From an uncultured Bacteroidales bacterium (GTDB lineage: Bacteria; Bacteroidota; Bacteroidia; Bacteroidales; Muribaculaceae): 36,393 nt of DNA. The position numbers were made by a program, and so were the translations under genes. The stretch is from the NCBI GenBank assembly GCA_902768435.1, contig CACXLJ010000021.1, positions 1-36,393 on the forward strand, given 5' to 3'. Positions within the stretch are counted from its first letter, which is position 1. Every line of letters begins with the position of its first letter. Under the pieces are notes generated by a model. The model saw nothing but the letters and a program-made list of their open reading frames with translations. It searched no databases and was not told where the DNA came from. Positions 1 to 36,393 of the stretch are shown piece by piece.

Positions 1-1362
1 GTTTGAGTCGCCAAGCTTGATGAGTTCGTCCATCAGCTGGAAATGCTGCATGAGCAAGGCCCTCAATGCCTCGTGCTTTTTGGTCGCAGCCAGCAAGTCT
101 GTGTGATTGTCTTCCAATTCATTTCGATTCTCATAAAGCTCGGTCACAAGCGATTGCCACTTCTTCTTGTCCTGACAATGCTTGAAAAAAAAGTAGCCAA
201 AAATAGCCAGCAAAATCAAGATGATGACAAAATAAACAAGCAGTTTATTTCTTAATTGAGCGTTTTTGAGCTGCAATTCGGTCTTGCCATATTTTGCTTC
301 AGCCTCCTTGAGTTGCGCCTGATGAGAGTTGAGCAATATCATGTCTGCAATGCTGTCACTCCTGATGGCAAATGTGGAATAGTTGCGGTAATCACTATTA
401 GCACGATAAATCTCTGCAAGATCATCAAGCCATATCATGGAATCGACATTTGTTATTGGTAATGGCATTAACTTGAATAAAAGTTCAGCCGAATCGGCCA
501 TACCGAGTTTGGCGAAAGACCTGATACCGAAAGACAGATACTGTGTATCATCATATACTCCTTGATTCTCTTGATATATTTTTGTCGCTAAATCTTTTGA
601 TTTAGTATAGTCCTCCATATAATAATAGAGTCCACAGAGTTTATCAAGCGACTTATAATAATTATAGGTGAGCCCATGCTCCTTGGAAAAACTGATGGCT
701 TGCTGCAGATAATGAAGGGCACTGTCGTTGTTGTGCGTGCGGTAAAGGCCGCCGATGCCCGTGAGGCATACCGCCTGATAATAGTCGCTACCCGCTTTTT
801 CGAAATGCGGCAAGGCATACTTATAGCGGACAAGGTCGGTTGAGTCGGTGGTATATTCTGACTCATAGATGCCTGCGATGCGCAAGTTCACGAAGCCGAG
901 GTTAAAGTGGTCGTTGGGGTCGGCGGTGGACTCGGCCTCGAGGTAGTGCTGCATGGCCTGCTGGGGGTGGCCGAGTTCCTCGGCTACGGCACCGCTATAG
1001 ATGAGGGCGCGGGTATAGCGCTCGTGGTCGGTGGCACTGCCGTGATGGTCAGCATAATAACTGAGGGCGCTGTCGATGAGGGCGCTGTCGGCCGGCTCAG
1101 TCACATAGCACTTGTAGCGGGCCTGCACAAGCAGCAGGGCATGGCGTGCACGCAGCATCTCGTCGGCCTGCAGAGCGCGGGCGGTGTCGAGTGCGAGCAT
1201 CTGTCGCAGGGCTGCGCTATGAGCAGCGGTGTCACTGGTGCGCAGCAGCGAGTCGGCACGATCCAACTCCGCCATGACGCGCGCATCGTGACTGCCCCCA
1301 CAACCCCACAACAGGGCTGCAAGCAGCGAGAAAGCAATTAATATGACTGGCAAGTGCTTCAC
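1..1362 (-). CDS. TPR-like membrane-anchored lipoprotein/sensor, partial (C-terminus outside window)
   Basis: I translated this reading frame directly. It is open for 454 codons up to the left window edge. A GTG start at 1362 is chosen because a TAA lies immediately upstream in frame and a signal sequence follows at once (MKHLPVILIAFSLLAALLWG then Cys21). The Trp before Gly-Cys is unusual for a lipobox. Residues about 25-350 are helical and rich in Ala, Leu, Tyr and Asp, spaced like tetratricopeptide repeats (for example an ALHYLQQAISFSKEHG stretch). A single membrane segment lies near residues 373-393, followed by a Lys/Glu-rich, probably coiled-coil stretch. This layout is known from Bacteroidales TPR signalling proteins that often end in a DNA-binding or kinase-like domain, but that end is not visible here. 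The gene lies 51 bp after the sugar transferase and may be cotranscribed. The 5' half is clearly GC-richer than the 3' half. Confidence 0.75.
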   Translation of the reverse strand, partial: MKHLPVILIAFSLLAALLWGCGGSHDARVMAELDRADSLLRTSDTAAHSAALRQMLALDTARALQADEMLRARHALLLVQARYKCYVTEPADSALIDSALSYYADHHGSATDHERYTRALIYSGAVAEELGHPQQAMQHYLEAESTADPNDHFNLGFVNLRIAGIYESEYTTDSTDLVRYKYALPHFEKAGSDYYQAVCLTGIGGLYRTHNNDSALHYLQQAISFSKEHGLTYNYYKSLDKLCGLYYYMEDYTKSKDLATKIYQENQGVYDDTQYLSFGIRSFAKLGMADSAELLFKLMPLPITNVDSMIWLDDLAEIYRANSDYRNYSTFAIRSDSIADMILLNSHQAQLKEAEAKYGKTELQLKNAQLRNKLLVYFVIILILLAIFGYFFFKHCQDKKKWQSLVTELYENRNELEDNHTDLLAATKKHEALRALLMQHFQLMDELIKLGDSN

Positions 1363-1413
1363 TTATTCTTATTCAATTAATTACTCGCGATGATTATCCT
1401 TATCAACAACGGT

Positions 1414-2817
1414 TTAGAAGGCGTTTTTGTCGCCGAAGATGGCTTTGTAGATGGTGAGGAAGATGATTTTGATGTCGAGCATGAAGTTCCAGTTCTCGGC
1501 ATACCACACATCATATTCCACGCGCTTTTCCATTTTCCATAGTTCGTCGGTCTGGCCGCGATAACCGTTGACCTGCGCCCAACCGGTAATGCCCGGCTTG
1601 ATGGTGTGGCGCAGCATGTACTTGTCAATGAGAGCACTATAGGCCTCGGTGTGCTTGGTCATGTGCGGGCGGGGCCCCACGACCGACATCTCCCCTTTGA
1701 GCACATTCCAGAACTGCGGCAACTCGTCGATGCTTGTCTTGCGCAGGAAATTGCCCAGTCGGGTCTTGCGGGGATCATTCTTGGTGGCCTGCTTGGTGTC
1801 GGAATCGCTGTTGACACGCATAGTGCGGAACTTGTAGCACACAAAGGGTTCGCCACGCAAGCCGGTGCGCTCCTGCTTGAAGAAGATGGGGCCCGGCGAG
1901 GTGACCTTGATGGCAATAGCCACAGGAATGAGGATGATGGGCGACAGGATGAGTGCGATGAGCGACATGAGCAGGTCAAATGTGCGCTTGAGCAAAGCGT
2001 TGAAGGGATTGCTCAAGGGATAAGGCCGCACCGACAGGATGGGGATATTGCCCAATGAGTAGAGTTCGAAACGGCGGGTGATGTAACGACCCAACTGAGG
2101 AATGTAGAAGAAGTCGACGGCATTGCGCTCGGCCATCTTCATGAGCCGGTGCACCTCGTCGTTATCGGCATCGGGGATAGCGCAGTACATCTCATCAATC
2201 AAGTTGTCCTTCAAGAAAGGTTCTAGGTCGTTGAGATTGCCTTTGTAATTCTTCATGTTGCGACCCTTGTCGCTATTGTCAAACACGCCCTCGATGCGGT
2301 AGCCATAGCCCAAGTCCGATGCCAGTTCCTCCATGAGCCTGTGCGCCACATTGCCGCTACCAATGACGACGATGCGCTTGTAGTTGTAACCGCTTGTGCG
2401 ATACATCTTGAGCAGGCGGTGCGAGAAAATCCACCACAACGACAACACGACGAAGAACGCCACATAGAACTTGACGATGGTCCTCCACGACACACTGTCG
2501 TAGTCGAGGAAATAGATGAGCGACAGGAAGATAACCGCATGAAGCATGACCGCTTTCACCACCTGCATGAGCACTTGGTCGGCATAGACCACGCGACGCT
2601 CATGAATATCGGAGAAGAAATAGGCCACCACAAAATAAGACAGGTTCAACAGCATCCACACCTGCTTGGAAAAGAACATGCCGTTTGCCGGTTCAAACCA
2701 GCAAACCACGAGGTAGATGATATTCAGTATCAGAAAATCGATTCCAGAGAATATCCAACGGATGAACTGCCCGTATCTTCCTTTTCCCTTCAAAGCGGTA
2801 TCATTGAGGTTAAACAA
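1414..2817 (-). CDS. Undecaprenyl-phosphate sugar phosphotransferase (polyprenyl glycosylphosphotransferase)
   Basis: The 467-residue protein should transfer a sugar-1-phosphate from a nucleotide sugar to undecaprenyl phosphate in the inner membrane, the first step of exopolysaccharide, capsule or O-antigen synthesis. Four N-terminal membrane helices (about 18-40, 52-70, 86-104, 113-131) precede a Rossmann-like domain starting at VVIGSGNVAHR (150-160). The bacterial sugar-transferase domain begins with a membrane helix at 278-303. It carries KFRTM (329-333), the catalytic Asp-Glu pair in DELPQFWN (D364, E365), MSVVGPRP and KPGITGWAQVNGYRG. Length and order match the WcaJ/EpsE type, though the sugar cannot be read from sequence. 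The start codon is TTG, with an in-frame TGA just before it. No other plausible start precedes the first helix. A 12-bp inverted repeat ends on the first base of this start codon. Confidence 0.9.
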   Translation of the reverse strand: MFNLNDTALKGKGRYGQFIRWIFSGIDFLILNIIYLVVCWFEPANGMFFSKQVWMLLNLSYFVVAYFFSDIHERRVVYADQVLMQVVKAVMLHAVIFLSLIYFLDYDSVSWRTIVKFYVAFFVVLSLWWIFSHRLLKMYRTSGYNYKRIVVIGSGNVAHRLMEELASDLGYGYRIEGVFDNSDKGRNMKNYKGNLNDLEPFLKDNLIDEMYCAIPDADNDEVHRLMKMAERNAVDFFYIPQLGRYITRRFELYSLGNIPILSVRPYPLSNPFNALLKRTFDLLMSLIALILSPIILIPVAIAIKVTSPGPIFFKQERTGLRGEPFVCYKFRTMRVNSDSDTKQATKNDPRKTRLGNFLRKTSIDELPQFWNVLKGEMSVVGPRPHMTKHTEAYSALIDKYMLRHTIKPGITGWAQVNGYRGQTDELWKMEKRVEYDVWYAENWNFMLDIKIIFLTIYKAIFGDKNAF

Positions 2818-2855
2818 TCACTCTCTGCAACAGTCACAACGCCGCAGAGAGTGAT
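2817..2855 (-). promoter_or_regulatory. Perfect 12-bp inverted repeat abutting the sugar-transferase start codon
   Basis: On the plus strand ATCACTCTCTGC (2817-2828) is matched exactly by GCAGAGAGTGAT (2844-2855), leaving a 15-nt loop. The repeat sits between the DUF349 stop codon and the TTG start at 2817. The last base of the stem is the first base of the start codon in the minus-strand transcript. No T-tract follows, so a standard intrinsic terminator is unlikely. It could be an attenuator, an RNA fold controlling translation start, or a dimeric protein-binding site. Function is inferred only from position. Confidence 0.55.
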
Positions 2856-2872
2856 CGAGGTTACTTCTTGTA

Positions 2873-4855
2873 TTAAATCTTCTCGTCGATGAGTTTAATC
2901 TTCTGTTCAAGCATGGCAATGTCTTCCTTGATTTTCGCAATCTTGCGCTCCATCTCCTTGACAATAGTGTTGCCAGTGTTTGAACGGGCGTTGAAGAAGC
3001 CCAGGTTGTTCTCATAGGTCTTGAGTTCCTGGCACTTCTGCTCATAGGTGCGCACCATGCGTTCACGCTCGTGGTAAACCTTGTCGGTGCCAGCCATCTG
3101 GTTGAGCGAGTTCTCGAAGTTAGCCATGCGGGCGCGCACAGCCTTCATGTCATATTTATCAAATGCCTTGTCGATGGCCTCCTTGTACTCGGCATAGATC
3201 TTGTCCTTTTCCTTGTAAGGCACATGACCCACCTCTTGCCACTGCTGCATGAGTTCGCGCACCTTGGTTGCGGGTTCCTCGGCAGCCTCGTCGTTAAGGA
3301 TGGCGTTGATCGAAGCGATGATTTCCTTCTTGGTCTTGAGATTCTGATGCTCCTGGGTGTGGATGTTGCTCGTTTGTTTCTTCTTTTCTTCAAAGAAATA
3401 GTCGCAAGCGGCAATGAATCGTTTCCAGATAGCGTCGCTGTGCTTCTTCACCACGGGACCAATGGTTTTCCACTCCTTCTGGAGTGCCACCAACTCGTCG
3501 GTGGTCTTCTTCCAGTCGGTAGAATCCTTCAAGGCCTCGGCCTTCTCGCACAGAGCGGTCTTCTTGGCAAGGTTGGTCGAGAGTTCTTCTTTCATCTTCT
3601 TGAAGAAGGCGGCTTTCTGGGCAAAGAAATCGTCGCACGACTTGCGGAAGCGGGTAAACAGTTCGGTATTCACCTTGCGTGAGGCGAAGCCCAGTTTCTT
3701 CCACTCTTCCTGCAGAGCAATAATCTGCTTGGTGGCATTGTCCCAAGCCTGATAGGAGTTCAGTCCCTCGGTCGAGATTGCCTCAATTTGCTCGCAAAGA
3801 GCAGTCTTGGCATCGGCATTGGCTTTTTCGTTGGCCTTGCGCTCTTCAAAGAAGGTTTGATACTTCTTGTTGATAACCGATGAGGCATTCTTGAAGCGTG
3901 CCCAGAGTTCTTCTCTGATTTCCTTGGCCACAGGACCGGTCTCGCGCCAAGAGTTGTGGAGTGCCTGCAACTGCTTGAAGGCATCGACCACATCGGGCAG
4001 TTCGTCGAGTTGCTCGGCATCGAGGCAGAGCTGCTGCTTGATTTCAAGGTTCTTCTTGAAGTCGTAGTCGCGGAGTTCCTTGTTCATCTTGAGCAAGTCA
4101 TAGAATTTCTCCACAACCACCTGATATTTTTTCCAGATTTCGGTTACATTGGGAGCAGGAACCTCGCCCAAAGCCTTGAACTCCTGCTGCAACTGCTGCA
4201 CCTTGTTGTACTGACGGTTTACATTGTCAGGATCGCTTGTGATTTCAAAAATCTGTTCAATGATAGCCTGTTTCTTCTCCAGATTGGCCAATTTAATGGC
4301 ATCTTGAGCGGCATTGAACTCGGCCTTCTTTTCCTTGAGCTCATTCAAGAGGTCTTTCACCTTGAGTTCGTCGGCATCCTCAGCAGGAACAAAGGCGGCC
4401 TCATCGTTACCAGCGGCAACAAAGGCTGCCTTCTCCTTGGCCAACTCGTCTTTGCGCAGTGCAAAGAAGGCTGCCTTCAACTGCAGCACAGCGTCTTTGA
4501 CGCTATCAACGGGCTGTTCTACCATCCATTGCAGATGTGCCACAAGTTCGTCTTTGCTGAACTTGGTGAAGTCGACCTCGTCCAGAGGCTTGGCTTCGTG
4601 TGCGGGTTCTTCAGCAACAGGTTCCTCAGCGGGCGCCTCTTGAGCCACGGGTGCTTCTTGGGCAGGTGCTTCGGGTGCGGCTTCAGCTGCCGGTTCTTGA
4701 ACAGGCTCTTGGTTAATGACTTCCTGAGCGGCTTCTTGGGCCGCCTCAGTCTTGATTTCTTCTGATTCTGCAGGTGTCTGGGCTGCAGCATCAACATTGA
4801 GGGTTACATCCTTTTCGAGGTTCTCGTTCGATTGGGACATTTCACGCGATTCCAT
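2873..4855 (-). CDS. DUF349 domain-containing protein
   Basis: The protein is about 660 residues, cytoplasmic and highly charged. The first ~100 residues are a Glu/Ala/Pro-rich, low-complexity acidic tail. Then come about five repeats of the DUF349 type, each with a conserved Trp and a helical pattern. Examples are WRETGPVAKEIREELWARF, EEWKKLGFASRKVNTELF, KEWKTIGPVVKKHSDAIW and QQWQEVGHVPYKEKDKIY. The C-terminus is a coiled coil (about residues 610-660). DUF349 proteins are nearly universal in Bacteroidota, but their biochemical role is not settled. The frame can be extended to a TTG at 4861, but ATG at 4855 (MESREMSQSN) is the better start. ATG at 4840 is also possible. The gene has its own candidate promoter and precedes the sugar transferase by 55 bp. 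Confidence 0.88.
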   Translation of the reverse strand: MESREMSQSNENLEKDVTLNVDAAAQTPAESEEIKTEAAQEAAQEVINQEPVQEPAAEAAPEAPAQEAPVAQEAPAEEPVAEEPAHEAKPLDEVDFTKFSKDELVAHLQWMVEQPVDSVKDAVLQLKAAFFALRKDELAKEKAAFVAAGNDEAAFVPAEDADELKVKDLLNELKEKKAEFNAAQDAIKLANLEKKQAIIEQIFEITSDPDNVNRQYNKVQQLQQEFKALGEVPAPNVTEIWKKYQVVVEKFYDLLKMNKELRDYDFKKNLEIKQQLCLDAEQLDELPDVVDAFKQLQALHNSWRETGPVAKEIREELWARFKNASSVINKKYQTFFEERKANEKANADAKTALCEQIEAISTEGLNSYQAWDNATKQIIALQEEWKKLGFASRKVNTELFTRFRKSCDDFFAQKAAFFKKMKEELSTNLAKKTALCEKAEALKDSTDWKKTTDELVALQKEWKTIGPVVKKHSDAIWKRFIAACDYFFEEKKKQTSNIHTQEHQNLKTKKEIIASINAILNDEAAEEPATKVRELMQQWQEVGHVPYKEKDKIYAEYKEAIDKAFDKYDMKAVRARMANFENSLNQMAGTDKVYHERERMVRTYEQKCQELKTYENNLGFFNARSNTGNTIVKEMERKIAKIKEDIAMLEQKIKLIDEKI

Positions 4856-4905
4856 AAACAATTATTTTAACACGCCATTTTTAGACGCAATTCTACAATT
4901 AACTC

Positions 4906-4913
4906 CAAAAATA
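4906..4913 (-). promoter_or_regulatory. Candidate Bacteroidota promoter (-7 element) for the DUF349 gene
   Basis: Minus-strand TATTTTTG matches the TAnnTTTG -7 consensus about 50 bp before the ATG. The -33 element is poor: TTTTTCC lies at the expected distance near 4931-4937. The surrounding 4856-5007 stretch is otherwise AT-rich, with no gene and no clear terminator for the M16 gene upstream. Confidence 0.4.
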
Positions 4914-5007
4914 CGCATTTTTTTTAGAATGGAAAAATTTTTAGACGATTTTTTATTCACAAACTTTCCTAAACTACTCATTATCAATACAAAGAAACGA
5001 CCATTCG

Positions 5008-6252
5008 TCATTCCTTCACCGAGGGGCCATAGTGCAGCGTGGTAGCATTTTCGGGGGCAAAAATCTGCTGGGCCACCGCTTGCACCTTTTCAGGAGTCAG
5101 CGCCTTGTATTTGTCGACAACGGTATTAAAATCTTCGGCAGTCGAAATGTGTTCATATTCGCACAGGCGCAATGCCTTATCGGCATAACCAATATTATCG
5201 AAAAGCAGGTGAGAATGAAACTTATTGGTGCATTTGGTAATCTCGTACTGGCTCACACCATTCTCGACCAGGTTGCACAGTTCAGCATTGACCAGATGTT
5301 GCGCCTCGTCGAACGAGCAACCCTGCCGCAACTTGCCACGCACAAGGAACAAGCCCGGGTCAATCGACCCTGTGACAGCGGCATCAAGATCGGTGAACAC
5401 CTGGGTTTTCATGAGCACATTCCTGAAAAAGCGCGACGAGGTGCCATTGGCAAGCACATCGCTCAGCAGGTCACAGGCCTGATAGTCAGGGTGGCGACGG
5501 CCGCACATGTGATAGGTGATATAGAGCAAGTCCTGAGGCACATCGCTGTGCTTGGCCACAAAACGGGCTTGCCGCTGCACGGGTTCGACAGGCAGATTGC
5601 GCTGCACAATGCTGCGGGCAGGGATTGCGCCGAACCACTTGTCGACAAGTTGTACCGCCTGGTCAAAGGGCACATTGCCTGAGATGCACATGATAAGATT
5701 GTTCACCGAATAATGCTGTCCGAAGAAATCCTTCACCTGCTGCCGTGTGACTTGGGCAATGTGATCGGTTGTCAAGCCGAGCACGGGCCAGCGGTAAGGG
5801 TGTACCTTATAGGAGGCAGCGTTCAAGATGTGCGACAAATCGCCATAAGGGACATTGAGACTGCGCTGCTTGAATTCCTCGATCACCACATTCTTTTGCG
5901 TAGCAACACTCTCTTCGCTGAGCGCCAGGTGCTGCAGCCGGTCGGACTCCACCCAAAGCGCGGTCTCGATGTTGTGAGCGGGCAAAGTCTCGTAGTAGTT
6001 GGTCAAATCGGCATTGGTCCAGGCATTGCTATCTCCCCCAGCCTTCTGCAGCTCGGTGTCGTACTTGGGTACCGATTCAGTGCCAGAGAACATCAAGTGC
6101 TCACACAGGTGCGCAAGTCCAGTGCACGCGGGGTCCTCGTCCTTGCTGCCCACATCGTATAACAGATTTACCGCCACCATGCGAGTTGCTGCATCGTAGT
6201 GATGCAGCAACCGCAAGCCATTGGCAAAGGTATGTCGGTTAATCGTTATCAA
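5008..6252 (-). CDS. M16 family zinc metallopeptidase (insulinase/pitrilysin type)
   Basis: This 414-residue protein is one M16 'half' made of an N-terminal catalytic domain and a C-terminal M16 domain, the size of M16B peptidases. The inverted zinc motif HxxEH is present as H48-L-C-E51-H52, in TGLAHLCEHLMFSGT. The third zinc ligand is expected at the Glu pair in NVVIEEF (125/126), the usual ~74 residues later, so the enzyme looks active. No signal peptide is seen, so it is probably cytoplasmic, or its start is misplaced. The start shown is TTG. The frame stays open only a few codons upstream and has no ATG there, and the protein begins in family style (INRHTFANGLRLLHHYD). It follows the cyclophilin gene by 24 bp and is probably in the same operon. 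Confidence 0.9.
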   Translation of the reverse strand: MITINRHTFANGLRLLHHYDAATRMVAVNLLYDVGSKDEDPACTGLAHLCEHLMFSGTESVPKYDTELQKAGGDSNAWTNADLTNYYETLPAHNIETALWVESDRLQHLALSEESVATQKNVVIEEFKQRSLNVPYGDLSHILNAASYKVHPYRWPVLGLTTDHIAQVTRQQVKDFFGQHYSVNNLIMCISGNVPFDQAVQLVDKWFGAIPARSIVQRNLPVEPVQRQARFVAKHSDVPQDLLYITYHMCGRRHPDYQACDLLSDVLANGTSSRFFRNVLMKTQVFTDLDAAVTGSIDPGLFLVRGKLRQGCSFDEAQHLVNAELCNLVENGVSQYEITKCTNKFHSHLLFDNIGYADKALRLCEYEHISTAEDFNTVVDKYKALTPEKVQAVAQQIFAPENATTLHYGPSVKE

Positions 6253-6276
6253 TAAAAATGTATTGAGTATTTACCT

Positions 6277-7131
6277 TTATTTCTTCTCGGGGCGAATCAC
6301 GCGCATCGACAGTATCTTCACATCGGCCAGCGGGCGATCATGCGCACCTGTCTCCACATTCTGTATCTTGTCGATCACTTCATAACCCTGAATGACTTCG
6401 CCGTAAACGGTGTACTGACCATCGAGATGCGGGGTGCCGCCCACGGTGGTATAGGCCTCGATTTGCTCTTGCGTGAACGAGAACGGGGCGGCTGCATACT
6501 GCGCTTCGGTCTTGGCAATGAGTTCTTGCTGAAGAGCCTGCAAGCCAGCCATGTCGCCACGGCCTTGCATGGCCTGGATCGAGTCGATGCGTTCCATGGC
6601 CATGGCATTGAACAGCTGCTGCTTGCGTTGGTCGGCAAGGCGCACTTTCATGTCGTCGAGCATGGCCGATGTATAGACGCGTCCGGTCACCACATAGAAC
6701 TGCGAGCCCGAGCTGCGGCGTTCAGGGTTCACCTGGTCGGCAGTGCGAGCGGCAGCAAGTGCGCCTCGCTTATGGAAATACTTGGGATATACAAACTCGG
6801 CGGGCAGCGTGTAGCCAGGGTCGCCCTCGCCCAGCACAGCCGTTGAGTCGGCGGTCTTCGACGACGGGTCGCCAGCCTGCACCATGAAATTGTTAATCAC
6901 GCGATGGAACAATACGCCATCATAATAGCCTTCTTCGGCAAGTTTCACAAAGTTGTCGCGATGCTGCGGAGTCTCGTCGTACAGAGCCACCACAAAGTCG
7001 CCCAGCGAGGTTTTCACCTCCACTTTCACTCGGTTGTCCACTGTCATGTTATTTTCGGCATGGGCGCAAGGAACCTTCAGGAGGCACAAGGCCGACACCA
7101 TGAATGTTGAAATAAGAATATGTGCTTTCAT
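6277..7131 (-). CDS. Cyclophilin-type peptidyl-prolyl cis-trans isomerase, exported
   Basis: The 284-residue protein has a signal peptide (residues 1-25, ending near CAHA). Cys22 raises a weak lipoprotein possibility without a good lipobox. Cyclophilin landmarks are present: FHRVINNFMVQAGDP (75-89) with the catalytic Arg77 and Gln85, ERRSSGSQFYVVTG (137-150) and PHLDGQYTVYGEVIQGYEVI (234-253). It should catalyse proline isomerization during folding in the periplasm. Between the SQFYVVTG strand and the LDG strand lies an inserted helical segment of about 80 residues (151-230), rich in Gln, Met and Ala, making the protein longer than a minimal cyclophilin of about 165 residues. It sits between the 124-residue unknown gene (12 bp) and the M16 peptidase (24 bp), suggesting one transcript. 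Confidence 0.92.
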   Translation of the reverse strand: MKAHILISTFMVSALCLLKVPCAHAENNMTVDNRVKVEVKTSLGDFVVALYDETPQHRDNFVKLAEEGYYDGVLFHRVINNFMVQAGDPSSKTADSTAVLGEGDPGYTLPAEFVYPKYFHKRGALAAARTADQVNPERRSSGSQFYVVTGRVYTSAMLDDMKVRLADQRKQQLFNAMAMERIDSIQAMQGRGDMAGLQALQQELIAKTEAQYAAAPFSFTQEQIEAYTTVGGTPHLDGQYTVYGEVIQGYEVIDKIQNVETGAHDRPLADVKILSMRVIRPEKK

Positions 7132-7143
7132 AAAGTCAATGGA

Positions 7144-7518
7144 TTATATCCCCACGGGATAAAGGCGCTTGAAGATGCGCCTGAAATTGTCGTCGGTTTC
7201 GCTCAACTGCTGGGCACGCTCGCGATAATCAGGTCCCCACAAGGTGGCGGCGAGGTCGGCAAGATAGACATGCTCACGGTCGCGTGTGATGGCGGCCTTC
7301 ACAAGCCTGTCGATGTATGTAGCGTACTTCTGCGAGTCGATGGCATGCAGATAACGCGCAGTGCTCACAATGAACTGCCCGGTCATGTCGACCTGAATGA
7401 TGTTGTCTACCAGGTCGAGCATGATGCCGTCGATGCTGTTTATGTTATTTGCAATATACTCGTAGGTCATGAGACCATTCGGGTCTTTCGCAAGTCGTTT
7501 CTTTAAATTTTCATCCAT
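7144..7518 (-). CDS. Conserved hypothetical protein, 124 residues
   Basis: I do not recognise the family. The protein is 124 residues, soluble and predicted mostly helical, with no signal peptide, membrane segment or cysteine. It begins MDENLKKRLAKDPNGLMTYE and ends with a basic/aromatic stretch (RRIFKRLYPVGI). Codon use and gene-like composition match the neighbours. It has an ATG start and a good -7 promoter element about 45 bp upstream. It is the first gene of an apparent three-gene unit with the cyclophilin (12 bp downstream) and the M16 peptidase. The context gives no firm function. It is an independent gene rather than a fragment of sprA, whose stop codon lies upstream of it. Confidence 0.75.
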   Translation of the reverse strand: MDENLKKRLAKDPNGLMTYEYIANNINSIDGIMLDLVDNIIQVDMTGQFIVSTARYLHAIDSQKYATYIDRLVKAAITRDREHVYLADLAATLWGPDYRERAQQLSETDDNFRRIFKRLYPVGI

Positions 7519-7562
7519 TTTTTAGCGTGTTAGTTGTTGATAGGCATTGCCAAATTATCGTG

Positions 7563-7570
7563 CAAAGATA
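7563..7570 (-). promoter_or_regulatory. Bacteroidota promoter -7 element for the 124-residue gene / cyclophilin / M16 unit
   Basis: Minus-strand TATCTTTG followed by CA matches TAnnTTTG in a very common Bacteroidales form. It lies 45 bp before the ATG at 7518, so the leader should be short. A -33 TTTG at the ideal spacing is not seen. The upstream part of the promoter would overlap the 3' end of sprA, which stops at 7590. Confidence 0.55.
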
Positions 7571-7589
7571 GTGATTTTTCGACAAAAGA

Positions 7590-10500
7590 CTACTTGGCGA
7601 GCGACATATTCAATGAAATGCCATAATTACTGTTAGTGGTCGGGTATGCTGACGACGACACCAGCGGCGTGTTGACCTGATGATCGAAGTAGGCCCCGAT
7701 CGTCACTCGCTTGCTCATCACATAATTGGCCGTGAAGTTGATGCCCAGGGTCTTAGTGCCGCTTGTGGGCTGTGTAGTGCGCACATCAATCTTGCGAATC
7801 AAAGCCGTGTTGTTACTGTATTGCAGATCAAACTTGAGCGTCAGGTCGTTGCTCACACCCTGCTGCTTGTTCTTGATCTTGAGCACCGAGTTGAAATTAG
7901 CAATCTTGTAACCGGCACCAATCACAAACGACTTAGACAACGCCTCGACTAACTGGCCTGCCGATGAGTTGAGCGACAGCGTGCGGCTATCACGATACTC
8001 AATGTTGAAGGTCATGCCGTTGTTCAATGTGGCATTCACACCCAGCAGCGGGGCAAATTTCTCGGTAAGGGTTATCGACGAGATGTTGTAAGGTGACGAT
8101 GGTATGGGAGCACCGGTCAAAGCGTTCTGGGTGAAGCCCAGCCCCTCGCCTATCGTTACCCAGTCGCTGTAGCTCGAGTAAGAACCCACCTGATAGGTAC
8201 ACTGATAGGCATGAGTGAGCGTGAAGCTCTTGAAATGCTTGTTGAAGAAGGGCAGTTTCGACAATCCGTCGTAGGTGACACGCCAGTTAGGCAGTATCTC
8301 CTTCAACGACGGGAAGGGGCTCAAAGTAACCTTCTTGGGATTCTTGCCCGAATAAGCAGCCATGAATGCAGGTATCAGCACATCTGAACTCATCTGGTTC
8401 ACTGTACCGTTGTCGGGATTGAATTCGGCATTGGCATAAATGGTTCCGTTGATAAAGCCACGGTCGGGATAACTTTCTCCTGTATATTGCGACTGAACGC
8501 GCTCGGCCACAATAGGGATGTTTTCAAGGAACTTGTCGAACGCTGCGCTATGATAGTCGTTCTTGGCGCTCACCCCACGCAGGGCGGTGGCAATTGCCAT
8601 GTGAGTCTTGGTGTAGCTGCCCGAATACACTGTGGCCATGTCGTTGTACATGAACTGCAGCTGGCTCGTGCGGTTATCGGTGCGGTTGCCAGTGAGAGTG
8701 ATCTTGAGGCCACGGATGGGTTCAAGCTGAATCTCGGCAGAGAACTCTTGAGTCTTGGCAAAGAGGGCGGGCGAAGTCATGCTCTCGTCGCACAACAGCC
8801 AGCCACGCTCCTTGGCCTTATCGATATAGCTCTCGTCGGTAAAGCCAAATGCAAAGTCAAGACCGGGAGCCATCACATCGTAACGAGTAGTCTGGCCGAA
8901 GATGTCGCCGATTTCAGGTTTGAACTGCGGCAACGAGAGCGAGCGTGTAGTCCTGAACTTCACATTCACATTCTTCACCATCATGGCAAATCGGGTCGTG
9001 TACTGAGCAAACTCATACAGGAATCCCTTCTTGTCGCCCGAAGTGAGCTCCGATATAGTGAGTTTGATGTTTTCGGTTCCCTTGTTCAGGATTTCAATCG
9101 TGTTGTCGTCCTTCACTTCATATTTTACGGGGAAGCGTTTTCCGTCGCTTGTGGTTGCGGTAACACGCACCTTCTTCACATTCATGTTGTGCTTCACAAC
9201 CAGCGTAGTGTCGGCATTCAATTTGAAGGCACGATTGAATTTCTTGGGTTTCTTGGCATTCTTCGTGTCGCGCGACTGCCCGCCCCCCGACGATGAGAAC
9301 CGCTTGTTCACATCTTTCAAGAAAGGTATCTTGTTGTAGAGCTGGTCGAGATTGAAACGCCCATCGATGTTCAACGACGACTGGTTGGCAATCGTGTGGC
9401 CCGAGAACGAGCCGTCGATGACGGTTCCGCGATCCCAGGTGTAGGTTGCATTATAGGAAGCATTGGCCGTGATGAAACTCAAAATGGGTATTGCGCTGAA
9501 CGGTGCCTTGTACGATGCCGTGAATGTCTGGTTGTAGGCCCAAGGCGTGCCCAAGCCCTTGATGCTGCGCATCACGCTGTCTTTCCAGTCACGATACTCA
9601 TCGGGGAACAGTTTCTTGTTCACCTGGCCCATAGGCTCCATGATGTGGGCCGTGGTCTGGGTATTGAGCGACACATTAATCGACTTGGTGAAGTTCCATG
9701 TGATAGAGAACTGGCGGTCCCACAGGAAGTTCTTGCTCACCGACACTGGCAGTTCCACATCGATGTCGGTCTCGTTGCGCGTTTGCTGCTCATAGTAGTA
9801 ACGCGACATGTTGGTGTTAAACGCAATGGATGCAGGCAACCAGTGGATTTCCCACTCTCTGAAGAACTTCAGGTTCTTGTTCTTCTCGCTAATGAGTTTC
9901 TTGAACGGGGTGAAAGGCTTCACATAGGGCACCCAGCTATACTGGAAGCTGCCGCGATAGTCATTCGTGTTCTCATACACATTGTCGGGGTCGCTAATGT
10001 GCGTCTTGCTGAACGAGTAACTGAATGTGAAGTTGGCAGGGTCCCAAGGCATCGGGTTCTTGCTCTTCACATCAAATTTCAAGCCCGAGACACTGAAGTT
10101 CTGCACCGTGTGGCGCGACACTGCATAGGCATTGATCGAATCTTTTTGTGCATCGGTTTCGCAAGCGTCGATAGCATCTTTCAGCAGCACATCCTGATCA
10201 AGAGGATTATACTTGGGAGTGGTCTTCTCATTGCTGTAAGAGTAATAGACGGGAGCATGGAGTTTCACCTTCTCGGGCAGGAAGCGGCCCATGTCGGCCT
10301 GCACTGCCACATTATACTGGTCGTAGTTGTCGAGTCGACGATGACTCAGGCCCTGATCAACCGCGCCAAAGCCCGCAGTTTCCTTGTGCATGCCCACATT
10401 CACAGTGGCAATGTCGCTCATGCTCAAGCTCAAACTTGCCTTGGCAGCCCAGCCGCCGTCCTGGTCAAAATCGGTCACACGCAATTCGTCGACCCAAACG

Positions 10501-13500
10501 GTACAGTCCTTAGTCGAGTTAGAGTTGTTACGCACACCAATCATCATCACGCGCACCTCGCTCAACGACGGGTTACCCATCACCGTCACGCGGTTGTTGG
10601 GGTGCTCGGGGTCTTGTTCAAGATAACGCGTGTAGTAGGATATGCCCTCTTCGCCGGCCATTTTCTTCATGTTGCGGTTCTTCTTCACCTGTGGCAGCAG
10701 GTTGAGGTTCAGGTCGAGCATGTTCTCCTCGGGCCACACCTTCAGACGGTCGGCGGTACTGTTGGTGCTGTAGTGGCCAGCAGGGGTCACCACAAGAGGT
10801 ATTTCATATTCATAGTAGTTGTTCTTCACATCCGAACCCAAGCGGACGAACACCGACACATCGCCGTTCTTGAGACCAGTGGCATCGTCAACAAATGCTT
10901 CGTTGTGCACAAACATCTGCAGACGCTTGTAGATGCGCAGATCAAGGCCAGAGTTCCTGTACACGCCACGGGCATCACCTGCCTGCAGGTGTTCGACCTT
11001 CATTTGCATCGACTGCTCGTTGAGCTGAGTAACCTGCGACTGACCCGAGTCGATGATTCGGCTCACGCCCGGAGGCAGCACATAGTTCACAGGCTCGCGC
11101 GAAGCGTTCTCCTCAATGTTCACTGTGTTCACATTAATCGAACCATCGGCAGGAGCGTCGCCACGCAAGTTCAGGTTGTAGTCATAGTTGCGCCACTCGC
11201 CACGCACCAGTTCCAGGCTTGCGAAACGCAAGTGGGTGGGTTTCTTGAACTGAGTGAGGAACATGCGCATGAAGCGAATGGTAGTAAAGTCGTTGATCGA
11301 CCCCACCCTCTTATCATATTCGCGCAGCGGAATGCTGAACTGGTACCAAGTTACATGCTGGTCTTTACCATCGCGGGTGCGCTGCACGGCATTCTGCTTG
11401 TCGACGATGAAGTTGCGGCCCACCTCCAAGTCTTCGGGCCTGATTGAGATCCTGTACTGGAAGTAACGCTCATACTCATTGAGTGTGTTGTCTTGGTTGA
11501 TATCCTCCACATCGGGCACACTGCGCGACGACTGATACATGCGGTCCGAAGCGTCCTCTTGCGACAGCGAGTTGCCCTCGGTGCCGTTATAATGCTTGTA
11601 ACGCTCAAGAATCGAGAGGCGCTGCTCGTCGTAGTCATACCCCCTGAAGAAGTGGTAATTGTCACCGGCAGGGTCGTTCAGTGGCGAGAACTGGTCGCCC
11701 TCCATGCGGGCAATGGCGTCGGGCGAGAGTTTCTTACGCAAGTTCTCTACATAGTTCCTATAGGTGGGGAAAGTCATCTCCTGAGCGGTCGAGAGTCCGT
11801 TCAAACCCACATCCTGCAGCACACGAGAGCCCGCAGCATTGTCGAATGCATAGGTCATTGAGGTCTTGTTCGATACTCTACCCCAATTGGTGGTGCGCAC
11901 ATAGGCTGTGTCACCATCATTTATAGGCAGGCCGTTCTCATAAGATTTCAGTCCGTCTCTCAAGATGTCCTCACTCACCTCACCCAAGTTGATGTAGAGG
12001 TCACCGCCATCATAGTTTGGATTATTTGGATCCAGGAACGGGTCGAGCATCCAGAACTGGATATACTCGATATTCGATTGCTCAAAGTTGGTGTTGTCAA
12101 GCTTGCGCATGATACCACCCCAACGCTTTTCGGGATTCAACAAGTTGCCCTCGCTGTCGATATCGGCATCGTCCAGGTTATAGGGACCACGCTCTTCGGG
12201 ATAGTAAGAAAGGTTCAGCGTCTGAATGGTCGATGCCTCGCCATAGTTCAACTCGCGGCCGGGGAACACCTCGCTATAGGGGATGTCGCGCACATAGGGA
12301 TTGGAAAGTTGTTCAAGGTCGTTCTTGATGTAACCTGGCACAAACGACGAATTGCGCTGCGTGAACAAGCGGTCGATATAGTACCACGACAGCAAAGCAC
12401 GGTTCTTGCCATAGTTCACATCGTTTGACAGCGATGCCTCGGGGAACAGAGGTTTGGCACCATTGTCATACGGTGTAGAGGCCAAGAACCACGAATAAGG
12501 CGAACGCAGGTCGATGCCCGATTGCGTCGACTCGAAGTCATCGATATACGAGCTACCGGCATTAGAGCCTGTTCTTGCCTGATGTGGTATCAACTGGGCG
12601 AACTCACCCTTGAAACTCAATGTCGAGGGTGCAGTAGCGTTCACTGTGGGAATCTTGTTCAGCAGGTTGGTAAGCCACATGAACTTCGTGTTATACGACG
12701 CGTTCACGCCCCAAATCGTGTTCTTCACAAGTTCATCGCCAATCGACACTTTCTCGGTGAGCGCCTTCTCGCCATAGTGCATGATGGTACCTCCCACATG
12801 GAAATCTTTATTGAACGCATAGTCCAAGTCCAAACCCAGCAGTGTCTTGCGCTGCATGCTGAAGGTCGACTGGTTTTCAAGCGACACACTAATGTTGGTT
12901 CCTGCATCAATCAGGCTCTGGTTGGTGATGGTCACCGTTCCCATGTTGTAATCCACAGTATAGTCGCTGTTCTCAGTCAGTGGCACACCGCCAGCGGTCA
13001 CAATCACCGACCCGCGAGGCACATTCATCGCATTCAGCTTAATGGTATTGCCCGACGACGACTGATACTCACCCTGAAGCACAAACTTGTTCTTGTCCTG
13101 ATATTGGCGAGCCACGGTCAGCGTCGAGTCATAGAGTTCGGTATACACATAGTTCTTGGCGATGTTCTCGTCTCCAATGGCATTGGCAAGGAAACGGCCA
13201 AAAGGCTCAACCACGGGGAAGATGACCCTGCCCTTCGACGAAACCACGGTGTAGCCTTCCAAGAAGTCGAAACGACCGTCGCGGTTAAACTCCTTGTTAG
13301 CATCCAGGCGGTCGAGGTTCAGTACCTGAATAAGGGGATCACCATTAATACGGCCTGCCGGAATATAGTTAAGCTGCGTGCCAGTGGTATCGCTCAGGTA
13401 TTTCACATTGAGCTTGAAATTCTTTTCCTGCACCTGATAGGAACCCAGCGAGTAAACATTTTTCATCATCAGGTGCCACATGGGCGTTTTGGGCGACACA

Positions 13501-15065
13501 GTCGTGCTCTTCAGCATCTTCACATAAAGCGACTGATCGGTCGATGTGATATCGCCTGAGAATTCACCCACCTGATAGGTTTTGCCTCGATAGGTATATT
13601 GGTAGGCCACAGCCAGCACCTCATCGGCGTTCAGTGCCGTGTTGAGCGACAGATAGCCCAGCGATTTGTTCAAGGTGTATTCGCTCGCCTGCAGCAGTCG
13701 GGCGCTCTCAATCTTCTCGTAGTCGCGTCCGCCCTCGATGCCATAGGCAGTAAGGGGCTCCAATGCGGTCGTCACCTCACTGATGTAACGCGCCCGAGGA
13801 TACTGTTCCTTAATTTCAGATAACTCAGTGTTCGATGTGTTGTTCGGATTAGGCTGCGTAGGATCGCCCACCCAGTGGTCGTTCAAGATGTGAGAGTTCT
13901 CACCCACATCCATGAAAGCAACCAGGTTGCGTGATTCGTTGAAGGAACCGCGCTTGTTGGTCACCCACACCTCAATGCGGTTAATCTCAATACCCGATGA
14001 CACGAGCGGCAACTTAGAGCACCAGGTGTCGTAGTTGTCACGGAAGAAATGACCCAGGAAGAAGTGCTTGTTCTGTTCATAGGCATCGGCCTGAACATAG
14101 AAGGGCGTGGTTTGCGAACCGCCTTTCGTGTTCACAGTCTGTGATTCAGAATTTTGCTGCGAAACCAGTGCGGTTGCTGTCAACTTGCCGAATTGCAACT
14201 TCGCCTTGATACCAAACAGAGCCGCACTACCCCTAATGAGCGACGAACCAGTGGTCATGCTCACATTACCCGCCTCAAGGTTCTTGATGATCTCATCTTC
14301 CTTTCCCTCGTAGGCGAGTTTCAGGTTCTTGTTGTCAAACTCAAATGTCGCATCGGTGTTGTAAGTCATGTTGAACTTCATCTTGTCGCCCACCGAAGCG
14401 GTTATCGTAGCCTGAATCTTCTGGTCAAAGTCAAAGTAGGTCTTTCGCCGTGCCGACACCATGAGTGCAGGGTTGTCGGTCTTGTTGCTCTTGATGCCCA
14501 TGTTGATGGTCACCGAGCCCTGTGTCTTGAGCTGCACACCACCAGGACCGAACACCGACTCAAGCGGGCCCAGCCCAAACTGCATATCAAGGAAGTTAAA
14601 CGGCTGATTCTTCTTTTGCTCAGCAGTTTCAGAATTCTTTTGACGGTAATACTCCTGCATTGACTGCCTCAAGGCAATATTCTCATACTCCTCAGGAGTG
14701 AGCAGGAATGGAGTCATGATATCGTTGTCACCAATCTTGGTGTGTATCACATAATGACCTGTTTCATAGTCATATTCGGCTGTCGTAGTGATGTTGCTGG
14801 GGTTCTTCAGGTCGGTGGGACTCTGCACAAATTGCAGGTCTTCGTAACTCTGCGACAATTTGTCGTTCACATCAAAGCGCAAGTTCATCGAGTCCTTGGT
14901 CCAGCGGTTTGTCATGCCGTCGGGGCGAGGGGGCGGTGGCGGCGATTTTGGATTTTCGGTTTTAGCGTTTTGAGCAGTCGCTACCGCACAACTCAGCAAA
15001 GCTGCACACAGTGTGAGCAGCGTTCGTTTTAACAATATTTTAGTTTTTTTAAGCCTCAAAGCCAT
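7590..15065 (-). CDS. sprA: Cell-surface protein SprA, outer-membrane translocon of the type IX secretion system
   Basis: The 2491-residue protein has a signal peptide (residues 1-31, ending CAVATA) and a Pro-rich stretch directly after it (SPPPPPRPDG, 41-50). Alternating aromatic, polar and glycine-rich beta strands follow to the end (GISLNMSLAK). Length and pattern match SprA/Sov, known to form a very large 36-strand outer-membrane barrel through which cargo with a T9SS C-terminal domain leaves the periplasm. The long strand-rich body contains family-typical segments such as YIDDFESTQSGIDLRSPYSW and CTVWVDELRVTDFD. The frame is intact with no stop or shift. It follows ruvA by 45 bp with no promoter of its own visible, and the ruvA-sprA pairing is common in Bacteroidota. 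A subtilase with a T9SS-like sorting domain lies about 3 kb upstream of this gene. Confidence 0.96.
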   Translation of the reverse strand: MALRLKKTKILLKRTLLTLCAALLSCAVATAQNAKTENPKSPPPPPRPDGMTNRWTKDSMNLRFDVNDKLSQSYEDLQFVQSPTDLKNPSNITTTAEYDYETGHYVIHTKIGDNDIMTPFLLTPEEYENIALRQSMQEYYRQKNSETAEQKKNQPFNFLDMQFGLGPLESVFGPGGVQLKTQGSVTINMGIKSNKTDNPALMVSARRKTYFDFDQKIQATITASVGDKMKFNMTYNTDATFEFDNKNLKLAYEGKEDEIIKNLEAGNVSMTTGSSLIRGSAALFGIKAKLQFGKLTATALVSQQNSESQTVNTKGGSQTTPFYVQADAYEQNKHFFLGHFFRDNYDTWCSKLPLVSSGIEINRIEVWVTNKRGSFNESRNLVAFMDVGENSHILNDHWVGDPTQPNPNNTSNTELSEIKEQYPRARYISEVTTALEPLTAYGIEGGRDYEKIESARLLQASEYTLNKSLGYLSLNTALNADEVLAVAYQYTYRGKTYQVGEFSGDITSTDQSLYVKMLKSTTVSPKTPMWHLMMKNVYSLGSYQVQEKNFKLNVKYLSDTTGTQLNYIPAGRINGDPLIQVLNLDRLDANKEFNRDGRFDFLEGYTVVSSKGRVIFPVVEPFGRFLANAIGDENIAKNYVYTELYDSTLTVARQYQDKNKFVLQGEYQSSSGNTIKLNAMNVPRGSVIVTAGGVPLTENSDYTVDYNMGTVTITNQSLIDAGTNISVSLENQSTFSMQRKTLLGLDLDYAFNKDFHVGGTIMHYGEKALTEKVSIGDELVKNTIWGVNASYNTKFMWLTNLLNKIPTVNATAPSTLSFKGEFAQLIPHQARTGSNAGSSYIDDFESTQSGIDLRSPYSWFLASTPYDNGAKPLFPEASLSNDVNYGKNRALLSWYYIDRLFTQRNSSFVPGYIKNDLEQLSNPYVRDIPYSEVFPGRELNYGEASTIQTLNLSYYPEERGPYNLDDADIDSEGNLLNPEKRWGGIMRKLDNTNFEQSNIEYIQFWMLDPFLDPNNPNYDGGDLYINLGEVSEDILRDGLKSYENGLPINDGDTAYVRTTNWGRVSNKTSMTYAFDNAAGSRVLQDVGLNGLSTAQEMTFPTYRNYVENLRKKLSPDAIARMEGDQFSPLNDPAGDNYHFFRGYDYDEQRLSILERYKHYNGTEGNSLSQEDASDRMYQSSRSVPDVEDINQDNTLNEYERYFQYRISIRPEDLEVGRNFIVDKQNAVQRTRDGKDQHVTWYQFSIPLREYDKRVGSINDFTTIRFMRMFLTQFKKPTHLRFASLELVRGEWRNYDYNLNLRGDAPADGSINVNTVNIEENASREPVNYVLPPGVSRIIDSGQSQVTQLNEQSMQMKVEHLQAGDARGVYRNSGLDLRIYKRLQMFVHNEAFVDDATGLKNGDVSVFVRLGSDVKNNYYEYEIPLVVTPAGHYSTNSTADRLKVWPEENMLDLNLNLLPQVKKNRNMKKMAGEEGISYYTRYLEQDPEHPNNRVTVMGNPSLSEVRVMMIGVRNNSNSTKDCTVWVDELRVTDFDQDGGWAAKASLSLSMSDIATVNVGMHKETAGFGAVDQGLSHRRLDNYDQYNVAVQADMGRFLPEKVKLHAPVYYSYSNEKTTPKYNPLDQDVLLKDAIDACETDAQKDSINAYAVSRHTVQNFSVSGLKFDVKSKNPMPWDPANFTFSYSFSKTHISDPDNVYENTNDYRGSFQYSWVPYVKPFTPFKKLISEKNKNLKFFREWEIHWLPASIAFNTNMSRYYYEQQTRNETDIDVELPVSVSKNFLWDRQFSITWNFTKSINVSLNTQTTAHIMEPMGQVNKKLFPDEYRDWKDSVMRSIKGLGTPWAYNQTFTASYKAPFSAIPILSFITANASYNATYTWDRGTVIDGSFSGHTIANQSSLNIDGRFNLDQLYNKIPFLKDVNKRFSSSGGGQSRDTKNAKKPKKFNRAFKLNADTTLVVKHNMNVKKVRVTATTSDGKRFPVKYEVKDDNTIEILNKGTENIKLTISELTSGDKKGFLYEFAQYTTRFAMMVKNVNVKFRTTRSLSLPQFKPEIGDIFGQTTRYDVMAPGLDFAFGFTDESYIDKAKERGWLLCDESMTSPALFAKTQEFSAEIQLEPIRGLKITLTGNRTDNRTSQLQFMYNDMATVYSGSYTKTHMAIATALRGVSAKNDYHSAAFDKFLENIPIVAERVQSQYTGESYPDRGFINGTIYANAEFNPDNGTVNQMSSDVLIPAFMAAYSGKNPKKVTLSPFPSLKEILPNWRVTYDGLSKLPFFNKHFKSFTLTHAYQCTYQVGSYSSYSDWVTIGEGLGFTQNALTGAPIPSSPYNISSITLTEKFAPLLGVNATLNNGMTFNIEYRDSRTLSLNSSAGQLVEALSKSFVIGAGYKIANFNSVLKIKNKQQGVSNDLTLKFDLQYSNNTALIRKIDVRTTQPTSGTKTLGINFTANYVMSKRVTIGAYFDHQVNTPLVSSSAYPTTNSNYGISLNMSLAK

Positions 15066-15110
15066 CTTTATTATCTCTTTAATTCCACGATTTCACAAGC
15101 GCAATGATGT

Positions 15111-15701
15111 TTACATCATTTTGAGTGCGCGCTTGATGGCATCTTCAACCGAGAGCGAGGCATTTTCTTTAAATAGTTTATTCAGAGCCTTTTGCGATGC
15201 CGCTTGACTAAATCCGAGCATCACAAGTGCCGCTAAAGCCTCTTCAAACACATCGCTTGTAGAGCCACCACTATCTAATAACGAAACAGATGGCATTTTT
15301 ATTTTATCCTTCAAGTCAACAATAATGCGCTGGGCAGTTTTTGCTCCCACGCCTTTCACTGCTTTCATGCTGGCCACATTGCCGCTTGCAATGGCTTGTT
15401 CCAGATCGCTCACCGACAATGACGACTGTATCATGCGCGCTGTGTTCGGTCCCACTCCGCTCACGCTGATGAGCAGCATGAACAATTCACGCTCGCGTTT
15501 CTCGGCAAAACCATAAAGCACATGGGCGTCCTCTCTGATGGCCTCATAAATATAGACTTTCACCTCGCCACCTTTCTCGGCATTGTGTAACTGATTGTAG
15601 GTTGTGAGTGAGATGTTCACCATATAACCCATGCCCTGATTATCAACCACAACATAGGCTGGAGTCAATTCGGCAACTGCGCCTTTTATATAATCTATCA
15701 T
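15111..15701 (-). CDS. ruvA: Holliday junction branch migration protein RuvA
   Basis: The 196-residue protein is the usual size for RuvA, the tetrameric DNA-junction-binding partner of the RuvB motor in recombinational repair. Domain I is an OB fold (residues 1-65, starting MIDYIKGAVAELTPAYVVVD). Domain II has two helix-hairpin-helix motifs, LISVSGVGPNTARMIQ and MKAVKGVGAKTAQRIIVDLK. A linker around 140-150 leads to domain III, the small RuvB-binding helical domain (ALVMLGFSQAASQKALNKLF). ATG start at 15701. A consensus promoter lies 27-58 bp upstream, and ruvA appears to lead a two-gene unit with sprA, 45 bp downstream. ruvB and ruvC are not in the window. Confidence 0.97.
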   Translation of the reverse strand: MIDYIKGAVAELTPAYVVVDNQGMGYMVNISLTTYNQLHNAEKGGEVKVYIYEAIREDAHVLYGFAEKRERELFMLLISVSGVGPNTARMIQSSLSVSDLEQAIASGNVASMKAVKGVGAKTAQRIIVDLKDKIKMPSVSLLDSGGSTSDVFEEALAALVMLGFSQAASQKALNKLFKENASLSVEDAIKRALKMM

Positions 15702-15727
15702 ATATAGTTATTTTTCAAAATAAAGGT

Positions 15728-15759
15728 CAAAATTACATATTTTTCCTCACCCCACCAAA
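15728..15759 (-). promoter_or_regulatory. Consensus Bacteroidota promoter for ruvA-sprA
   Basis: On the minus strand TTTG (15759-15756) is followed by a 20-bp spacer and TAATTTTG (15735-15728), matching TTTG-N19/20-TAnnTTTG exactly. It sits between the stop of the dockerin subtilase (15793) and the ruvA ATG (15701), giving a leader of roughly 20 nt. No T-tract terminator is visible between the subtilase gene and this promoter, so readthrough from the upstream operon is possible. Confidence 0.75.
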
Positions 15760-15792
15760 TTTCACCCGCACCCTGCCAGCCAGGCGCAATTC

Positions 15793-17868
15793 TTATAGAC
15801 CCAGAATCATGTTCACCAACGCTGCAACATCGCTCACATTCACTCGTCCATCGCCATTCACATCGTCATTCATGGCATCGTCTTCGGTGATTTCTAAAAT
15901 ACTGTTGATCAGCGCAGTCACATCACTCACATTCACCCGTCCGTCAGCATTCACATCGCCTTGAACTGCACCTGTAAGCACATAGCGCAGACCCGCCGTA
16001 GCATCAAGTTTTCCAAACCCGTATTTGCGGACATCGGCATCGGCAAGATAGCGGTCGCGGTAGCAAGTCTTTTTCAAGACTTCACGCACATCACTCGGAC
16101 ACAGTTCAGGATTTGCCTCAAGCCAAAGAGCAACTGCACCTGCCACCACTGGCGACGCCATCGATGTGCCAAAATCTAAACCAAAAGCATATCGTTCATC
16201 GCCGATGGTCACATAACTATTGACCCAACGCGGATTTTCGTTTTGCTGTGTGTAATAACGGTTATAGGACGACACCACTGACATGCCCGGCGCAATCACA
16301 TCGGGCCGCATCACACCTTTAGCATCAGGGCCATAGGACGAGAAGTTCACCACCTCATAAAGCCGCACGCCCGAAGTCAGAGTGCTATTGTTACCCGACA
16401 GCACTGCAGCCTGAGCTCGGCTGTAAAAAGCGCCTACCGAGATGGTCGAATCGCCTGTTGCGAGGTCGCTGATCGACATCTCGCTGCAGCCATGCATCCA
16501 TAATGGGTCATCGGGCCGAAAACTGTGCATACGCAGACCGGAACTCCAGCTCATCAGTTCACACGAATCATGCGGAGCAAACTGAAGACCCAGAAGCAGA
16601 CTGTCGGGCAAATGCCCCGTCTTGACATTGAACACCGAGTGAAACTTGTGCAGCCGCTCAAAGGCATAGTCAACACAATCATCGCCATAATCCTCGCCAA
16701 ATGCAGCACCCAATTCCACATGAAACACACTATCGGCAACCAACTCGCTGTATTCATAAAGCGGAGACCATTTCACAATCTCGCTGGTGGTTCTGTCCAT
16801 AAGCACAAACCGCAAGTCATGAGGCACATCATTAGTGGCCCACACACTCACATAGCCCGACACATTGGAATCGTGCTTCGAGTTGGTCAGTATGGCCGTC
16901 ACAGTATCGCCAAGCGATACCCAAGGAGATTGAGCATACAGGTAACTCGTCCCGTCGTTACCGGCCGCCAGCACACAAATGCGCCCCTTACCACTCAACG
17001 CATCCATCAGGTGGCACAACATCGAAGAGCCGTCGTGAGCCCCATCGTGAGAACTAATGCTCATATTCACCACAGCCGGCATGCCGGCACGATTGGCATA
17101 GTCAAAAATATAGTTCAGCGAATTGGCTATGTTCACATCGGTCAAGGCATCTTCGGGCATGGAGCACAACACAAGGGTTGCTTCAGGGGCCACTCCGAAG
17201 AACGGTTTTCCACGGTAACTGCCTGCCGCTGTTCCTGTTGTATGGGTGCCGTGCGAGAGCGTAGTGCAATCGGTGGTCAGCTGTGCTATTTCTTCAGGTG
17301 TTTCATAAGCACTGCCAGGCAAGGTTATGCCATCAATCACAGGCGAAATGCCGGTAGTGTCGGCTGGCATATAGGCACCTGCCACCCTGCTCACGCCATT
17401 GCTGTCACACAGGTTGATATGGTTGAAATCAATGCCCACATCAATCATGCCCACTATGATCCCTTTTCCTGTGTAGGTAGCGGGGAGCGAAATGCCCTCA
17501 TGCGCAGCATCGACACGGCATAGGTAGCGAGCCGTGTCGTTACACAACGACATGGGTTGAGCCATAGTTACACGATGCACATCGCATTGATTCCCTAAGC
17601 GAGGCAATGCATTTAATGGAATGCGAGCCGTAAGTATATTGCCCACACGCATATACACCTGGATTCCAAGTTCCTTAAGTTGTGCCACTGTGAAGTCATC
17701 GCCCACCTCGATAAAAGCATCAAACGATTGGTTCTCACCAATGGCAGAGAACTTAGACTGTGTTTGGGCCAACTGCAGACGGCTCTTTGCCGACAAAACA
17801 CGCTGGGCATGCGCCATCAAGCAAAATGACACGCACAACAGCAGCAATATCGGCAGTTTGATTCTCAT
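15793..17868 (-). CDS. Secreted S8 subtilisin-like serine protease with C-terminal dockerin module
   Basis: The 691-residue protein has a signal peptide (residues 1-21, ending MAHA), a short propeptide-like region and an S8 peptidase domain with an intact triad. Asp143 lies in GMIDVGIDFNH, His206 in LSHGTHTTGTAAG and Ser569 in FGTSMASPVVAGA. The oxyanion-hole Asn304 is in AAGNDG. A beta-rich insert of about 160 residues separates the Asn and Ser segments. Residues 637-691 form a type I dockerin: two calcium-binding loops (GDVNADGRVNVSDV and DDVNGDGRVNVSDV), each followed by a short helix ending NSIL or NMIL. It lacks the T9SS-type tail seen in its upstream paralog. Its ATG overlaps that gene's stop by 4 bp (ATGA), implying translational coupling. 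The substrate is unknown; secretion across the outer membrane is inferred. Confidence 0.93.
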   Translation of the reverse strand: MRIKLPILLLLCVSFCLMAHAQRVLSAKSRLQLAQTQSKFSAIGENQSFDAFIEVGDDFTVAQLKELGIQVYMRVGNILTARIPLNALPRLGNQCDVHRVTMAQPMSLCNDTARYLCRVDAAHEGISLPATYTGKGIIVGMIDVGIDFNHINLCDSNGVSRVAGAYMPADTTGISPVIDGITLPGSAYETPEEIAQLTTDCTTLSHGTHTTGTAAGSYRGKPFFGVAPEATLVLCSMPEDALTDVNIANSLNYIFDYANRAGMPAVVNMSISSHDGAHDGSSMLCHLMDALSGKGRICVLAAGNDGTSYLYAQSPWVSLGDTVTAILTNSKHDSNVSGYVSVWATNDVPHDLRFVLMDRTTSEIVKWSPLYEYSELVADSVFHVELGAAFGEDYGDDCVDYAFERLHKFHSVFNVKTGHLPDSLLLGLQFAPHDSCELMSWSSGLRMHSFRPDDPLWMHGCSEMSISDLATGDSTISVGAFYSRAQAAVLSGNNSTLTSGVRLYEVVNFSSYGPDAKGVMRPDVIAPGMSVVSSYNRYYTQQNENPRWVNSYVTIGDERYAFGLDFGTSMASPVVAGAVALWLEANPELCPSDVREVLKKTCYRDRYLADADVRKYGFGKLDATAGLRYVLTGAVQGDVNADGRVNVSDVTALINSILEITEDDAMNDDVNGDGRVNVSDVAALVNMILGL

Positions 17869-19988
17869 CGCACAACAATCTTCAGGGTTTTGATTCTATC
17901 GGTAGTTCTTGCCGCCACCACATACACGCCTGGTGCAAGCCCATTCAGTCCCAAAACGGCATGACCGCCTGAGACATTCAGCTCGCGCTCAAAAACACAA
18001 GCGCCTTGCACCGTGTTCACCGTCAGTTGCACGGTGCGAGTCATCGGCAAAGCGTTAATCTCCAAGTTGCCATTACGAAATGACATTTCAAACTGATTGC
18101 CATCAGCTTTCATCTGGGCTAAACCAGTCGACAGCACCGACTTCAGCCCTTCAAGCGCATTAATCTTGCCTGCACCGCAACGCTCTGGTTCCATCTCAAC
18201 ATAGAGGTCGCGTTCGGCTGTGGCACGAATGATGCGCTGCACATCGGCAGGCGTGAGACTTGGAGCAGCCTGGAGCCAAAGGGCTATGATTCCCGTCACC
18301 ACAGGAGCCGACATCGAAGTGCCCGACTTCACCCCCCACCAGTTGGGCACACCTGCATCGTCGATCATCTCGGCCGCGATCACATTGCGCGACAAGCCAT
18401 ACTGATAACGGTTTAATGCCGAAACCAGCGACTGCCCAGGTGCCAATACAAGCGGTTGCAGGTTGCCACACATATCAACGCCATAACTCGAATAGTAGGA
18501 CCGATGTCCATATACACCGCCCAACGGGCGTTCACTGCCATCGAGCAGCGGGTAAGAAGTGCGCGACACATAAGAGCCTACCGAGATAATATTTTTTCCC
18601 GTGGCCATGTCGCTTATCGAGCAAGCAGGAGAACCGTCCATGCAACTGTCGAGCCCAAAACTCCTCAAGTCCTGGCCGTCACAGCTCCACACATCCATCC
18701 TACTCGATGCTTTCCCTTTATAACCCAGTTGCAAATACAGACCACTCATCTTGAGTATTGGCGTAGCAAGCACCTCGCGTTTGCCTGTCACCTCATTCAC
18801 TGCAAATTTTACATCTATTTTACCTGTCAAACCACTTGCACGCAGCGATTGAGCAGAGTAATCAAGCAGTGTGTCAGCACTGATCCAATCGGTCTTCGAC
18901 AAGACGGTCATATTCCGATCATAAAGCGTGTAACACACCGACAGAGGGCTGTCATCCCCGCTCCAGGCATCGACTTGCGTGTCGATGGTTCCGTTCACGG
19001 CAGCAAGAAATGTGTAGCACACCGTGTCGTTTTCGGCAAACTCCTTATGGATATACAAATTGTTGGCACCCTCATTTCCTGCCGATGCCACAATGATTGC
19101 TCCAGTGGTTTCACTCACCTCGTCGAGCACTCGCGACAGCATGCCCGTTCCGTCGTGCGGGCCATCGTGATTTCCAAGGCTCAGGTTGATAACACAAGGT
19201 TTTCCCACACTTTGAGCATAACTGGCAATATACCATGCCGAATAGATAACAACCTCATTCGACAGACTATCGGTAGGGATATCACACAGCACCAGTTCGG
19301 CACCTGGAGCCATGCCGCCGTAACTGTTCACCATGCTGCCGGCTGCTATGCAACTGGTGTGGGTGCCATGCGACTGCAGAGTATCCTCTGTCATTACTCC
19401 CAGAATCTCATCGCCAAGATACTCAGTGCCAGGCAACAACATATCACCGGCATACACATCGGCAACTCCAGCGCGGCATGGCATATAAACCCGCGACACG
19501 CGTGAATTGCCATGCTCATCCCTGAAAGCCAAATGGCCAAAATCAATGCCTGCATCAACCACACCTATCACCACACCATTTCCATCATATTTTTCAGGCA
19601 ATCCTTCGCCTTGCAAGATTTGATCCACGCCTGTAAGGCTTCGGGCCCTGTCATTATGCAGACGCATTCGCCGAGGAGTTTCAGCAAGTTTCACCTGAGG
19701 CTGTTGACAAACATTCTTTACCCTATCGGCAGGCATCAGCAATGTGCACATGCTGCCACATTGGGCTACCACACGGCAACCCACGCTGGCCAGTTCGCCC
19801 GGAGCAATGTCATCGTCGAGCCACAGCATCACCCGCACAGCATCACTGCCTTGATGGTTGCGTTCACAACTGGCAAGCACACGCTTCAGTTCAGCCGACA
19901 TTTTGCCGACTGCATCATGAGCCGTGGTTTTGCCCTGCAAGGCAAAAAAACACATCGCTGCTGCTATATATGTCAACAAGCGACGCAT
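17865..19988 (-). CDS. Secreted S8 subtilisin-like serine protease with T9SS-type C-terminal domain
   Basis: The 707-residue protein has a signal peptide (about residues 1-23, ending TTAHD). The triad is Asp145 (GVVDAGIDFGH), His207 (QSHGTHTSCIAAG) and Ser558 (KSGTSMSAPVVTG), with oxyanion Asn305 (ASAGNEG). Residues about 637-707 form a compact beta-rich tail (NLEINALP..., GLAPGVYVVAART, LKIVVR) resembling the T9SS type A sorting domain (TIGR04183 style), which directs cargo through SprA and is often cleaved by PorU. Domain layout matches the downstream paralog, including a beta insert between Asn and Ser, but the tail differs. It starts 5 bp after the cinA stop and ends in an ATGA overlap with the next gene. 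T9SS export is inferred from the tail and from sprA nearby. Confidence 0.92.
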   Translation of the reverse strand: MRRLLTYIAAAMCFFALQGKTTAHDAVGKMSAELKRVLASCERNHQGSDAVRVMLWLDDDIAPGELASVGCRVVAQCGSMCTLLMPADRVKNVCQQPQVKLAETPRRMRLHNDRARSLTGVDQILQGEGLPEKYDGNGVVIGVVDAGIDFGHLAFRDEHGNSRVSRVYMPCRAGVADVYAGDMLLPGTEYLGDEILGVMTEDTLQSHGTHTSCIAAGSMVNSYGGMAPGAELVLCDIPTDSLSNEVVIYSAWYIASYAQSVGKPCVINLSLGNHDGPHDGTGMLSRVLDEVSETTGAIIVASAGNEGANNLYIHKEFAENDTVCYTFLAAVNGTIDTQVDAWSGDDSPLSVCYTLYDRNMTVLSKTDWISADTLLDYSAQSLRASGLTGKIDVKFAVNEVTGKREVLATPILKMSGLYLQLGYKGKASSRMDVWSCDGQDLRSFGLDSCMDGSPACSISDMATGKNIISVGSYVSRTSYPLLDGSERPLGGVYGHRSYYSSYGVDMCGNLQPLVLAPGQSLVSALNRYQYGLSRNVIAAEMIDDAGVPNWWGVKSGTSMSAPVVTGIIALWLQAAPSLTPADVQRIIRATAERDLYVEMEPERCGAGKINALEGLKSVLSTGLAQMKADGNQFEMSFRNGNLEINALPMTRTVQLTVNTVQGACVFERELNVSGGHAVLGLNGLAPGVYVVAARTTDRIKTLKIVVR

Positions 19989-19993
19989 AGTCG

Positions 19994-21235
19994 TCAGTCA
20001 TTCAACATTCGGAGTAGCATGAGCAACACCTCGGTGGTGGCACGGTCAATCACGCGATGGCGGTCACCAGGCAATCGCTTCACCTGACTCACTACCCTAT
20101 CGCCGCACTTGGCGGCCATCCACACGGTGCCAACGGGTTTCTCGGCGCTGCCACCACCAGGACCAGCCACACCCGATGTAGCCACAGAGCAATCGGTGCC
20201 GAGCAACTGGCTCACGCCACGCACCATCTGCTCAACTACAGGTTGGCTCACAGCGCCTTCGGCCTCCAAGTCATTGGGCAAAACACCCAGCACGCGGGTC
20301 TTCACATCGTTGGCATAAGACACCACCGAGCCCTTGAAGTAGTCGCTACTGCCGGCAATCTCGGTAATCACATGGGCAATGTTGCCGCCTGTGCAACTCT
20401 CGGCCGTGCTCAGCGTCAAGTCTTTCTCGCGCAGTTTGCGGCCCACAATCTCGGCCAGCGGTATATCTTCGTCGGCAATGATTGCCTTTCCCAGCTTTGA
20501 CCTCAACTCGTTTTCAGCACAAGTCATTTGCGCCTTGAGTTCCTCGGCATTGGCCGAAATTCCTGTCAAGCGCAAGCGCATGAGTCCGGGTTGCGGCAAA
20601 TAGGCCAGATGCATCGTCGCAGGCATATCACGCTCAAATTCGTCGAGCATCATGGCAAGATCCGACTCGATGATGCCCATCACCATAAAAGTGCGGAACA
20701 CGATCACCTCGTCGCGATGAAAACGCTTAATGAGTTGCGGTATCACCTCGCGTTCCATCATCGCCTCGGTCTCAAAAGGCACACCCGGCATCGACACCAG
20801 CACCTTGCCGTCGCGTTCAAACCACATGATGGGAGCAGTGCCCACCTGGTTCTGAATCACGCGGCACGATGTGGGCACCATTGCCTGAAGGCGCGTGTAT
20901 TCGTTCACTTGCAAATTGCGCTTGGCCATCACCTGGCGCACATTGGCCGCAGTTACCTCGTCGTAAACCAGTTCGCCGCCAAAGTATCCGCACAATGCCG
21001 GTTTGGTTATATCGTCCTTCGTTGGGCCAAGGCCGCCTGTCATCAGCACCACATCGGTTTTCGCAAAAGCCTCATCGATGGCTGCTGTGATAGCCTGTGC
21101 ATCGTCGGCAATCAAGCGAACCGTTTCGGCCTCCCAACCGTAGGGGGTGAGATGGCGGGCAATCCAGCCCGAGTTAGTATCGGTCACTTGCCCAATGAGC
21201 AGTTCATCACCTATTGCTATAGTTGTGTATTTCAT
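19994..21235 (-). CDS. cinA: CinA family protein (nicotinamide-nucleotide amidase / competence-damage protein)
   Basis: The 413-residue protein has the full two-domain CinA layout. The N-terminal molybdopterin-binding-like (COG1058) domain shows IAIGDELLIGQVTDTNSGW and MTGGLGPTKDDITKPAL. The C-terminal amidase domain (about 255-413) shows LSTAESCTGGNIAHVITEIA, FKGSVVSYANDVKTRVLGV and SGVAGPGGGSAEKPVGTVW. CinA proteins deamidate NMN and hydrolyse ADP-ribose-type compounds in pyridine-nucleotide salvage, which gives a logical though indirect link to nadE in the same run of genes. ATG start at 21235 overlaps the stop of the M48 gene by 4 bp (ATGA). The first subtilase starts 5 bp downstream. All landmarks are intact. 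Confidence 0.95.
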   Translation of the reverse strand: MKYTTIAIGDELLIGQVTDTNSGWIARHLTPYGWEAETVRLIADDAQAITAAIDEAFAKTDVVLMTGGLGPTKDDITKPALCGYFGGELVYDEVTAANVRQVMAKRNLQVNEYTRLQAMVPTSCRVIQNQVGTAPIMWFERDGKVLVSMPGVPFETEAMMEREVIPQLIKRFHRDEVIVFRTFMVMGIIESDLAMMLDEFERDMPATMHLAYLPQPGLMRLRLTGISANAEELKAQMTCAENELRSKLGKAIIADEDIPLAEIVGRKLREKDLTLSTAESCTGGNIAHVITEIAGSSDYFKGSVVSYANDVKTRVLGVLPNDLEAEGAVSQPVVEQMVRGVSQLLGTDCSVATSGVAGPGGGSAEKPVGTVWMAAKCGDRVVSQVKRLPGDRHRVIDRATTEVLLMLLRMLND

Positions 21236-22491
21236 AATTTCTTTTGATTTTCCTGGATTGATATTATGCGTTGTGCCAGTGTGGGATGACTATAGGAAAA
21301 CCACACAAATGCAGGGTGTGGCGTGAGATTGCTCAATGCATGGGCACTGAGTTTCTTCAAGCCCGATATGAGCGGATTGCCATGACCGTAGGCAGTGGCA
21401 TAACGGTCGGCGGCATACTCAGCACGGCGCAGCACGCTGTTCATCAGCGGGTCGAGAACCAGCGATATGGGCGTGAGCAGTTGCGAGAATGCCACCATCG
21501 AAAGCACAAACGACGGAGCCGTGCCGCCCAGTGCCTCGGGCAGCAGCGGACTTGAAACCATAAGCGAGAACACATAGAGATACACGCCCACCGTCACAAT
21601 GCTGGTGAACATGTTCTTCAAGGTGTCGTGATGCCGATAATGGCCCACTTCATGCGCCAGCACTGCCACCACTTCTTCGATTGTCAACTGCTCGATGAGG
21701 GTATCGTAGAGCACGATGCGTTTCTTGGGTCCGAAACCGGTAAAATAGGCATTAGCCTTGGTGCTGTGTTTTGAGCCATCAATCACATAAATGTCCTTAA
21801 ACCGGCAATTCATCGACTGCAGCGCGCCCTCAATGGCACTGCGCAACTCGCCTTGTTCCAGCGGTTTCTGCTTGTTGAATAAGGGAACAATGAGGTTGGA
21901 ATAAAATATCGAGAAGAACACGATGAACACCACGCACACGCCCGTTGCCCATAACCAAAAGCCATCGCCTATTGTATCGTAGAGCCAATATATCACACAC
22001 ACCAGGCCTGCCGTTAGCACATAGGAGAGAATGAAACCCTTCAAAGTATCGAGCCAGAAGGTGCGGTGCGTAGTCTTGTTGAAACCAAAGCGTTCTTCAA
22101 TGACAAATGTTGAATAATAGGAAAACGGCAACTCTACCAGCGTGCCAAACAACTGCAGGAACAACGCAAAAAGACAAATCTGACCGTACACGCTATCAGT
22201 TACCGACTTGAACAAATTGTCGAGCCAACCAAACAGTCCACATGCAAGAAACACCACAGTAATGACCGTCGACACGATCGAGCCAATGCGCCCTACCCTG
22301 CGGTTCGCTTTCATGTAGGCTTGCTGTTTCTCATATTTCTCTTCGTCATAAAGGCCCTCAAGCACCGCGGGAATGGGATGCGACATCCAGGTGCCATTGA
22401 GCCACGAGAGCACGCCCGAGACCAATGCCTCGAGCAACACAAATCCTATTAACAAATATAATATAAACTGTGCAGTCATCTTCACTCGCAT
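21232..22491 (-). CDS. M48 family membrane zinc metallopeptidase (Ste24/CAAX protease type)
   Basis: The 419-residue integral membrane protein has helices near 6-30, 68-90, 101-121, 150-170 and 178-200, plus two late hydrophobic segments around 295-345. The zinc site is intact: HEVGH in VLAHEVGHYRHHDT (H280, E281, H284), with the third ligand Glu358 in RRAEYAADRYA. Length and arrangement match Ste24-like endopeptidases, known for cleaving membrane or prenylated substrates in eukaryotes and for quality control of membrane proteins in bacteria. The native substrate here cannot be told. The ATG at 22491 follows the tsaD TAA with no gap; a second Met at residue 5 is also possible. Its stop overlaps the cinA start. 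Confidence 0.94.
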   Translation of the reverse strand: MRVKMTAQFILYLLIGFVLLEALVSGVLSWLNGTWMSHPIPAVLEGLYDEEKYEKQQAYMKANRRVGRIGSIVSTVITVVFLACGLFGWLDNLFKSVTDSVYGQICLFALFLQLFGTLVELPFSYYSTFVIEERFGFNKTTHRTFWLDTLKGFILSYVLTAGLVCVIYWLYDTIGDGFWLWATGVCVVFIVFFSIFYSNLIVPLFNKQKPLEQGELRSAIEGALQSMNCRFKDIYVIDGSKHSTKANAYFTGFGPKKRIVLYDTLIEQLTIEEVVAVLAHEVGHYRHHDTLKNMFTSIVTVGVYLYVFSLMVSSPLLPEALGGTAPSFVLSMVAFSQLLTPISLVLDPLMNSVLRRAEYAADRYATAYGHGNPLISGLKKLSAHALSNLTPHPAFVWFSYSHPTLAQRIISIQENQKKL

Positions 22492-23508
22492 TTAAATGGT
22501 TACTCGAGAAAATGGCGGCGCTGCTATGTCGCAGAACTGCTTGTCAAGATACCTGAAATGCCCGGCCACCGCTATCATAGCGGCATTGTCGGTAGTGAAA
22601 GTGCGCTTGGGGATGAATGCCTTGATGCAGCGACGGTCGCAATACTGCTGTACGGCTGCACGCACGCCCGAGTTAGCCGACACTCCACCACCAATGGCGA
22701 TTGTCTTGATGCCTGTGTCCTTGATGGCTTTGGTGAACTTGTCCATCAGCACTTCGATAATGGTTTTCTGGAGCGATGCAGCAAGGTCGGCCTTGTTTTC
22801 CTCAATGAAGTTGGGATTCAATTTGAGTTCGTCACGCAAGGTGTAGAGGAACGAGGTCTTCAATCCACTGAAACTGTAGTCATAGCCTTGAATGTGCGGC
22901 TTGGCAAACTTGAAACGCATGGCATCGCCCTCGGCAGCAAGTTTATCGATCACTGGACCACCAGGGTAAGGCAAGCCCATCACTTTGGCACACTTGTCGA
23001 ACGCTTCGCCAGCAGCATCGTCGATGGTCTGCCCCATGATCTCCATATCGTTGGGAGCGTTAACTTTCACGATTTGAGAATTGCCGCCCGAGATGAGCAG
23101 GCAAAGATATGGGAACGAGGGAACCTCGGTGTTTTCCTCTTCCTTGATGAAATGTGCCAGCACATGGCCATGCAGGTGATTCACATCAACGAGCGGAACA
23201 TCGAGCGCCAAGGCAAGCCCCTTGGCAAACGAAGTGCCCACATGCAGCGAACCGGGTAAACCAGGGCCGCGCGTGAACGCTATCGCATCGATTTCTTCTT
23301 TCTTGATTCCAGCCTGGCGGATGGCCTCGCTCACCACCGGCACAATGTTTTGCTGGTGGGCACGCGATGCCAGTTCGGGCACAACGCCGCCATAGGCCTC
23401 ATGCACCCGCTGACTTGCTATCACATTAGAGAGCAGCACGCAATCTTTAACAATAGCCGCCGATGTGTCGTCGCACGACGATTCAATTCCAAGTATTATA
23501 ACACTCAT
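22492..23508 (-). CDS. tsaD: tRNA N6-adenosine threonylcarbamoyltransferase TsaD
   Basis: The 338-residue protein has the standard TsaD length. The ASKHA fold begins IILGIESSCDDTSAAIV and the metal-binding HxxxH is NHLHGH (H111, H115). It also shows TRGPGLPGSLHVGTSFAKGL, LLISGGNSQIVKV, AIGGGVSANSGVR and, near the C-terminus, FTTDNAAMIAVAG with the third metal ligand Asp. With TsaB, TsaC and TsaE it installs t6A at position 37 of ANN-decoding tRNAs, an essential modification. ATG at 23508 lies 19 bp after tamB. tsaD next to tamB is a recurring arrangement in Bacteroidota. Confidence 0.97.
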   Translation of the reverse strand: MSVIILGIESSCDDTSAAIVKDCVLLSNVIASQRVHEAYGGVVPELASRAHQQNIVPVVSEAIRQAGIKKEEIDAIAFTRGPGLPGSLHVGTSFAKGLALALDVPLVDVNHLHGHVLAHFIKEEENTEVPSFPYLCLLISGGNSQIVKVNAPNDMEIMGQTIDDAAGEAFDKCAKVMGLPYPGGPVIDKLAAEGDAMRFKFAKPHIQGYDYSFSGLKTSFLYTLRDELKLNPNFIEENKADLAASLQKTIIEVLMDKFTKAIKDTGIKTIAIGGGVSANSGVRAAVQQYCDRRCIKAFIPKRTFTTDNAAMIAVAGHFRYLDKQFCDIAAPPFSRVTI

Positions 23509-23527
23509 TATTTTGTTTTTTTCTTAT

Positions 23528-26500
23528 TTATTTCAAGTTGACCGAGTCGTTTGCTGAAACCGATGCCGAGTCACGAGGCACTGTGGGCAAGGAAACACTG
23601 TCGGCAACAGCCGCAGGTTTCTTCTTCATGAAATCGAACCACTTGTCAAAATCGTGCTTGAACACAATGCCCACACCTTGAGTGGTCATGGCATTGCGCA
23701 CATAGTAGTTCTGGTCATTGAAGTGGTTATATGCCTTGAGTCGCAGGCTCCCTTTAGGGTTCAGCAAGTACTCTATATCAAAGTCACCTATGAAATTGGA
23801 GTTCTTCGTGTTATAGGTGTTGTCACGATAACCGAAGTTTCCGTTTAGCAGCAATCGGTTGTTGAGCAACTGACTCGACAAGGCCAGGTCAACCTCCATA
23901 TCCGAGAAATCGCCCTTGTCGCTCCTGAAGTTGGGCGAAATGCTCCAGTTCTCGCTCAACTGCCCCAGCATACTGCCCAACTGTGACGAGATGGTTGATG
24001 AGGCCACCGATGCCAACTCATTGTTGTTGGTTGAGTTGTTCATGTACTCGGGCGTGTAGAAGCGGTTCAAGGCAAGCAGATAAATAATCTGGCGATTCAT
24101 CATCTCCTCGGTGCTGATCACACTCATCACCTTGCGGTGAGCCTCCGAAGTCAATGTGGGGAATTCCAAATCAAAACCGATTTCTGGGCCACTGATGGGT
24201 CCTTGGGCGCGCAACAGAGCATGAACAGGAACGCTGGTGCGGTTCAGGTCGCGGTCAGAGGCAAACGACTGGTCAAGGTCGCGTATGTTGGCATTGAGCG
24301 CATAGATTGCCTCCAGGTCGAGTTGAGCATTATAAGGGTCGCCCTGGAACGAGATAGAACTGCCGTTGCGTATAGTGAAATCCTTGATAATGATGTCTTG
24401 AAGCGTGAAATTATAGGATCCTTTTTCGAGCACATATTTGCCAAACATGCCCAACTGCTCGTCGTTATTGTCATAGGTCATCTTCAAATTGCCATGACCA
24501 GTGGCCTTAATCTTGTCGCCACCTATCGGGTCCATGACGAGTATCATCTGCAAGTCGGGCGTAATGGCCCCTTGAAGGTCAATCTTATACTTGGTGGGCA
24601 GTGAAGTATTGGTCTTGTTGATGGTTTGCTTGAGTTGGCGCACAATTTCGGGCAAGGTGTCCTCGGGCTCCTCGACAACTACGGGAGGCATGTTCAGCAC
24701 ATCGCGGTCGCGATAGGTAATGAAGTTATACTCGCTTGCCACCTCGGCATCCGACATCACAAAGGTGAATTTGCTGCGCGGTGCCGACTCCATGACCACC
24801 CTGATGTCAACAGTGCCTGGTTCGCCCGAAACAAACGCCGAGCCATTGCCATAGACCGTGCCATACCAGTCGGGATTGTCTTTCTGCGAAATGTCATAGG
24901 CAAGGAAATCCTGAGCGTCGGTAATCGTGAAATTAAACACCGGGTCGTGGAAATACCTGTGCCGAATCCATCCGTTCATTTTTGCCCTATTATGGTCACG
25001 GTCATAGATGGTCACATCGTTAAAGGCAATTGAGCCGGGAACCATGTGCACCGAATCGCCTTGGCAAGTATACTCCACATTGGTGTAGTCGACCTTAAAG
25101 GTGAGGTCATCGGCCTTGATGTCGCCATACAGGTCGATGTTATGAAAATTTCCCAGCAATATGGCACGCCCCGATGCCTCACCGCGTATGTCGCTCGAAA
25201 AGGCACTCACAAATGGCTTCATGAAAGCGATATTGGCCCGGTTGGCCTTGAAATCGAAATACAACGAATCCTTTCCGGGAAATATCTCGCCATTTATCAA
25301 TGAATGATGACCGTTCTGCTGATTGAGATCGGCATTGATGGCCACGGCCTGATTCTCATAGTCCCAATGGCTCTCGATGATGGCATCACCCATCACAGCA
25401 TTGTTATACTTTAAATTCGACACATTCAGGCCAGGAGTTGACAGTCGCGGGGTCTTCGACAGCACATTGCTGGCATAGAACATGCCCGTAGCACGGCCGC
25501 CAAAATTCACATGGTTGATGTGCAGCGTCTCAAAAACATAATCGAGGTCGATGTTCTGCAAAGTCAGTGTCAGCACATCGTCGGGATTCTTCGACACCTT
25601 GCCGTCAATGCCAATGAACTGGTTGTCGCGATAGGCCTGTATGCTGTCGACAAGCACTTCACGGTTCATCACATACACATTACCGCCAACCACATTCCAC
25701 ACGGTGTCGTTAGCGACTATCTCCGACGGCTCTAGTTCAACATGAGCCAGCAGCGCATTGTCCAATCCGCGCTTCAACAAGGTGTTCAACTTGATGCTGC
25801 CATGATAGTCATGCTCGCGGTCATATTTCCAGCTCAAGTCAGAGTCAAGCCTGTTGTTCACACCGTTGGCAGCAAGCGCGACCGAAATCTTGCCATTTTT
25901 CGATGGCAGCGTGGTGCGCCCTGTTACCGTCACATTCTCACCCTTGTTGATCGATGCCATGAGCGTGGTGCCCTCTACAAGATTCTTTCCCTGCAGCAGA
26001 TAAGGAGCATTCACATTCAAATTGAAATCCTTATCCACTGCATTCAGGTTGCCTGTCACTGTAGCCTTATAAACCAGTTTCACAGGTGTCTGCACAAGGG
26101 CGTTGAACTTCTCGTTAGGATCTACGACGAAATGAAACGAAAAGTTGTTGTCCGATGAATGCCCTGTGTAACTGGCATATTGGCCAAACATATCAGGGAA
26201 TGCTTGCGCAAGCATTCCCTTCACCGATGGCACTATGGTCTTGAAGTCATATTGGCCTTCTATCTGTCCGTTTACAAAGTCCGATTCAACGGTGATGAGT
26301 TTTGGTTTTGTATCGCTTTGCGCCATGAGTTCAATGTGATTGAATCTTATGGCCGAGCCGTTGGGTTTGTTGATTGTCAGGTCGCTGATATCAAGCACAC
26401 CTGTGGCATTGTTGATGTCGTCGCCCTTGAACGAGGCATTCATCTTGAGCGACAGGGTGTTGTCGGGCAATCCTGGACTCAGTGACTTGAACTTCGACAG

Positions 26501-28120
26501 CGACAGATGGTCGGCCATCAGGTCAATGTCGATTTTAGTATTTTTTCCGTCAAGTACCGCATCACCATTGAGTTCGACATCCCCTGCCGGGTCGTTCATG
26601 GTGAGCAGACCGTGAAACTCGTTCATTTTCCCCGTGAAATCGGTGTGAATGTTGTGATAGCGAGTGCCTTTGAAATCAAAAAAAGCAATGTCACCTTTCA
26701 GCTTCGCCGACTGCAGTTTGTTGTTGAGCAATGATACCGAGACATCGCTGTTCATACCCACTTCGCCAAAAATGTCGAGCTTGTCAATCAGACCGCCCAG
26801 ATTGAGTTTGGGTGTTTCAACATGCCCGTCAAACTCCATTGCACCCGACGCATTTTTCTTGAAGTTCCCGTTAACAGTAACATTGCCAAGCGGAGTCGAT
26901 AAATCACTACTACATTGAATGTTATTTAGATTTCCTTTAACATTTCCTTTAAGGTGCAATGTGTTGCAGTTCTTGATAATTGTGCGCACCATGGGCGACA
27001 CATTCAGCGTGTTCTCGCCCAGCAGATTCATCAGTTTGCCGGGTGCGGCTTTCACATCGTAACTCGGCACCTGGAACGAGAGGGCATCCAAGTTGCGCAG
27101 GTTATACACATCGCCCTTGAGATCGATCACTGTGCTCTTGTCGTCACTGGCCAGGTGGAAATTGCCAATGTGAAGTTGGTCGGTTGTCCCACTCAATTTA
27201 GTCGTCAAACGCAGTGGCTGCGTGAATTCTTTGAGTTGAGGCGCAACACCCTTGAAATCGCTCAAGGTAATGTAGTTGTCGCGCAATTCAAGGTGATGCG
27301 TCTGCCCCATCAAGTCGGCAACTATCGTCTTGGGCGAATTATAGTTCAGCACAATATCGTGAGCGGGGGCTATCTTGGTTCCCGGGAATTCCACAGCCAA
27401 GTCCTTCACATTAATCTGCTTCTCGTCCATAGCAAATTTGCAAGTGATGTTCTTAAGGTCTAAACCGCATTTTTCCTTGAACGACAAGCGTTTCACATCG
27501 AGCGACAGGTCGAGCGGATGGTTTTTGAGTTTCTCAAAATCGACATCGGCACGCAGGTCACTGATTTTCACATGATTCATGTCGAATCGGTCGGTCAATT
27601 GCGGTTCCGACAGCACATCGTAGGTCAATGCGCTCTTGCGTATCACGATATTATGTATGACGATGTCGGTGGGTTTCTTGGGCTTCTTGTCCTTGGGTTT
27701 GAGCGCGTCAATCAGGAACTGGATGTTCATGGGCGAGTCGGGGTCGGGCCGTGTCACATGGCCGTTCAGGCCTATTACCTCGGCATAGGTGAACACCAAC
27801 TTTCGTTTCAAAATCAGGTTGTAGATGCTCACGCCAGCACCTATCTTCTCTACATCAATCATCTTCCCGCCCTGCTGGTCGGGAACCTTCACATCGTAGA
27901 GAATTAGCTGATTAAATGGTTTGATGGATATGTCACCAATAGTAACATCGGTCTTCAGATACTCACTCAGTTTCTCCTCGCCATAGGCCTTGATCTTATT
28001 CTGGATTGCTGGAATCGACAGCAGAATATAGGCAAGACCATAGAGCACAACCACCGTGATGATGGTCGTCACTAATATGGTTCTAATTACCTTATATGTT
28101 TTTTTGGCTGCTGGTTTCAT
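23528..28120 (-). CDS. tamB: TamB-like translocation/assembly module protein (AsmA-like, DUF490)
   Basis: The ~1530-residue protein has one N-terminal membrane helix (about residues 12-38, with TTIITVVVLYGLAYILLSIP) and a very long series of amphipathic beta strands of the AsmA/TamB type. The C-terminal DUF490/TamB domain shows KYKIDLQGAITPDLQMILVM, EKGSYNFTLQDIIIKDFTI and the GDFDIEYLLNPKGSLRLKAY segment. TamB proteins bridge inner and outer membrane as lipid-transfer grooves and assist outer-membrane protein assembly, which may matter for the giant SprA barrel. The frame can be opened 9 bp earlier at a TTG, but ATG at 28120 (MKPAAKKTYKV) is the better start. It lies 30 bp after nadE. The C-terminal ~35 residues are a Ser/Val/Pro-rich tail. 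Confidence 0.93.
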   Translation of the reverse strand: MKPAAKKTYKVIRTILVTTIITVVVLYGLAYILLSIPAIQNKIKAYGEEKLSEYLKTDVTIGDISIKPFNQLILYDVKVPDQQGGKMIDVEKIGAGVSIYNLILKRKLVFTYAEVIGLNGHVTRPDPDSPMNIQFLIDALKPKDKKPKKPTDIVIHNIVIRKSALTYDVLSEPQLTDRFDMNHVKISDLRADVDFEKLKNHPLDLSLDVKRLSFKEKCGLDLKNITCKFAMDEKQINVKDLAVEFPGTKIAPAHDIVLNYNSPKTIVADLMGQTHHLELRDNYITLSDFKGVAPQLKEFTQPLRLTTKLSGTTDQLHIGNFHLASDDKSTVIDLKGDVYNLRNLDALSFQVPSYDVKAAPGKLMNLLGENTLNVSPMVRTIIKNCNTLHLKGNVKGNLNNIQCSSDLSTPLGNVTVNGNFKKNASGAMEFDGHVETPKLNLGGLIDKLDIFGEVGMNSDVSVSLLNNKLQSAKLKGDIAFFDFKGTRYHNIHTDFTGKMNEFHGLLTMNDPAGDVELNGDAVLDGKNTKIDIDLMADHLSLSKFKSLSPGLPDNTLSLKMNASFKGDDINNATGVLDISDLTINKPNGSAIRFNHIELMAQSDTKPKLITVESDFVNGQIEGQYDFKTIVPSVKGMLAQAFPDMFGQYASYTGHSSDNNFSFHFVVDPNEKFNALVQTPVKLVYKATVTGNLNAVDKDFNLNVNAPYLLQGKNLVEGTTLMASINKGENVTVTGRTTLPSKNGKISVALAANGVNNRLDSDLSWKYDREHDYHGSIKLNTLLKRGLDNALLAHVELEPSEIVANDTVWNVVGGNVYVMNREVLVDSIQAYRDNQFIGIDGKVSKNPDDVLTLTLQNIDLDYVFETLHINHVNFGGRATGMFYASNVLSKTPRLSTPGLNVSNLKYNNAVMGDAIIESHWDYENQAVAINADLNQQNGHHSLINGEIFPGKDSLYFDFKANRANIAFMKPFVSAFSSDIRGEASGRAILLGNFHNIDLYGDIKADDLTFKVDYTNVEYTCQGDSVHMVPGSIAFNDVTIYDRDHNRAKMNGWIRHRYFHDPVFNFTITDAQDFLAYDISQKDNPDWYGTVYGNGSAFVSGEPGTVDIRVVMESAPRSKFTFVMSDAEVASEYNFITYRDRDVLNMPPVVVEEPEDTLPEIVRQLKQTINKTNTSLPTKYKIDLQGAITPDLQMILVMDPIGGDKIKATGHGNLKMTYDNNDEQLGMFGKYVLEKGSYNFTLQDIIIKDFTIRNGSSISFQGDPYNAQLDLEAIYALNANIRDLDQSFASDRDLNRTSVPVHALLRAQGPISGPEIGFDLEFPTLTSEAHRKVMSVISTEEMMNRQIIYLLALNRFYTPEYMNNSTNNNELASVASSTISSQLGSMLGQLSENWSISPNFRSDKGDFSDMEVDLALSSQLLNNRLLLNGNFGYRDNTYNTKNSNFIGDFDIEYLLNPKGSLRLKAYNHFNDQNYYVRNAMTTQGVGIVFKHDFDKWFDFMKKKPAAVADSVSLPTVPRDSASVSANDSVNLK

Positions 28121-28150
28121 GAGTTGCAATCACAATAATTCATGGGTCAA

Positions 28151-30130
28151 TCAGAGTGCATCACATTCTTTCACCCACAGGGCGGCAGCAGCATCGCTGG
28201 GCATGCGCCAGTCGCCTCGGGGCGACAGACTCACACAACCCACCTTGGGGCCATCGGGCAGACACGAACGCTTGAATTGCTGCGAGAAGAATCGCCACAT
28301 GAACTTGGTGAGCCACTTCTTGATGGTCGCTCTATCGTAACTGCCCTTGAATGCCACATTGGCAAGCAGGAAAATCTTGCGGGGTGAATACCCGTAGCGA
28401 AGCATATAGTAGAGGAAGAAATCGTGGAGCTCGTAGGGACCCACAAGGTCTTCGGTCTTCTGCTGAATCTCGCCTTTTTCGTTGGCTGGTGTCAACTCGG
28501 GGCTGATGGGGGTCTCGAGCACATCGAGCAGTGTTTCGTGAATCACCAGGCTATTGGGATTAGAGGCCTCGCTTTCGGTGGCAAACCACATCACCAGGTG
28601 CCTTGCAAGCGTTTTGGGAATGCTGCCGTTCACATTATACATTGACATGTGGTCGCCGTTATAGGTAGCCCACCCCAGTGCCAGTTCCGAGAGGTCGCCA
28701 GTGCCCAGCACAAGCGCATTGATCTTGTTGGCAAAGTCCATAAGAATCTGCGTGCGCTCGCGGGCCTGACTGTTCTCGTAAGTCACATCGTGGTTGGCGA
28801 TGTCGTGCTCAATATCCTTGAAATGCTGAGTCACAGCAGCGGCAATCGAGATCTCTTTCACAGTGATGCCCAGCGCCTTCATCAGTTCAAGGGCATTGTT
28901 ATAGGTGCGGTCGGTGGTGCCAAAGCCTGGCATGGTAATGCCATAAATGTTCTTGCGGTCATAGCCCAGTCGGTCATAGGCACGCGTTGCCACCATGAGC
29001 GCAAGTGTGGAGTCGATGCCACCCGACACGCCTATCACAAGCTTGTCGATGTGCGTGTGCTCCATGCGACGCATGAGACCTTGAGTCTGGATATTCACTA
29101 TTTCGTGACAACGGCTCATCAGGCGCGATTTCTCCTGCGGCACAAACGGCAGGCGACGCACAGGGCGCAACAAATCTACAGTCTCGTAGTCGGGGGCCTC
29201 GCACAGAGCAACAGGCACCATTCTGAATGGCCGCATGCTGCGCATGGCGTTATCGGCAAAACTGCCGTTCACGCGACGCTCGTTGTTGAGGGCATCAAGG
29301 TCGATGTCGGCCACCTGAAGTTGAGCCTTCAGACTGAAGCGCTCCCCTTCTTTCAGCATCTCGCCATTCTCGGCTATCACTGCATTGCCGGCAAAGACAA
29401 GGTCGGTCGACGATTCGCCATAACCGGCCGATGAATACACATAGGCTGCTATGCACTGACGCGACTGGTGCTTGACAAGGTCAATAAGATTCTCGTGCTT
29501 GCCCACCAGTTCGTCCGATGCCGAGAGATTCACCAGCACATTGGCACCTCGAAGGGCCGCCAGAGTGCTGGGCGGGATGGGAGTCCACAGGTCTTCGCAC
29601 ACATCAATGGCAATCTTGGCCTTACCGGCATCAAAGATGAGATCGCTGCCAAATGGCACATCCTCGCCAGCAATCGTTATCACGGGGTAACTGAAGGCCT
29701 GATGTGCTCCGGCAAACCAGCGCTTCTCATAGAATTCCTTGTAGTTGGGTATATAGGTCTTGGGAACCACACCCAGCACATGCCCGTTCTGCATCACCAC
29801 AGCGCAGTTAAACAGACTTGCACCCTTGCGCAGGGGAGCGCCCACTATCATCATCATGCCGTGGTCACGGGTCATTTCGCAAAGAGTCTGTATCCCCTTT
29901 TCGGCAGCATCGAGCAGCAGCTCGTTACCGAAGAGGTCGGCACAGGTGTAGGCGGTTATGCACAGTTCGGGCAATACCAGCAGCTGCGCCCCCGCTTTAC
30001 GGGCGGCCTCAATGCATTGGCCTATTTTCTCCACATTGAAATCCACATCGGCCACATTCACTGACGGAACTGCCGATGCCACACGCATCATGCCGTAATC
30101 GGGTTTACTCTTTGTTTCTTGTGTTGCCAT
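28151..30130 (-). CDS. nadE: Glutamine-dependent NAD(+) synthetase
   Basis: The 659-residue two-domain enzyme converts nicotinic acid adenine dinucleotide to NAD+ with ATP, using ammonia from glutamine. The N-terminal nitrilase-like glutaminase has the catalytic triad Glu55 (LVLPELCITAYT), Lys124 (VPKTYIPNYKEFYE) and Cys178 (IAIDVCEDLW). The C-terminal synthetase has the ATP pyrophosphatase loop in VIGVSGGIDSTLALMVATRA, and later LVLGTGDLSELALGWATYNG and YGYSPRKIFLLANVAF. Length fits the fused form. It leads the run nadE-tamB-tsaD-M48-cinA-subtilase-subtilase and has a candidate promoter directly upstream. Both active sites look intact. Confidence 0.97.
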   Translation of the reverse strand: MATQETKSKPDYGMMRVASAVPSVNVADVDFNVEKIGQCIEAARKAGAQLLVLPELCITAYTCADLFGNELLLDAAEKGIQTLCEMTRDHGMMMIVGAPLRKGASLFNCAVVMQNGHVLGVVPKTYIPNYKEFYEKRWFAGAHQAFSYPVITIAGEDVPFGSDLIFDAGKAKIAIDVCEDLWTPIPPSTLAALRGANVLVNLSASDELVGKHENLIDLVKHQSRQCIAAYVYSSAGYGESSTDLVFAGNAVIAENGEMLKEGERFSLKAQLQVADIDLDALNNERRVNGSFADNAMRSMRPFRMVPVALCEAPDYETVDLLRPVRRLPFVPQEKSRLMSRCHEIVNIQTQGLMRRMEHTHIDKLVIGVSGGIDSTLALMVATRAYDRLGYDRKNIYGITMPGFGTTDRTYNNALELMKALGITVKEISIAAAVTQHFKDIEHDIANHDVTYENSQARERTQILMDFANKINALVLGTGDLSELALGWATYNGDHMSMYNVNGSIPKTLARHLVMWFATESEASNPNSLVIHETLLDVLETPISPELTPANEKGEIQQKTEDLVGPYELHDFFLYYMLRYGYSPRKIFLLANVAFKGSYDRATIKKWLTKFMWRFFSQQFKRSCLPDGPKVGCVSLSPRGDWRMPSDAAAALWVKECDAL

Positions 30131-30156
30131 AATAATGAATCTATATATTTAACTTA

Positions 30157-30190
30157 CAAAGTTAAGTAAAATGACCGAATAGCACGGCAA
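30157..30190 (-). promoter_or_regulatory. Candidate promoter for the nadE operon
   Basis: Minus-strand TAACTTTG (30164-30157) matches the -7 consensus TAnnTTTG. A TTG at 30190-30188 lies 23 bp upstream, somewhat farther than the usual 19-21 bp. The expected transcript starts roughly 20 nt before the nadE ATG at 30130. The element sits between the terminator at 30218-30244 and nadE, as expected for a new transcription unit. Confidence 0.5.
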
Positions 30191-30217
30191 TTTCACCATT
30201 TTTTTATTTCTTATAAC

Positions 30218-30244
30218 AAAAAAAGGGCCAAATTTTCTTGGTCC
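30218..30244 (-). terminator. Intrinsic terminator after the PepSY-like gene
   Basis: Read on the minus strand, GGACCAA - GAAAAT - TTGGCCC forms a 7-bp stem with one A/C mismatch and is followed directly by seven T residues (30224-30218). It begins 28 bp after the stop codon at 30272 and would close the LRR-LRR-PepSY unit before the nadE promoter. Confidence 0.65.
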
Positions 30245-30271
30245 TTGACAATAATAATGTTTCTGATGCAG

Positions 30272-30703
30272 TTATTCTACCAATTTGAATGTCTCGGTAA
30301 ATGTGAGCGTTGTGCCATCGCTCAGGTCAATGATGTAGTTCTTGTCTTTGTCTCTCATCATCCCCACTACCTTGGCTTCAATCTTGTTTTTCTGCAGATG
30401 CATGAGCACCATGCCGGGAATCATGCGATCGGGGATAGCATCGCCACCCGCTTTCACAAATTTCCACACGCCCTGCTTGTCAAAGTGAATGATGGTGCCA
30501 TCATCAAGACTCACCTCATAGTGGCGGTCCATCTTCTCATCGATATACACGGCTTGCGTCACATTCAGTCCACCGAAGTAGGATGCCAGCGTGCGCAGGG
30601 AAATGTCGGGTAACTTCTTAGGTTCGATTTCCTTCACCTTCTGAGCATTCATCACGCCCCCGCATAACACGATGGCAACAATTAATAATACAGTTTTTTT
30701 CAT
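30272..30703 (-). CDS. Secreted PepSY-like (DUF2874-type) small protein
   Basis: The 143-residue protein has a clear signal peptide (residues 1-20, MKKTVLLIVAIVLCGGVMNA). The body resembles the PepSY-like periplasmic proteins of Bacteroidales: two similar strand-helix-strand units. One is YEVSLDDGTIIHFDKQGVWKFV, the other YIIDLSDGTTLTFTETFKLV, separated by a helix with PDRMIPGMVLMHLQKNKI. This family is thought to be periplasmic and possibly inhibitory or ligand-binding, but no role is established. ATG at 30703 lies 20 bp after the upstream LRR-dockerin gene, so cotranscription is likely, and a terminator follows. No catalytic motif is visible. Confidence 0.8.
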   Translation of the reverse strand: MKKTVLLIVAIVLCGGVMNAQKVKEIEPKKLPDISLRTLASYFGGLNVTQAVYIDEKMDRHYEVSLDDGTIIHFDKQGVWKFVKAGGDAIPDRMIPGMVLMHLQKNKIEAKVVGMMRDKDKNYIIDLSDGTTLTFTETFKLVE

Positions 30704-30723
30704 GTTCGTTATTGTTTTATGAT

Positions 30724-33700
30724 TTAACCCAAAATAATATTGATCAAAGCCGACACATCGCTCACATTCACACGGCCGTCTCCGTTCACATCGGCAAGCG
30801 ACTCATCGACGGGAACAATGCCCAGAATCATGTTAATCAGCACCGACACATCACTCACATTCACACGGCCATCGCCATTCACATCGCCCATAACTCCGAC
30901 GCTCTCTTCCACAATGTTCAGGAAATCCTTCCACGGGACAGTCACCTTGTAGACATTCTTGGTGCCCTTAGGCACATAGAGCGTGCACAGGTCTTTAGGC
31001 ACACCCGAGAAGGTGAGAGATGGCGATTTATACTCAACGGCGGTGGGATCCTGAATCCTTGTGTGAATGGCACGGAGTCCTGTGCAGCCATCGAATGCTG
31101 AGCGCTTGAAGAGCTTGACAGTGCGGGGAATGGTAACCGATGTTATGCCGGTGCATTGTGAAAATGCGCGATCTATTATTGTGAGCGTATGTTCCAAACC
31201 ATAGTGATTCACCTTTTCGGGAATATTGAGGTCGCCTGTCAGGTTGTCATAACTGGCGCCGTACTCGTTCTGGTGGGTTACCTCGAGCGTAGAGATGTTG
31301 TCAAGATTAACATTATAATACAGGTTGCCCTCCACAAAGGTGTAGCCTTCCACCTTGTTCTGTATATCTTTCCATTGGTCAGCGCCTGAGTAGGCATTGA
31401 CCGACCCTTCAGGCACATGGAGCACGGTGGTGCTGGGCAGATTCCTAAAGACCTTGGTCTGAAGCGTGACTGCGGCAGGGTCGGCAATTTGGCTGTAGAT
31501 GGCTCCCAGAGTGGTGCAGTCGGCAAAGCTATAAGCTCCCATGTGAGTGACATTGGCAGGAATGTTTACGGTCTTCAATGCCTGACATTTATAGAACGCA
31601 TAGGTGCTGATGCGTGTGAGCGTTGCGGGCAATGTGACCGAGGTGATATTGGGGCAAGTGTAGAATGCTCTGGAACTGATGCTGTTCACTGCCAGCTGAC
31701 GATTGTCGATGCTCACCATCTCGGGCACGATAATGTTTCCGCTGACCGAGGTGTAGCCATTGCCTGACGTGTTCTCGGGCTCAAGCGAGGCGGTGTTCAG
31801 ATTGCTTCCATTCACACTGTAGTATAGTTCATTGATTTTCGTTAGGTTCTCCACAATGTTAATAAAGGCTTTCCACTGATCGGCTTGCTTGTAGGTTTCA
31901 ACCTTGCCACGTGGCACTTTGAGTTTGCATGTTGATGTGTTGACTCCACTGAACACGGAATTGCGCAAGGTGGTGTTGGCAATGGTCTGAATGTCGGAGC
32001 AGATGTATTCGAGCGCGCTGCAGTTTTTGAAAGCAGTGGCACCAATGAGGGTGACTGCGCCTCCTATTCCCAGCCGTTTCAGCCCGGTGCAATTAATGAA
32101 AGCGCGATCGCCCACATGATTCACGGCCGCGGGAATGCTCACGCAAGTGAGGCTTGTGCAGTCACTGAAGGCATCAATGTGGATTGCTTTCAAAGATTGA
32201 GGCAAGGTGAAATCATTGAGATTGACGCATCCCTTGAACGCTTCTATGCCAATCTCGGTAAGGGTGCTGGGGAAAGTGATGTTGCGCAGGTTAGTGCAGT
32301 TCACAAAGGTTTCTTCTCTGATTGTTACCACACCTTCAGGTATCACAAGGTTGTCGGCCGAAACATTGTTCACATAAAGGCGTTTGGCATAATAAAGCGG
32401 GTTGCCGGTGTTGTTATAACCTCCATACTCAATATTGCACCATGCGGCAACATCGGTGATTTTAACCTGTGTCAGTAAGGTATCGGCAACGAATGCGGAA
32501 CTACCGATTTTTGCCACCGAGCTGCCCATACTCACCGATTTCATGGCGTAGCAGTAAGCGAAGGCCTGCGCGCCAATTTCAGTGACTGAATTGGGGATTG
32601 TTATGCTCTGAAGATTGCTGCATTTCCAAAAGGCATACCCCTGGATAGTTTTGAGACCGTTTCCCAGGTTTATCGTCTTCAAGGCATTGCATTCGTTAAA
32701 AGCATAAGTTCCAATTTCGGTAACCGAGTTAGGGATGGTGACGTTGGTGAGACTTGTGCAGCGCTCAAAAGCATTATCACCGATTTTTTTGAGCGAAGTT
32801 CCTATAGTTATCGTCTGCAAGGCATTGCATTCGTTAAAGGCATAAGACCCTATTTCGGTAACCGAGTTAGGGATGGTGACGCTGGTGAGGCTTGTGCAAT
32901 TCTTAAAGGCATATTCACCAATGGTTTTAATCGAAGTTCCCAAGTTGACACTTGTCAGCCCAGAGCACCCATAGAATGCGTACGACTCGATTCGTGTCAT
33001 TGCATTGTGCATGGTCACGCTCTTCAGGTGCTTGAAGCCGGCGAATGTGTAGGCGTTAATGAAGGTGATATCGTTGGGAATTGTTATGGAGGTCACTTCC
33101 TGGTTGTTAATATAAAGGTGTGCACCTGTGTAAAGCGGGTTACTGGCAATATTGCCATAGGTGCCATTGAGCCATCGGTAAATGCTGGAGACCTCGACAC
33201 GGCTCAGATTATTGCAGCCGCTGAAGGCGCTTTTACCAATTGAGAGGTCGTTGTTTCGAGGACAGATGACATGTGTGAGCGCTGTGCAATTTTCGAATGC
33301 TTTTTCACCTATAAAGCGTCCGTATTCACCCATGTCAACCTTTGCAAGTTTTGTGCAGCCACTGAATGCGCTTGCTCCAATGAAATCTACAAAGGGTTTC
33401 ACCTCCTGCAGTCCGGTGCAGTTCTTGAAGGCATTATCACCCATTTTCACCATGTTGCTGTTAACAGCCATGGTCACCTTGGTCAGGTTGGTGGTCCCTT
33501 CAAAGGCATTGTCGTCAATACCTGCCACATTGTAGGTAGTGCCGTTGTAAGTTACCGTTTTGGGGATGGTGATGGCTGTAGCCGAACTGTAGCGGTAGCG
33601 AGGTGCCGAAGTGTATTGATAAGTAACTTTTACTGTGTTCGATTCCGTTATACGGTAACAAATATTGTCAGCCTGAAAATCATACCCCAAAGCCACTTGA

Positions 33701-33747
33701 GGCAAAAGGGTAGTGATAGTGATAATAGCAAAAATAATTCTTCTCAT
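30724..33747 (-). CDS. BspA-like leucine-rich-repeat surface protein with C-terminal dockerin
   Basis: The 1007-residue protein has a signal peptide (residues 1-21, ending QVALG). An N-terminal beta segment introduces the LRRs (RITESNTVKVTYQYTS, TYNGTTYNVAGIDDNAFEG). Then come more than 25 copies of the 23-residue LRR_5 repeat, whose core reads like AFxNCTSLTSVTIPNSVTEIG. Three spacer units have a 'VPxGxxxxYxxADQWKxFxNI' pattern (for example KVPRGKVETYKQADQWKAF). Residues about 952-1007 are a dockerin with two DVNGDGRVNVSDV loops. Such LRR proteins are usually surface adhesins or binding proteins; the ligand is unknown. A stretch at 32683-32958 is a recent tandem duplication. It starts 58 bp after the related 750-residue gene with no good promoter between, so the two are probably one transcript. 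Confidence 0.92.
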   Translation of the reverse strand: MRRIIFAIITITTLLPQVALGYDFQADNICYRITESNTVKVTYQYTSAPRYRYSSATAITIPKTVTYNGTTYNVAGIDDNAFEGTTNLTKVTMAVNSNMVKMGDNAFKNCTGLQEVKPFVDFIGASAFSGCTKLAKVDMGEYGRFIGEKAFENCTALTHVICPRNNDLSIGKSAFSGCNNLSRVEVSSIYRWLNGTYGNIASNPLYTGAHLYINNQEVTSITIPNDITFINAYTFAGFKHLKSVTMHNAMTRIESYAFYGCSGLTSVNLGTSIKTIGEYAFKNCTSLTSVTIPNSVTEIGSYAFNECNALQTITIGTSLKKIGDNAFERCTSLTNVTIPNSVTEIGTYAFNECNALKTINLGNGLKTIQGYAFWKCSNLQSITIPNSVTEIGAQAFAYCYAMKSVSMGSSVAKIGSSAFVADTLLTQVKITDVAAWCNIEYGGYNNTGNPLYYAKRLYVNNVSADNLVIPEGVVTIREETFVNCTNLRNITFPSTLTEIGIEAFKGCVNLNDFTLPQSLKAIHIDAFSDCTSLTCVSIPAAVNHVGDRAFINCTGLKRLGIGGAVTLIGATAFKNCSALEYICSDIQTIANTTLRNSVFSGVNTSTCKLKVPRGKVETYKQADQWKAFINIVENLTKINELYYSVNGSNLNTASLEPENTSGNGYTSVSGNIIVPEMVSIDNRQLAVNSISSRAFYTCPNITSVTLPATLTRISTYAFYKCQALKTVNIPANVTHMGAYSFADCTTLGAIYSQIADPAAVTLQTKVFRNLPSTTVLHVPEGSVNAYSGADQWKDIQNKVEGYTFVEGNLYYNVNLDNISTLEVTHQNEYGASYDNLTGDLNIPEKVNHYGLEHTLTIIDRAFSQCTGITSVTIPRTVKLFKRSAFDGCTGLRAIHTRIQDPTAVEYKSPSLTFSGVPKDLCTLYVPKGTKNVYKVTVPWKDFLNIVEESVGVMGDVNGDGRVNVSDVSVLINMILGIVPVDESLADVNGDGRVNVSDVSALINIILG
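32683..32958 (-). repeat. 138-bp tandem duplication inside the LRR gene
   Basis: Copy one is 32683-32820 and copy two 32821-32958. The unit of 138 bp equals 46 codons, or exactly two 23-residue LRRs. The first ~79 bp of each copy differ at only about seven positions, while the rest has diverged more. The encoded repeats both contain TIPNSVTEIG and AFNECNAL. A similar third partial copy precedes them. This suggests recent expansion or gene conversion within the array. Confidence 0.7.
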
Positions 33748-33805
33748 AATTGTTATGTTTTTTATTTGTTATCTATATTTGGGGTTACACCATGTCGGGT
33801 GAAAA

Positions 33806-36058
33806 TCAACTGATGCCCAAGATAATATTGATCAGGGCCGACACATCGCTCACATTCACACGGCCATCACCGTTCACATCGGCAAGCGTCTGGTCCATCG
33901 GAGTCAAACCCAGAATCATGTTGATCAGTGCTGACACATCGCTCACATTTACACGGCCGTCACCATTCACATCGCCCTTCAGTCCGCCTTCCTCTTCAAT
34001 GTTCAGGAAATCCTTCCACTGAGCGGCATTCCTGTAGAGTTGCAGAGTGCCAGCAGGCACATAGAGCTTGCAGGTGGTCTTGGGCACGCCATAGAACACA
34101 TTGTCGCCCAGTGGCACATCTGTGGGAACCTTGATCTGGCTATGAATAACCTTGAGTCCTGTGCAGTTATACAATGCAAGACGACCTATGCTCGTAACTG
34201 AATTCGGGATGGTAATGCCTGTGAGTCCTGTTGCACCCATAAATGCCATGTTGCATATCTCATTCACCGTAAAGGTTTGGTTCCAGTACGAGAGGGTGTC
34301 TGGAATAACTATATCGCCTTTCACTAGGGTCTCGGTATGGCGATTGCGGTAATCCTCGTTTACGCGCACAATATGGGCTTTCTTGGTCTTGAAGTCAAGT
34401 ATGGTGCCTACGGTCAGCCCGTTGTTCCCGCCAAAGTTCCACACCACATCATAGCCACCATCGGTCAGCATACCCTCGTCCATCTGCATCCAGGGAATTG
34501 TATTCTCGTAATCTTCAAGAGCCGGAGTCGGGACACGAGCATGAAAGCCCGAAGGGAATGGAAATGTGATGAAATTGCCAAGGGTCTGACGATATGGTTC
34601 AAGCATGGCCATGTTCATCTCTATAAGTTGCTTGCACTCTGAGAATTGACGCGCACCTTCAATCCGCACAGTGCTGGGCACCTTCACATATTTCAGCGAG
34701 GAACCGTAAAAGGCCGAGTCGCCCAGGACTTGAGTACCGTATGGGATAATGACCCCTGCCCCACCAAACTGATGGAACGAGTGCTTCTCGATGCGAATAA
34801 GCGATGATGGCAAGTTGCTTAGCAGCGATGTCGACGACACGGCTTTGGGCGGACAATGATAGAGGTTCAACTTGTCCCCATCATACAAAATGCCGTTGGT
34901 GTCACTGCTGTACTTGGCATTTTCAGTCTCAACGTTATAGGACTTCATGCTGGGCAGAGTCCAAAAGTAGTCTTGATTCAATTCGGTCACCGTCGACGGA
35001 ATATTAATTTGATACAATTTCGTGCACGACCCAAATACATTCTTGCCAACCGTAACGGTCCCCTCGTTCATCGAAGCCGAAGTGATTCCCGTGTTATAGA
35101 AGGCACGTTCTTCAATAGTCGTGGCACCAACCGAGAGTGAAGCAAGATTGATGCAGCCGTCGAAGGCACTTTTGCCAATGCGATCAATACAAGTGGCAAC
35201 ATTGGTCACATCCACTTTCGTAACAAGAGAGTTGGCATTAAAAGCATAGTCAGCCACATCGGCCACCGCATAACGCAATATTGTCGAACCATACTGGTAA
35301 TTGAAATCATCTTGCACATTGTTCTGCAGCAACACCACAGTCTTGCCCGGTTGCAATCCCACAATGGTCACCTTTCCTGTATAATCGCTGGTACTTGACT
35401 GAACATTGCCCGTCTTGGGCTCGCGCACTATATAGGTCATGCCCCAAGAACTGTCGGCAAAGTCATAGGCCTTGGAGCCATCCTGCAACACATTATAGAA
35501 ATTGCTGGTTATCCACGATGATTTTAAAAACGATTTATTTCGGGCATTGTAAGTCGACACATAGAGCGTGGTATTGCCAAGCGCATTTTCAAATGCCGAC
35601 GGATCCACACCCTTGTTGTTGTTCACCCCATCGCCAGGATACTCCTGAATGGCCCATGCAACCGTTGTGAAGTACTTCGACGAATAAGGCATGCCGAAAC
35701 ACCCTCTATGCAGCGCATTCAGCGAACTGGGCAGATACACCTCCTTAAGATTGGGAGTATCATAAAACACCTGTGGAAGTAGCGATTGCACGCCATAACC
35801 AATGCGCACCGATTTCAGATACTGATTGTGTCTGAACGCATAATTGCCTACACACTCCACATGATAGGTCTTCCCGTTATAAACGACATAACCAGGAATA
35901 TAAACTGAAGTTGCCGTTGAGTTCGCGTTAGCAAAGCCGATGCAGCGCACCGTGTTATAACCCTCATCCATATACTTGAGATCCCCAACCGTGAACTCAG
36001 CTTGCACAGCCAATGCTGCAAGAACAGAAATACTCAACAGAACAAATAATTTCTTCAT
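33806..36058 (-). CDS. Leucine-rich-repeat surface protein with C-terminal dockerin (BspA-like)
   Basis: The 750-residue protein has a signal peptide (residues 1-20, MKKLFVLLSISVLAALAVQA). It starts with the same kind of lead-in as its downstream relative (VYNGKTYHVECVGNYAFRHN). LRR_5 units are fewer and more scattered, separated by long non-LRR beta segments (about residues 195-260 and 505-600). A final LRR and the 'YVPAGTLQLYRNAAQWKDF' spacer lead to a dockerin at about 693-750 (DVNGDGRVNVSDVSALINMI, then a second loop ending IILGIS). It is probably exported and surface-exposed; the partner or ligand is not known. A consensus promoter lies 61-92 bp upstream, and beyond it the CTAG array. 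It leads a probable three-gene unit with the 1007-residue LRR protein and the PepSY-like protein. Confidence 0.9.
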   Translation of the reverse strand: MKKLFVLLSISVLAALAVQAEFTVGDLKYMDEGYNTVRCIGFANANSTATSVYIPGYVVYNGKTYHVECVGNYAFRHNQYLKSVRIGYGVQSLLPQVFYDTPNLKEVYLPSSLNALHRGCFGMPYSSKYFTTVAWAIQEYPGDGVNNNKGVDPSAFENALGNTTLYVSTYNARNKSFLKSSWITSNFYNVLQDGSKAYDFADSSWGMTYIVREPKTGNVQSSTSDYTGKVTIVGLQPGKTVVLLQNNVQDDFNYQYGSTILRYAVADVADYAFNANSLVTKVDVTNVATCIDRIGKSAFDGCINLASLSVGATTIEERAFYNTGITSASMNEGTVTVGKNVFGSCTKLYQINIPSTVTELNQDYFWTLPSMKSYNVETENAKYSSDTNGILYDGDKLNLYHCPPKAVSSTSLLSNLPSSLIRIEKHSFHQFGGAGVIIPYGTQVLGDSAFYGSSLKYVKVPSTVRIEGARQFSECKQLIEMNMAMLEPYRQTLGNFITFPFPSGFHARVPTPALEDYENTIPWMQMDEGMLTDGGYDVVWNFGGNNGLTVGTILDFKTKKAHIVRVNEDYRNRHTETLVKGDIVIPDTLSYWNQTFTVNEICNMAFMGATGLTGITIPNSVTSIGRLALYNCTGLKVIHSQIKVPTDVPLGDNVFYGVPKTTCKLYVPAGTLQLYRNAAQWKDFLNIEEEGGLKGDVNGDGRVNVSDVSALINMILGLTPMDQTLADVNGDGRVNVSDVSALINIILGIS

Positions 36059-36118
36059 AGCTTTATTAATTTATTAGTATATAACTAATTTTTAAAGTTA
36101 CATTAAAGGTTTAAAATG

Positions 36119-36150
36119 CAAATATATCACATTTTTTCAAAAAATCCAAA
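36119..36150 (-). promoter_or_regulatory. Consensus Bacteroidota promoter for the LRR-dockerin unit
   Basis: On the minus strand TTTG (36150-36147) is followed by exactly 20 bp and TATATTTG (36126-36119), fitting TTTG-N20-TAnnTTTG. The expected transcript starts near 36112, leaving an AT-rich 5' leader of about 50 nt before the ATG at 36058. The CTAG array begins 37 bp farther upstream, close enough to influence this promoter. Confidence 0.75.
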
Positions 36151-36187
36151 ATTTCCTTAAATTATAAAAATCACCCTTACAAGATCA

Positions 36188-36340
36188 CTAGAATATCTAG
36201 AACCGCTAGAATATCTAGTTCCTCTAGAGTCTCTAGAACTACTAGAACATCTAGCGCGACTAGAACTGCTAGAAAATCTAGTTCCTCTAGAGTTTCTAGA
36301 ACATCTAGGGCGGCTAGGAGGGCTAGAGCGGCTAGAAAAA
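36188..36340. repeat. 17-unit CTAG array with exact 9-bp period
   Basis: The tetramer CTAG occurs 17 times in a row at 36188, 36197, 36206 and every 9 bp to 36332, without one slip. Each CTAG is followed by five variable bases (for example AATAT, AACCG, TTCCT, AGTCT, CGCGA, GAGGG). The variable bases run from AT-rich near the promoter to GC-rich near the terminator. CTAG is a self-complementary palindrome that is usually strongly avoided in bacterial genomes. The array lies between the terminator of an outside gene and the LRR promoter. Four of six frames are open through it, but none has a usable ATG, GTG or TTG start, so I treat it as noncoding. The function is unknown to me; a binding array, methylation cluster or structured RNA are possibilities. 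Confidence 0.9.
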
Positions 36341-36374
36341 ACGAAAGCCCCGGAGCAGCAGCTCCAGAGCTTTC
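36336..36374 (-). terminator. Strong intrinsic terminator of a gene to the right of the window
   Basis: In minus-strand RNA, GAAAGCUCUGGAGC pairs with GCUCCGGGGCUUUC as a 14-bp stem with two G-U wobbles and a 4-nt loop. Six U residues follow after one C (36341-36336). In plus-strand RNA the wobble positions become C/A mismatches, so the signal works best on the minus strand. It must end a minus-strand gene lying beyond 36393. The 19 bp to its right, up to the window edge, show no identifiable gene end. Confidence 0.8.
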
Positions 36375-36393
36375 AAATTAGGGGGCGGTTACC

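Follow-up and report, generated by a model that had tools for sequence, protein, structure and literature searches.

The window, by which we mean the whole 36,393-nt stretch of DNA analysed here, is contig C21 of a 44-contig genome (G000), and the features that concern us are collected in Table 1. Read along the minus strand, a hairpin with a T-run is followed by an array of CTAG tetramers, a TAnnTTTG element and the start of a gene for a leucine-rich repeat (LRR) protein with a dockerin; the order of terminator, array and promoter given by the first-pass annotation is right, as are its coordinates. Since the last 13 nt of the window are identical to the 3′ terminus of the 5S gene on contig C20, where the same hairpin is present, the terminator probably belongs to an rRNA operon, and the minus-strand order would then read rRNA operon end, terminator, array, promoter and LRR-dockerin gene. 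The 13-nt remnant is itself too short for an Rfam match; matches to 5S were obtained on C5 and C20, and C22 starts with the same 13 nt as the window end. The window-type hairpin also stands after 5S sequence on C20 and C22, and on C20 an identical copy follows a truncated second 5S copy. Four contig ends of this kind were seen in this genome (C5, C20, C21 and C22, with Rfam-proven 5S on two of them), and an array lies behind each; one 5S gene of the relative G374 is likewise followed by one. As a rule for the genus, an rRNA-end element was ruled out, an array of at least three units being found within up to 1.5 kb at just 2 of 30 congener 5S loci.

Table 1. Features at the array end of the window (positions are those of the 36,393-nt window)
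Feature	Position	Strand	Description
LRR_5 (BspA-type) protein	33806..36058	-	750 aa; C-terminal dockerin type I; Pfam PF13306 and PF00404
-7 promoter element, TATATTTG	36119..36126	-	taken to be of the TAnnTTTG type; TTG 20 bp upstream at 36149-36147
CTAG array	36188..36340	.	17 CTAG cores, 9-bp steps, variable 5-bp fillers
Internal 63-bp (7-unit) repeat	36197..36339	.	Tandem Repeats Finder: period 63, 2.3 copies, 81% matches
Intrinsic terminator	36336..36374	-	hairpin 36343-36374, T-run 36341-36336
5S rRNA 3′ end	36381..36393	-	13 nt identical to 5S gene on C20; contig end

Two further observations belong to this neighbourhood. On C5 and C20 (L070:1-250 and L085:1-290), the 5S gene is followed by a truncated second 5S 3′ end with its own hairpin. 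Dockerin type I C-termini are carried by several secreted-type proteins (subtilase, BspA-type LRR), at 15793-17868, 30724-33747 and 33806-36058 of the window and in L069.

A count over 36188-36335 bears out the 17 CTAGs at exact 9-bp steps that had been claimed, with 16 fillers between them and a final filler extending to 36340; only three CTAGs occur elsewhere in the window. The array had also been called slip-free, and this description has to be abandoned: fillers recur, a run of four near-identical ones coming back seven units on, the resulting 63-bp internal repeat shows a past duplication, and the paralogous array on C22 has one unit more. Judged by eye, fillers ending in GG cluster at one end of many arrays of this genome, the window array (36188-36335) included, which would lend them a direction.

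The search of the whole genome and its relatives that had been proposed as a check was carried out, and further arrays were found here and in most of the sampled congeners. A pattern for the array end matched 48 times in this genome and its reversed control not once, while an exact four-core pattern matched 119 times per strand and its reverse never, which excludes a chance origin. The fetched stretches of this genome hold 35 arrays of four or more units, that of the window included. Among same-genus genomes, 47 of 61 gave an array match and 14 gave none; outside the family but within the order, 1 of 40 genomes matched. A second, family-wide sample was searched with a five-core pattern, which matched in 29 of 40 genomes of the genus and in 2 of the 257 that belong to other genera. 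The closest named records are rumen or gut genomes labelled Muribaculaceae, Prevotellaceae or Bacteroidales. In a tree of 30 mutS genes, for 23 of which array counts are known (drawn from two different patterns), the four genomes known to be array-free group as two pairs of sisters (G364/G060 and G310/G026), and each of the two main clades contains arrays. The first-pass annotation had rested part of its case on the rarity of CTAG. The tetramer is indeed rare here, but rarity alone is not distinctive because it is scarce in every Bacteroidales set tested (observed/expected 0.06-0.44 with arrays masked), and a scarcity peculiar to the genus is ruled out. Separately, ACGT falls far below expectation in this genome and in G374 (observed/expected 0.15 and 0.23, against 0.60-0.87 in the other sets), which suggests a lineage-specific restriction or methylation target. 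The congener G367 carries uniform arrays of the related units CTAGGGTTC and CTAGAATCC at G367:C2:4303 and G367:C4:27159.

The anatomy and position of the arrays were studied in four genomes, this one and the congeners G024, G041 and G031, which together hold 117 arrays. The unit in the three relatives is TCTAGA followed by three free bases, with A at position 5 at a frequency of 0.93-0.96 and T at position 9 at 0.87-0.98; in this genome, the outer pair around CTAG is looser (A 0.70, T 0.60). A palindromic core thus recurs at a fixed step, as it does in a tandem operator array. Between neighbouring CTAGs within 40 bp of each other, 573 steps are of 9 bp, 16 of 18 bp and 8 of 27 bp, and the off-phase steps number 5 of 8 bp, 2 of 10 bp and 11 of 7 bp, the last confined to four loci (L080, L098, L099 and L389). 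When tetramers were scanned at spacings from 5 to 15, CTAG at 9 headed the variable-filler arrays in every one of the four genomes but G024, where it was level with the overlapping TAGA at 9; these step and tetramer counts come from stretches picked for holding arrays and are not genome-wide densities. The fillers are diverse, with 166 distinct among 187 in this genome, and the identity of adjacent fillers (0.43) compares with 0.39 after shuffling within arrays, so that the conservation of whole units between neighbouring copies expected of an ordinary minisatellite is not seen. Ordinary 9-bp CTAG satellites, from 80 viral-contig loci, are mostly uniform by comparison (267 distinct of 655 fillers). 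Intergenic arrays of another kind, which have a 7-bp period and a core that differs by site (AACTGNN, TAAGTGN, ATGCNTA and others), occur near CTAG arrays or replace them: at L067 near 7900-8000, at L080, L082 and L089, at L393 after mutS, and at L447 and L449. With a step of 7 bp, a stop codon such as TAA comes to lie in each of the three frames.

With respect to genes, none of the 117 arrays lies within a gene called by a simple codon-usage caller in the four genomes, in keeping with the first-pass reading, under which the array should not fall inside an expressed ORF; a cruder longest-ORF caller assigned 3 of an initial 35 to ORFs, and a coding repeat is ruled out on the former count. The arrays fall into 84 co-directional, 21 convergent and 7 divergent gaps, with 5 at contig ends, and the array-free gaps of at least 60 bp in the same stretches are 156 co-directional, 32 convergent and 46 divergent. 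Divergent gaps are depleted of arrays (7/112 versus 46/234, p 0.0008; an array lengthens its own gap, which qualifies the comparison), a combination of intergenic placement and divergent depletion that is typical of REP/BIME repeats. Convergent and co-directional gaps do not differ overall (p 0.53) and do differ in this genome (p 0.002). Most arrays are located after stop codons, and in co-directional gaps the array begins a median 21 bp past the stop and ends 40 bp ahead of the next start. Measured against the upstream gene and its stop, the first CTAGs of the arrays in the four genomes are spread unevenly over the three frames (26, 54 and 48; p 0.006), the rarest being the frame without in-array stops. 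The genes beside arrays are of many kinds, including mutS, secDF, thr genes, topoisomerase, PNPase, efflux and dockerin proteins, and a link to any one gene class is ruled out by this variety.

Are the arrays, then, elements of promoters? Over 78 co-directional gaps, TAnnTTTG occurs on the sense strand 10 times downstream of the array and never inside it (one lies on the antisense strand), which rules out arrays as promoters themselves, and the placement at promoters of regulated genes that characterizes tandem operators is not what is seen, 21 arrays lying in convergent gaps. The role in expression of the LRR-dockerin unit inferred at first pass is likewise unsupported. An operator or spacer serving this gene alone would suit the position of the array end, 38 bp upstream of the promoter TTG, but the G375 ortholog, 96% identical over 1 kb, has no array anywhere in its 3.1-kb locus, which makes a gene-specific role unlikely, and similar arrays adjoin many unrelated genes and stand in convergent gaps; we consider it the least probable of the explanations discussed here.

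A function at the RNA level has more to be said for it, and we still regard it as improbable. Once transcribed, arrays could fold into rods or into successive hairpins and in that form protect or process the mRNA ends lying between genes, which would fit both the short median distance past the stop codon in co-directional gaps and the strong folding predicted for the arrays (mean -0.33 to -0.41 kcal/mol per nt). Any tandem palindrome must fold, however, and the order of the fillers has no effect on folding (mean z -0.004 over 117 arrays), so that long hairpins from complementary fillers are ruled out. Nor do the cores show the pairing-preserving change expected of an RNA element: over 118 co-directional arrays plus two phased positions on each side, 18 sense-strand core variants keep a G-U pair and 23 break pairing. 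The sense strand is A-rich in 55 arrays versus 16, but the remainder of the gaps has the same skew (64 versus 13), which disposes of A-richness as an RNA signal; neither filler order nor the A-rich sense strand offers positive evidence for any function. Some arrays, moreover, stand after rRNA-type terminators. Taken together, these comparisons favour, without proving, a signal that would be read from double-stranded DNA.

Whether the arrays were copied from site to site can be judged from their fillers. Of the 595 array pairs in this genome, 15 have two successive fillers in common, where shuffling predicts 5.4, and three pairs have three in common: the window array with that on C22, and pairs within the gene clusters of C3 and C16. 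In a set of 23 arrays that leaves out the C3 and C16 clusters, the window/C22 pair and other rRNA-side arrays, such two-filler sharing is seen in 4 pairs (2.5 expected) and three-filler sharing in no pair. Elsewhere, two-filler sharing affects 37 of 630 pairs in G041 (27.8 expected), 11 of 496 in G031 (6.9) and 2 of 91 in G024 (0.8). The excess in this genome and in G041 indicates that some duplication exists; most arrays nevertheless are not, judged by the sharing of their fillers, recent copies of each other, and a single master array as their source is ruled out in this genome, where sharing outside duplicated loci is about that of chance. The same figures bear on a dispersed, MITE-like mobile element carrying the array to many sites. 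Such an element would account for arrays that are dispersed, intergenic and limited to a lineage, as BrickBuilt of Porphyromonas gingivalis is, and for the clear duplicates; the chance-level filler sharing outside duplicated loci argues against it, as do the 35 sites of this genome, where inspection by eye found no common leader, tail or inverted ends. We hold this explanation to be highly unlikely. The shared palindrome of 20-40 bp by which REP/BIME repeats are recognized is also missing across sites, the core being common and runs of fillers seldom so.

An indication of constraint comes from divergence between species. Eight pairs of sites were aligned between this genome and its relatives G374 and G375, which are 79-93% identical around the sites. 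With both site sets together, differences affect 13 of 172 core positions and 44 of 180 filler positions. For the sites located through their flanks, the counts are 12 of 100 for the core and 30 of 105 for the filler (p 0.003); for those located through the array pattern, a set biased towards kept cores by its route of discovery, they are 1 of 72 and 14 of 75 (p 0.0006). The contrast is carried by three pairs, L084/L426 (the best single pair, with 0 of 32 core and 12 of 35 filler positions changed), L065/L432 and L076/L206; core and filler alike are close to unchanged in L067/L419, L079/L417, L072/L224 and L075/L215, and L077/L436 yielded no usable alignment columns. The first-pass annotation had proposed selection on CTAG itself, and a constraint on CTAG as DNA is likely because the arrays occur genus-wide and outside called genes and because their core is less divergent than their fillers. 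The sites themselves turn over between species. L067, L079, L084 and L089 keep both flanks in G374 and yet are without an array there, with a 7-bp-period repeat in its stead at L079. Of 29 other mutS loci set beside the array site at mutS in G041, 27 lack any array of at least three units over a span of up to 1.5 kb, and the order of the genes varies.

Kept cores and free fillers might also arise without any selected function, and this is the main rival, which we nonetheless judge unlikely: a neutral minisatellite of 9-bp period whose own hairpins would keep it regular. In single-stranded DNA, TCTAGA-NNN-TCTAGA could fold as a 6-bp stem with a 3-base loop; slippage would expand the array, and stem-templated correction, the quasipalindrome mechanism that mends stems but not loops, would maintain the stems and let the loops vary. 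Unit number does change by duplication and loss, as the 63-bp repeat and the unit indels in paralogs and orthologs attest, and repeated filler runs are common in arrays of six or more units (8 of 18 in this genome, 11 of 15 in G041). Other short-period (7 bp) intergenic repeats exist in the same genomes, as such a process would lead one to expect. It leaves unexplained, however, why one core was chosen throughout the genus, and the diversity of the fillers is high compared with that of the mostly uniform viral-contig satellites.

Our preferred reading, to which we assign a probability of roughly 0.4, is that the array is a row of adjoining, phase-locked 9-bp sites for a putative DNA-binding protein that, as a homodimer, would cover the ends of genes cooperatively. 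The homodimer would read the palindromic core (TCTAGA in the three relatives, CTAG here), neighbouring dimers would touch and be held in phase by the 9-bp step, and the bound row may act at gene boundaries in insulation, chromosome packing or the handling of supercoils rather than as the operator of one gene. What points to a tandem operator for a cooperative dimer is the strand-symmetric palindrome, the fixed period, the little sharing of fillers, the slower change of the core and the absence from sister pairs. Weighing against a protein platform are the turnover of sites in G374, the dependence of the core-filler contrast on three pairs, the occurrence of some duplication and the 14 of 61 congeners that are array-free. 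A further proposition, possible to our mind and doubtful, is that rows of TCTAGA-N3 would have been built afresh by a genus of gut Bacteroidales at dozens of gene boundaries, each with linkers of its own, and would seat a cooperative protein filament; the chromosome would then be marked by period and palindrome, not by shared ancestry, and the rows lost together by whole subclades. As one palindrome and one period are kept and arrays are absent from sister pairs, a trans-acting factor should be findable by comparing gene content between array-rich and array-free congeners. The arrays thereby raise the question of how these bacteria mark gene boundaries, including, in some species, those behind rRNA operons.

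In the open-access literature searched, arrays with a CTAG period were not found described. The closest kinds are REP/BIME repeats, BrickBuilt and tandem operators, none of which could be shown to share every defining feature with the arrays. Like REP/BIME repeats, the arrays are intergenic, frequently at gene 3′ ends, present in many copies and lineage-specific; REPs are imperfect palindromes of 20-40 bp with a shared sequence (PMC3733652), whereas here a palindrome of 4-6 bp recurs every 9 bp with free linkers. BrickBuilt, a minisatellite/MITE of P. gingivalis, is always intergenic and made of tandem units, with 19 copies in one genome (PMC4596501); it has a uniform 23-nt unit, a fixed leader and tail, and inverted ends. 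The arrays share with it a home in the Bacteroidales, an intergenic position and tandem units, and differ in their 9-bp units, variable filler and, by eye, lack of shared ends. The LIMP palindromes of the Lobosphaera mitochondrion are intergenic and internally repetitive and vary in unit number (PMC4524435); they form one long hairpin with a constant loop. The resemblance extends to intergenic, internally repetitive palindromic repeats; here, each unit is itself a palindrome and the fillers build no long stem. The tandem operators of MetJ and TrpR consist of short palindromes at a fixed step to which adjoining dimers bind, the trp operator holding CTAG twice, and they have an 8-bp step, few copies and a place at the promoters of regulated genes; the arrays have a 9-bp step and up to 17 copies, lie mostly away from promoters and would be bound by a protein that we can only infer. 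The short tandemly repeated repetitive (STRR) sequences of cyanobacteria, lineage-specific heptamers between genes, are conserved as whole units, whereas in the arrays conservation extends to four to six of the nine bases, and these are palindromic. The usual explanation for dispersed repeats in bacteria is mobile copies or simple slippage; the arrays bear little trace of a master copy and have no uniform unit, yet hold to one palindrome and one period over many sites and species.
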